In this document: piece after piece, positions 1 through 64,000 of the stretch
Layout: the number at the start of each line of letters is the position of its first letter
Position numbering within the stretch: the stretch's first letter is position 1
Origin: Heliocidaris erythrogramma
Lineage: Eukaryota > Echinodermata > Echinoidea > Camarodonta > Echinometridae
Length of the DNA: 64,000 nucleotides
Reading direction: 5' to 3'
Assembly (NCBI GenBank): GCA_025617745.1
Contig: CM046864.1
Coordinates: 28,086,199 to 28,150,198 of the forward strand
Position numbers and translations under genes: made by a program
The notes under the pieces: generated by a model
Told to the model about the DNA's origin: nothing
Databases searched by the model: none
Seen by the model: only the letters and a program-made list of their open reading frames with translations

Positions 1-42
1 TTTATATTCATGAAAAATATGCTATTTTCTGAAAAGTAATTT

Positions 43-922
43 GTGACCCTCCACCACAAAACGATCAATAAGTCGCAATGGGAGTTTAAGAGTAAACTGA
101 TGTAAAAGGTGGTTTGGGGTGGAAATTTTGATTTTAATTTTTTAATATTTTCTGAAAGTTCATTTATTAATCTACCATCTGACAAAATTTCAGGTTAAAA
201 TACCTTGTACAAATATGTTTTTACTCTCATTCAAAATGACCATGTTTTCCTTGACACTCAAACTCTGTGTGTCAATTGCTGGGATTGTACTTCACATTGC
301 TTTTCCAGTATAGCTTAAAAACTATGCACTGTCTGACAGTGGCGGCACCAGAATTTTTAAAGTGGGGGGGGGGGGGGCAAATGGGGGGCAAATGGGGGGC
401 AAAAGAAAATGTTGGGGGCAAGGGCGGACAAAAACAATTTCCACCCTTTTATTTTTTTTCACTCCGAAAATTATTGGGGGGGGGCAAAGCTTCTGACTGG
501 GGGGGGGGGGGGGCAAATAATGCCCCCACGCCCCCCTGGTGCCACCACTGCTGTCTGATATTCAAAATGTAAAGAAACAAAGAAATATATCTTTTCTGAA
601 GGTATAGAAAGTTTCATCCCAATCCAATTAGTATTAGTGTATGCTAGGGAGTTTTGACTCAACCTTTTGTGCGACTAACAATAGGACACAGACTTGGTGC
701 TCTTAAATGGTCACTCTTCTTCAGGGCCCGTTTTCTCTATTGTTTTGGTCATTAGCCTGTCTGACACGTTGAAATTCCCTTTGTAATTTACAAGGGTTTG
801 CTTAGTCCATACAAGACAAGTTATATATCATTTTAAAGCTTGGAATCTAAGCTTTCAAACTGTGTTGAAATTTTAAAAACCCAAGTTTCCGACTTATTGG
901 TCGTTTTGTGGTGGAGCGTCAC
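43..922. mobile_element. TIR DNA element (GTGACC family), copy 1
   Basis: The 34-bp ends (43-76 and 889-922) are inverted repeats matching at 31 of 34 positions; they start GTGACC and run into CAATAAGTCGC. Both ends are flanked by ATTT, a likely 4-bp target duplication; alternatively the TIR is one base longer with a 2-bp duplication. No transposase is encoded, so it is non-autonomous. A second member lies at 33637-34310. After subtracting the nested hAT-like insertion (337-550 plus one 8-bp duplication) this copy is about 658 bp, close to the 674 bp of the other. Superfamily not assigned. Confidence 0.75.
337..550. mobile_element. hAT-type MITE nested in the TIR element
   Basis: Left end CAGTGGCGGCACCAG (337-351) and right end (536-550) are inverted repeats matching at 14 of 15 positions. 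The flanks are the identical 8-mer CTGTCTGA on each side, the TSD length typical of hAT transposons. The interior is short, G-rich and non-coding, with several runs of G. Small ORFs across it are translations of poly-G/poly-C and are not genes. Confidence 0.85.
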
Positions 923-3828
923 ATTTGTTACCATGGCAACGTCTCTAGTACTTCCATCCGCCACCATTTTGATGGCAAATAGGCAGATAATGATATCTGA
1001 GTCATCTGGGTAACAAAAAATAACAGCATGAAACTGTGTCTAAGGGATGGGGTACGTTTTGGGTATAGCCCATACACTTTCGAAATTGATTTCATAAGCC
1101 ACGCATACCTACTTTAACTTTTACATCATTTAGTTGGCATAGCAACCGTCTTAACAGGCATGACTGTTACCTCAAAATCTCTCTTTGAAAGTGGAAAGTA
1201 TGTGTGCTTAGATATTTCCATTATGTTTTGTTTTGATACAGAAATGCTATATTTCTTTTTTAAAATACCAATCCCTACCATGTCGTTGCCAAAGTAAGAC
1301 CCTGTTGTGGCATACACATGACTTCGCACGACCAAGACTTTCATGTCATGAAAAGTTTTGGCATGAAATAGATATATTTATACACTTTTATTATGTTTTT
1401 ATGTTTTTTTTTATTTAACTATGCTATTTTCTGAAATGCTAGACGTTACTTTACCTTTTTGAGAGTAACAATGCCCTTTGACAACTGAGATTTTGATTAA
1501 AATAACATCGGTAGCTTGGAATTGATACACTTCATCACTTACATTATATTTTTATGTTGTTTAATAAGAGATACATGCATTTTTAAAGAAAATATTTTGT
1601 TACCATGGCAACGGCCGAAGACGTCATTTAGAAAAATGGCAACAAGTAAATTCATTTTCAGCACCCCCAAAATAGGGGATATAGCACAGAAGATTTTAAG
1701 TAAACTTAATGGCTAGCTCTTCACAGTATTATCGGTATTGCTCAAAAAAAAATACTTAAAAGACTTACTTGGTTGTATAGTTCACCTCTATCATCAGGAG
1801 GAACAGTAGAATCCAGATCACGGCTGAGATCAAATACAATCACATATATGGCTCGCCATGTCAGAAACACCTGCGGCTCAAGAGAGTGACAATAATATAT
1901 AGTCCATGATGCTCCTAATTGCAATTGATATATAATACACAGTTTATCATGATTTCATGTCGACATTTGATATGAAATACCTCATAATCCTTGGCAGTCA
2001 TTTTTTAAATTAGAGATTCCAAGCTGGTAACCAAATTACTATGTAGCTTTGTAGAGGTGTTATCTCTCCGAAGTGCCCTTGCATGCAAATGCGTGCCAAT
2101 GTGCGTTTCTAATAGAAAGCAATAAAAAGCAATAACTCTCGATCTTTAATTTACAGTACCAATATCTACCATATTGTTGAAATATTGAAAAAAAATATGT
2201 GATTTTAGCAATTCCATTTACAAGACTTGTAACATCATTGGTCATGAAAAATCGAGAACTGGTAACAAATTAATGAGTTTGTAGACTTAGGGCACGATTG
2301 ATATGGTGTTGTTAAGGTAACATCGGCGACTATTTTTACCAAAAATACCAACACTATTCTTTGTCAGAATTAAATATATTTTGAGTACAACCCCGAGCGA
2401 AAGTTACATACTGGAGAAATGGAAATTTAAGATAGTTTAGTGTTTAATAAGGCCAAATGGAAGCGTTCTCCTCTATTAGGTGACTGTGAAAAAATAAAAA
2501 TACAGTTTGAGTTCCACATCCATATTTATAGTAGTCTGAACTTTCAAATGTTCATGACTTTTTTATTACTTTTCTCCGCAATTTATTTAAATTTTCACGA
2601 ACCTGTTTCACTGTTTTTTTTCTTCTAATTTCACATAATTCAACTTGTTGCAAATACTGAGATGCCTTTGAAATTATAACACACAACATAACAAAATAAT
2701 AACACAGATAATAAAATAAGTAAATAATACAAATTCATAGCCTCCTTAGCTGTGCCATTACAACACAATTCCTCTACCGAGGGGTTCAAATGATAAAATA
2801 AACAAGAGACAGCTATTTTATTATTATTTTTTTTTTACATTTAACAATACACCAATCCCTCCAGTAACATGCCGCTATCCACTCGAAAGCAATCCCCGTC
2901 AACTCCACCCACCAATAAACATGTTAAATTTATCAGCGCTATATGATTTCATGTTTTAAAAAATACATGTCGAATTATGTTTATTTATTGCCCTCATGAA
3001 TGTATTATAATTTAGAGGTGTTTTCGCAACTGAAGGTGATAGGTTATGCCCCTTGAAAACATTCTACGGCATCGTACGGCATTATCCCGAGTATAATTCC
3101 TTTATTGCAAGAATCGTATACTGCATAATCATAGTCAAGAAAAGGAAGAATAAGAGATTGATATATCTAATAATCTTGTCAATTGTATCTAATTATAAAG
3201 ATCTATCAAAACAATTCATTTTTATCCTCTAAAATTATGAAGAAAAAAAATGTCTCTTTGAATTTGTCGCTTGTCTCAAAACAATCGAAATAAGTAATCC
3301 CCATAAATAATTCTTCGAACAGAAAATAGTAACCAAGTGTTCTTTGTTATAAGTTATAACGATACCTGCATACAGAATAAGGGAGAGGGAAAAACAACAA
3401 AACATTCTTATCCTCATCATTATATCTGCTGGCTGGGACTGAACTGTTACAACGTCTTACTGGATTATATTACATCTGAACCTATTTCCAGTATCATTCT
3501 GTAAGAATACATATAAATCTTTCCATATAGAAATCTTCACTTATACTTGCCATTGTATATACTTTTATACATGCGTGGTACACGACCCCATAAGGAGGTT
3601 TCGGGTGTGTCGATTAGAACGCCGTCCTAGATCCTCCAAGTGACAAGGACTGCTTTGTGTTGACTGCATACAAAGTATGTGAAGCATGAAGTTAATAATG
3701 GGTGAAGTGAGGTTCACTTTTTAGCGAAGACGGCAAAACCATGTTTGGCGCGTTCTCGATCTGACTTGTGGACGAGGGAGAAGCCAGTGGACGGGTGAGC
3801 CGTTCTTGCACAAAGCGCGGTATGCAGT
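923..3828. other. AT-rich stretch without a recognisable gene
   Basis: Only short ORFs without recognisable domains occur. Two perfect 14-bp palindromic X-box-like motifs GTTACCATGGCAAC lie at 927-940 and 1599-1612. The first immediately follows the TIR element, so they may belong to repeats and not to a promoter. No RNA gene or transposon end was recognised here. Confidence 0.5.
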
Positions 3829-4006
3829 CACTGTAAAAAATTGCTGTAACTTGTACAGTAAATTACAGTAATTTACAACGGTAAAATACTGTAACAGTGA
3901 TTTTACAGTAATTTGCCATATATTTTAGTCGGTTCACGGTAATTTACTGGAATCATCAGTGTTGTTGTTTTCGGAGACAGATGTTATAGTAAATTGCTGT
4001 AATTGA
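3829..4006. repeat. ACAGTAAATT-rich repeat
   Basis: Repeated and mutually inverted ACAGTAA / TTACTGT motifs occur from CACTGTAAAAA at 3829 to TTGCTGTAATTG near 4006. The ends resemble the CACTGTAAAAA terminus of the MITE at 36364. Probably a non-autonomous DNA element; no target duplication was found. Confidence 0.4.
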
Positions 4007-4039
4007 GCACGCGAAGTTCATTCTGGGATACACAACGTC

Positions 4040-4187
4040 ACACGCGCATGCGCACCACGCGCGGTGCGCACATGCACAGAGCAGAAATTTATGCAGAAAT
4101 TTTGGTGCCTGAAGAAGCTGTGATTGCCAGTTGTTTTGGGAAATCATGTTAATGAATCACAGGTCAAGTGCATATTCCCTGGTAAGT
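4040..4187 (+). promoter_or_regulatory. Candidate promoter and first-exon region
   Basis: A palindromic NRF1-type site GCGCATGCGC (4044-4053) sits in a short CpG-rich patch. A consensus splice donor follows, CCCTG|GTAAGT, giving a possible exon end at 4181. This spacing (NRF1 site, about 130 bp, donor) is repeated near 62394-62524. No coding exon is recognisable downstream, so the transcript is inferred. Confidence 0.3.
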
Positions 4188-4782
4188 GGTGATGTTTTTT
4201 TTCTGTGGATCATTCAGATGTGGAAATTTTGTTTCTATCTTTTCCCAATATTATGTAGGCCTAATCTTTATTTGACAATCAATTCATCGTAGACTCACAC
4301 TCGCAGCTTTCTGTGTGTTAATGTGTGTTGTGCCCGGCACACGGCACACGGGCATGTTGCTTTGCACTGCACTCATCCACAACTCCCATACCGTGGCATC
4401 AGATTCAGACTGGTTTTAACTTCGTTTGAATGCTCATAATTAACACAAGACCTAGGGCCACGCCTAGATCCAGACCATAATATTCTAATTTTAGGACAAG
4501 TTTAAGTTAAGGAGGCATAATTGGTTAACTTACTTTACCTGAGCCTTGGCTTAGGGCCTAGCCCAAGCTGTCATGTTAGTCCCGTATGTTGTGATTTCTG
4601 TAGTCTACACAAATTTCAGTTCGGCTAGGGTGCCCTTGTCTGCTCACACGCGTAACTGCGCGATTCTAAGTAATACTAATAAAACAAAACATGCAACGAA
4701 CACAAACTTTTCATCTTTCATAGCGATGGGTATTCATACAAAAAAACGAGTCAAAATATTGAAAAAGGGTCTTATTTCATGC

Positions 4783-5071
4783 ATTTTATTCACAAGCCTC
4801 AAAATGTTCTTGTTCACGTCAAAACTCCCGAACTGCGTGTAAAATGAATGAGTGCGCAGACATGGGCACCATTGTTTTTTCAATGTTGAAATGACACGGC
4901 CGCCGTTTCTTGCCGTAAATGGCATTGTTCTTGCTCTAATTTTGATGAGAATTTTTGGAAACTTACTCTTTAGAATATAAGGTATAATATAAAATTAAGC
5001 TTTAGAGGAATATTACAGAAATTCGTGTGAATTTTAGGTCAAAACTTTAGGTGCGCAGACATAGGGCTCCC
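4783..5071. repeat. Dispersed repeat, inverted partner of 44800-45112
   Basis: The segment reads as the reverse complement of 44800-45112, with shared blocks such as GTGCGCAGACAT, GCAAGAACAATGCCATTT and CAGTTCGGGAGTTTTGACGT, allowing mismatches and indels. No coding potential; a dispersed repeat family seen in two orientations. Confidence 0.65.
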
Positions 5072-5115
5072 CATCATATATAGGACTTCTCCATGGGCCT
5101 CCCTGCCTAGGCCCT

Positions 5116-5296
5116 AGGCTTAGCCTTGGCTTAGGCGTAGGCGTGCCTCCAGGCCTCACACCCTGTCCCCACACAAATGGACATTGCATAATTTGTGTGT
5201 ACAAAGAGCTCATTTCTTTAATCTTTGTACACACAAATGGGGACAGGGTGTGAGGCTTGGAGGCACACCTACGCCTAAGCCAAGGCTAAGCCTTGT
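5116..5296. repeat. Long hairpin (inverted repeat)
   Basis: Left arm 5116-5205 and right arm 5229-5296 are complementary over about 65 bp, beginning AGGCTTAGCCTTGGCTTAGG. The left arm carries an extra segment of about 20 bp that disrupts the stem. Both arms include CTCACACCCTGTCCCC. Probably a foldback-type repeat; not a gene. Confidence 0.65.
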
Positions 5297-5924
5297 TCAA
5301 CTGTCCATGAGGGCCTGGAGCTCAATTCTTTCCTTGTTTTTTCTTATGTTGGGTCGTAAGTGGTCTGTATAAACTTAGCATAGCTAGCAACGGACACTTA
5401 CGTAGTACATGTAGGTGTGCCCTGTCCCCTGCTGTCAAAAACAAAATCCCAGTATGGAAAGGTTACTACATATCATGCATATCAGCCGTTCTTTTTATTA
5501 TCAGCCCCTGCAAATGCGCGCACAGAGTTCAAAGTGCACATTGCCTTGCGCGCAATCAGCTGGCAGCCTGTGCTACCTGCAGGTGAAAGTCTCGAGTCCC
5601 TTACAAAAAAAAAGAAACGTTCAAAAGCATATTTTCAGAGAAAGGACCAGAATCACCACCAGCAATTGTAGACTCTTTGATGACCGTTACATATTATCTG
5701 CAAAGAAAGTAACTAATGGGCCACCACAGCTGTAGCCTTTTGACAAGGCCCTCGTGACTATTTTTCTCGGCAAGTAAGCTAGTAGTGGCTGTATAACAAG
5801 ACTAGCCGCCCAGCCCAGTGAATGCGCGATCGAGCGACGTGAGCCCGAGGGCCTTTTGGAACCTGGCCTGTATTTCTTATGTTATCCTTTGTTCCTAGCG
5901 AGGATCTGCTACCTTATAGGTAGG

Positions 5925-6075
5925 AGCCAATCAGCAAAACGTATCTTCGCATGACGTCAGCATACATTTGGTATGCAAATTCACCTTCATCTCGAGCTTG
6001 TGCGGCCCGTGCAAGCTACTAGTACATCAACCATGGAAAGCAAGCCCCGCAGATACCGTTGTGATTGGTCGATAA
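5925..6075 (+). promoter_or_regulatory. Promoter-like motif cluster (CCAAT, CRE, octamer)
   Basis: Within 55 bp lie CCAAT (5927-5931), a full CRE TGACGTCA (5952-5959) and the octamer ATGCAAAT (5973-5980); a reversed CCAAT follows near 6064. CCAAT plus octamer is known from sea urchin histone promoters, but no histone coding sequence follows. The motif cluster is seen; promoter function is inferred. Confidence 0.3.
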
Positions 6076-6111
6076 TCTTCGGTAGGCGTCTTAGCATACG
6101 AATGTCAACTC

Positions 6112-6333
6112 GTGAATAATTCATATCGGACGATGGAAACCCAGGTTCCAAAAGGCCTCGCGACTAAAGTAGCTCGATCGCGCGTTCACCCGGGCCGTGT
6201 TGATTCTTTTCGTCGCCGGCTAGTCTCATCTCAGGCACAGCATGACGAGGAAAATAGCCAAGTCACGAGGCCTTATCAAAAGGCTACCACAGCTGGTACA
6301 CCTGATCCACAAAATATCCCGTTAAAATCCTAG
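6112..6333 (+). CDS. Small hypothetical ORF downstream of promoter-like cluster
   Basis: A 73-codon ORF whose second in-frame Met opens METQVPKGLATK. The product is basic and then polar (RRRLVSSQ near the middle), with no membrane segment, signal peptide or family I recognise. It lies about 130 bp after the CCAAT/CRE/octamer cluster in sequence with more CpG than its surroundings, the main reason for listing it. An earlier ATG at 6031 opens a 28-codon frame that would compete for initiation. It may be a first coding exon or a chance ORF. Confidence 0.2.
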   Translation: MNNSYRTMETQVPKGLATKVARSRVHPGRVDSFRRRLVSSQAQHDEENSQVTRPYQKATTAGTPDPQNIPLKS

Positions 6334-6529
6334 GATAGTTAGAAGCAGTATCCAAGGTTCAACCTGGCACAGAGACGCCTCTCGTCACTACTGACATAGG
6401 ATCCTTGGTCTATCCTCGGATACTCTTGAAATATTTGCTGTTGAGAGTACTGTGGCGCAGCCTACAGTATGGCCATTGTGTGGGAGCATCGAAAATTAGC
6501 TGGATGATGCGAGGTGGACACATCAGGAC

Positions 6530-6689
6530 CATTGCTTCTAGTGTTTAGATGAATTAGACTAAGTCCATTTGTAGAAGTATCATTGTTTCCTGCATTTAAA
6601 GAATTAAACTTAGTATTAAAATCCTCAGTTGTATAGTAATCACTATGAATATTCAAGGCCTGATTATCATTAAGGTCATCATTGTTCAT
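6530..6689 (-). pseudogene. LINE endonuclease N-terminal fragment
   Basis: Read from 6689 on the minus strand, about 53 codons resemble the lead-in of a non-LTR endonuclease: YYTTEDFN, then LSLIHLNTRS. The second matches the common 'SLIHxNxRSL' start of APE-type endonucleases. Homology ends near 6530, where the frame passes into unrelated sequence. It is an isolated, truncated scrap; the catalytic residues are absent. The family is inferred from this short motif only. Confidence 0.45.
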
Positions 6690-7369
6690 TTTTTGTGGAT
6701 AGATTGTGTGACGTTATCCTCAACTTATGCCCTGTTGTGATGTGCGTGCACGTGGGTGCGCAGTGAAGGTGGGTACACGGTGTGTTATAAAGATTAAAGT
6801 AAAGAGAGTACATTAAAGTATACAATCTTTCAATGCCAAAAGAAAAAAAAAAAAAAAAAGGTTATTTGACAGTCTGCCGGGGGTACCAAGGATAAGTAAT
6901 TGTTGATTAGATACAGCATATAAATATGGAGGAAACAGTTTGAATACAACCATAGCATATAGATTCTAGAGTTTAATTCCGGTATGGACCAGTGACCGGG
7001 TAGACCCGGTAGGTCGCTGAAATTGAAAAGAAAATGTGTGTAGTTGTTCTCATTACAAAGTATGAGGCAAAGGCTGTACACAGTATGTAGCAATCAGTCT
7101 ATAGGGAAACCTAGTACAAAAGGATAGTTGCGTAATTTTTTAGACTTCGGGATGGAGCAGTACACGAGCATGTTTGGAAATAATAAGTGTAGTGCAGTTG
7201 GTTTGTTCTTGCAAGTGTAATGGCGAAAGAAAGGCAGCAAATGAGTGCAGCAGAATTTGCTGTAAGGATGCTGAAATTATAAATTGGGAAAAAGTAGAGC
7301 TGTTTGTTGACATAACAATACATGATTATATGGTTTTCAATTTCTAAAAGAGAAAAGAAACACCTAGAG

Positions 7370-8080
7370 CGATTAACATCAGTATGAGTACTTAAATAAC
7401 ATAATTGGAGGTGACTGACCGGCATATAGCAATCTGAATACTTATGTAAGGTACACATCGACTGAAATCAATTGTCAAAAGGCAATCTGTTCAGTTTCGG
7501 TACGAAGTACATAGCACAGGAGTACAATACATGGTTATATGTTAAATAACAAAGGAGTACAATACATTGTTATACCATTAGGGTCAAAAGTTTGGGAGAA
7601 TGTGGCCTCAATATACGGTTTTATTTTCAGGATAAGGCTGAGAATGCAATTAAAAAGTACTGTTTAGATTTGTTTGTTTAGTTAAACGCAGACCCCATCT
7701 CCTTGTTCTATTGAGGCGACCAAACATATGACATTGACAATGGTGCTGTGAAGATTCATACCATACTATTCCAAACCACGTATTTGTGGAATTTCTTTCT
7801 TATGGGTTAAACACAGAATGAATAAGTGAGATGCTATAAAAACCCTGAGGTAATTGACCGGCATAACAAGTTAAATACCTATGTTAAGAAAAAGGCCCTA
7901 CATTGACCAAGGTCGAATAGCCGAAAGACAAATTGTTTTGTATGATCCGAAGCAAAATAAAGAGTAAAACACCAATTGCATAATAGTTCACATGCAGGAG
8001 AGTGGACTCCATATAAATCTTTGTTGATTGATTTTTTTTTCTTCAGAAAAAGGCTGAGAATGCAATTTAAAAAAAATTTA
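7370..8080. repeat. Two diverged tandem units of about 420-450 bp
   Basis: Matching landmarks recur: GACTGACCGGCAT (about 7415) and ATTGACCGGCAT (about 7853), and AAGGCTGAGAATGCAATT at about 7631 and 8047. The copies are strongly diverged. They precede a second set of tandem units (8285-9930) upstream of the gypsy-like element. No coding potential. Confidence 0.5.
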
Positions 8081-8284
8081 ACGTTTGAAATGTAAACACA
8101 AGCTGTTATCTCCTAAAGCGATCATCACAATAGTTTATGAAGAAAAAAGTATATAATCGCCCGTTTAGAGCCAGAAGGGCGCCAACTCATATGTTTTAAC
8201 ACAGAGTCTACGCCCCTCCGGCCCCCAACACACGACATTGCAACCCGAAAAACAAATAAGAGCTTAATTTATTCAAAATCGGGC

Positions 8285-8935
8285 TCAGATATAGACAATC
8301 GTAAAAAAAAAAACATAAGTAGGATACTGGTCTATACAAGGTGTAATATATATACCTTCGAGTTTCAAATCTAATCGGATCGTTTTACTGTTACTACATT
8401 CATTGTGATAATCACAATAGTTTATGAAGCAAAAATGTAAAGCATCGTGACTATTCTGCAAGTCAAAATTTCAAAGTATGTATTGTAACCCGAAAAACAA
8501 TTAAGAGCTTAATTTATTCGAAATCTGGCTCATATATAGACAATCACAAAAAAATAAGTAGGATACTTAAATCCTTTGAGAATGCTAAGCCAATTTAGGA
8601 AAACAAAAAAAATCTTTGTTGATTTCAAGAAATAATATTTTATAATGGTCGGTACCAGGTGTAGTATGTACCTTCGGGTTTCAAATCTAATCGGATCGTT
8701 TTACTGATACTATACATTCATTGTGATAATCACAATAGTCTATGAAGCAAAAATGCAAAGCATCGCGACTATTCTCCCAGTCAAAATTTCAAAGTATGGG
8801 TGTAACCCGAAAAATAGATAAGAGCTAAATTTATTCCAAAATCTGGCTCAGATATAGACAGTCACAAAAAAATAAGTAGGATACTTAAATCCTTTGAAAA
8901 TGCTAAGCCAATTTAGGAAAAAATAAAAAGAAGCA
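8285..8935. repeat. Tandem units sharing a GTAACCCGAAAA block
   Basis: Repeated blocks include TGTAACCCGAAAAA, AATAAGTAGGATACTTAAAT and AATCTAATCGGATCGTTTTAC, recurring at about 320-350 bp with internal deletions. The CTAATCGGATCGTTTTAC block also occurs in the units at 9026-9930, so both sets descend from one repeat. Confidence 0.6.
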
Positions 8936-9025
8936 TAAGGGGAGACACGAGGTAAATTAAAAATAATTTTCAAGTTTCAAGGGCATGTTTGCATTGGGTG
9001 AAACGCCCCAGGAACGCCCCAGGAA

Positions 9026-9930
9026 GTGAATTTGGATACAACTACCACGCCCTGCTCATGAGCAAATACTATATGCTTAGATATTGGTTATAGCCTTAGG
9101 GAAGTATGTTGTAGAGCTGATCAGGAGCTGGATGTCCCGAGTCCTCCCTCACTGCTCGATACAAAGCTTCCCCTCAACTATCACACAATATGAGTGGACG
9201 AGAAATAATATTTTATAGTGGTCAGTACAAGGTGTAATATGTACCTTCGGATTTCAGATCTAATCGGATCGTTTATTGATATTATACGTTCATTGGCTTG
9301 ATATATATTGACGACATTTCAAATTAATAGGATTGTTTTTATTGATACTTATCATAGGTTCATTATGACCATCTTTGCTGCATACATGGTTAGCAACATT
9401 TGAAATTTATAAGTCAGTGAAATTGAAATTTATAAGTCAGTGAAAATGAATTTGGATACAACTACCACGCCCTGCTCATGAGCAAATACTATGCTTAGAT
9501 ATTGGTTATAGCCTTAGGGAAGTATGTTGTAGAGCTGGTCAGGAGCTGGATGTCCCGAGTCCTCCCTCACTGCTCGATACAAAGCTTCCCCTCAACTATC
9601 ACACAATATGAGTGGACGAGAAATAATATTTTATAATGGTCAGTACAAGGTGTAATATGTATCTTCGGGTTTCAGATCTAATCGGATCGTTTTACAGATA
9701 TTATACATTCATTGGCTTGATATATATTGACGACATTTCAAATTAATAGGATTGTTTTTATTGATACTTATCATAGGTTCATTATGACCATTTTTGCTGC
9801 ATACATGGTTAGCAACATTTGAAATTTATAAGTCAGTGAAAACGAATTTGGATACAACTACCACGCCCTGCTCATGAGCAAATACTATGCTTAGATATTG
9901 GTTATAGCCTTAGGGAAGTATGTTGTAGAG
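9026..9930. repeat. Tandem direct repeats (421, 394 bp, then partial)
   Basis: Units start at about 9026, 9447 and 9841 with GAATTTGGATACAACTACC and are nearly identical. Unit 1 is longer partly through a local duplication of AATTTATAAGTCAGTGA. The third unit stops near 9930. They end about 440 bp before the likely Gag start of the gypsy-like element and could be its 5' non-coding region or an older host repeat. A (CTG)n tract follows at 9981-10003. Confidence 0.7.
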
Positions 9931-10370
9931 CGGTCGGCCAGCTATATGAGATTGTAAGGATAATACTTTGTGTTTTTTGGCTGCTGCTGCTGCTGCTGCT
10001 GCCGTTGATGTGATATTATTACTGTAATTATATTACATTTGTAATTAATGGTTGCAGATATTGTATATTGCTGCTGCTGCTGATATATTGATATAGACTA
10101 TTGTTAGTGTAATTTAGATTTTAACTGCTAATAAAATATAAGTAGCATTTCGTTTATTTTTACTGACTACAAAAAAGTCTTTGAGTCAGATAGAATAATA
10201 TTTAGGATTAAATCTATTCATTTTCTGTTTCTGTTTTTGGAGTCAAGGGCGGATTCCAAAAAATAGAAATTATTTTGATTTTTGTCGGAAAGTCACCGAA
10301 GCATATTTACAATTGGAAATATTGTGCTGTTTTAGTTTTTGATATTGATATTGCGCATTTCACGCCCGAT

Positions 10371-11183
10371 ATGGCTTCAGGGTTGACGAGAATTAAAATT
10401 AATTCTTGCACCCACGAGGAGCTAACAAAGCTTCCAGGCATTGGTAAAGTGACGGCCGATCGTATCATCGAAGTAAGAGAGGCCGTCGATATCACTCCCG
10501 ATATCTTCATGTCGATTCCTAACATTAAGGGGGCTGAGTTGTTGGTTTATGCCTTCGACTATGAACCCACAAATGGTAGATCACTTGAAGATGAGGACTC
10601 GCGTTCTACTGCTGAAGAACTAAATACAAGTAAACTCGCTCAACCTCCCACTTCGCAGCCGGCCGTGATTACACCACAGATTAGCCAAGCTGATTTTAAT
10701 TTGTTTGGCGCTGTCGGCGAACCATTACAGGCCGTTGCAGGGGGGATTCAACGGAGTTCAGAGGGGACCGGGCAGGTGGGGAATATGCCCCCACAGGCCT
10801 CGGATCCCTCGCAAATTAAAGCAAAATCTTCTTGGGGTTCGGATACCTATTTCCCAGTAGGGGATAGTAGAAGGGAGCAATTGGGATTTGCTAAGTGGAG
10901 TAATGGGGTGTTACCAGGGTATGACATCTCTAGGGCCCCTAGGGATGCACCCCCACGCCCGAAACTAGTATCTCCACTGCAGTCCCCGCGGGCACAGCCC
11001 AACTTGGTCTCTCAACCACAACCCCACTATGTTCAATCACGAATGGATACAACTTTGACATACCCACAATCAGCTGTACATACATGTCCTTCCCCACAAC
11101 CAAGTATGACAGTTCCCCCAAATGTGTCAGGTCCTCCAAATTATGCTGATATGTGTCGAATGATGTGGCAAGTGATGAGTTGA
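10371..11183 (+). pseudogene. Gag-like N-terminal part with helix-hairpin-helix domain
   Basis: The frame is open from 10275, but the likely start is ATG 10371 (MASGLTRIKIN), directly before the domain. Residues 10-55 from that Met form a helix-hairpin-helix of the ComEA/DNA-repair type, with the diagnostic LPGIGKVTADRI hairpin; such domains bind the DNA or RNA backbone without sequence preference. About 200 residues rich in Pro, Gln and Ser follow, as in disordered Gag linkers. The frame ends at a TGA (11181-11183) immediately followed by an in-frame ATG, and the next ORF continues the same composition. The TGA is therefore either a nonsense mutation (CGA to TGA would be CpG decay) or a readthrough site. 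A helix-hairpin-helix in Gag is unusual in my knowledge. Confidence 0.7.
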
Positions 11184-12098
11184 ATGCCCTTTGGAGGGGT
11201 TGGACAATTCCCTCCTCCATATGGACATTTTGCTCCCGGTTTTGGTGGATTTTATCCACCAGGAGCTGGCACACAAACACCGAATCCATTGCCACAACAA
11301 ATGGGTGGGTATCAACCCCGTATGCATCAAGCCCCTCAACCTTCTCCACAAGGACGAGTTGGAATGATGTACGGGTACCCATCACCAGTAGGTCAACCCC
11401 GTATGCATCTAGCCCCTCAACCTTCTCTGCAAGGACAAGGCGGTCAGATGCATGGGTATCAATTACCCACAATTGACCGCTCACCTGCCAAGGTGGGTTT
11501 TTCTGGATGTTTCAATTGTGGGGAGCAAGGCCATTTTAGCAGAGTTTGCCCCCGACGAGGAATACCTTCAGTTGGCGGGCAGGTGAGAGCAGTGTCCTTT
11601 CAGGAGGAGGGAAACGAAAGAGGATCGGAGGAGATGGGGGGTCCCCGATCCGATCAGGGACTCCCCATCTCCAGCTCCATTATCTCCGATAATGTGAATG
11701 CGGCCGTAGGCAATGGGAATCAGGCAGGCAGTGTGGAATCTCAGAGAAATTCTGAAGTTTCTGAGGCTCCAGCAGCACGTTTGGTTCCCAAGATGGTACC
11801 CTTCCAGGACCCACCCTGGCCACCAGATACACAGGCAAATACTGGTAGGCCAGGGATGAATAAGAAAGTGGAAGTGATAGTATGTAGAATAGTATCTACT
11901 TCCACATTAAATATCAAGTTGACAGCCGGCTCTGAATCAACTACTGCGGTTTTGGATACAGCAGCCGCTGTCACGATTATATCCGATAAACTATTTGGCC
12001 GTATCCAACCTAGACCGCCTATCCTTAAGCAAGTTAGACTTAAAGGGGCTGGACGAGATATGATAATGGATTCGTTCAGGAAGAGCGTGCCCACTTAA
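11184..12098 (+). pseudogene. Gag C-terminal part with CCHC knuckle and aspartic protease
   Basis: Same frame as the preceding ORF. Residues 1-95 are Pro/Gly/Gln/Met-rich with two near-identical blocks around RMH(Q/L)APQPS. A CCHC zinc knuckle follows (C109, C112, H117, C122; CFNCGEQGHFSRVC), the nucleic-acid-binding signature of retroelement Gag. Near residue 258 is DTAAAVTIIS, the flap-side motif of a retropepsin, where DTAAA replaces the commoner DTGA/DSGA. Protease homology stops after GAGRDMIMDSF and the frame terminates at 12098. The tail of the protease and the linker to RT have been deleted with a change of frame. Confidence 0.75.
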
Positions 12099-12740
12099 AC
12101 AAGATGCTGGCTGCTGGGGTAATCCGACCTTCTATGTCGGAATGGGCATCTCCTCCTGTGTTAGTGCGTAAGCGAGACGGAGGAGTCCGCTGGTGTATTG
12201 ATTACCGCAAGCTAAACAATGTCACCAGAAAGGACGTGTATCCCCTACCAGGTATTGAGGAATGCCTTGATACTTTGGCTGGCAATAAATGGTTCTCGAA
12301 ACTCGATGCCAATGCCGCCTATTGGCAAATCAAGGTTAAAGACTCGGATAGAGACAAAACAGCCTTTATCTCCAAATATGGGCTGTATGAGTTTGTACGT
12401 ATGGGATTTGGGCTGTGCAATGCACCGGCCACTTTCCAACGTGTGATGAATCTGGTCTTGAGAGGTCTCACGTGGGACGTAGCGCTTGCATTCTTGATGT
12501 TCTTGTTTTGGGCACATCTTTTTCAGATCATATCGAGAATCTAAGAGCAGTCCTGGGACGTTTCAAAGATTATAAGCTGAAACTGAAACCCAAGAAATGT
12601 GCCTTTTTTCATCAAAGGGTCGAATTCTTGGGTAGAGAAGTTGATGGTGCAGGTTTGCATCTTAAGGAAGAAAACATTCAGAGGGTAGTTGACTGGCCTA
12701 CGCCTACGTGCACTAAGGAAGTAGAACAGTTCCTGTGGTT
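12077..12740 (+). pseudogene. Ty3/gypsy-type reverse transcriptase, broken
   Basis: RT homology begins just before LAAGVIRPSMSEWASPP, and runs through VRWCIDYRKLN, WFSKLDANAAYWQI and GFGLCNAPATFQRVM, all classical gypsy RT blocks. Near 12490-12500 the frame changes. The catalytic Y/F-x-D-D box is reduced to a single Asp (ILDVLV in the second frame), so a codon was lost with the frameshift and the enzyme should be dead. The second frame continues with the thumb region (KLKPKKCAFF, VEFLG, WPTPTCTKEVEQFL) and stops matching at about 12735, before the usual YYRRFI. RNase H and integrase are absent. Confidence 0.85.
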
Positions 12741-13500
12741 CCTGTGCTATCCTGTCGAGGTGACTGGGGGAGTCATGAACTTTTGTGACCCGTCACGATA
12801 TTCGGCCTCCGGTTACCTTGACAGAGTGTTTGACCGTTTGCCTGCTGGGCATGGGGTGGCAGTGGGGATACATCCCAAGCATGCTTTCGATTTGCCAGAG
12901 CGTCATTTTAGTATTCTGCGATCACTCCTTGCAGATCCTAGGATCATTGGAATCTCGGAGGTGGGGTTAGATTACTCCACGGATGACTCTCAGTGGATGG
13001 CCCAAATGACACTTTTTAAGCGGATTTTGGCACTGTCCACTGGGAGGGTCCTTGTTCTCCACCTGCGGGGTTCCACTGGCCCTAGACAGGGTGAAGAACC
13101 AATTCCTCGTTCAGTACACAAGTTGGCGCGCGATACCATCCGTCGACTGTGCCCGGCCACCCAAAGAATACATCTCCATTGTTTCACGGGTTCGCCGGAC
13201 ATAGTCGACAAATGGATGTCAGCGTTTTCCCATGTCTATTTCGGGATAACTGGGAATGTGAGTTACTATCGGGGAGCTGAAGCTCACCTTAAGCGCCTGG
13301 CAATTCAATCTATACCTAATGACCGCCTTCTTCTCGAGACGGATGCACCCTATCTGCCCGTTCGCCCTCGCCAAGATTGGCACTATCAAACATTCGTGGG
13401 GGATGTCGAGCAGGTGGTGGCTCAGATTCGAGATACCTCTCTCAGATCTGTTCTCGAGGAGACGGCGGCCAATGGCAGAAAACTGTACTGCCTGAAATAA
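12741..13500 (+). CDS. TatD-family metal-dependent nuclease domain, N-terminally truncated, fused to RT
   Basis: About 252 codons in the same frame as the RT thumb region (an open frame from 12415). The fold signatures of TatD DNases (TIM-barrel metallo-hydrolases) appear in order: GGVMNFCDP, AVGIHPKHA, ISEVGLDY (Glu ligand), LVLHLRGS (His ligand), HLHCFTGS (His ligand), LLLETDAPYL (Asp ligand). The N-terminal HxH metal pair that normally opens the domain is missing because the join to RT removed it, so full activity is doubtful. No introns, and the stop overlaps an AATAAA. The closest animal group appears to be the TATDN2-like branch, judged from the HLHCFTGS style. It could be a captured host gene or a genuine extra domain of the element. 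Confidence 0.8.
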
Positions 13501-13516
13501 ACGTGGCAGTACAATT

Positions 13517-13798
13517 CTAGGTTACCCGTTCTGAAGTGTCGGTTAATGATGCTTCCAACTCGTCGAGTTTGCGATTTATCGCTTTAGATTCAGCACCCAA
13601 GTTGTCCAGTTTCAGGGTTAATAGGTCGGAAAGCGACTTTATATCTGCTTTCAATTCTCTGAGGGTTGTTTGGTCGAGAATAGGCTCCTGTGTGGGGTCC
13701 TGGGCGGTTGCTGAGGCGGCGTGCGTTGTTGACTTCGGACTTACAGTTTTCTCTGTGTTTGTTGTTACCGGGCGATTTCGGGTTTGTCTCGTAGTCAT
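13517..13798 (-). pseudogene. LINE ORF1-like coiled-coil fragment
   Basis: From ATG 13798 (MTTRQTRNRP) on the minus strand: a basic, Ser/Thr-rich head of about 45 residues, then a coiled coil with heptad spacing (LRELKADIKSLSDLL, LDNLGAESKAINRKLDELEASL). This order matches the N-terminus of L1-type ORF1 proteins. It stops at 13517, just where the TatD ORF ends on the other strand, so the rest is lost. Family assignment rests on architecture only. The 200 bp upstream (13800-14030) contain TTTCCCGC and GGCGGGAAA, E2F-like sites that could be remnants of an internal promoter. Confidence 0.4.
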
Positions 13799-14272
13799 GA
13801 TTAGCTTAGACCGAATCTCACGTAGTAAGAAGAAAGTCAGTAGTTTACTTGTTTGAACCCTCCAGGTAGATCAAGCCACAATATTTCCCGCTGAAGACTT
13901 ATCGGTCCATGTGTGTGAAATATAAGTGCGAGTATGCTGCACTAGTAGTGGTGGCGGGAAATGGTTCCAGCCCGGAGAGCTGTCAAATAACACGTCTTTA
14001 CTCCACGGCGTCCATGCACATGACGTGTCATCAAGTCATGTCCTCACAGGTCATCTGGAGGTCAGGACGTGCGCGTACGCGCGCGTCAAAATTTTAAAAT
14101 GCTCAAAATCACGTAGGATCAAGTCTGCACACGTTTCAGGTCATTTTGAGCATTTCAAAAATTTCCGTGCGTAAGCGTCCGCGCGCGCAAGTCGTAAATA
14201 ACGTTAAAACGCTGTTTTTTCGATTGATTTGCAATCCTGACACTTTTCTTCATCATTTCCATCAACTAGGAA

Positions 14273-14463
14273 CAAGGCCGTACGCAGAATTTTTTTCCGG
14301 GGGGGGGGGGGGGGGGGCAAGATGGTCGCTTTCAATATTGGGTCATTTAAAAGTCTAAAACCCGATTAAAAAAAAGTATAATTTTGACAGTTCTGGGGGG
14401 GGGGGGGGGGGGGGGGAAACTGCCCCCCTGCCCCCCCCCCCCCCCCCGCTGCGTACGGCCTTG
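14273..14463. mobile_element. hAT-type MITE with perfect TIR and 8-bp TSD
   Basis: CAAGGCCGTACGCAG (14273-14287) is repeated as its exact reverse complement at 14449-14463, and both flanks carry ACTAGGAA, an 8-bp target duplication. The 191-bp body holds three long G or C homopolymers (for example 14395-14416). Perfect ends suggest recent mobility. Confidence 0.9.
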
Positions 14464-15640
14464 ACTAGGAATCATTTTCAATCAATAATAAGGTCGTACG
14501 GGCGCGTCAAGCTTTAAAATCCGTGCGCGCGTCTATGGCGAAAATAACGTAAAAACGTGCAAAAACATGCCAATACAAAATTCACTATAGCTCGTTAGAT
14601 AGTCCGTTGACCCACAATTTTTTTGTCATCAAGTAGGGTATGAATCATAGATTTCATTTCATGTATCATTTGACCGTTATAAACATTATGACGTCATCAA
14701 AATGGCGCCAGAAGTCAAAATTTCCCTTTTTCATGCTTTGATGTCATCACATTTATGCAAATTTGGCTCTAGATTCGTAATTATTGGTCATTTTACGCCC
14801 AGATTTCGATATGTTATAGCTGAGACAATTCTCTAAAAGGCCAGTTACCACCATTTTGATGACGTCATCACAGTGAAATTTTCAATTAAAGATGCCATGT
14901 CAGAATTTTCCCTATTTGCGTGTTATGTCTATGGAAGATGATATTTTTTTTCGAATCATGAATCTACACGACATTGTTCTCTGAGCTGTATCTCAGTTGT
15001 TTTTGGTCTATTTTCTTCCAGATTTTAGTATGTTATAGCTGAGACTATAAGCTTTTATTAATATGGTCTCCAATTTTTGATCAGATGTCGGGATCATGCC
15101 CAATTTTTCACTACAAAATGGGATTTGAGAATCCTGTTTTTCGTTTACGTGTTATCTCTATGGGAAATATTTTGGTATATTGGTCAAAGAACTTGCCTCT
15201 CATTCCGGTGACCCAGGTTCGATCCCCGGTGGGGCCATTAATTTTTTTTTTTTTTTTTGCTTCTTTTTGCCTTTCATTTTAGCATCTTGTTCGACTATTA
15301 TAACATAAGCAATCACAAACCAAGAAATAAAATGCCTTATTTTGCATGTTATGTCTATTAGAAAGTAGTGTGCAGTAGTTTATGTATAACCCTATGGAAA
15401 ATCTGATTCCCTGAAGTGTATTAAAGCTATCCTGCAATATCATTAGTCCTATATTTGATATTACAATTCTCAAAATTGGCTTACTCAATTATCTTCAAAT
15501 TTTCGTCAGTCATCGGTCCTAATAAGGTCAAGTTTCCACATCTTTTTCAAGGTCATCAGGTTATCGTGACGTCATCTAGGCGCCATTTTGTACAAATCAA
15601 CTTATGGTCGTATCTTCATAACGAAATGTGATTTCTCTTT
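14464..15640. other. Non-coding repeat-like stretch
   Basis: No gene. Recurrent motifs such as GTTATGTCTATGG (about 14920, 15345; variants near 15150 and 41626) and several GACGTCATC sites next to AATGGCGCC-like strings suggest an old dispersed repeat. Overlaps the tRNA-like segment at 15180. Confidence 0.4.
15180..15237 (+). repeat. tRNA-derived SINE head or tRNA pseudogene
   Basis: The segment reads like the 3' two-thirds of a tRNA: part of a D-arm, an anticodon-arm-like ACTTGCCTCTCATTCCGG, then a T-arm with B-box GGTTCGATCC and GGGGCCA at the end. The 5' acceptor strand and A box are absent, so it is not a functional tRNA gene. A poly-T run follows at once. Confidence 0.55.
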
Positions 15641-15664
15641 CATATTTGGCATGGTTAAGGTCAC

Positions 15665-15960
15665 TGTCATTGCAGTCATGGTCATCATCATTATATCATC
15701 AATCATCTTCATAATCACCATTACCATAATAATCACCATTATCACATCATTAATCTTCATTATCCCCTTCATTATCATGATTATCATCACCATCATAAGC
15801 ATTACATCATCATCATCAGCATTATTATCATCACTGTCATGATCATCATCGCTATTATTGTTATATCATCACCATCATTATATCATCATACTCATTATAA
15901 CCATCATCATTATATCATCTTCATCATCACCATTATCATCATCACCATAATCATTTTACA
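15665..15960. repeat. Imperfect TCA/ATT trinucleotide microsatellite
   Basis: About 300 bp of interrupted ATC/TCA/ATT triplets. It gives long Ile/Ser-rich or Met/Ile-rich frames on both strands, which are composition artefacts and not proteins. Confidence 0.85.
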
Positions 15961-16241
15961 ATGACCGTTTCAATCATTTTGCTACATTTATGTCCTCAAG
16001 AAGCATCTCCATTCATGGTATTCTTAACTTCCTATCTTCAGTTTAGTATTTCCTCATTATTATGATCATCCTGATTACGATCATGATCATACAAATTGAA
16101 AAACAGACCACCTAATTCGTTGTCATGACGAATTAAATTCTAGTTTTGACTTTATTTACCTATCGCTATGATTTATGAATAAATTAAAGATGAAAAGTTT
16201 GTCACTTTGTCAAAGTTTGTGTTTTGTTGCGTTGTTAGGCA

Positions 16242-16356
16242 GTGTATACAGCCACACGCGTGTGTCTTCACCATCCAGCCACACGCGGCAGTGACGCGTG
16301 TGGACGCGTGTGGTTGTATCCGAACCATGTATGACTGGATACAGCCACACGCCGGC
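16242..16356. repeat. CAGCCACACGCG repeat element, copy 1
   Basis: Bounded by GTGTATACAGCCACACGCG and CAGCCACACGCCGGCA. The same sequence occurs inverted at 30248-30350. Internally it repeats and inverts CACACGCG, so it can form hairpins. The 3' tail of the L2-like LINE abuts its right end. Confidence 0.7.
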
Positions 16357-16436
16357 ATTATTATTATTATTATTACTTATAACGCGCTTTTCCCATTAGG
16401 CTCAAAGCGCTTACAATAAATTAAATCATCTACAAA

Positions 16437-19400
16437 CTATAAACTATCGAAAAGATGTGTTTTTAATGCCTTTCTGAAAATTATTACTGATGAAGACTTT
16501 CTAATAGAAAGTGGCAAATCATTCCAGTATTTTGAAGCTGACACAGTAAACGTTCTATCACCAGCTAATGTTCGAGTTACTGAATATGTGAGGCGGAGAG
16601 GGTCGCTGGCGGACCTTAGTAATCTAGTGGGCTTGTATAAACTCAGACAGTTAATTAAATACTCTGGAGCCTGGTTATTAATTATTTTGTAGACAAACAA
16701 GAGTAATTTGAAAATTATTCTTTGCTTCAAAGGAAGCCAATGTAGTGAGTTCAAGAGTGGTTGAGAAGGGTGGTCTCGAGAAACCTGTAAAATTAATCGT
16801 GCTGCCCAATTTTATAATCGTTGAATACGAATCATCTGATTAGAGGGAATCGTAGAAAGGAGTTCATTGCAGTAATCAATACGAGATAAAACTAGAGAAC
16901 GGACAGCATTGTGACAAGCAGACTGATCGATGAACCTTCTGATTCTAGAAATGCTCCTTAAATAAAAAGTAACTGTTTTACAGATGTAAGATATATGATG
17001 TGACATCGACATACACGGATCAAACATAACACCAAGGTTTCTTATTGTTTCTGAAGGTCTTATGAGTGTGCCACCAACATCTAACTGAACATTTGGAAGA
17101 CTGCGCAGGTTGTAAGCAGAAGCAGCAACAAAAAATTCAGTCTTTGAATCATTCAATTTTAACTTATTCACCACCATCCACTCTCTTATATCTGATATAC
17201 AATTCTGAAGTGTAACAAGTGCATTATCAAGAGCTTCAGGAGTCTTAGGATCAAAAGAAATATATAATTGTATGTCATCAGCATAAAGGTGATAATTAAT
17301 ACCATGATATCGAATGATGTCACCAACAGGGAGAGTATATATTGAATATGCTATGGGTCCCACTATTGACCCCTGCGGGAGTCCAAATTCTAGAGTTGTG
17401 GGATTTGACAATGTGCTGCCAATGTCAACTTGTGAAGACCATCCAGACAGGTATGATTTGAACCATGATGAAACTGTTGACCTAACACCTATTCTATTGA
17501 ATAAACGAGATATGAAAATGTGATGATCTATTGTATCAAATGCTGCTGATAAATCTAACAGCACCACAAACACTACATTATTTGAGTGAAGAGAAAACAT
17601 GTCATTTTTCACTTTGATTAGAGCTGACTCAGTACTGTGACTTGACCTGTAGGCAGATTGGAGAGAATCAAAAAGATTATTAGATTCGATATGATGAACC
17701 AATTGTGTACATGCTGCTTTCTCAATGAGTTTACCCAAAAATGTTAAGTTTGAGACTGGCCTATAATTACTGAGATCATTTTGGTCCAAGCCTGGTTTCT
17801 TCAAAAGTGGTTCGATGATTGCAAAATGTGCTTCCTTGGGGAAAACACCTGTGGAAAGAGATTGATTTACTACATTTGTGAGCAAATGTAATACATGAAT
17901 AAGGTTCTCTTTCAAAAGCCAAGTTGGAATAGCGTCAAGGCGACAGGACTTAGTAGCTGATGACAAAATGATTCTGGACACTTCTGACTGAGTAAGCAAC
18001 TGAAAATCTGCAAAAAAGGGAATGTTTTGATTTTCAGTGTCACTAAACTGAATATTACTAGGTCCAATACTGGCATCTAGTTCGTTTCTTATTCTTTTTA
18101 TCTTATTTACAAAAAAAGGGACGGAAGAAAACTGATTAGATAATCTGAGTGCAGAATCGTATAAGGGAAGTTGAATCAACTTCTTATTCAGAAGTGAATG
18201 AATAATCTGATAAACCTCCTTGGCAGAACAAGAACTCAGCTTATCTTTCAAGAAATTTTCTTTAGCAATATCAATGATATGGCATGTATTCCTACTAGCT
18301 TCTTTGAACAATGTGCGATCTGAGTCTAGTCTTGTCTTGTCTTTCTCCATTTTCGTTCAGCTTTACGGCGGTGCTGACGAGCAGCAACCACAGACTCATT
18401 GAACCAAGGTCTGCGTAATTTCAACGGACGAGAATTGGTTGAAGATGGTGCGCAGGTATCAAGTACCTTAGTGATACCAGAAACATACCAATCAAAAAGA
18501 GATATACTATCTAATTCTTTAGGTTGAGATGAAACTAAATGACTTAGGGCATTAGTAAATTGAACTTTATCAATCTTGCGATAGTTGCGTAGGGAAGAAG
18601 TAACAGAGACTGGCCCTGATTTCTGATGAGCCAGTAAGAAACAAATCATGTAATGATCAGAGACGCAAGTATCAACTGTATGACAGTGTAGAATAAATGA
18701 ATCATCTCTTGTAAAAACCAGATCTAGAGTGTGACCAAGGTTATGTGTTGGACCCTGGACATGTTGAATGAACCCAGCGGATGTAATAATGTTTCTCATC
18801 TGGAGCACATCATTTTTTCTCATATCCTCCCAATGAACATTAAAGTCTCCCAATAACACCAATTTTCCAGGACACAGTGATATCTCACATACGTATCAAA
18901 TTCTTTTAAGAAATCAGAACTTGTGAATCTATTTGCTAAAGAAGGTGGTGGTCTATATACAATGAAAAAATGGATTGAACTTGACAAGTCGGTAACATGA
19001 GCACATTCAAATGTAGAAAAACTCAAATCTGTTTTCTTAAACATCAATTTAAGCATGGATTTATGCAATACACAAATTCCACCTCCACGTGTACTTGCAT
19101 TTCTTGGTGAATTAATAAAAGTATAACCTATAGGAGTGCACTCCCCAATCACTACATCATCCTGAGTATTTAACCAGGTTTCGGTAATGCACATGACATC
19201 GATATTGTATTCATGAATATACTCGGTAACATATGTAGTTTTGTTTCTAACAGAATGTGCATTCCATAAACAGACATTACAACTAAATCTTACATTAGAA
19301 TTATCAACATATGACACTGATCGAAGATTGGCCATATACCTTCCCCTCTCTTTATGTACATACCGGTTTGTATCATTCCTTTTCTGCCCCCCTCTCTTCC

Positions 19401-19881
19401 CTCTGAAATGTGTCTGGATACCAAGTTCCTTAATCCGAAGCCATACATTCTCGTGGAGCATGCCCCTGTTCTTACGCGTATTGTGAGCAATGTTCGACAA
19501 TCCACTTGTCACTACCTCAGGACTGTAATGCCTCCATGCGGGATTGCACTGCAAGAGGAAATCTCGGTCATAAACCATGCGTCCATGAGTTCCATTGCAC
19601 GATAAGAATGAAGATTGCTTATGAGTCCTATAGTCCCCGAGAGCATATTCAGTTGCTGGACCTGGATTAGGGTCGACATCGCCAGACTTCAATAACTGGA
19701 ACTGAAATGTTGCCGTTGAATTTTGATAGTACAGCTGGCGATGTTTCAAGTACCTACAATGAACCCAGGATACTGAAGTATGAAGATATCCATGTCCATG
19801 TACATGATGCGGCACAGCTGCAGTTGAGACTTGGACGGTAGATAAAATGCTAAAGATAAACCAAAGTCTCAATAGCTCCAT
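16437..19881 (-). pseudogene. L2-like LINE polyprotein (2A, endonuclease, RT), three lesions
   Basis: Part 1 (19881-about 18870): a hydrophobic signal-like start (MELLRLWFIFSIL), then FQLLKSGDVDPNPGP at residues 61-75, and the endonuclease start (WNAHSVRNK; ITETWL with catalytic Glu near residue 234). A frameshift near 18870 moves to a second frame with VLLGDFNVHWED, HTLDLVF and VSDH, the remaining endonuclease motifs. A second frameshift near 18335-18345 enters the RT frame: LLDLSAAFDTIDH, GLPQGSIVGP and an intact YADD (residues 356-359 of that 512-codon frame). A TAA at 16812-16814 (expected Gln codon) interrupts the same frame. Beyond it the C-terminus continues (LNSLHWLPLKQRI, WNDLPLSIRKS) to 16437. 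Total length, about 1150 codons, is that of a full L2 ORF. Catalytic residues survive, so decay looks fairly recent. Confidence 0.9.
19657..19683 (-). other. 2A-like ribosome-skipping motif in LINE ORF
   Basis: The codons read GDVDPNPGP. The 2A consensus is D-V/I-E-x-N-P-G-P, so the only departure is Asp for Glu. In known 2A sequences the ribosome releases the upstream product at Gly and resumes at Pro. Here that would free about 74 residues that begin with a signal-like segment. Confidence 0.7.
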
Positions 19882-20222
19882 TGTAATGCACTAATGCTAC
19901 AGTATAAGATCAATGAGTTACATGTACAATACAATAGCTTCTAAAGTTGAGTGAACATGAATAGTGAACACCAAGTACATACATAGTAGGCAGTCAACAC
20001 AATACACAGCCTACATGTACAAAATGGCATACAGATACAGAGTAGATCAAATCAGATCCAGTGCAAAAAATATTGCATCAAATTTCTCACCAGATATTGA
20101 AAAATACAACCATAAATTTTGGCAAATTGTATCAATGCACATAACAAATTTGTCTGATACAACTGAAAAGTCAAAATCCACAGTATATGAAAGACTAAAT
20201 AGTCAAAATATCAGAGCTTTAA

Positions 20223-20260
20223 CTACCACATGTCAGCCACGCAGGGCTGACATGTGGTAG
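20223..20260. repeat. Perfect 16-bp hairpin
   Basis: CTACCACATGTCAGCC (20223-20238) and its exact reverse complement (20245-20260) are separated by six bases. It lies just upstream of the LINE 5' end. Confidence 0.85.
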
Positions 20261-20358
20261 TGCAATAAGCATCCACGTCACTGGAAAAGAGACCCGTACA
20301 ACTGAACACCTACTGTATTGTATATCAGTTATCACCACGTATATACCGGCATCCCAAG

Positions 20359-20814
20359 CAAAATAACCTCATTTTTCCATTTAATTCTTACATTCTACGC
20401 CACTTTAATTTCCTTGAAAAGTTGAATCGTTTCAATTTCATTCTCACTTTCTTCTCTCATGGATTTTCTAGTCTTACAAAGGTTCGTCTGTTTAACAGCA
20501 AATTTTCACACTTTTTCTACTTGTGTCAGCCTCATTCTGGCTTGCTTCCACGACGGCTCTGTCAGTCTGCATAAATAATGAGCATGAATTATTTACTGTC
20601 ATGACTGTGCACAGACTGACAGAGCCGTCGCGAAAGCAAGTCAGAATGGACATGACATAAGTAGAAAAAGTGTGAAAATTTGCTAAACAGACGACCTTTG
20701 TAACAAGACTAGAAAATCCAGGAGAGAAGACGGTGAGAAAAAAATTGAAACGATTCAAGGAAATTAATGTGGCGTAGAATGTAAAAATTTAATGAAAAAA
20801 ATGAGGTTATTTTG
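20359..20814. mobile_element. Foldback element with arms over 200 bp
   Basis: 20359-20570 and 20609-20814 are inverted copies with modest divergence: CAAAATAACCTCATTTTT at one end, the complement at the other, and GACGGCTCTGTCAGTC near the loop. The loop is only about 38 bp. No ORF; it could form a long double-stranded RNA if transcribed. Confidence 0.75.
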
Positions 20815-20904
20815 ATTGTGATGACGGTGATCAGTGATACATATGTACAATACGGGTCGATAACTTTTATACAATAGGTGTTACTGCCGATTGGGCTACT
20901 TTTA

Positions 20905-20947
20905 GCGACCAATAAGACTTCCGGTCCGCGACCAATAAGACTTCCGG
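20905..20947. repeat. 20-bp direct repeat
   Basis: GCGACCAATAAGACTTCCGG occurs identically at 20905-20924 and 20928-20947, separated by three bases. Confidence 0.8.
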
Positions 20948-21149
20948 TGTCTGCTTATGCGGAAAACAATAGGATTTGGCGGTATGGTGTCTTCAAATGT
21001 TCCAATCGAAAATGAAAGTGTAACATGGGTGATAGAGATGATAAACTTGAAATAAAAAATATTACTCAACACTCTGATGTGAAGGTAAACTGTGTCATAT
21101 TCTAGCAGAAAACATTTCCTTTAAGGTGATAGAATAAAAGAGCTGAAAA

Positions 21150-21990
21150 CTTTCGATTTCAATATTTAAGATTGTTTTTTTTAATTGATACATCCCAAAT
21201 GCACGCAAATTGTTTTAACTTTGAAGGCTTTTAAAACTGTCGTACGACATTTTAACTAAATAATGGCTTATATGACATTAAAGCTGAATAGTTGCTCTTT
21301 ACTCTCATATAGGTCACATGCCGAAACTTTTTGTCTGGGTCTTACTGTTTTAAATTGAAATTAGGGCTCGAAACGTCATACCGGAGGTCTTATCCGCACA
21401 ATAGAGCGGAAATGTCCAGAATTCGTTTTTAATTTTCAGGGCTTTTAAAGCTATCGTATGACATTTTAACTAAATAATGACTTATATGAGATTAAAGCTG
21501 AATAGTTGCTCTTTACTCTCATATAGGTCACATGCCGAAACTTTTTGTCTGGGTCTTACTGTTTTAAATTGAATCCAAGGCTGTAACCGGCATAAGGGAG
21601 GTCTTATCCGCACAGTACACACGGAAATGGACGAAATGCGTTTTTAACTTTTAAGGCTTTTAAAACTATCGTATGACATTTTAACTAAATAATGACCTAT
21701 ATGAGATGAAAGCTGAATAGTTGTTCTTTACTCTCATATAGGTCACATGCCGAAACTTTTTGTCTAGGCCTTACTGTTTTAAATTGAATTCAGGGCAGTA
21801 ACCGGCATACCCGCTGTTTTCCGCACAGTGTTGAATCGAAAGTAAAATCAAGTTGGACATAAATTGTTTTATAACTTTGATTGTCGTGAAGAGCATTGTA
21901 TGAAATTATAAATAAATAATGGCATACATATTAAGGTAAATGTTGAAGAATTTCCCTTTACAACTTCATGTACTCAGAACATGAACAAAA
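21150..21990 (-). repeat. 215-bp satellite, short inverted block
   Basis: The unit of the array at 25149-28855 appears here in the opposite orientation: landmark GTTGCTCTTTACTCTCAT at 21291 and 21505, with a variant at 21720, spacings 214 and 215. The outer units (about 21150-21290 and 21850-21990) are degenerate. Confidence 0.9.
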
Positions 21991-22019
21991 TTAATTTAAC
22001 CTCTTACACTCTCAAAAAA

Positions 22020-22168
22020 CAGGGGCCGCGGAGCGGCTTTTGAAAGTGGGGGTGGGGGGTTGATTTGATTTCACTCATTAATGACAATTTTCGAACCTTT
22101 TTGCTGAGGTTTTATGAATCGTGTGTACTCCAAAAAGTGGGGAGGAGGGGGGCTGCAGCCCCCGGTTC
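22020..22168. mobile_element. Short G-rich MITE-like element, copy 1
   Basis: Starts CAGGGGCCGCGGAGCGG and ends GGTTCGGCGGCCGATG, an imperfect inverted pair (about 10 of 13). The inner GGGGGGCTGCAGCCCCC and GAAAGTGGGGG are shared with 54030-54187. No target duplication found. Confidence 0.45.
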
Positions 22169-22262
22169 GGCGGCCGATGCATAATTATATGTCAGGTACC
22201 GAAGGATTTTTTTTCTGCTTCTTACTGTAGCAAATTGGAATCTGGCTTTAAACTATAGCATA

Positions 22263-22805
22263 GGGTAGGTGCAGGTAATATGGGGCTGCAGGTAATATGG
22301 GACCCTGAGCTGAGGTTCACAGTAAAAGCCACAGCAACCATACATATTTTGTCAATTTCACTGAGCTGGAAGCCTAAGCATTGCATTATTCTTGGCATAG
22401 GACTGGTCTGCAGGTTTACTTTTCTTCAGACGATCTATAAATTATATAATTTTAAGTCAACATATTCATTAAAGGTTCTTAAAATGTGAAATCATCTTAC
22501 AGTTAATGACTTTTATACATTTTAAAGTAAATACCAGACATAATAGAGTCGTTTTAATGTGAACCTAATGTCTTTAATTAATGGTCCCATATTACCTGCT
22601 GTGCAGGTAATATGGGACTATTGGTGATGATGTCATAATTTGCATATAATGGACAGGGGCTGGTGATAATTTTGTTTTCTTTACATTAAAAGTTAGACTA
22701 GTCGTTACTGATTCATGGGAACAAAGTATATTCTGTGTGTCTTTATTTGTCTTTATGCAAATTATGCAAATGAGCTTAAGGGTCCCATATTACCTGCACC
22801 TACCC
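22263..22805. mobile_element. TA-flanked MITE with GCAGGTAATATGGG motifs
   Basis: GGGTAGGTGCAGGTAATATG begins the left end and its perfect complement ends the right (22 bp, 22263-22284 and 22784-22805). TA on both sides suggests a Tc1/mariner-type target. The terminal motif recurs as a second direct copy near the left end and as a palindrome in the middle (about 22580-22620), five copies in all. Non-coding. Confidence 0.8.
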
Positions 22806-22956
22806 TATTGGCATTTTTGTGTTGAGTAGATAAATCCTAAAAATCTTAGAAGTTGAGGTAAATCGAAATGATAAGAAAGGAATTTGAACTTTCAAAATCC
22901 AAATCAGAATTCAGTGGGAGCAAAAGGAGAAAGGACGCAACCACAGGGGCTTAAAT

Positions 22957-23053
22957 CAGGGGCGGATCCAGGATTTAGTAGGGGGGCACAATCGACAAAA
23001 GGGCGGATCCTCTATAGTCAAAATGCCGGAAGTGCCCCCTGGATCTGCCAATG
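22957..23053. mobile_element. Degenerate hAT-like MITE
   Basis: Left CAGGGGCGGATCCAGG, right CCTGGATCTGCCAATG (12 of 16 inverted). The flanks GCTTAAAT and CTTAAAGT are similar but not clean. A poly-G tract lies just downstream. Confidence 0.45.
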
Positions 23054-23314
23054 CTTAAAGTATAAAAGGGAGGACAGTTTTTTTCCATTCAAATCTTGTT
23101 TTACGTGTGGGGGGGGGGGGGGGGAGTAATCAGGGAATTAAGCCGCCAAGAGGGTGGGCGCGAGTAAAATGAAAAGAGAAAGAAAGTTTAACCTTCAAGG
23201 CATATCACCGGACACCGGGGAGGGGAGGGGGTAAGATTTTTGGGCCACAAAGGAGTCGAGGGGGGGGGGGGCACACCCCGGCCTTCTCACAACGTTTTAT
23301 TGGTTACATCCCTA

Positions 23315-23460
23315 TAGCTAGAAGGTCTGATAGCCAGTAGCGGGCCGATAGACCGACACCTAATAGATAGAAGGTTTGACAGACCGAATGTACGAGAGGG
23401 TCCGATAGTCCGAAGGTTCAGTAGGGGTACGATAGTTAGAAGGTCCGATAGACCGACAAT
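23315..23460. repeat. Degenerate GATAGACCGA short repeats
   Basis: Variants of AAGGTCCGATAGACCGAC recur about every 20-30 bp. A similar composition (GAACCTTCGGAATAACGAACC) is seen at 53813-53958. No gene. Confidence 0.5.
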
Positions 23461-23571
23461 AACGTAAAAAGGGTAAAATAAGTGGATACAATAAGCTTTT
23501 AATAATTTTATCTCATAAAAGGAAAAGGGAAATGCCTTATCTTCTTTTATGTGTATTGTAATAAACCGATG

Positions 23572-23955
23572 CACAAAGAAAGCGGACAAAATATACAGCT
23601 CCTCATTGTACCTTCCACAATTACCCTGGTAGACAAAACAACATCTCTTCATTGCTATTATGTAAAGATATGTAGAATAGGTGTCACATGCATATTCACC
23701 TGTTCTACACTCTTAGAAATATTGGGCAAAATTTTACCCAAATTTTACCCAACATGAGGGTCCTTATGAGTCCGACCAACTTTTGGGTAAACTTTACCAA
23801 TTTCATTCTTATTTTTGACCAATGTTGGGTAAATGCATGTAAAAGTTGAGCAAGATTTAACCAAACTATGCCCAATCTTCATTTACCCAGTGGCATTTAC
23901 CCAACATTGTGGAAGGTACAATGAGGAGCTGTATATTTTGTCCGCTCTCTTTGTG
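23572..23955. repeat. Inverted repeat with 50-bp, 98% identical arms
   Basis: 23572-23621 and 23906-23955 are reverse complements with one mismatch in 50. The 284-bp interior is built of (A/T)TTACCCAA-type motifs (CAAAATTTTACCC, GGGTAAACTTTACC). Both arms read CGRYNEELYILSA in one frame when each is read in its own direction, which follows from the inverted duplication. Confidence 0.75.
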
Positions 23956-24957
23956 AACTTTGAATATGTATCCAGTTTTCTAGAATGCCGTGGCATTTTA
24001 GCTTTGATATGTCATGTTCGTGGAAATCTATTTGAAAATATTTGAAATATGATGCAAAATATAAAATGAAACAGCTTTACGGAATGACTTCTAAAAGTCA
24101 TTCATTGGGAAATAGTATATGAAATTCATATTATGTAAATAAGTAGTTAAAACAGTTTGAAAAACAGATTGAGCAAACGATTTGATAATTTTTGATGACC
24201 TAATATATGTTTAAAAATTTATAATTTATGCTAATTTTATTCAATTTTTTATATTTGTAAACAATTAGATTTTTGAAAAATTGTGAAGAGTATTGATTTA
24301 AAAGAGAGGCAAGCCCCCCCCCCCCCCCCCCCTCCCACAGTACACCAGTTTCTTATACTATCGTCGTAATTTAATTTGGCTTCTACTGGCGATAATGATT
24401 TATGTCCACTCCCTTCTTAGTAGCAGATTTTTTGCTCCTCCCCCATTCGCGCTACCACTTATGTTTTTCTGTCCCTTTTGTATAGGCCCTCCCCTTGCTA
24501 AAACATTTCGCATTTTCGCCACTTGTGTTTCGTATTTCTCAATTTTTACCTTTTTATATATCCCCTTCCCGCGCAATATTGCATTTAAAATCATGTCCCT
24601 ATTAAATAAACTATTGCTGCTCTATCCCTCTAGTAACATGTCTATGTTTGTATTTACTTTATATCAAATTCCAAAATGCTATATATAGTGGGAATTATGT
24701 TCTCGATATTCCTGACATCTGGGGGCAAAAATGAAAAAAAAGGGGGCGTTTCTTGTCACCAGGGAACTAAGTGATCCGACGTAAGGATCGATGGGGGCAT
24801 ATTACCCTCAAAAGAAGATGAAGACATCCCCCTATAAAAACTTTGCATTCCTGCAACGCCCTTGCATGCCCAGATCAAGCACTCAATAAACAAACAAAAA
24901 ACGATTTGGGTCCAGGAATGACAACAAAAGGGAGAAAACGCAGGTTTCAGCCCTGAT
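23956..24957. other. No recognisable gene
   Basis: AT-rich, with a 19-C run at 24314-24332. Short ORFs have no recognisable domains. Confidence 0.4.
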
Positions 24958-25148
24958 TCCCGGGGGGGGGGGGGGACCACTCAGGTATATGGGTGTCCAC
25001 ATGCGTGTCCATGGGTTTTCAAAATACCCCCTGAACAGGTTTTATACTTGGATGAAAAAAGACCCCTAAACGAGGATTTTTTCCGCGGTTTTTCGTCATC
25101 CATTCGGCCAGATTAGTCAAAAGCACCCTTTTTTTGACCCCTTAACGA
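24958..25148 (+). repeat. Poly-G-led dispersed element (ACTCAGGTATATGGGT family), copy 1
   Basis: Begins TCCCGGGG with a G run, then CACTCAGGTATATGGGTG, ATGCGTGTCCATGGGTTTTC, GACCCCTAAACGAGG and CAGATTAGTCAAAAGCACCC. Copies: 55578-55719 (direct) and 63637-63832 (inverted). Its right end borders the satellite array. Confidence 0.75.
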
Positions 25149-28100
25149 GTAAAGAACAACTATTCAGCTTTCATCTCATATAAGTCATTATTTAGTTTAA
25201 ATGTCATACGATAGTTTAAAAAGCATTAAAAGATAAAAACGCATTTCGTCCATTTCCGTGTGTACTGTGAGGATAAGACGGCCCGTATGCCGGATACAGC
25301 CTTGGATTCAATTTAAAACAGTAAGACCCAGACAAAAAGTTTCGGCACATAATCTACATGAGAGTAAAAAGCAACTATTCCGCTTTCCTCTCATATAAGT
25401 CATTATTTAGTTAAAATGTCATACGATAGTTTAAAAAGCATTAAAAGATAAAAACGCATTTCGTCCATTTCCGTGTGTACTGTGCGGATAAGACCTCCCG
25501 TATGCCGGTTACAGCTTTGGATTCAATTTAAAACAGTAAGACCCAGACAAAAAGTTTCGGCATGTGACCTATATGAGAGTAAAAAGCAACTATTCAGCTT
25601 TCATCTCATATAAGTCATTATTTAGTTAAAATTTCATACGATAGTTTTAAAAGCCCTAAAAGTTAAAAACGCATTTCGTCCATTTCCGTGTGTACTGTGC
25701 GGATAAGACCTCCCGTATGCCAGTTACAGCCTTGGATTCAATTTAAAACAGTAAGACCCAGACAAAAAGTTTCGGCATGTGACCTACATGAGAGTAAAGA
25801 ACAACTATTCAGCTTCCATCTCATATAAGTCATTATTTAGTTAAAATGTCATACGATAGTTTAAAAAGCATTAAAAGATAAAAACGCATTTCGTCCATTT
25901 CCGTGTCTACTGTGCGGATAAGACCTCCCGAATGCCGGTTACAGCCTTGGATTCAATTTAAAACAGTAAGACCCAGACAAAAAGTTTCGGCATGTCACCT
26001 ATATGAGAGTAAAGAGCAACTATTCCGCTTTCCTTTCATATAAGTCATTATTTAGTTAAAATGTCATACGATAGTTTAAAAAGCATTAGAAGATAAAAAC
26101 GCATTTCGTCCATGTCCGTGTGTACTGTGCGGATAAGACCTCCCGAATGCCAGTTACAGCCTTGGATTCAATTTAAAACAGTAAGACCCAGACAGAAAGT
26201 TTCGGCATGTGACCTACATGAGAATAAAGAACAACTATTTACCTTTTATCTCATATAAGTCATTATTTGGTTATAATGTCATAAGATAGTTTAAAAAGCA
26301 TTAAAAGATAAAAACGCATTTCGTCCATTTCCGTGTGTACCGTGCGGATAAGACCTCCCGTATGCCGGTTACAGCTTTGGATTCAATTTAAAACAGTAAG
26401 ACCCAGACAAAAAGTTTCGGCATGTCACCTATATGAGAGTAAAGAGCAACTATTCCGCGTTCCTCTCATATAAGTCATTATTTAGTTAAAATGTCATACG
26501 ATAGTTTAAAAAGCATTAGAAGATAAAAACGCATTTCGTCCATTTCCGTGTGTACTGTGCGGATAAGACCTCCCGAATGCCAGTTACAGCCTTGGATTCA
26601 ATTTAAAACAGTAAGACCCAGACAGAAAGTTTCGGCATGTGACCTACATGAGAATAAAGAACAACTATTTACCTTTCATTTCATATAAGTCATTATTTGG
26701 TTAAAATGTCATACGATAGTTTAAAAAGCATTAAAAGATAAAAACGCATTTCGTCCATTTCCGTGTGTACTGTGCGGATAAGACCTCCCGTATGCCGGTT
26801 ACAGCTTTGGATTCAATTTAAAACAGTAAGACCCAGACAAAAAGTTTCGGCATGTGACCTATATGAGAGTAAAGAACAACTATTCAGCTTTCATCTCATA
26901 TAAGTCATTATTTAGTTAAAATGTCATACGATAGTTTAAAAAGCATTAAAAGATAAAAACGCATTTCGTCCATTTCCGTGTGTACTGTGCGGATAAGACC
27001 TCCCGTATGCCAGTTACAGCCTTGGATTCAATTTAAAACAGTAAGACCCAGACAAAAAGTTTCGGCATGTGACCTATATGAGAGTAAAGAGCAACTATTC
27101 AGCTTTGATCTCATATAGGTCATTATTTAGTTAAAATGTCATACGATAGTTTTAAAAGGCTTTAAAGTTAAAAACGAATTCTGGACATTTCCGCTCTATT
27201 GTGCGGATAAGACCTCCGGTATGAGGTTTCGAGCCCTAATTTCAATTTAAAACAGTAAGACCCAGACAAAAAGTTTCGGCATGTGACCTATATGAGAGTA
27301 AAGAGCAACTATTCAGCTTTAATATCATATAAGTCATTATTTAGTTAAAATGTCATACGATAGTTTAAAAAGCATTAAAAAATAAAAACGCATTTCGTCC
27401 ATTTCCGTGTGTACTGTGCGGATAAGACCTCCCGTATGCCAGTTACAGCCTTGGATTCAATTTAAAACAGTAAGACCCAGACAGAAAGTTTCGGCATGTG
27501 ACCTATATGAGAGTAAAGAGCAACTATTCAGCTTTGATCTCATATAGGTCATTATTTAGTTAAAATGTCATACGATAGTTTTAAAAGGCTTTAAAGTTAA
27601 AAACGAATTCTGGACATTTCCGCTCTATTGTGCGGATAAGACCTCCGGTATGAGGTTTCGAGCCCTAATTTCAATTTAAAACAGTAAGACCCAGACAAAA
27701 AGTTTCGGCATGTGACCTATATGAGAGTAAAGAGCAACTATTCAGCTTTAATATCATATAAGTCATTATTTAGTTAAAATGTCATACGATAGCTTTAAAA
27801 GCCCTGAAAGTTAAAAACGAATTCTGGACATTTCCGCTCTATTGTGCGGATAAGACCTCCGGTATGAGGTTTCGAGCCCTAATTTCAATTTAAAACAGTA
27901 AGACCCAGACAAAAAGTTTCGGCATGTGACCTATATGAGAGTAAAGAGCAACTATTCAGCTTTAATATCATATAAGTCATTATTTAGTTAAAATGTCATA
28001 CGATAGTTTTAAAAGGCTTTAAATTTAAAAACGAATTCTGGACATTTCCGCTCTATTGTGCGGATAAGACCTCCGGTATGAGGTTTCGAGCCCTAATTTC

Positions 28101-28855
28101 AATTTAAAACAGTAAGACCCAGACAAAAAGTTTCGGCATATAATCTACATGAGAGGAAAGAGCAACTATTCAGCTTTTATCTCATATAAGTCATTATTTA
28201 GTTAAAATGTCATACGATAGTTTTAAAAGCCCTAAAAGTTAAAAACGCATTTCGTCCATTTCCGTGTGTACTGTGCGGATAAGACCTCCCGTATGCCGGT
28301 TACAGCCTTGGATTCAATTTAAAACAGTAAGACACAGACAAAAAGTTTCGGCATGTGACCTATATGACAGTAAAGAGCAACTATTCAGCTTTCCTCTCAT
28401 ATAAGTCATTATTTAGTTAAAATGTCATACGATAGTTTAAAAAGCATTAAAAGATAAAAACGCATTTCGTCCATTTCCGTGTGTACTGTGCGGATAAGAC
28501 CTCCCGTATGCCGGTTACAGCTTTGGATTCAATTTAAAACAGTAAGACCCAGACAAAAAGTTTCGGCATGTGACCTATATGAGAGTTAAAAGCAACTATT
28601 CCGCTTTCCTCTCATATAAGTCATTATTTAGTTAAAATGTCATACGATAGTTTAAAAAGCATTAAAAGATAAAAACGCATTTCGTCCATGTCCGTGTGTA
28701 CTGTGCGGATAAGACCTTCCGAATGCCAGTTACAGCCTTGGATTCAATTTAAAACAGTAAGACCCAGACAGAAAGTTTCGGCATGTGACCTACATGAGAA
28801 TAAAGAACAACTATTTACCTTTTATCTCATATAAGTCATTATTTGGTTACTTAAC
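25149..28855 (+). repeat. 215/214-bp satellite array, about 17 copies
   Basis: The landmark CAACTATT occurs at 25157, 25372, 25587, 25802, 26017, 26232, 26447, 26662, 26877, 27092, 27306, 27521, 27735, 27949, 28163, 28378, 28593 and 28808; every spacing is 215 or 214. The 214-bp units (starting 27092, 27521, 27735, 27949) are a distinct type B with ACGAATTCTGGACATTTCCG and GGTTTCGAGCCCTAATTT, against ACGCATTTCGTCCAT and TACAGCCTTGGATT in type A. A 430-bp dimer (CCGCTTTCC unit then TTTACCTTT unit) repeats at 26017-26661 and at the right end. No coding potential. Confidence 0.95.
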
Positions 28856-28997
28856 TGCTTAAAGTATCATTTTTAGGTAAGTTGAGAGCCATCCTTAATA
28901 AAAACATACAGCATTTGTCTACGCTTTGGACAGGTAACACCAAACACCAAAGGAATGATTCGTACCCGCGGCTTTCTATGTGGAAAACGTGTCTCTT

Positions 28998-29286
28998 GTA
29001 TTTCCAACATTTGGGGGGGGGGGGGGGGGGGGGGGGGGTTGTCAGTCGCTTGAGAATCTGAGCTAGGATTTTCTGTCGATCAAAGTTATTCAGGTTCACT
29101 TTCTGCCTCGGACGTTTGCTAAGATGTATGGAAATTTAAATGTATTAACTATCACCATTACAAAACGCTTAGCACGCCTCCCGTTCGAGCCGGTTATACT
29201 TTCGCTCTCCTCGATCTCTTTTCAGAGCAGTCTCATTCTTTAAAATCTCTCTCTCTGCCTCCCCCCCCCCCCCCCCCCCCCCCCCT
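28998..29286. repeat. Long G and C homopolymers
   Basis: A run of 26 G (29013-29038) and, near 29262-29285, a run of more than 20 C preceded by CTCTCTCTCT. No inverted ends were identified around them. Confidence 0.9.
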
Positions 29287-29289
29287 CTC

Positions 29290-30240
29290 AGACTCGCACA
29301 CAACATCCATCGGTAATTATGTGAAACGTCCCCAATCTCCCCTTCTATCCTTATTATAGACGGAATAATGCTATAAATAAATTGCGAGAATATGAAGGAA
29401 AAGTGAATATGCAGCCTTTTCTTTTATATTCTTTGTTTTTAAAAGGTAAAGACAAAAATTGAAATTCTCTATTTTGATCCAACAGGTGCCATTCAACATT
29501 ATCAATCGGCCGACACTTCATTCAGGGTGCAAAGGAAACAGTATTCACTATAAAGAATCACACTCCCGCATCTACACGTCAACCGTAGTTTCATGCCCGC
29601 AAATTGACAATAATGAGTGATGTCACTGGGACCGTTCTCACTTGCCTGTCCTCATTACCCTTGATTAGATAATGAGAAATTGGTATCAATTTTATCAGTA
29701 GATGCAACTCTACCATTTACGGCTGAAATTATTCAGATTATAAAATTTTGACCTACTCTATAGGGCACACATATGTAATTCATCCGCTCGCAATGCATGA
29801 AATTAATTGATTAGAAATATTCATATAAAATCGATTGATTGTCCTCAGTAAATTTAAAAAGCGTAAATGGTGTTTAATAGACTTACTCTTTTCAATTTGA
29901 CACCTTAGCCGAAGTTGGCTAGCTTTTTATTATTTTTAAAGGATTTATTTTATCACTGGTGCACTTCCACTGTTTCTATGTGCAAATGGGCTGAAATTCG
30001 GCTAGCCTTGTTTCAGCCTAAATATCTTTTTTTAACGCCGGGAAAGTGCCCAAATTAGGTACTTTATTTAAGAGATATTTATATTTTGTCTCTATTCTGT
30101 GAATTTAAACGATTTCTACCGAGGGGTGTTCAAAATATGATTTATAGACAACCTTCGTTATAACACGTGAGTGAATGGGGCCGTGAATTACTTATGTGAG
30201 CCCTATTGGTCGCTGGCTTATTGGTCGCCAGTTTCAAGGA
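29290..30240. other. No recognisable gene
   Basis: Ordinary AT-rich sequence without long ORFs, transposon ends or tandem repeats that I can see. Confidence 0.4.
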
Positions 30241-30247
30241 GCGTTAC

Positions 30248-30350
30248 TGCCGGCGTGTGGCTGTGTCCAGCCATATCATACGCGTTGTTCGGATACAACA
30301 ACACGCGTGTGGCTGGATGGTAAAGACACACGCGTGTGGCTGTATACACC
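30248..30350. repeat. CAGCCACACGCG repeat element, copy 2 (inverted)
   Basis: Reverse-complement partner of 16242-16356, with TGCCGGCGTGTGGCTG at one end and GTGTGGCTGTATACACC at the other. Confidence 0.7.
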
Positions 30351-30381
30351 TTATTTTTGATGAGAAATAAACAGCATGTTA

Positions 30382-32280
30382 ATGTACATGTATTTCATTT
30401 AATCTTTAATCAGGTGTTCATACAATGATTATGCTTATTTATGCATGTCTTCCACACAGAGCGTAAGCCTATTTCCTGCGTACGAGGGGAAAGCGACTTC
30501 AATTCAGTGTGCCATAAGGACGGTCAACGATTATGGTGGTAAGATACAATACATGTAGGTTTTGCATGTTAATTTTAAAATTAAGATATGTATTCATGAA
30601 AAAGGCTTTTGAATTATTAGAATAACAGTTGATTGTGTTGTACCTGAAGTGATTTCATGTTTAATGGCAGAAAAGAAGCAATATTCTGGCCTACATGTGT
30701 TACATGTAACTCTAGCCCTCATCTTCCCCAGAACTCTTGGGCTGAACCGTAGCTGTTGTGGCATGTCCCTCTTATTTTGGCAGCTGTTTATAATTTTCAA
30801 GAACTGTTTTCTATATTTCATTGACATGTCATACACCGATCCCTGCATTGAATACGCTCATTTTTGCATGTGATGTACATGTATTTCATTGAATTTTTAA
30901 TCTGGTGTTCATACAATGATTATGCTTGCTTATACATGTCATCCACCGGGAACGTAAGCCTATTTCCTGCGTACGAGAGGAAAACGACTACAATTCAGCG
31001 TGCCGTGAACTCCACCACAGGACGGTCAAAGATTATGATGGTAAGAAACAATACATGTAGGTTTTTCATGTTAATTTTAAAATTAAGATATGTATTCATT
31101 AAAAAGGCTTTTGAATTATTAGAATAACAGTTGATTGTGTTGTACCTGAAGTGATTTCATGTTTAATGGCAGAAAAGAAGCAATATTCAGGCCTACATGG
31201 AACTCTAGCCCTCATCTTCCCCAGAACTCTTGGGCTGAACCATAGCTGTTGTGGCATGTCCCTCTTATTTTGGCAGCTGTTTATAATTTTCAAGAACTGT
31301 TTTCTATATTTCATTGACATGTCATACACCGATCCCTGCATTGAATACGCTCATTTTTGCATGTGATGTACATGTATTTCATTGAATTTTTAATCTGGTG
31401 TTCATACAATGATTATGCTTGCTTATACATGTCATCCACCGGGAACGTAAGCCTATTTCCTGCGTACGAGAGGAAAACGACTACAATTCAGCGTGCCGTG
31501 AACTCCACCACAGGACGGTCAAAGATTATGGTGGTAAGATACAATACATTTAGGTTTTTCATGTTAATTTTAAAATTAAGATATGTATCAATGATTATGC
31601 TTAATTTTGCATGTCATCCACAGAGAACGTAAGCCTATTTCCTGCGTACGAGAGGAAAACGACTATAATTCAGCGTGACGTGCAGTCCACCAAAGGACGG
31701 TCAAAGATTATGGTGGTAATATTCTGGGTAAGATACAATACATGTAGGTTTTTCATGTAAATTTTAAATTAAGATATGCATTCAGGGCGTATCAGGATTT
31801 TCCAATGGGGGGGGGGGGCAGGAATTATTGATCGCCGTCATGGGGAGAAATTTTTGCTTCTGAAGAAGGGCTGAGATGCAAAATAGTGCTATATAGTGCT
31901 ATATTTTTTTTTACGACGGCAACAGGCGCCCCCCCCCCCCTGGATACGCCACTGGTATTAATGATTATGCTTATTTTTGCATGTCATCCACAGAGAACGT
32001 AAGCCTATTTTCTGCGTACGAGAGGAAAACGACTACAATTCAGTGTGCCGTGCACTCCAAAGGACGGCCAAAGATTATGGTGGTAAGATACAATACATGT
32101 AGGTTTTTCACGTTAATTTTAAAATTAAGATACATATTAATTAAAAAAGGCTTTTGAATCATTAGAATAACAGTTGAATGTGTTGTTTATGTGATGTACA
32201 AGGAAGTTACGCAGATTTCTTGCGTATGCAGCGTGCCGTGAACTCCACCAAAGGATGGTCAACGATTATGGGAATTCCCG
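30382..32280 (+). repeat. Tandem duplications (about 492 bp) with exon-like core
   Basis: ATGTACATGTATTTCATT recurs at 30382, 30873 and 31366. Shorter units follow from about 31588 and 31959 and a remnant ends near 32280. Each unit has a core GTAAGCCTATTTCCTGCGTA to GATTATGGTG, followed by GTAAGA, a splice-donor-like site. In units 1, 4 and 5 the core is preceded by CACAG; in units 2 and 3 that position reads CCACCGGG. Core lengths (79, 92, 89) do not keep frame, so these are decayed exons or simply repeats. A diverged further copy lies at 35735-35920. Confidence 0.7.
31783..31954. mobile_element. hAT-like MITE inside a tandem unit
   Basis: Left CAGGGCGTATCAGG and right CCTGGATACGCCACTG are inverted with one missing base; a G run and a C run lie inside. 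The sister unit (about 31581) reads AAGATATGTATCAATGATT without the insert, so the empty site is visible. The short flanks GCATT/GTATT are a weak target duplication. Confidence 0.65.
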
Positions 32281-33636
32281 CCAAATTGATATTTCAATTA
32301 TCCTGCATGTGTATGTGTAGATTCTCAATATATGTACTTGTGTAATGTGCAATAGTAAACCATGATACATGACTTGTGTATGTATAGTAGCTACAATGTA
32401 TATACCAGTCCCACCTGTGTTAAATGGTGTACTGCAAAGCAATGGAAGAGTGTTTTCCGACTTGACTCGTGATTTTTTAGGTTAATATTTGTCTTGAGTA
32501 TCAATATTTAAAGCAAAAAATGATACAAATTAGTTTTGTGGAGTTTATTTCCCTGAATTTTTCCCACATTTAGTGTAAAACATTGTTACTTTTACTGCAA
32601 AGCACCAGGTACAAATGTTTAGCCTGCTGCTGTAGCTCTAGGGTATATATTGAGGTGCCTGATGCCTGAACTCCGGGGGGGGGGGGAGCCAGCAGTAACT
32701 GCCTCAGTGAACTGCTGGATTTCAAAGTTTTCACTCATGGTAACAGTTTAATTTTTCATCTCCTAGAGGCATACTGCAGTTTATATTTGATTATAACTTT
32801 ATCTCAACATATTTTGGGTAAGATGGTTGACATTTCCTTTGCAAATGAAACCCCAGAATATGAATTTGCATGTTTGGGGTTGATATTTTTACTAAAACCA
32901 TTTCACATGACATGTTCTGAATTTTCATAAGAAATTCTGAATTCTGAACATCAGATGTTGGGAGGTCTGCACATGCATGCCTTAAACACGAGTTCCCTCA
33001 TCGCTTAAATATTCCAATGGTTGAATTTTAATGCTACGTTGCATGGGTTCGAATCCCATGAAGTTCAAAATATCACCTCCGAACTTTCATTGGTGGCAAC
33101 AGCATGAAATGAGACCAAAGCGTTCTACGCGATCTAAAGTCGTAATGAATAATATTTATCATAAGTAGTTTTTATCATAATCATTATCATTTTATTATCA
33201 TTATTATGATAGCACTATTGATGATAAAATGTTGGAAGGTGACAGAGATTATTCCATAATGAACATAAGAATAATGATAAAGACACAAATTATTGTCATT
33301 CTTATTTTTAATTTTGTTATCATGAGTATTATTACCATATTATTATAAGCATATTTATATTAGAATTATGATCACCTTTATCTTTATTATTATTAATACT
33401 GGTACTTGTTTAAATAATCATGCATTTTTAATGCTAGTGCTTTATGTATATCTTAACTGGATAGTTTTGTTGACATGAGTATTATCATTATTATAAACAT
33501 TTATGCATAGAGGTCATTGTTTACTTGAAAATGGCTGGTTATTTCTGATCTGACAATGGCGGAGGCAGAAAACTTCATTTGATGTATTGTACATTCATTC
33601 TCTACCTGATTACAGAGATAGAAGGATGGATGATAT
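32281..33636. other. No gene; ATT-type low-complexity part
   Basis: Contains an 11-G run at 32677, a B-box-like hairpin ATGGGTTCGAATCCCAT (about 33045-33061) without the rest of a tRNA, and interrupted ATT/ATC/TTA triplets at 33150-33420. Confidence 0.45.
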
Positions 33637-34310
33637 GTGACCCGAAGCCTCAAAACCTACAATAAGTCGCACGGACCACAACAACGTAGCAAACAGCCCA
33701 AAATATTAAATTTGCTTGGATCAGTCGATTTTCTGTTTTTGATAGAAATGGGTAGTTTCATTATCATTCTATCATATCTCAAGTTTGTGAGTCGTAATTC
33801 GACTTAGAAATATGTTTTGGGGGCATTTTAAAATGACTCCTTTTTCACCTGTCGAGCTAATGAATGTTTGGACAGCTTTTGTAATACTTTCATTCAATGC
33901 CAAATTACTACTTTACCTCCAAAGGTCTATACCTTTAGTATTACATTGATTTTTGGAGTGAGTAACGAATAGGTCCTCCTGGAGCAGCGTGCCAAAATTC
34001 AGTCTAATCTGACAATCCCTTCATACCATTTGCTATGGCCATTTTAATACCCAGTTTTACTTGGGCACACACAGAGAGCTAAGGTTTAGCACTATTTTGT
34101 TCCGAACTTAAAATGACCATTTTCTCTGAATAGGAGTTATTGATTGCTGGTTACATACTGATTCTACATGTGATATTTAAAGGTGTTATCATTGAGTAAT
34201 CTAGGCCAGTGATATACCATTGGAAAGCTGAGAATCTCTACTGTATAAAATGTATAAAACAAAAACAATCATTTTGGCGACTTATTGTAGGTTTTGAGGC
34301 GTCGGGTCAC
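33637..34310. mobile_element. TIR DNA element (GTGACC family), copy 2
   Basis: 34-bp TIRs at 33637-33670 and 34277-34310 match at 33 of 34, starting GTGACCCGAAGCCTC. ATAT flanks each end (4 bp, or TA if the TIR extends one base). Same family as 43-922, whose TIR shares CAATAAGTCGC and the GTGACC start. Length 674 bp; no ORF for a transposase. Confidence 0.85.
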
Positions 34311-34314
34311 ATAT

Positions 34315-34560
34315 AGAAGAATGGAAGGATATAAATATGGATGGATGGAATGATAGAAACTGACATGATACATATATGGAGGGATGAACTGAAAGAGGAT
34401 ACAGGGAGAGATGAGATGATTTGATGGAAGAGTGAAAGGTCACAGAGAGAGAATAATGAAAGGATATACATGTATAAAGATGGATGGATAGATTGAAGGG
34501 AAAGAGAGAAAAATATGAAGATGACAGAGATATAGAAGGATGGATGATATAGAAGGAAAA
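34315..34560. repeat. GGATGGAT/GATA-type degenerate microsatellite
   Basis: Interrupted GATGGA, AGAAGG and GATAGA motifs. The minus-strand Ser/His/Leu-rich frame across it is a composition artefact. Confidence 0.6.
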
Positions 34561-34569
34561 TAGAAGGAT

Positions 34570-34640
34570 AATAAATGACTTCAATTTCATTGGGTTAGGG
34601 TTAGGGTTTAAAAAAATATAAATGACTTCAATTTGATTTT
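34570..34640 (+). repeat. Short telomere-like TTAGGG repeats between duplicated flanks
   Basis: GGGTTAGGGTTAGGGTTT lies between two copies of ATAAATGACTTCAATTT (about 34570 and 34618). TTAGGG is the telomere unit of deuterostomes and many other animals. The duplicated flanks suggest insertion during break repair. Confidence 0.6.
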
Positions 34641-34739
34641 TTCTTGCATATTCCAATACGGTATCACTAAAACTAATTGAAAAACAACAAAAAGTAAAAA
34701 GCTAATTGAAAAACAAAAAAGTTTTTAAAAAAATAAAAA

Positions 34740-35730
34740 ATAGGCTGCAGGGCTACAAAGCAGTCTTTTTTTTGGGGGGGGGGGGGAACACAAAAGTCAC
34801 TTTTGGGGTACTTAAAGGTGTCTAGGGTTAGGAACCTGCTTTTTGGTACAAAAGTGATCAGAATTTCTTTATTTCTTCATATTTTACCGGGATTTTCGGA
34901 TATGTTGTAGTTGACGTGTGCCTCTTCGCACCGGCACCAGTTTTTTGTACGTTTTTCTGTTCCATCATAATGATATCATCGCTTTAACCGTCAAAAGACA
35001 CGCGCGGGTCCTTTTTCTACCGAGTATGGTTCCCGCATAGGGTAAGGAAAACGCTCTTTACTAGACTGTTCTACGGCGCGCTAGTAATCATTTGACGTTT
35101 GTCTGACCTCTAACCCTTTCGAAAAACTTCGTCAAAATCCATTTTGCCCCCAAAAATGCAGGTGTTTCAAAAGTAGCTAACAAGGCATCTTGTATTTTCC
35201 AGAGAGTTTTCACCAACTTGAAATCTACATCCGATAATTTTTTGCCAGGAAGCCCATCCTAAAAGACGCAACATATCCAAATTTCATTAATAACCCTACA
35301 TTTTGAGGGAGTTATGCCAATTTTTTGGATTAAAAAAGTTAGGGTTTTGGGACTAAAAGCGGCAAAATCCTAACCCTAACCTTATTTTGCATGACTCCAT
35401 TTTCTTTTTCCCAGCTTGAATGAACTTAATTTTTTTTTTAAATGACGACTAATTATTCATCTTTAAACCATTAAAAGCATTATTGCCTGCTTTAATGGGA
35501 AAGGGTATTAATATTACTAACCCTAATAGTATGCAATATGGCTTGAATTGGCTTGAATTGGGGAAAAGCACCCTTGCTGCATATCAACGCAGAGGGCAGC
35601 TCTCCACTTTACAAATTGTCATCCCATAGGGTTGTGTACATTGTACCTCTCAAAAATTGAGTTGAACTTGAAGTTTTAGGTTTGGATCGGATCGGATCGG
35701 AGAGATGGAAGGAGGATAGACTGAAGGAGC
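34740..35730. other. No gene; scattered CCTAAC/TTAGGG strings
   Basis: A poly-G run at 34776, then isolated CTAACCCTAACC (about 35370), CTAACCC (about 35110) and TAGGGTTAGG (about 34823). Otherwise unremarkable. Confidence 0.4.
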
Positions 35731-36363
35731 TCCTGTCCGAAATTCAGCGTTCCACCGGTCAACGATCATGGTGGTAAGATGCAATACATGTAGGTTTTTC
35801 ATCTTAATTTTAAAATTAAGATATCTATAAATTAAAAAGGCTTTTGAATTATTAGAATAACAGTTGAATGTGTTGTACCTGAAATGATTTCATGTTAAAT
35901 GACAGAAAATAAGCAAGCGCCTGTCTGTAGCCCTTATCAAACAAGGGGGTGTGGCACTTATGCCAAGTGCCCTGCCCCCTTTGTTTGCTCTTTTATTTTA
36001 TTAGAATCGTACAGTTATGCGTGTGCGCAGACATGGGCACTGCTCAGACTTGGCCACTCTAGATCTAGACATACTGTTTAAACACAGCAATATGCTGTTT
36101 TATGGGAGACATAAAGGGCAAAGCTACCCACTTTGTTTCCAGCCGCTAAATATTCATTTTATTCAGCTTGTTCAGGGGTTAATGCAAATTTATTTAAATA
36201 TCTTGGTTCTACATATTCTGAAGTTAAATCGCTGAGAAAATTACAACGGACGAATGTCAATTAGGCCTACCGCTAGATTCATTTTCAAGACTAGTGTCTA
36301 GTGATGATGTCGATGCCCGTGTCAAATTTTGTTCACAAAATGAAAGGGTCTAAACTAAAGCTA

Positions 36364-36572
36364 CACTGTAAAAACTAAAGTGCTAAATCACCATTTAAAA
36401 GGCCCGAGGAGTGACCACTTTTTCAAAAAGGCAGATTAACAATTTTAACATGCTGGATCCAACACTATAAAGGTTGTATCTATCAGGTTTAAGAGGTTGA
36501 TCTGCCATTTTGAAAAGGTGGTCACTCCTCGGCCCCTTTAAATGGTGATTTAACATTTTAGTTTTTAGAGTG
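36364..36572. mobile_element. TA-flanked MITE with TIRs over 70 bp
   Basis: CACTGTAAAAACTAAAGTG begins the left end (36364) and the right end closes with TTTTTAGAGTG (36572); both arms run through AAATCACCATTTAAA and CCGAGGAGTGACCAC to a 60-bp centre. TA lies at both outer borders. Near-palindromic, non-coding. Confidence 0.8.
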
Positions 36573-37254
36573 TACGCACATGTAATAAATGAATGCAAAT
36601 GTTGATTTTGACTGATGTAAATTTAACACTGAATTCCAAATAGCCGGATAATAATAATCACAAATATAGAGGGAAATTACTCATTCTTTTTGGCAGACGT
36701 AAAAAATACTTTAATTGCTCAGGGGGGGGGGGGGGGGAGGGGGGTGGGTGCAGGGAGGGGGGATTTCCCCCTTCCTGCGCGAAGCGCGAAAGCTTTGAGC
36801 AAATTCGAGAGAAAGATAACGGCTCGTAGTACCTTTTTTAGGCGGAAAGTTAGTTCGACGCTCTGACTGCTTTTCAATTATTTGGACGCAATACAGGGGG
36901 GGTTCCCCCTTCCCGCGCGAAAAGTTTTTAGTTATTGAAGAACCGTTTTTGTCTCTCACTTCCCCCCGATTTTTCGCTCTTGCTGGTTTTTTTGTTTGTT
37001 TTGTTTTTTGTTTTTTTGTTTTTTTTTTTGGGGGGGGGGCATGGAACCTTTCTGCCGGCTACGCGCCTGAAAGGTTCAACATTTGAAAGAATTCTCCTTC
37101 GCTCTCCTTGCTAAATTTCAGTGGTCGATTGCAAAATTTCCCGGGTAAAATTGAAGAAATTGGGTTTCTACGGGCAAAAAAATGAAAAAAAATATACCAC
37201 TGGGTCGTATAGCAATGTAGATAAGTTTGGACACTCGGGATTGGAAATAGTGTC

Positions 37255-39330
37255 ATTTTATTTTAGGCGGGGGAGGGGGAGGACAGAGCTAAAATTTAAA
37301 AAGCCTAGGGGCGGGCGTTCAGCGCTAAAAGTCAAATCAATGGCCCTGACGGGATTTAGGGGTGTCAACATTTTAAAAATCCGAGTGCTAAAATGTTGAA
37401 TCGCTAGGGAGGGTGGAGGCGGAGTGGGTGGGGCGGAGCTAAAGTTAAAGAAGAGCCGGGGGAGGGGGGTTGAGCGCTAAAATATTTAAATATGCTGAGA
37501 AAAAGGGCGGGGGCTGGGGCAGCGTTCAAGTTCTAAAAAACCCAGGAAAAGAGTGCTAACATCTTAAAGGCCGGAGAAGTGATGAAAAAGCTCGGGAGGG
37601 GGGGGGGGGTCGAGCGCTAAAATATATAATTGCTAGGCATTGGGGGGGAAGGGGGCTCTAAAGTTTTAAAAAGCCAAAGAAAGGGGAGAGCCAAAAAAAA
37701 AAAGACCGTGCATTGCCGGTAAAAGAGGAAGTGAACACTTGAAATTTACTAAGCCGAGAAAAGGGGATGTGTCCAGAACTTTAAAAAATCCCTTGATAGT
37801 AGGGAATAGGGGGAGTGGAGGGCGCTGAACAAAATTTAGAAAGAAAATGTTGGGTGGCACTAAATTTTTTTGAAAAGCTGCGCAGGAGGGGGATGGGGAT
37901 TGAGCGATACAAAATGAAAACGCTGGGCATTGCATGGGAAGGAGGCGCTAAATGCTTTAAAAGGCGTGAAAAGAGTAGGGCGTCGCTAAAATGATCGCTG
38001 GTGAGGAGGGGGGAGGGGAGGGGGCGGGCTAGAGATTTCAAAGGCTGGGGAAGATTTGATGGGGGTCGGCGCTAAATTTTTTAAACAGCTGGAAGGGTGA
38101 TTGAGCCCTAACAAATCGAATCGCTGGGCATTGCGGGGAAATTAGGGCGCTAAAAATTCAAAAAATCCGAGAAAGTGGGGGGGGGGGGGGGTCGAGTGTT
38201 TAAATTCAATATCGCCGAAAAAAGGGGAGCGGGTCGGGTGACAAAATTTTGAACAACTGGAAAAAGGGTAGGGGTCGTGCGCTAAAAATGTTGATTGCTG
38301 AGAAGGGCGGAGGGGGGGGGGGGCAGAGCTAAATTTTAAAAAGCCTAGGGGCGGAGGTTCAGCGCAAAACAGTCGAATCGCTTGCCATGTCGGGAATAAG
38401 GGGTGTCAAGCCCCAAAAAAGCGGAGGGGGTCGAGTGTTAAAATGTTGAATCGCTAGGGACGGCGGAAGCGGAGGGGGTGGGACGGAGCTAAAGTTATTG
38501 AAGAGCCGGGGGAGGGGGGGGGGGGCGTTGAGCGCTAAAACATTGAAATGCTGGGAAAAGGAGAGAGGCACGATAATATCTAATCGCTTGGCACTTTGGG
38601 AGGGGGCTGGGGCAGCGTTCAGGTTCTAAAATGACAGGAAAAGAGCGCTAACATCTTAAAAGCTGGAGAAGTGCCTAAAAAGCCAGGGAAGGGGGGGGGG
38701 GGGGTCAAGCGCTAAAATATCAAATTGCTAGGCATTGTGGGGGAAGGGGGCTCTAAAATGTTAAGAACCGAGGAAAGGGAGAGCTAAAAAAACAAAACAT
38801 GAATTGCTGGGAAAAGAGGAAGTGGACGCTTAAATTTTACAAAGCCGAGAAAATGGGAGGGAATTCAGAGCTTTTTTTGAAAGCCCTTGATATCAGGGGA
38901 TGGGGGAGGGGTAGGCGCTGAGCAAATTTTTAAAAGCCGTTCGGTGGCACTACAAATTTTGAAAGCTAGGGAGGAGGAGGATGGGTGTTGAGCAACAAAA
39001 AAAAATGAAACGCTGGGCATTGCATGGGAAAAAAAAAGGGAGGGTGTCCAGCGCTAAAAATGATCACTGGTGAGGGCGGAGGGGAGGGGGCGGGGCTAGA
39101 GATTTCAAAGGCTGGGGAAGATTTGAGGGGGTCGGAGCTAAAAATTTTTAAAAAGCTGGAGGGGTGATTGAGCCCTAACAAATCGAATCGCTGGGTATTG
39201 CCGGGGAAAGGGAGCTAAAAATTCTTAAAAACCGAGGAATGGAGGGGGGGGGGGGGGGCGAGGGGTCGACCGCTAAAACTGCCAAATCACTGGGGGGGGG
39301 GGGGGGGGGGTAGGTGGGTTGGAAAGGGGC
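37255..39330 (+). repeat. G-skewed block duplicated at about 1.05 kb
   Basis: The plus strand is a mosaic of G runs and GCGCTAAAAT/AAAGCC/GAATCGCT motifs. Segment 37270-38160 is repeated, diverged, at about 38305-39235: for example AAAAAGCCTAGGGGCGG, GAAGAGCCGGGGGAGGGG, and GATTTCAAAGGCTGGGGAAG occur in the same order in both. Pro-rich frames on the minus strand are artefacts. Confidence 0.8.
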
Positions 39331-39802
39331 AAAATAAAAATACTGAATAGCCGGGGAATGTAGCTGGTGCTAAGATCTTGAATTGCCGGGGAAATGGGGA
39401 AGTGGTTGTCCCCAAAGAAGAGAAGGGAGCTGAAGAGAAGGGAGCTGGGTGCGGGGCAAAAGTCTTACTTCGGAGGGTATGGGAGCAGGTTCCAAAGGCT
39501 AAAATTCATTTTATTGGGAGTGCAGAGGGGCTCTGTCATCAACAATTTCCACGGCGGGGGAAAGGAATCTCAAAATAACATTTAATTTAATTTAAAAAAC
39601 GGCAGCCCCCGAGGTGTGAAATGCGGAATATGCTACTGAACCTCGTCAGCGACTAAGCATTACGCCTGTGTGCTTGCTAAAATATGAGAGAAAAGTCATG
39701 ACCTTCTTCGGCCACCGCCCTCTAACCCAGACATTGAAGGGGTTGCAGCCATACTCGGGATTTGCATCCCCACCCCCACAAAAACAGCCTGTCTGACATT
39801 GA

Positions 39803-39817
39803 CTGGATCCGCCACTG
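39803..39817. mobile_element. Solo hAT-like terminus
   Basis: CTGGATCCGCCACTG matches the right ends of the hAT-like MITEs here. No partner end was found upstream. Confidence 0.35.
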
Positions 39818-40711
39818 AACGGTGGGAGCAGCACAACATACACGACATAATTATACTGGACCTTGCGATCCGTGGATTACCGAGGATGTTGTGTCAATAG
39901 TGACGAGAGGTGTCAATAGTGACGAGAGGCGTCTCTGTACTAGGTTCATCCTGGGATAGTCATGATAACAATCCTAGGTTTAGAATAGGATATTTTGTCG
40001 ATCGGCTGGCTGGTAAGCCAAATCAAAGAACAATGGCCATACCTCTTTGTTCCAATTTTGTTCACCAAGCATATCACAACTCTTACTGGTGTTGACATTA
40101 CTTCAACCGTTTTGAAGGCATTCAGGAGAAATGGGGAGATGAGAGAATGATGCCCGCCCATTTGTAGAAGCAGTGTCTGGAAAAGAGGATGTCAACTTGC
40201 ACGAGGTTGCTTGGGCAGTCTTGAGAGGAATGCAGAGCCTGTACAAGAGAAGGACGATGCCCTCTTCCTCCTCCGGAATGTAAGATTTAATAATTACATT
40301 ATATTCTTAACAAAAAAATGCTAAAATATGTTGCGTTATATCCCTCATCGTAAGATTGTTGCATTAGGAGTGTACACAACAAGAAAATTAATAGTTTTAC
40401 CAGAAAAGCTGTTTCATGCTGACGTCATCTAATAGTTCATTTTCCCCATTAATATAGGGAAAAGGTGAACTATTTGATAACGTCAGTGGGAAAATATGAA
40501 CCTTTCGTTTTTTCTTGCCAGCCTCCCTCAAACCCCCCCCCCCTATCGACTCACGACGCGAAGGGGGAGGGTGTAGCCATGGCACACCCCATCTAAAAAA
40601 TCAATCTATCAATTGCCTGCCGCCCATCCAAGTATTATTGCAAGTACATAATGAAAACTGAAAATTAACTCAAGATTGGAAAGGACCTTCAAACTTTGGG
40701 ACTGCTATATT

Positions 40712-41211
40712 NNNNNNNNNNNNNNNNNNNNNNNNNNNNNNNNNNNNNNNNNNNNNNNNNNNNNNNNNNNNNNNNNNNNNNNNNNNNNNNNNNNNNNNNN
40801 NNNNNNNNNNNNNNNNNNNNNNNNNNNNNNNNNNNNNNNNNNNNNNNNNNNNNNNNNNNNNNNNNNNNNNNNNNNNNNNNNNNNNNNNNNNNNNNNNNNN
40901 NNNNNNNNNNNNNNNNNNNNNNNNNNNNNNNNNNNNNNNNNNNNNNNNNNNNNNNNNNNNNNNNNNNNNNNNNNNNNNNNNNNNNNNNNNNNNNNNNNNN
41001 NNNNNNNNNNNNNNNNNNNNNNNNNNNNNNNNNNNNNNNNNNNNNNNNNNNNNNNNNNNNNNNNNNNNNNNNNNNNNNNNNNNNNNNNNNNNNNNNNNNN
41101 NNNNNNNNNNNNNNNNNNNNNNNNNNNNNNNNNNNNNNNNNNNNNNNNNNNNNNNNNNNNNNNNNNNNNNNNNNNNNNNNNNNNNNNNNNNNNNNNNNNN
41201 NNNNNNNNNNN
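40712..41211. other. Assembly gap (500 N)
   Basis: Exactly 500 N, so probably a gap of nominal size. It ends on a 31-C homopolymer (41212-41242), the likely cause of the break. Confidence 0.95.
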
Positions 41212-41242
<31 letters not shown>

Positions 41243-41809
41243 ATGGGAGATGGAAGGCCAAAAGCATGCATATTCCCGGGGATTTATGCGGGGTCGAGTA
41301 GGTCCCTTGCACCTTTTGAGCCTTCATTAAGCCTTTTCAGAGTCTCAAATTACATGTAAGCCACATTTGCACTAAATTCAAGGTAATACTAGAGGAACTA
41401 TAATCATTTTTAAAATCCATGTTTTCACGTGTTAACCCTATGGCAGATGACTCTGTCAAAAAGCAGGCATGATCCAAGGGATTCATATCGGCATTTATTG
41501 ACAAAAAAGGTTCAAGAAATGTTTTTTTAACTATCCATCCTTTTTCTTGTGCAAACATCAGACTTGAAAAAGATAGAGTAAGATATGAATTATCAAGAAA
41601 AAGTGAGACATCTTTTCACGTGTTATACCTATGGAGAACGTATTTTTCCGAGTCTGTTTTTAACACAGCAAAGTATGCCTCCAAAATGTACTACGGAAGT
41701 AGGTCAGAGTAATCTGTCTTGATACTATTTAAAGTCTTTGGCTCGACTCAATATACACAGAAAAAGCGTATAGCAATATTAGTTATTTCGATTACAGAAT
41801 AAAAATAAA

Positions 41810-41883
41810 CGATAACAAAATCAAGGGTAACGATTACAAAATCAAGAGTAACGATTACGAAAGCAAGAGAAACGATTACGAAA
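41810..41883 (+). repeat. 21-bp degenerate repeats
   Basis: AACGATTACAAAATCAAGAGT and variants repeat about 3.3 times, leading straight into the 61-bp array. Confidence 0.7.
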
Positions 41884-41884
41884 T

Positions 41885-42890
41885 GAATTTTGTGTACCAC
41901 GAAAAAAATTTCGTGTACACAAAAGTTATTTCGTCGCAACGAAATGTATTCCGTACCGAACGAAATAAATTTCGTGTACACAAAAGTTATTTCGTGGCAA
42001 CGAAATGTATTCCGTCCCGAACGAAATCAATTTCGTGTACACAAAAGTTATTTCGTCGCAACGAAATGTATTCCGTCCCGAACGAAATCAATTTCGTGTA
42101 CACAAAAGTTATTTCGTCGCAACGAAATGTATTCCGTCCCGAACGAAATCAATTTCGTGTACACAAAAGTTATTTCGTCGCAACGAAATGTATTCCGTAC
42201 CGAACGAAATCAATTTCGTGTACACAAAAGTTATTTCGTCGCAACGAAATGTATTCCGTCCCGAACGAAATCAATTTCGTGTACACAAAAGTTATTTCGT
42301 TGCAACGAAATGTATTCCGTACCGAACGAAATCAATTTCGTGTACACAAAAGTTATTTTGTCGCAACGAAATGTATTCCGTCCCGAACGAAATCAATTTC
42401 GTGTACACAAAAGTTATTTCGTCGCAACGAAATGTATTCCGTACCGAACGAAATCAATTTCGTGTACACAAAAGTTATTTCGTCGCAACGAAATGTATTC
42501 CGTCCCGAACGAAATAAATTTCGTGTACACAAAAGTTATTTCGTGGCAACGAAATGTATTCCGTACCGAACGAAATAAATTTCGTGTACGGAATTGCGTT
42601 AAGTTGCACACATAATGGATTTCGTTCAACGAAAGCAATTTTGTGTACACGAAATTTATTTCGTCGCGACGAAATAATTTTCGTTCGGTCCCAAAAGTCA
42701 TTTCGTTGCAACGAAATGGATTTCGTGTACGCAATTTACATTTCGTACCGCGAAACTGTATTTCGTGGTTACGAAATTAATTTTGTGAACGCAATTACAT
42801 GACGAACCAACGAAATCTATTTCGCATGGGTCAAAAAAGTATTTCGTGTACGGAATTGCATTTTGTAAAAAATTTCGTACGAAATTGTGT
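41885..42890. repeat. 61-bp array of ACGAAAT/ATTTCGT motifs
   Basis: ACACAAAAGTTATTTCG recurs 11 times from 41917 at exact 61-bp steps (to about 42588). Decayed motif-rich sequence extends left to 41885 and right to about 42890. Each unit has ATTTCGT and its complement ACGAAAT, so both strands look alike. Because 61 is not a multiple of 3 and no frame has a stop, overlapping ORFs of up to 241 codons are open; they are not credible genes. GTACCG and GTCCCG variants alternate between units. Confidence 0.9.
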
Positions 42891-43245
42891 AAACTTGGAC
42901 GGAATACGTGGCTTTACACTTGGCGCCCCATACTATGGTAAGCCCGTTTATACCCAACATCCACTTACAGGCGCTAGGCGCCAGTGATATACCAGCTTTT
43001 AGCTAGCTGAGCTGTCGGGATAGTTACTGGTAAAGTGCAACGGTATACGGTCGTATACCGTACCCGTCGGCGAGCCAGCGCCGTCGTATATACGCATGTA
43101 GCTAACGCAGTGCAGCTAGCATGCATACTGAAAGCTAGTTCTCGACGTTTGTTTTATCATCTTGAGACTTGAGTTTTTTTTTCCTTCAGACAAGCAGCGG
43201 CAGCTGTCTAGTCAGATTGACCAAACATAATGCCAGCGCCGGGAC

Positions 43246-44636
43246 GCGTCTTTTTTTTTTTGTAACCAAGCCTAGGCAGATTTCGCATTTTTTCATGAAT
43301 ATTCATGACGCAGGGTCGGGAAACGGTTCCGATTGGTCTTCATGAAAGCACGGTCGGTGGGGGGAAAAAGTCCCTGGCCTGCACGTATACCATGTACACT
43401 GACCTCTATACGTACGCATATTACGTGCAGCGCTATATTTCGATCGCGTGTGTTCAACGTGTAGGCGCCTAGCCTACGTTCATGTATGTATTGTTTAATT
43501 CTCAACATATTCACCCCCCCCCCCCCCGCCCCCCATGCAATGTGACACGTAAAAAATTGGATTGAGCAGTCAATTTCAAAATCAAGTTTTGCATTAATTT
43601 ATTGCATGTGCGTAGATCTAATTTAGTAATTAGCTCTTTTGAGGACACCCTCCTTTTCCGACCAAAATTGACACTGCCACTGGCATTACTCTGAAAATAG
43701 GTCTAGGCCTAGGCTATGCGTATATTGACAATTGCCCATCGTAATGTTCTCCACAAATGAACTGTACAACAATTATGCAGAATCAAGACACAGACTCTAG
43801 GCTAGGTCTAACAACGTTAGAGTCTTACTGTTCACGTTAGAAATTAAATTTCCTTGCATTCACACTGTAGTGTAATTAGCACTTGCACCCTGCTCCTGTA
43901 ACGCACATTGCCCTGAGTTAGAAGAACTGCAAGAGTCTTCAGGACTGAAAGAGGCAGACTACTACTAACGTTCCAATAGTATAACGTTAGTACCAAGAAA
44001 ACAAATTATTTTGGTGACCTTTTAGCTGATGAAAACAAAGTGCGTAACTAGTTATTGTAGGTAGATCTAAAATCATCTAGATGTAGATCTAGCCCCATCA
44101 TCAATCATAGTACTGATTAGATCTAGGTCTAACTCATCATGCTCACTGACCTTAAAATAACATTCACTTAATCTAAACTTAACTGAAATTGAAAATTGTA
44201 ACACAATTGGTCCAGTTAGAGTAGATCTAGAGAGTCTTGGCTAGACATATCTGCAAATTTGATGATATCACACCATCACATTCCGATTCCATTTTGAAGT
44301 TGGGTCTACCACACGTCTATTATTAGGCCAGCATTTTGAGGGATACGTGGAGGCAATTCTAACTCTTATATTAAGATCTAACTTAGATCGATAATAGATT
44401 CGGTGCAAAAACGTAGGCTAGGCGCCTACACGTTGAACACATACGATCATAATATGTGTACGTGCGTGCCTGGCCTGCCGGCCTGCAGGCCAGGGACTTT
44501 TTTCCCCCACCGTGCGTGCGTACCGGCGACCGTGCTTTCATGAAGACCAATCGGAACCATTCCCCGACCCTGCGTCATGAATATTCATGAAAAAATGCGA
44601 AATCTGCCTAGGCTTGGTTACAAAAAAAAAAGACGC
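43246..44636. mobile_element. Mutator-like non-autonomous element with TIRs of about 230 bp
   Basis: Left TIR 43246-43480 and right TIR 44410-44636 are inverted copies starting GCGTCTTTTTTTTTT, then GTAACCAAGCCTAGGCAG and the 16-bp palindrome TCATGAATATTCATGA. The identical 9-mer CGCCGGGAC flanks both ends (43237-43245, 44637-44645). Long TIRs and a 9-bp TSD are typical of the Mutator superfamily. The 930-bp centre has no transposase. A third end of this family begins at 63838. Confidence 0.85.
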
Positions 44637-44799
44637 CGCCGGGACAGGGGCACAGTGTAATATCCACAACTGACTGGAGTGGTAGGTATAATCCCGGGTA
44701 TAATGGGGTCACCTACTGCGTACTTTACTGTACGCCGAGCTCCTTGGCTGATCAATCTGGTATAGTGGTAGTGGTACTGGCCTCCGCAGCTGTATGGGG

Positions 44800-45112
44800 A
44801 GCCCTAGGTCTGCGCACCTAAGGTTTTGACGGGAAAATGAACAAGAATTTCTTTAATATTCCTCTAAAGATTTATTTTATTTTATTCCTGATATTGTAAA
44901 GAGTAAGTTTGAAAAAAATTGCATCAAAATTAGAGCAAGAACAATGCCATTTTCACAAGAAACGGTGGCCTTGTCATTTCAAGTAATTCAACATTGACTA
45001 TAAACAATCATGCATGGTTCCCAATCCCATGTCTGCGCACTTATTCATTTACACGCAGTTCGGGAGTTTTGACGTGAAAAACAACATTTTGAGGCTTGTG
45101 AATAAAATGTCT
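44800..45112. repeat. Dispersed repeat, inverted partner of 4783-5071
   Basis: See shared blocks listed at 4783-5071. Just upstream (44745-44800) a tRNA-like string CTGGTATAGTGGTAGTGG suggests a SINE association. Confidence 0.6.
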
Positions 45113-45187
45113 GGTTTGCATGGCTCGCAGTATGTGAGAAATGATTATAATTCATTTAGACATGTTACTTGTTAGATCTTGTTTTTG

Positions 45188-45295
45188 TTGATATGTGCCT
45201 CCGGCTCCACTCACAGTTGGATCCCATGAACGGCTCCGTAGGCCAGTACTAGTACCAGATTGATAAGCCAAGGAGCTCATATAGGTAGGATCCAT
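45188..45295. repeat. Direct repeat with 46165-46260
   Basis: TGTTGATATGTGCCTCC to AGATTGATAAGCCAAGGAGC recurs at 46165-46260 with a few substitutions and indels. Confidence 0.65.
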
Positions 45296-45373
45296 ACCGT
45301 GTGTGGAGGCAGATAATGAGATATCAACCCCCCCCCCCAAAAAAAAAAAAAAAAAAAAAAAAATAGATCTAAA

Positions 45374-45773
45374 TTTCTCACATACTGTGAGTCATGCAAA
45401 CCATCCTCAGGCCTCAGAGTCAGAGTTTGCTAAAGGGGTTACCTTCCACTCCAGGATCAACTAAGATTGTAAAAATTGATTGACCCAAAAAACCCCACAC
45501 AAACTGGCAGGTGTGATCAGGTTTTTTTTTTTTACTTGCACATGTAAGTCGTATATATAAATATATATATGGGACTACCCATGAAAGGTAAGGTTTGTGT
45601 AGTCCCATATATACAACAAGTTACACATGCCAGGTATAAACAAACCTGATCACACCTGCCGATTTCTGTTTTCTTTTACAGTCATTCAATTTTTACAATC
45701 TTAGTTGATCCTGGTAGGCAACCCCTTCAGCAAACTCCGAGGGTGGTTTGCATGGCTCACATTATGTGAGAAA
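45374..45773. mobile_element. Palindromic element, arms about 190 bp
   Basis: Left end TTTCTCACATACTGTGAG and right end CATTATGTGAGAAA are inverted. The arms share ATCAACTAAGATTGTAAAAA and GGCAGGTGTGATCAGG. A solo copy of the end is at 45113-45143. Confidence 0.75.
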
Positions 45774-45964
45774 TGGTGATGCGTGCGTGTATTTAGATAT
45801 AGATTTTTTGGCTAAATAGCTAATATGCCCAGTAATCCTCAAATTGGCAAGAATCCTACCTAGGATATAAAAAAAACCCCAGCAGAACGGAGGTATAGAT
45901 AAGATTTGTATGGAGCGGAGGTATATAGTCAGTGCAGCAAGAACAGATTCGCTGGTCTAGTGGT

Positions 45965-46005
45965 AAAGGCGTCTGGTCAGACTGTCAGAGTATTCTCTTT
46001 CTACA
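45965..46005 (+). repeat. tRNA-like 5' half (SINE fragment)
   Basis: GCTGGTCTAGTGGTAAAGGC followed by GTCTGGTCAGAC resembles a tRNA D-arm with an A box; no B box follows. Probably a truncated tRNA-derived SINE. Confidence 0.4.
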
Positions 46006-46529
46006 CCGCTCTTTCTTGCTGATAATTTTTTCAGTTATGAATTGATAACGATAGCGTTTATTCCGTTATAAATAACTGAATTTCAACAATGAAAACCAAG
46101 AAATTTGACTAATTATTCACTTGTTCAGGCGGATTTAATGGCCGCTGGGCATAATAACCACTTTGGCCGATTTTTTGTTGATATCTGCCTCCACACACAG
46201 TATATGGATCCCATGTACAGCTCCGTAGGCCAGTACCAGATTGATAAGCCAAGGAGCTTGTACAGCTAGTGACCTACCGTATCTGGAATTTAGACAAAAT
46301 ATGAATAAGCGTACAATTATTTTCGCAGAGATCACGAATACCCAAAAAGTGGTGGATATGTGCCACCCGCAAGACAAAAAAAGGGGGCTTTGGAACGAGC
46401 GTATCATGAAAAAAGATGGTCTTCAGAACTACTACATTTTTTTAAAACGGGGCTCTTTGGAACTGGACTACAATATAAATATGATGCTACGAAACTGGGC
46501 ATCGTTTCACCAAACCGTCACAAGCACAA

Positions 46530-46597
46530 GTTCGCCGACATCCTATTGAAACGCATGTTAATTTTAATACACGCGTTTCAATAAGATGTCGGCGAAC
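46530..46597. repeat. 25-bp hairpin
   Basis: GTTCGCCGACATCCTATTGA (from 46530) pairs with 46573-46597, one mismatch in 25, loop 18 bp. Confidence 0.8.
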
Positions 46598-47645
46598 CCG
46601 CGCCTATGACCGTTTGATGACACTATGAACACGATGATGAGGCACTACCCTGGTACCCACACACAAGCTCCCATGCATTCGCTAAATACGCTGTGTGTCA
46701 TGGCACGTCTATTCTATGTTGTCTTTGAAGCGAAACGGGCCAGGCCGAGGCGTGCCAGAACGACTAGAACGACAAAATGTTATTTTTGCTCTTTTTCTCA
46801 AGAAAAAAATGGTATGCTTTGGAACGAAAATTTTAGTGTAAAAATGGGGTCTTCTGGGCGGCACATACCCACCGCACACTACATGTACATGTATATACTG
46901 AGTGCTCCCCCCCCCCCCCCAGGTCGTTAGATCTGTTTCTTTCTTCCAGATTTGAAAAAAATAAACACTTAGATTCACTCTGCTCTTTCCTGGAATTTTG
47001 AATCGTCTTCTTGCCGCTTTCCCAATCTGGTGGAATATTACATACCAATCATGCCATAGAGTAATTGCATTGTTTTCTTAGCAGTTCAAAATCTTGATTT
47101 ATATAGGATTTATATGTGACAGTTCTTATCAATGAGAATGAGTTATCCTTATCACTATTTTAAAAATGTTTTTTAATACTTTCCTGGATAAGTGGATATG
47201 CAATAGGGCAGGGAGGTGTGGGCTGTTCACAGGTACATGTATATGATTCAGTAGATATCTACAAACTCTTATTTTCAGTCTTTCATTCAGATCCATATAC
47301 TCGCCTAAGAAAACGGTTTGATAGTCTGTTATGGATACATTTGACTAGTCATTCTATTTTGCTTACAGATGCATGACATCTCTTATTTGATGATGGAGCA
47401 GACACAGTCATGCCAGAAACATGCAAATAGATCTACACTCACCTACAGGTAAATATCCTCTTTCGTCACCTTCCATGTTTACTTGAGAGATGTGCAATTA
47501 TAGAACAGGAATGAAACAAAGAAATTTTGTATTTGGAGTAGTTGTAAAATGTAAAAAATAAAGAAATGAAGTATAATAAAAATAAAATTAAGCTGGTTTA
47601 TTGCCACTCGGGTCTATTCCATTAGAGTTTTTGTCATGCAAGAGC
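46598..47645. other. No recognisable gene
   Basis: Contains a C run at about 46909 and related CTTTGGAACGA strings near 46390 and 46815. Nothing else identified. Confidence 0.4.
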
Positions 47646-47653
47646 TTGACTAA

Positions 47654-49161
47654 CAGGGGCGTTGCTAGAACATTTTGAATGGGGGAGGGTTGTGACACCC
47701 AAATTTGCCAACAAATTTTTAGGATGCGATACCCATTTTTGCCGACAAAACTGCTGCACCCTAATCCCTCTCCCCCGACAAAAAATAATAAAAGAAAATC
47801 GCAGACATAAAGATCTTGATCAGACAGGCCCATTTCGTAAGGAGGGGACTGACGCCTTTTGCCCAAATATCAGCTTTTCAATTTCTAAATATTTTGCCAG
47901 AGAGCGAAGCGAGTCAAACAACATTTTTTGGAACTTTTTTTTAGGTGAAAATTACTGAAGTTAACTTACATAAGTTATATAATTATCCTGGAACCTTTCT
48001 TCTTCAATATGTGGATATGGGTCTGTTCACAAAGTTGGGCACCTTTTGAGGCATTTTTTCTTTAATCCCCTGTAATTCGATGAAAAAGTCTAGTTAGAAT
48101 TTTCTTACTTGGCCATTCTATCTCTGGTGAAAATAAAAAGCATCTGAGAATCATAAACATGTTGTTCCACAATGTATTTTGGAAATAATTATGAAAAACC
48201 AGCGTGTGGATGTAACCGGACATTGTGTCCGTGTTACATCCGCAAAGTCTTATTTTGAGACATAACGGCACATCCATAATGCTCTTGATGATAAATATTT
48301 GCCTGGTTACTTTAGGCTCTCTATTTAATTCAATGCAACAACAACTGCAATGAGAGTATACTGACTTCAAGAGTTATTGATGAAAGTTGCAGATATTCTT
48401 TGGTGTCCCGTTCATCCACAACTTGTGACATTTGATTGGAAACCGTTACACCCACAACATTCATGATAAACTCAGGGAAGATATTTATTCTTTTGTTAAA
48501 AGTTTTGCTTCATTAAGTCAGCACCATAACACAATATACCCATTAATAGGATTTAGCTTTGTAAGGTATCATGCATGTAGATATGCTGGTAATCTAAAAA
48601 AAGGGTGGTTGTGGATGTAACATGGGACACCAGTATGTTTTTGTCAATATTTTGAAAATGCCTCTCAAAACAATTTGTCTTGTGTTCTTCAAAAGCTTCC
48701 TGGAGGCACCAAGTACATTCATATAAAACAACTTAATGGTGTAAGTCATAGTGTTAAAACTACAATGTTTTTACGATGAAATGTCAAGTTTTGGTGCCCC
48801 AACTTTGTGAACAGACCCATATATACTAGCACCTCGCTGCCCGAATGTGACTATCTGAACTTTGACAATCCCAGGGGGGCAGCTGTAGCCTATTGCAGAA
48901 GGGAAGGGAAGGGACGGGACGCCATTTGCCCAAAGATTAACATCTCAATGTTTTTGCGAGCGACTTGAGCGAGCGAGCAAAAAAATTTGACCAGTTTTTC
49001 CTTCTTTCTCTTCCCTTCCTTTCCTTCTTTTTAGTGTTTATTTTCCTTTCCCTTCCTTTCTTTTTTTACCCTATATTTCCTCTTCCCTCACTCTTCCCCC
49101 CCCCCCCTCTTTTTTGTTGTTGCCAACAGAGGTGGCGCATTTGCCGCTAGCGACGCCCCGG
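47654..49161. mobile_element. hAT-like element of 1.5 kb with a nested element
   Basis: Left CAGGGGCGTTGCTAG and right CTAGCGACGCCCCGG are inverted (about 13 of 15). The flanks TTGACTAA and TTGACAAA match at 7 of 8, as expected for hAT. Inside, GACGCC(T/A)TTTGCCCAAA recurs near both ends together with GAGCGAAGCGAGTC-like strings. No transposase ORF. Confidence 0.7.
48019..48818. mobile_element. Nested TIR element (GGGTCTGTTCACAAAG)
   Basis: GGGTCTGTTCACAAAGTTGG at 48019 is mirrored at 48793-48818 with one extra C. ATAT borders both sides (or TA if the TIR is extended by one base). 800 bp, no long ORF. Confidence 0.75.
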
Positions 49162-49865
49162 TTGACAAATTTATGATATTTATATCTGCATTCCTATAGA
49201 TTTTGTAAATTTGTCTTGATGAATGATGAAAGAAATATTTGTGGATGAAGGATGGATTTACTTTACATTTTATATTCTTATGATGAATAATTTATGGGAT
49301 TCTGTAGTACAGATATAGAGATTTTTGTCAGTATAAGTAATTTTTTGTAGGCAGTTGTTAGTTCCTGTCTGATTTGTTTGCACATTAGTTTTACACAAGG
49401 TGTTGCTGTGTAAATTACTAGAATATTTTTAAAAGGTACCTCTACCATCATGTAGACCAGTGCATGTTGTGTTCGCAACACTGGCATATTTCACTTTAGG
49501 ACAGTTTCCATTTCAGTTCATGACCAAAAAGTGTAATGAAAAGCTTGACACCTTGTTAAGAAGCACATTGGCCACAATTCACAAAGGAGGGTAAACCATG
49601 GTCTAAACTATGGTTTAAAATAAGCGTAGCCTGTATTGCCATTTATGATTGGACATGAGGCCATGTACGTTGCTTGTACTACCCTTACAGAAGTATTCAT
49701 GAATTCAGGCCATGGCCTTTTCACAAAAGAAAAAAAAATTCTATTTCATTGAAATTCTAATTCATTTTTTCTTTTATCTTTTCTTTTATTACAGCACCAC
49801 CAAACTGTTGTGTGTGCTGATTGGATTCCCTGCCACTGTCAGCTTAGTTATGGTGTAACTAAACT

Positions 49866-50262
49866 TTAGACTTCCTGCTCTTGCTCAGTACCAAGACACG
49901 ATTGATGAGATCACTCGTCCTATCCATCTACCTGTTTGCCTGGGACTCCTGGACCCTCACAGTAGACCTCCAGAGGCGAATTCAAGCAATGGAAATGAGA
50001 TGCTTCCGTAAAACACTAGGCATCTCATATAAAGACCACATAACCAACGCTACGGTCCGCACCCTTATGCACCAAGCAATTGGGCCATACGAAGAACTCC
50101 TCACGACCGTGAAAAAGCGCAAACTGAAATGATATGGCATGTTTCACATTCTTCGGGTCTTGCAAAAACCATCCTGCAAGGCACAGTGAAAGGTGGAAGA
50201 AAAAGAGGAAGACAGAAGAAAAGATGGGAAGACGATATCAAAGAGTGGACCGGCCTGGACTT
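49866..50262 (+). pseudogene. RTE-like LINE C-terminal fragment
   Basis: The sequence reads LSTKTRLMRSLVLSIYLFAW, DSWTLTVDLQRRIQAMEMRC, FRKTLGISYKDHITN and KRKLK, then, after a TGA (expected Trp) and a one-base loss near 50132, HVSHSSGLAKTILQGTVKG, GRKRGRQKKRWEDDIKEW and TGLDF in another frame. These blocks are the region C-terminal to RT in RTE/BovB-like and related non-LTR elements that I recognise from invertebrate genomes. RT itself is missing upstream of about 49866 and the 3' end after about 50262. It is a fragment, not transcribed as a gene as far as the sequence shows. Confidence 0.75.
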
Positions 50263-50344
50263 TTCTTGTTCTCCATCGAAATGTGATTTTGACTTAATTC
50301 AGTTTTGCTGTGACTCTTTTGAAATTTGGTTACATATATAGTAG

Positions 50345-51300
50345 AAATGGAATTTTATTATTGTGAATGGCAATTCAGTAGCAATGAATTCCTGTACATG
50401 TAGAGAAAATGAAATTTGCCTCTTTTTTTTTTTTACATTTATCAATTGATGGCTTTTTTCCTTGTCCATCTTCCTAATACCTCAATCACACTAATAAGAC
50501 CGACACAAGACCCAGAACAAAATTACCCTGAATGGCAAAGAACTGGTCGGTTTGGTGGTGTGATGGCGGTAATAGGATGAGTGGGTGTAACTTGTGCCCC
50601 CCCCCCCTTTCCTGAATCTTTAGGAAAAGTGTTAAAGACAACTTGCATGTTGTCTTCAGCACGTGTTGCTGCCAAGAAATATTATGTCCAGATATATTAT
50701 TTAAAATGTTGATACATCCTTTGCCACTGATAATATCCTTCTTGAAAAATCCCTGCCCTTACCAACCATATAGAGCCACATAATGGTCCGAACCAGTTAG
50801 TCTGTAATTTCTGTTGTATTGTAATTTGAATATACCCTTATTGAAACAAAAAATGAACTTTTTCCTTTAATTTGAACTTCCTTTTCTTGTGAAGGGTCAG
50901 AAAGGAGAGGGAATAAGAGAGAAGGAGAAAATGGAGAGGTGCAAAAAACGGTAAAATCAAGCCATTGAGAGAAAGGAAGGAAAGGATGAAGAAACAAATC
51001 ATGAGAAGAGGATGAGGGAGAACGCAGCGATGGAGATATTGAGAGAGAGGGGAGAGTAGTGAAGAGCGAACACAATCCCAAAGTGAATTTTGAAATATTA
51101 GTAGGCCAAGTGGCGTACCCAGGATTTGTTAAAAGGGGGGGGGTGTATATATCAGTATTTTGGGGGTCTTTTTACTCCAAAAAATCTCTAACAAGCCAAA
51201 CAAAAAGAAAAAAAAAAGCAACATTATTTGGGGGTTACTTTCACTAAAAAGTTATCCAATAAGTGTTAAAAAATAGTTAACAGGAATTCTAAGGCGGCGT
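50345..51300. other. No gene; solo hAT-like terminus at 51109
   Basis: Purine-rich GAGAGA stretch (50885-51060). CAAGTGGCGTACCCAGGATT at about 51109 followed by a G run resembles a hAT MITE left end, but no right end was found. Confidence 0.4.
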
Positions 51301-51302
51301 TT

Positions 51303-52964
51303 TTGATTTGATTTGATTTGATTTGATTTTATTCGTCAGGTATATTGCAATACAAACATATCGAGGTACCATGACAGGATAGCCCATGAAAACCGAAATG
51401 GCTTATTTCCAATGGGGTCCTTACCTTTTTTAATAACTGATTAAAAAATACACTAAGAAAACATATTAGTACGGCTACAAGACTATCGTACAAGTACGAC
51501 AAGTAATAAGAATGTACTAAAGTAGCAAAATAAAACATAACATTTTTATAAAGTAGGCGAAGATTACATAAATGTGAAAACAAGACTTACTCAACGGAAA
51601 AAACTATATACAGAAAATCATAATGAAACTATCGATAATAAACGTTGGCTACATAAGTCATATAATATAGGAAAAAACCATCTGAGCTACAAAAAGGAGA
51701 GGAGAAATATAGTTATGGAGTAGACACATTTTTCAGATGATGCTTCAATACCCTTTTAAAATGTAAAAAATTCTTAACTGACTTAACATGATTTGGGAGG
51801 GAATTCCAGAAAAGAATACCGTTAAAATAAAAGGAATTTCCAATTTTACCTTTCCGCTTAGGCACTACGAAATTAAATTGACTATTTCTAGTGTCATGCC
51901 CATGAACACTTGAAGAGCGAGTAAAATTATTTTAAATATAGTGATCTGCATTAGAGTAAAAAATCTTATGTACATGGTGAATTAAAAGTTGTTGTGATCT
52001 AAGGTTTACATGAAGAAGACCAGCTGTTTCAAGTTCACTCTTCCCAATGTGTGTTCTTGGTGGTAAGTGATTGATAAATCTTACAATCTTATTTTGAATT
52101 ATTTTTAACTTGTTTTGATCCACCTTGCCTAGACTGCAGTACCATGCCGCATTAGCATAATCAAATAAACATTGTATTAAGGAAAAACTTAAAATGCGTC
52201 TTGATTTTAAGTTCATGCAATTTTGATAACGATACAAGAATTTTAATAACGATACAAGAATTTTAGACGAGCATTAGCTTTTTTGACAATACTGTCAACC
52301 AAACTTGAGCAAGAAAGATCACTAGCTATATTTAGTCCTAAATACTTCACAGAATCCTGTCTCTTAATGAGTTGATTGTTATAACTTATATTGAAATCAT
52401 CAGTATACTTCAGCCTACCCCGCGAACAAAACAAAATACTTTCGGTTTTACCAATATGTAAGCTAAGCTTATTTGCTGTCATCCAATTAACACAGTTTGA
52501 TAATTCTAAGCTAAGTTTTTCCCCGATCAGCTTAGGATCAGTACCAGAATATAGTAACACACTATCATCCGCATATAAAAGTAATTTACTGTCGTTGACA
52601 CAAACACACATATCATTAATGTAGCACATGAAAAGAATAGGACCTAATATGCTCCCCTGTGGAACTCCGCATCTTATGGGCATAGAATCGGAGAGTACAT
52701 TTTGCAACGAGACAACTTGATGACGATTGGTCAAGTAAGACCTAAACCATTGCACACATGCAGAATTTAAACCCATTACTTCTAATTTACTTAACAGTAT
52801 ATTATGGTTAACGGTATCGAAGGCTTTTTGCAAGTCAAGAAGAACCATCCCGACAAAACGTCCTTGGGAAATTTCGTTCCTGACAAAATCTAACAGGTGA
52901 ATAAGACAAGTTTCAGTGGAATAACCATTTCTAAAACAAAAAGGTGTGTGCTGACTTACAATAA
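51303..52964 (-). mobile_element. 5'-truncated CR1/Jockey-group LINE
   Basis: Minus strand: RT from the finger region to the C-terminus, then a 3' UTR and an (AAATC)n tail (plus-strand TTTGATTTGATTT, 51305-51328). Truncated at the 5' end near 52964, a normal outcome of target-primed reverse transcription. The tail marks the 3' end at about 51303. Confidence 0.85.
51715..52964 (-). pseudogene. LINE reverse transcriptase C-terminal half, two lesions
   Basis: From about 52964: FRNGYSTETCLIH, LLDLQKAFDTVNHNILL, GVPQGSILGP and an intact YADD (LLLYADDSVLL). A 20-bp tandem duplication (52226-52245 and 52246-52265) causes the frameshift. The second frame continues NLKSRRILSFSLIQ, FDYANAAWYCS and LETAGLLHV, meets a stop (expected sense codon) near 51932, and beyond it resumes in the same frame with RNSQFNFVVPKRKGK, WNSLPNHVK and FKRVLKHHL to about 51715. 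The WNSLP block is typical of the CR1/Jockey-group tail. Endonuclease and ORF1 are absent through truncation. Confidence 0.85.
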
Positions 52965-53284
52965 CACAAATAGGGGGTGTTCGACCACCTAAAAATGCCC
53001 CTTTTGTTTGGACACCCCCCTCGATAAGTGCATGGGTAGGCCTACCTTCTTGCATTAATTTTATTCTTCATTTCATGTATTCTGCATCTACGTGTATTTA
53101 TTTACTAAACCGAATTTATAACTAAAAAACAAACAACTTATTGGTACTACAGAATTTCCAAAGGGCTTTAAACAGTAACATATTAAAACATTAACACGAT
53201 AACAAATAAAAATGATAACGAAGCTTTTCGATCTGCAACTCATCAGGTTATCACGCAGATATGAAGCTTAACCCACCGGTGCCA

Positions 53285-53468
53285 GGTAAAAATGCCAGAG
53301 GTAAAAATGCCAGAGGAAAAAATGCAAGAGGTAAAAATGCCAGAGGAAAAAATGCCAGAGGTAAAAATGCCAGAGGTAAAAATGCCAGAGGAAAAAATGC
53401 CAGAGGAAAAAATGCCAGAGGTAAAAATGCCAGAGGTAAAAATGCCAGAGGAAAAAATGCCAGAGGTA
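53285..53468 (+). repeat. 15-bp minisatellite, left block
   Basis: About 12 copies of GGTAAAAATGCCAGA, with GGAAAAAATGCCAGA as the alternative. Because the unit is five codons, two plus frames stay open (MPEVK/MPEEK and GKNAR repeats). No evidence of translation. Confidence 0.9.
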
Positions 53469-54029
53469 AACACGCGATGGGTGATGTCAGGAACAAAAAG
53501 TAAAGAGGCAAAATATGCCAGCTGCATACTAGGAGAATATAGGTGAAAAATCAAGGTGAAATATAGAGAAGGTCTAGAAGCAGACCTGACATCTGCTTAT
53601 TTTACTTTTTAGACTATTTGGTTTGACCGCGTTGGACTCTGGACTCCAGATCGTAGACCCGGCTTTTTTTATTAATCGACGTACGATTTCATTATCCCGA
53701 ATGGAATTTGGAACGAGAAGGAAGTCTGCAACTGAATTTTAGGTTTCGAGAAGGGAAAGGAGGTATGCAAAAATTACATCACCCTAATGTGGGACAGTCC
53801 TTTTGTGGGTAAATATGAACCTTTTTGGAATTATGAACCTTTGGATAAACGAACCTTCGGAATAACGAACCTTCGGAATAATGCAACAAATGTTCGGAAT
53901 TTTGAACCCCCAGGCATGGGAATTAGTGTTTCGGAAATACGAACCTTCGGAATAACGAGATGCCCCGCATCATGATACTGACTGTATAACTTAAGGACAC
54001 AATACCTGTACCTGTAGTAAAATAACTTG

Positions 54030-54187
54030 CAGGCGCCGCGGAACGTCTTGGAAAGTGGAGGGGCTTAGTGGGGGGGGGGGGGGGGGGGGGGGCTGCGTGT
54101 ATACCACATTTGCACTGCCATACGTTTGCACGTGTTTACTGAAAAAAGTTGGGGGGGGGGGGGGGGGGCTGTAGCCCCCAGTACTAG
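54030..54187. mobile_element. Short G-rich MITE-like element, copy 2
   Basis: CAGGCGCCGCGGAACG at the left and GGGGCTGTAGCCCCC near the right match the plan of 22020-22168, with two long G runs inside. Inserted in the foldback centre. Confidence 0.45.
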
Positions 54188-54188
54188 C

Positions 54189-54373
54189 ATTTTTTTACCT
54201 CTGGCATTTTTACCACTGGCATTTTTACCTCTGGCATTTTTTCCTCTGGCATTTTTTCCTCTGGCATTTTTACCTCTGGCATTTTTACCTCTGGCATTTT
54301 TTCCTCTGGCATTTTTTCCTCTGGCATTTTTTCCTCTGGCATTTTTACCACTGGCATTTTTACCTCTGGCATT
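54189..54373 (-). repeat. 15-bp minisatellite, right block (inverted)
   Basis: TTTTTACCTCTGGCA and TTTTTTCCTCTGGCA variants, the complement of the left block, about 12 copies. Confidence 0.9.
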
Positions 54374-54734
54374 TTTACACCGAACCAACCCACCTCAGGT
54401 TCTTGGAAGCAGCCTTCATTCAATCTAGAGACCCTCTTTTGTGTAGACAAAAGGAGTTCGTCCAAGCGTTGCGTTTGTTTTAACTATGCAGGATGTGCCC
54501 AGTTTAGCTTTCAGTATAACTAGTTGATTTTCTTGTTATTTGTTCATATCTGCGTGATAATCTGATGAGTTGCAGATCGAAAAGCTTCGTTATCATTTTT
54601 ATTTGTTATCGTGTTAATGTTTTAATATGTTACTGTTTAAAGCCATTTGGAAACTAAAAAACACTTGTGATAACTCCTTGCCTGAACCAACATCGTGATT
54701 AGATGGAAGCTTGTGAACGTGTTAGAGTAAGGAT

Positions 54735-54785
54735 GTGTATGTAGAGAGAGAGAGAGAGAGACGGAGAGAGAAAGAGAGGGGAGGG
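54735..54785 (+). repeat. GA microsatellite
   Basis: GAGAGAGAGAGAGAGAG with minor interruptions. Confidence 0.8.
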
Positions 54786-55577
54786 CGAGGCGTTTGCTGA
54801 CAGAAATTGATGTCCATGCCCAGTCTAAACTCTCTTTGAAAAAGAGCATTCTGCAGCTACCCGGTGAAAAGACTATTTATGAAGCCGAAGTGAACCGCGG
54901 AGAGCAGCAATACAAATTTCACAAGTGTTGGCTATATGTAAAGAGCAAGGAGTTCTGTCATAACTCCTTGGTCAGAGCAGGGAGGTAGAAGAGAGATCTC
55001 TCTTCCACCTCCCCAGTCAGAGCAAGAAGCTTACACTCCTTAGCCAGATGATTTGGCAAATCAGGCGTAGGCCTATGAGGGTAGGGGCTGGGTCAAGTTC
55101 GGCCCGGACCGCTGGAGTCGAATATATTACTGGTATGAACTTCCGATTTTTTGTTTCATTTTGAGAAAATTTACCACAAACATTTGGATGATTTTGGCGT
55201 AATGACAATTTTCTCACTTTTCAGATATGACGGTAACCTGATATGACTTAGATATATTATCAAGCTTCCAGAATGTTAGGCTATAGCCCAATATTAGAAA
55301 TATTAGAAGAAGAAAAAAGAAAGAAACCCCCAAACAAAAATCACTGACGTGAGGGGGGGGGGGGGGGATGCACACTCTTATGACAAGTATTACGTCTCCC
55401 TAATCAATTCCCCGTCCAAGGAGACAAAATAAAATAAAATCTGTTCATTGTTTCATCAGTCTTCAATCGATCGCATGATCCTGCTATTCTGAAGATACAA
55501 AAAGGCTTTTCCCCACATTTCTCTCTAGCTCCGATTGTAGTATTGGAAATTTGTCTAAGCATCCAACCGCATAGGCC

Positions 55578-55719
55578 TCCCGGGGGGGGGGGGGGCACTC
55601 AGATATATGGGTATACACATGCGTGTCCATGGGTTTTCAAAATACCCCCTGAACAGGTTTTATCCGGGATGAAAAAAGACCCCTAAACGAGGATATTTGC
55701 GCGGTTTTTCATCATCCAA
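55578..55719 (+). repeat. Poly-G-led dispersed element, copy 2
   Basis: TCCCGGGG with a long G run, then CACTCAGATATATGGGTATA, ATGCGTGTCCATGGG, ACCCCTAAACGAGGATAT. Nearly the same as 24958-25105. Confidence 0.75.
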
Positions 55720-56589
55720 CCCCCCTAAACAGCGCGCGCTATAACTTATAAGCAACAACACATTTCAGAGGGCGAACCATTTCAGTGCACTATGGCTGCG
55801 TCGGTAGAACTCTCCGCTCCCGATTCTCCTCTCTTTTTTGCATCCAACTCAAGCCCCTAAAGCGGCCGCCATTACGCTGTAACATTTGGGCACGATTTGA
55901 ACGCGCCCGAAGCCCCTATGCATTATTCATTTTGTACGATGCTCCCTTAACGTGTATATGCTTTACAAGCAAGTAAAATATAAATGTGGATCAGTGTCAC
56001 GCATGCGCATTAAGAAAGGTCAAATCCGCTTAATCTATTCATGTATGCTAATGACGGCGCATCGATAATTGAAATGGGCGTCATTCATATGGTGTCATTA
56101 AATCTTTATGATAATTAGGTGATTAATTGCTAATTGATAGGATCGTCAGCACAAAAGGGTTAACTTCTTTCCAATTAAATAACATTACTTGGTCGAGTTC
56201 AATGAGTTGTATACTGTAGTTATTAAGAAATTAAATACATGTTGTTCACATTTATCACATCTCACGAATTAAGAGGAAAAACTTTTACATTCATAATAAG
56301 TACTTTTTGCAAAGAAATTAATAAATTTACTACCTTTACCAGTAGGATAAAGTTATAAAAAAAGGGGGGGGGGGGTGGTGTATAATAATCGAAGGCAAAG
56401 GTAAGAATAAAATATAGGTGTAGAGGAAGAGGTATCCTCAGATTTTCTTGAGGGGCAACTTTCGCATTGATGCCAAGTGTGTGAATCTTATAATTGTGAA
56501 CATACATGCACCTTTCAAAGAGAATTATGAACCTTGAAAATTCGGCCAATTTAGTTGACCCGAAAACTTACATTTTTATTCTTTACTTT

Positions 56590-57130
56590 CTTTCTCTCTT
56601 TCTCAACCCCCCCCCCCCCACTAGCGTACCCGGGGGGGGGGGGGGGGGGGGGGGGCAAGGGTACAGACTACAGACTGCCCCCTAACAGCTTTTTTGAAAT
56701 TCTTTTTGCTTGTCAGAAAATTATGGAGGAAAAACTGGACCTCATCAAATCTGGTAACCCCCCCCCCCCCCCGAGCGAAATTTTGAGGCGAAAACAAATT
56801 CTCAGAGGGCTAGCTAAAAAAAAAAATCCCCTCCCCCCATTTTCATCAAATCTTCTCTTTCACCTTTTCTCATCTTTTTTTCTTCCCTCTCTCTTTTTCA
56901 TCCCTCTCTCTCTCTCATACACACGCCTCGATCACACGTCCTGGTTCATTTTGGAGGAAAATAATTCTTGGAGGGCTGCATAAAAAAAAATCCCCCCCCC
57001 CCATTTTCATCAAATCTTCTCTTTCACCTTTTTCTCATTTTTTTCTTCCCTCTCTCTTTTTTATCTCTTTCTCTCTCATACACACACCTCGATCACACGT
57101 CCTGGTTCATTTCCCCCCCCCCCCCCCGGC
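56590..57130. repeat. Poly-C/poly-G region with tandem duplication of about 165 bp
   Basis: CATTTTCATCAAATCTTCTC to CACGTCCTGGTTCATTT occurs twice (about 56838-56952 and 57002-57113), each preceded by AAAAAATCCCC and a C run. Runs of up to 25 G (about 56632-56656) and C runs flank it. The Pro-rich frame here is an artefact. Confidence 0.7.
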
Positions 57131-58754
57131 CGTCCCCCGTACGGTTCATGTCATTGACATAACGTGAGAGGACCTTTATCATGTTCACATACGAATTTTC
57201 AATTACATATTTCTTTCTTACAATCAAGATTTAAGGTGCAATTATTTGCACACGTCGATTCGCAAATACAGTTAGATTTTCTCACTTTTTAATGAATATT
57301 TTCCTACGTGCAAAAATGAGAACAGTCTTTAGAGATGTTTAGACATTGTCTTACTTTTTAAATATACGTTTAATTATTTTTCTTAAAAAATAATTTATAT
57401 GCAGTCATAATCTTTCAAGAGTTCGATTACAGCTGACTTGTCAAGGTCAAAGAATATCATTCTCTTCTTGACAGTAGTACAAATATGTACATTCATTAAA
57501 AGAAATGAATTTCAATATAAATGAATCATACATTCTTAATTTTAATCCCTATTCAAGAGGTAAATTATTTGATTTTACACTGGAGAAATAAATACTATTA
57601 ACTTATTTACCCACTACATCCCGCAAAAGAAGAAATAATAAAAGACCATCTAATTTCCATGTTCAATACGCACACCATGCTACTCTTGGAAAACAAAGAT
57701 AATGTTGAGTCTTGTTGACAGTTCTAAGAAATATAAACTAAATGATTCATCTTCCTTTTAGTTGGTACACGTATATTGCATATTACTAGTATTAAAAGTC
57801 TAACTAAAAAAATGGGGGGGGGGGGGGAAACACACACAGAGATCTAATTCTATAGTTTTAATCTAAATATGGGAAAAATCGTCTAGAATGGCCCTTGTGT
57901 ACATAAAAAGCGGTTTTCTATGGCTAAAATATGTTGAAAAAGTAGGAATTCCTACTTTTGTCTGAAAAGTGGCATCCCTGAAATAAAGTGTTGAATAGTA
58001 TGGATTTTCTCTGTAGATCAATAATAGTATAATAATTCAATTAGCACAAATTCATAGAATCAGTTAATTATTATTATTAATTTGTTATACATGGTGAGAA
58101 GATTTAATAAAGGAGAGGCCAAGTGGCTTTGGCAGTGCTTATCTTTATTTCATTAGGGGCCATGTAATGTCACTAGGCCACATAGAAGAGGGAGACCTCC
58201 TCACAAAAATGAGCTACTACACAAAATGGCTGCATGTGACTGCAACATTTGACATGGGGAGGGGGTGGGTAAGATGGTTAAGATATAATTGAAGAACTTT
58301 AAAACTCCTCTTCCGCCATTCTAATGATGCATATTAGACTGGAATCCAGGTATGATTTCAATATGAAGAAATAGATGTTTATCAAATCAGGGGTCTATTT
58401 CACTGAAGAGCTGAAGTAGAAATCCATGTCTGTTGAAAGAAAAGAAGAAAGATTTTAGAAAATAGCATCCATAGTGTTTCTATAATTTAATAAGCAACAA
58501 TTAGAATTTGAAAAAAGAGTTTCCTATTAAATAGTTAACATTGACTCTTTAAATGAAATTAATAGAATAATAAGTGGGAATTCTCAAAAGTATTTAAAGA
58601 GGAAAAAAGTTTGTCCAGTTGGACAGATTTTCAAGGCTATTCAAAATAAACTAAATTATTAAAGTCACAAGAAAATTCAATCATGTTTATGTAAAAAAAA
58701 GGAAAAAAGCGCTTCCTAAACAAAAACAAGCAAAAGATACGACTGCGTCTTCAA
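57131..58754. other. No recognisable gene
   Basis: AT-rich, with a 13-G run near 57816. I see no ORF of interest, transposon ends or tandem repeats. Confidence 0.4.
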
Positions 58755-60045
58755 TATGCCTCCGCTTGTATTCAGATAATTCCTGATCACCTACAAGTAT
58801 AATATAGTTGATGCGCATTCATCAAATGGTTATTGCGAAATTGTGATTTAAAACACTAAAATCCTATATTACTAATTGACCTCTGACTATAAAGCAATAT
58901 AATCAGTTGTTCTTGAGATATCGTGGAAATGTAGCCAAAAACTATATTAATATCATGTAAATTGGCCGCTGAGACCTGCAACCTGTGACCTTTGACCTAC
59001 TTACCCCCAAATTCTAATCAGTTCATTTTCCTATGGTAGTACATGCTGGTACGAAGTTTGATGTTCTTACCTCAAACAGTTCTTGAGATATCGCAGTAAC
59101 GAGGCTAAAAACCAGTAATTTCATGTAATTTCATGTAAATTGACCTCTGTGACCTCTGACCTTTGACCTACTTACCCCAAAATCTAATCAGTTCATCTTT
59201 CTATGGGGATACATACTGGTACCAAGTTTGAAGTTCTCACCTCAGATAGTTCTTGAGATATCGCGGTAACGGTGCTAAAAACCAGTAATTCCATGTAATT
59301 TCATGTAAATTGACCTCTGTGACCTCTGAACTTTGACCTACCTACCCAAAATCTAATCAGTTCCTCTTTCTACGGGGATACATACTGGTACCAAGTTTGA
59401 AGTTCTTACCTCAAACAGTTCTTCAGAAATCGCGGTAACGGTGCTAAAAACCAAGAATTTCATGTAATTTCATGTAAATTGACCTCTGTGACCTCCTTAT
59501 CCCAAAATCTAATCAGTTCATCTTCGTATGGGGATACATACTTAGTCTAGTACCAAGTTTGAAGTTCTTACCTCAAACAGTTCTTGAGATATTGCAGTAA
59601 CGAGGCTAAAAACCAGTAATTTCATGTAATTTCATGTAAATTGACCTCTGTGACCTCTGACCTTTGACCTACTTACCCCAAAATCTAATCAGTTCATCTT
59701 TCTATGGGGATACATACTGGTACCAAGTTTGAAGTTCTCACCTCAGATAGTTCTTGAGATATCGCGGTAACGGTGCTAAAAACCAAGAATTTCATGTAAT
59801 TTCATGTAAATTGACCTCTGTGACCTCTGACCTTTGACCTCCTTATCCCGAAATCTAATCAGTTCATCTTCGTATAGGGATACATACTAGTACCAAGTTT
59901 GAAGTTCTTACCTCAAATGATTCTTCAGATATCGCGGTAACGAGAAGTGGGACGGACGGACGGACGCACGCACGCACGCACGCACGGACGGACGAACCCG
60001 AAAACATAATGCCTCCGGCACCCACCTTCGGTGGGCGGAGGCATA
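58755..60045 (+). mobile_element. Pearl/HINE-like element: tandem core, microsatellite, 3' hairpin
   Basis: Ends are 11-bp inverted copies (TATGCCTCCGC at 58755, GCGGAGGCATA ending 60045). The body is about six tandem units of roughly 170 bp (TTCTTGAGATATCGCGG near 58911, 59082, 59250, 59418, 59580, 59750, 59922), then (GGAC)n/(GCAC)n at 59948-59992, then a hairpin at 60009-60044 (15-bp stem, 3-nt bulge). This order is that of bivalve pearl elements and Helentron-associated HINEs. No protein is encoded. Confidence 0.75.
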
Positions 60046-60090
60046 AAAAAATAAATTGTACCTTGATTGTATTGAAGTACTAATAGCAAC

Positions 60091-60303
60091 CAGGGGCGTC
60101 GATTATGGGGTGGTAAGTGGGCAGTAGGAGGGAAAATATATAGTTTTGCCCCCCCCCCCCCAAAAAAAAAAAACAAAAACAACAAACAACAAACAAACAA
60201 ACAAACAAACAAACAAAAAATCTATATATTTCCCTGCCTCATGAAGGGTGCTACTAGGCTGTTTTGCCCCCCCCCCCTTTAGAAAAACACATCGACGCCC
60301 CTG
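60091..60303. mobile_element. hAT-like MITE
   Basis: CAGGGGCGTCGAT (60091-60103) and its perfect complement (60291-60303). The interior has two C runs and an (AAAC)n tract. The 8-bp flanks do not match, so the insertion is old or rearranged. Confidence 0.7.
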
Positions 60304-60587
60304 ACGGCTGATAACAATCTTATGGGGTTGCAATCAATTGCAAATTGTAAAGCAAATTAGAACAACCATTCTGATTCATTGGTTCAGGGTCTGCCCATTC
60401 AAGAAGATGCGCTTGCAACAATGATTTTGATTGGTCATTACCGATCAGTTGCAACTTGCAATCAATCGCAACTTTCTTGCAACACCCCATAACTCTTACA
60501 GCATATGCCTACCATGCAAAACTGAAGCAGCTAAGTATTAATTGTTCCTCTCAGAATTTGTCTTCATTCTCAGTAGGTAAGCCTTCC

Positions 60588-60589
60588 TC

Positions 60590-60622
<33 letters not shown>
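60588..60622 (+). repeat. (TCA)n microsatellite
   Basis: About 11 perfect TCA triplets. A second low-complexity tract, (CTA)n then (AAT)n, lies at 60750-60835. Confidence 0.9.
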
Positions 60623-61965
60623 TATTGTATAATAGATGAGGTAGAGAAGCATTATCCTGTATTAAGCAAAAAAATCACACTTTTCAAAGAGGAGACAAAC
60701 TACAACATATTCATGGATTCTAATCGAAAGTGTCATTTTTGGCCCTGATAATACTACTACTACTACTACTATTAATAATAACAATAATAATAATAATGAT
60801 CATAATGATAATAATAATGAAAATAATAATATCATCAATAACATAAGTTCACCCATCTTATTTGGTTTTGTTTCTGTTTGCAGGAATTAATGAAATGTTT
60901 AATCTAAGGGGACTAAAATTTGTATTTGTGACATCATACTGAACATCCCTAATAAAGAGATTTAAAGAAACTAAACAGCTAATTTAATATTACACTGAAA
61001 ACAGACCTCAGTGGTCTCAGTGGTGGGGGGTTCAGAAAGAGAGAAAGAAAGGAAAGAATAAAAATGTAAGTTTTCGGGTCAATGAATTGTCCATTCCTCA
61101 GAAAAAAAAAATTGTTGTTGTTTTGGTTGGACACTGTTAACTAAAAATGCCTCTCTTTATTGTGAACACATCACACCCCCCCCCCCCCCCGGTAAACTGA
61201 TCCTAGATCCACTACCACCACCAGACCTATAATTTTTAGCTGTAATAGGTCTAACTAGTTAGGTCTAGTCCCTAACCCCGGGACGCTGCCACGAACGCTA
61301 CGCGTTCAGGCTGTCACAGTAAGGTCTAGACTTACCTGTTTATTTCTCATGTCTCATCAAAGTCTTTAATAGTAGGACTTTCCACTTCATCCGGCACCTC
61401 CAACAGTTGTTGAGTTATGTAAGGAGACCTCTAACATTAAGCTCTAGTAGACCTTCAAGTAGATCAGCCACAAGTTAGTTCCTTGCCATGTTTATCTGAC
61501 GGAAATCAAAGTCAACATGATGAGACTATAAATGAATGCGATACTGAAACAAAGGCCATCCAGCTATTACTCAGCGGATATTTATTACCTCTTAAAAAGG
61601 GCTGTTGGTCTAGAATTAACACTAAATTATGAAACCCCCTCCTCATCATCATGATGATGCTTGCCTAGACCGAAATTTCTGTCTGGATGCTTGCCTAGCT
61701 AGCCTTAGCCTTGGCTCAACTTTAAAAGAAAAAATGGGCCAAAGCTCATCTATCATTAGTACACCTAAGCAAATTAACTTTGACTATGAACCACTGCGTT
61801 AAAATACAACCCTGCATTAGCAAACGGTGTAACATTTACTCAAAGTAAACCTGGACCTGGACTGGTCTCTGGAAAATACTAGTAGTATCAACATGTAACC
61901 CCTTCCTCATTCCCCCCAAAAAATCCGGACTAGAATAACATAATTCACTATTCAGAATTACTGCG

Positions 61966-61995
61966 GCAGCCCGAACACGTAAGTGTTCGGGCTGC
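61966..61995. repeat. Perfect 13-bp hairpin
   Basis: GCAGCCCGAACAC, loop GTAA, then the exact complement. Confidence 0.85.
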
Positions 61996-62389
61996 GATCA
62001 GCAGTCCTTTGATTGCTTGGATGTCTCTTAATTACAAGGTCGTTTGTCAAAATGATAGCCATGAAACATGACATTAGTTGATTTTAGGGTACTTTAGGTA
62101 CTTACAAAATTTCCGATTGACTGTCGTCTTTCTTTTCAATGAGGATGATACAAAAAGGCATATTTATCTCCAAGAGCCTGTACTAAAAACTTCCGTAGGT
62201 CGGTGTTTTGCTTGCAATGCGCATGCGTCAACAGCTCCAATTAATACAGACAAGATCAAGAAGGGAGGATTATGAATATTCATTAGACGAGTGGGCTCGA
62301 GCGCTCGAGAGCGCTCGAGATCGGCGGATGATATATGAATATTCATTATTCCTGTGACGAAAACTATGGCGTCATTGTAATAAATATTC

Positions 62390-62540
62390 ATAGGCGCATG
62401 CGCAAGTGCCTATTTTCGTTTCTGCTTCAACAACATGGCGAATGGGACTGGTTTCGAAAATTGAGAGTAAAAAGTGGCATTCATCGATTCTACACATTTT
62501 TTAGGAAAAGCTGATTTGCGGAAGGTATGTTTAGGTAAGT
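62390..62540 (+). promoter_or_regulatory. Candidate promoter and non-coding first exon
   Basis: NRF1-type palindrome GCGCATGCGC (62394-62403), then CAACATGGCGAA (YY1-like, 62431-62442), then a donor GGAAG|GTATGT at 62524 and an alternative TTTAG|GTAAGT at 62534. The ATG at 62435 opens only nine codons, so exon 1 would be mostly untranslated. No matching acceptor or coding exon is visible before the window ends. Confidence 0.35.
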
Positions 62541-63189
62541 GGCATCGTATATATGATACTTTAATTCAAAAAAAATAACTAATATGGCCATATTTTCAAT
62601 GGTCATTTGAACATTGGTACATTGTGAGACCCACCGAATCGTACTGGTTTCACTCAGGACGCTGCCATTCCGTGGCAGCGTCCCGGGGCTATATTCAGAA
62701 TAGCCTACAGAATCAATTAGAAAGGGTCTCACCTGGGCCCTTTGTCTTTCAGAATATAACAGGGTCTATGCGTCTACATCTAACTTAGATAACCAAATCA
62801 TCGACATGCAGACTAAGTTCGATCTATTTCGAGGTTTACTAAATCCATCAGCCATTGGCATTGACATCAATCAATAGATCATCTATCGAAACGTATCGAG
62901 ATAGTCCCGCCCGAAAGTCAGGGTTAGCCGTCACGAGTGACCGGGTGGTAAGGGGAATCGAGCTGCAACATTAGCTCATGACGATGAAAATTGAATTGAA
63001 AGTTCGAGAGTAGATTACACATTGGTTTATGACATACAGCTATGTAGAATCATTTCAAAATGTAGAGAAATTGAAACAGATTACTCACAATGGCAGAACT
63101 TCTTATGAATATATTCTGATTTTCGAAAATTCAGCATAAATACAGGTGTACTCACCTCTAAACTTTCCACAACTTTTTTTACTCTGTGC

Positions 63190-63222
63190 GGGTGACGTCA
63201 AATTCACAGCGGAAGTGACGAA
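63190..63222. promoter_or_regulatory. CRE and ETS/CRE composite sites
   Basis: A full CRE TGACGTCA (63193-63200) and GCGGAAGTGACG (63209-63220), an ETS-half-CRE composite familiar from housekeeping promoters. Direction and target gene are unknown; with 62390-62540 it may form a divergent promoter region. Confidence 0.35.
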
Positions 63223-63636
63223 AAGAGGTCAAATCGTTCCTTTTCAATCACATTCATATTCATAAGGTCCGGTCCAATCAAAGTTTGATAAATCGGAGTA
63301 TGCAAAACAAAAATGAATAATGCATAAGGTGTTTCTCGATACTTTTCGATATTTTCTTGGTATCGGGGGCTTCGGGAAAATGAAATGTTACCAAATGGGC
63401 GTGGCCGAATCAGGGCCGAATACGCTTAGCCTGAATGGTGACGCTACAGCTTATATGCAAATGAGGGAAATCCGCGGGTGCTACCTTTCCGTCTATAAGT
63501 TTTAATTTTTCTATGATCCAACTGCATGCACTGCCGCGCGCCACTCCCTGAACTGAAATCGGGCTGTAAATCCCCGTGAAAATCCCTGAAAATATCAGAA
63601 AATGTTCCATTTACATATTGGTGCCAAAGTGAAAAA

Positions 63637-63832
63637 TATACCCCCTAAACGCGTTCGGCCAGATTAGTCAAAAGCACCCCTTTTTGTTGAAAATCAGCGT
63701 TTTTGGACCCCTTAACGCGTAACGCGCTTTACGCGTTCCACCTGAAAAAAAGACCCCTTTTTACGCGTTTTCTTGGACGCGCATGTGTACACCCATATAT
63801 CTGAGTGCCCCCCCCCCCCCCCCCCCCCCCCC
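63637..63832 (-). repeat. Poly-G-led dispersed element, copy 3 (inverted)
   Basis: ACCCCCTAAACGCG, CAGATTAGTCAAAAGCACCC, then GCGCATGTGTACACCCATAT and ATCTGAGTG with a 25-C run: the inverted form of 24958-25148. Confidence 0.75.
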
Positions 63833-63837
63833 GGGAT

Positions 63838-64000
63838 GCGTCTTTTTTTTTTGTAACCAAGCCTAGGCAGATTTCGCATTTTTTCATGAATATTCATGAT
63901 GCAGGGTCGGGAAACAGTTCCGATTGGTCTTCATGAAAGCACGGTCGGTGGGGGAAAAAAGTCCCTGGCCTGCACGTACGTACGCATATTACGTGCAGCG
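63838..64000 (+). mobile_element. Partial Mutator-like element end at window edge
   Basis: From GCGTCTTTTTTTTTT the sequence follows the left TIR of 43246-44636 closely (GTAACCAAGCCTAGGCAG, TCATGAATATTCATGA, CAGGGTCGGGAAAC) and is cut by the window end. Confidence 0.85.

Follow-up and report, generated by a model that had tools for sequence, protein, structure and literature searches.

The window analysed here, by which is meant the whole stretch of 64,000 nucleotides of Heliocidaris erythrogramma DNA, contains a gypsy-type retroelement copy in which the thumb of the reverse transcriptase (RT) runs on in one open frame into a TatD-family nuclease domain. The order of domains on the forward strand is a ComEA-like helix-hairpin-helix, a CCHC knuckle, a weak retropepsin-like stretch, a gypsy/Ty3 RT and TatD (Table 1). 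Judged from its sequence the copy is dead and internally deleted; it is called dead because gag is interrupted by a stop codon, the RT changes frame at what we take to be the catalytic box, and RNase H and integrase were not found. Neither the RT nor the TatD of the present copy is expected to be active. The copy may descend from a gypsy/Ty3-type family whose members carried a TATDN2-like nuclease beyond the RT, the central part of pol having been lost here; this is our preferred reading, to which as a matter of judgement we give an even chance of being right.

Table 1. Features of the gypsy-type copy and of the TatD domain joined to it (positions are those of the window)
Feature	Position	Strand	Evidence or remark
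Gag-like N-terminal part, helix-hairpin-helix followed by proline-rich, probably disordered sequence	10371..11180	+	ends at in-frame TGA
ComEA-type helix-hairpin-helix	about 10389-10484	+	Pfam HHH 4.8e-7, HHH_3 5.2e-7
Continuation of that frame, with proline-rich repeats, CCHC and retropepsin-like stretch	11184..12068	+	Pfam
CCHC zinc knuckle	11505-11552	+	Pfam zf-CCHC 3e-5
Weak retropepsin-like stretch	about 11910-12056	+	gag-asp_proteas 0.028, RVP 0.032, Asp_protease_2 0.053, each under cut-off
Gypsy/Ty3-type RT, fingers and palm to catalytic box	12074..12496	+	RVT_1 2.1e-17
End of RT palm and thumb, in a frame different from that of 12074..12496	12496..12750	+	RVT_1, 4ol8
Junction of RT and TatD	12751..12760	+	RT similarity ends 12750, TatD similarity starts 12760
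TatD nuclease domain minus N-terminus, single open stretch to stop	12760..13500	+	TatD_DNase 1.2e-33
TatD ligand residues	E 12958-12960, H 13060-13062, H 13177-13179, D 13342-13344	+	alignment

A preliminary description of this DNA had the frame passing from gypsy RT thumb motifs into TatD, and matches to RVT_1, Ty3 RT and TatD_DNase do all fall within a single frame at 12391-13500 (+), which is open from stop to stop over 369 aa. Among the stop-free stretches of the 64-kb window it ranks second in length, after one of 514 aa that lies on the opposite strand and contains an RT domain. When 10212-13500 was shuffled 100 times by mononucleotide and read in six frames, the longest stop-free stretch did not exceed 193 aa (median 122). 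With RT similarity reaching 12750 and TatD similarity resuming at 12760 the join can be placed within about 10 bp. Just upstream of it the octamer TTCCTGTG occurs twice as a direct repeat (12730-12746); this repeat was rejected as the breakpoint because the RT similarity extends beyond it. An AG is found at 12755-12756, just upstream of the start of TatD similarity. The shared frame was dropped as proof of a natural fusion: under any deletion model, and on either view of the origin of the TatD, a join is in frame by chance one time in three, so that the shared frame decides nothing. GC content, at 0.42-0.52 across the gag, RT and TatD segments compared with 0.39 for the whole window, speaks for a TatD native to the element. 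Codon composition was dropped as a test of common origin, the GC3 values of 0.38-0.51 within the element and 0.52 for TatD not being decisive.

The RT is present in two parts that lie in different frames, and the nearest solved structure to both is the Ty3 RT (4ol8). The first part matched residues 82-207 of the chain (E 2.8e-27), the second matched residues 216-300 without a gap (E 3.9e-8). The first match ends at 12469-12472 and the change of frame follows before 12496, over what corresponds to residues 208-215 of the Ty3 RT; it is at this break that we place the YxDD catalytic box. On the thumb part RVT_1 was matched at profile positions 155-203 of 205 (E 7.4e-6) with 26.2 bits, slightly below the cut-off of 29.6. 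Nothing in the copy corresponds to residues 1-81 of the Ty3 RT chain, and upstream of 12074 the RT frame is open for no more than ten codons, because of which the copy seems to lack the stretch that would link protease to RT.

The TatD domain was recognised by TatD_DNase (PF01026) over profile positions 55-252 of 253 with 117 bits, well over the cut-off of 27, and by TIGR00010 of NCBIfam with an E-value of 1.8e-26 yet only 93 bits, the cut-off there being 206. Like the TatD/YcfH nucleases that these profiles describe it keeps four ligand motifs: when the window was aligned with two other TatDs (L002 and a fragment of 2gzx), the E, H, H and D of EVGLDY, LHLR, HCFTGS and ETDAPY did not vary among the three sequences. 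Unlike them it is fused to an RT and has lost about the first 26 residues and with them HxH, whose absence had been reported beforehand: the metal site is incomplete, the N-terminal HxH segment being without a counterpart in the alignment, and BLAST similarity to a full-length bacterial TatD begins at residue 124 of the ORF, equivalent to TatD residue 27. A scan of the window for HxH-like motifs in six frames found six places, none of which was judged to be a TatD N-terminus. With HxH and the first strand absent an active nuclease would not be expected from the present TatD copy. From 12757 the TatD part is open for 247 codons, without introns, and an AATAAA at 13496-13501 overlaps its stop codon.

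The TatD part matched 11 solved structures, almost all of which go under the names of TatD, YcfH or a related DNase. First among them was 2gzx (1.7e-19), a putative TatD related DNase that is presumably bacterial; the match to TATDN3 was far weaker (7.6e-5) and no TATDN2 chain was among the 11. QatD, the TatD-type nuclease that belongs to the anti-phage system Qat, matched the same domain (E 2.8e-14) but scored only 53 bits where the cut-off is 230, and a Qat system is not in evidence here; QatD is a further example of a TatD outside housekeeping. An FCDP motif lies upstream of the core of the TatD domain, as we believe it does in human TATDN2, and the label TATDN2-like, already used in the preliminary description, is a provisional one. 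TATDN2 is described as having a disordered N-terminus and a C-terminal TatD, and as an RNA exo/endonuclease acting in R-loops (PMC12709183). The present frame shares with metazoan TATDN2 the C-terminal position of the TatD domain, whereas the medaka tatdn2 gene is divided into at least four exons and passages of the same paper on TATDN2 make no mention of pol (PMC12709183).

Upstream of the RT the copy has a CCHC knuckle and a putative, weakly matched protease-like stretch, which together with the RT stand in gypsy order as in other Ty3/gypsy elements (Metaviridae). It is unlike those elements in having a ComEA-like helix-hairpin-helix in Gag and a TatD joined after the RT. The gag-like part also matched TIGR01259 comE (1.1e-4), at 22 bits against a cut-off of 152. 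Two AlphaFold models predicted without an alignment were of low confidence (mean pLDDT 42.7 and 45.5), and the gag-like N-terminal part was modelled with low confidence over most of its length. Gag is split by the TGA at 11181-11183, and a capsid domain gave no Pfam match in the frames of the element. As all of the protease matches are under their cut-offs, the protease label is based on motif and position. A 43-bp stretch within Gag (11630-11672) and its reverse complement share 88% identity. A search of the open-licence PubMed Central literature for a helix-hairpin-helix combined with a zinc knuckle in the Gag of an LTR retrotransposon returned no paper.

A further difference from Ty3/gypsy elements is that RNase H, integrase and LTRs were not found in the present copy. 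RNase H and integrase gave no Pfam match in four ORFs and the few motif patterns used for them were unmatched at 9000-16500, consistent with their reported absence. No LTR pair was detected by a repeat search of 7000-17000 or when 9001-15000 was compared with the window by blastn, and between 6000-10371 and 13497-20000 only three exact 12-mers, of which two overlap, and nothing longer were shared. A second TatD, RT or Gag of the same kind was not found in the window by tblastn.

Two neighbouring tandem arrays lie upstream of the copy at 9024-9931 (period about 396-420 bp) and 8237-8930 (spacing about 245-318 bp); the former ends near 9931, which leaves about 440 bp before the element's first domain. 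On the 3' side an antisense, coiled-coil-like frame (13517-13870, -) ends about 17-20 bp after the TatD stop; its Pfam matches were weak and all below cut-offs, and we take it to resemble the start of a LINE ORF1. There are two purine runs of at least 10 in 13401-14400, one at 13827 and a poly-G at 14299, neither of which is at the TatD stop. Poly-G and poly-C runs in inverted arrangement occupy 14299-14448, and similar runs occur at about eight other places in the window. Further downstream a LINE-type element (16812-19890, -) with endonuclease and RT domains is split across at least three frames, the 5'-most of which encodes GDVDPNPGP, presumably similar to the 2A peptides of sea urchin LINEs. 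In a repeat array at 41733-42615 all three forward frames are open for 182-281 codons.

Relatives of the element were sought in three collections (viral_contigs, genome_contigs and 395 prokaryote genomes), the contents of which are viruses and prokaryotes, so that the absence of relatives from them says little and is not evidence against a family of animal elements. In viral_contigs the RT alignment picked out 22 stretches and the Gag N-terminus four, with no relative confirmed, and the pattern for the TatD part matched no stretch. A pair of TatD patterns, FCDP followed by E[VIM]GLDY with a TTT codon for F, occurred at one place in the window, the TatD itself, and in none of 100 shuffles; in viral_contigs it was found neither in this form nor with TTC. 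Its one match in genome_contigs (TTT form) was rejected as chance, since it is antisense to an 807-aa frame, which looks to us to be of FtsK type. None of the 395 prokaryote genomes was matched by the RT protein in a search for host contamination that was run without a positive control. A viral fold search returned 528 matches at E-values up to 10 and none at 0.001.

Of the earlier interpretation the fusion, the inventory of motifs and the lack of both RNase H and integrase all stood, and the two origins that it offered, a deletion inside an element with a TatD of its own or a chance fusion with a host gene, are both plausible. The order of the domains is observed, unlike the membership of TatD in the element before the deletion, which we infer. 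A native origin seems slightly likelier than a chance host fusion because the TatD is intronless, on the same strand and collinear after the RT, in a copy with other internal loss. The TatD occupies the collinear position of a pol-terminal domain, in the same strand and frame as the RT thumb, and intact relatives would probably encode it beyond integrase, as the last domain of pol. As other internal loss is apparent (the linker between protease and RT, and a capsid that was not recognised), losing RNase H, integrase and the TatD N-terminus as well would be unremarkable. Against a native origin are the single known copy, the lack of an LTR pair and of a purine run at the TatD stop, the mosaic neighbourhood and an abrupt join that would be given equally by a chance deletion. 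Names such as ZMYM1 and POGK often mark transposon-derived genes. A figure legend on the Hox cluster of the giant squid gives these two names together with an annotation as TATDN2 (PMC6962438), which on our reading fits a TATDN2-annotated sequence travelling with transposons.

The abrupt start of the TatD part inside the domain, with a short direct repeat beside the join, is also what might be seen if a deletion or template jump had joined a decaying gypsy copy to a downstream, same-strand intronless retrocopy or large exon of a TATDN2-like host gene, which we consider the main alternative, at somewhat less than an even chance. The TatD is not followed by an LTR and on its 3' side passes straight into an unrelated piece, the AG beside the join would permit an exon boundary, and a human retrocopy of TATDN2 has been named (TATDN2P2, PMC5408686). 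With an antisense frame so soon after the TatD, the locus is a mosaic of fragments, and fragments are more readily joined by chance in such a place. However, for such a fusion place, strand and frame must all have agreed by a rare chance, there is no poly(A) run directly 3' of the TatD stop, and the HxH-like places in the window include none that looks to us like a TatD N-terminus. The mosaic locus, with its antisense coiled-coil-like frame right beyond the TatD and a GC content raised to about 14500 (owing in part to the poly-G runs), might alternatively suggest that the TatD came from a different mobile element of the region and that the gypsy fragment became its neighbour through rearrangement; this is improbable, no transposase adjoining the TatD having been recognised by Pfam and the two inverted-repeat pairs reported at 7000-17000, both at 14.1-14.4 kb, failing to flank it. 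Least probable, and very unlikely, is an error of assembly that joined unrelated sequences in the record. The assembly is gapped, with 500 N bases in the window, but these form a run near 40.7-41.2 kb, well away from a junction that is gapless and has an open frame.

If the copy does descend from a TatD-bearing family, a role for the nuclease in intact copies can be proposed. Known TatD relatives are metal-dependent 3' exonucleases or AP/RNA endonucleases. The TatD of an intact copy might clear RNA-DNA hybrid or primer remnants before integration, or might trim the 3' ends of new cDNA before that step, while the helix-hairpin-helix of Gag would add nucleic-acid binding. An animal family of gypsy type with a ComEA-like helix-hairpin-helix in Gag and its own TatD after integrase, in which a host-like R-loop or AP-site nuclease finishes the cDNA, is put forward only tentatively, at a little below an even chance. 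Among the papers found by searches of the open-licence PubMed Central literature, none reported a TatD-bearing retroelement or transposon in its title or the opening of its abstract.

Possibly the locus is ordinary genome debris, and a chance fusion would be no more than that. Should intact copies share the architecture, there would be an LTR element with a repair-type nuclease in pol and with it a new, testable step in cDNA processing. If the architecture is real, invertebrate genes annotated as TATDN2 may be transposon genes, and if the proposed family exists many of them would be element-borne.
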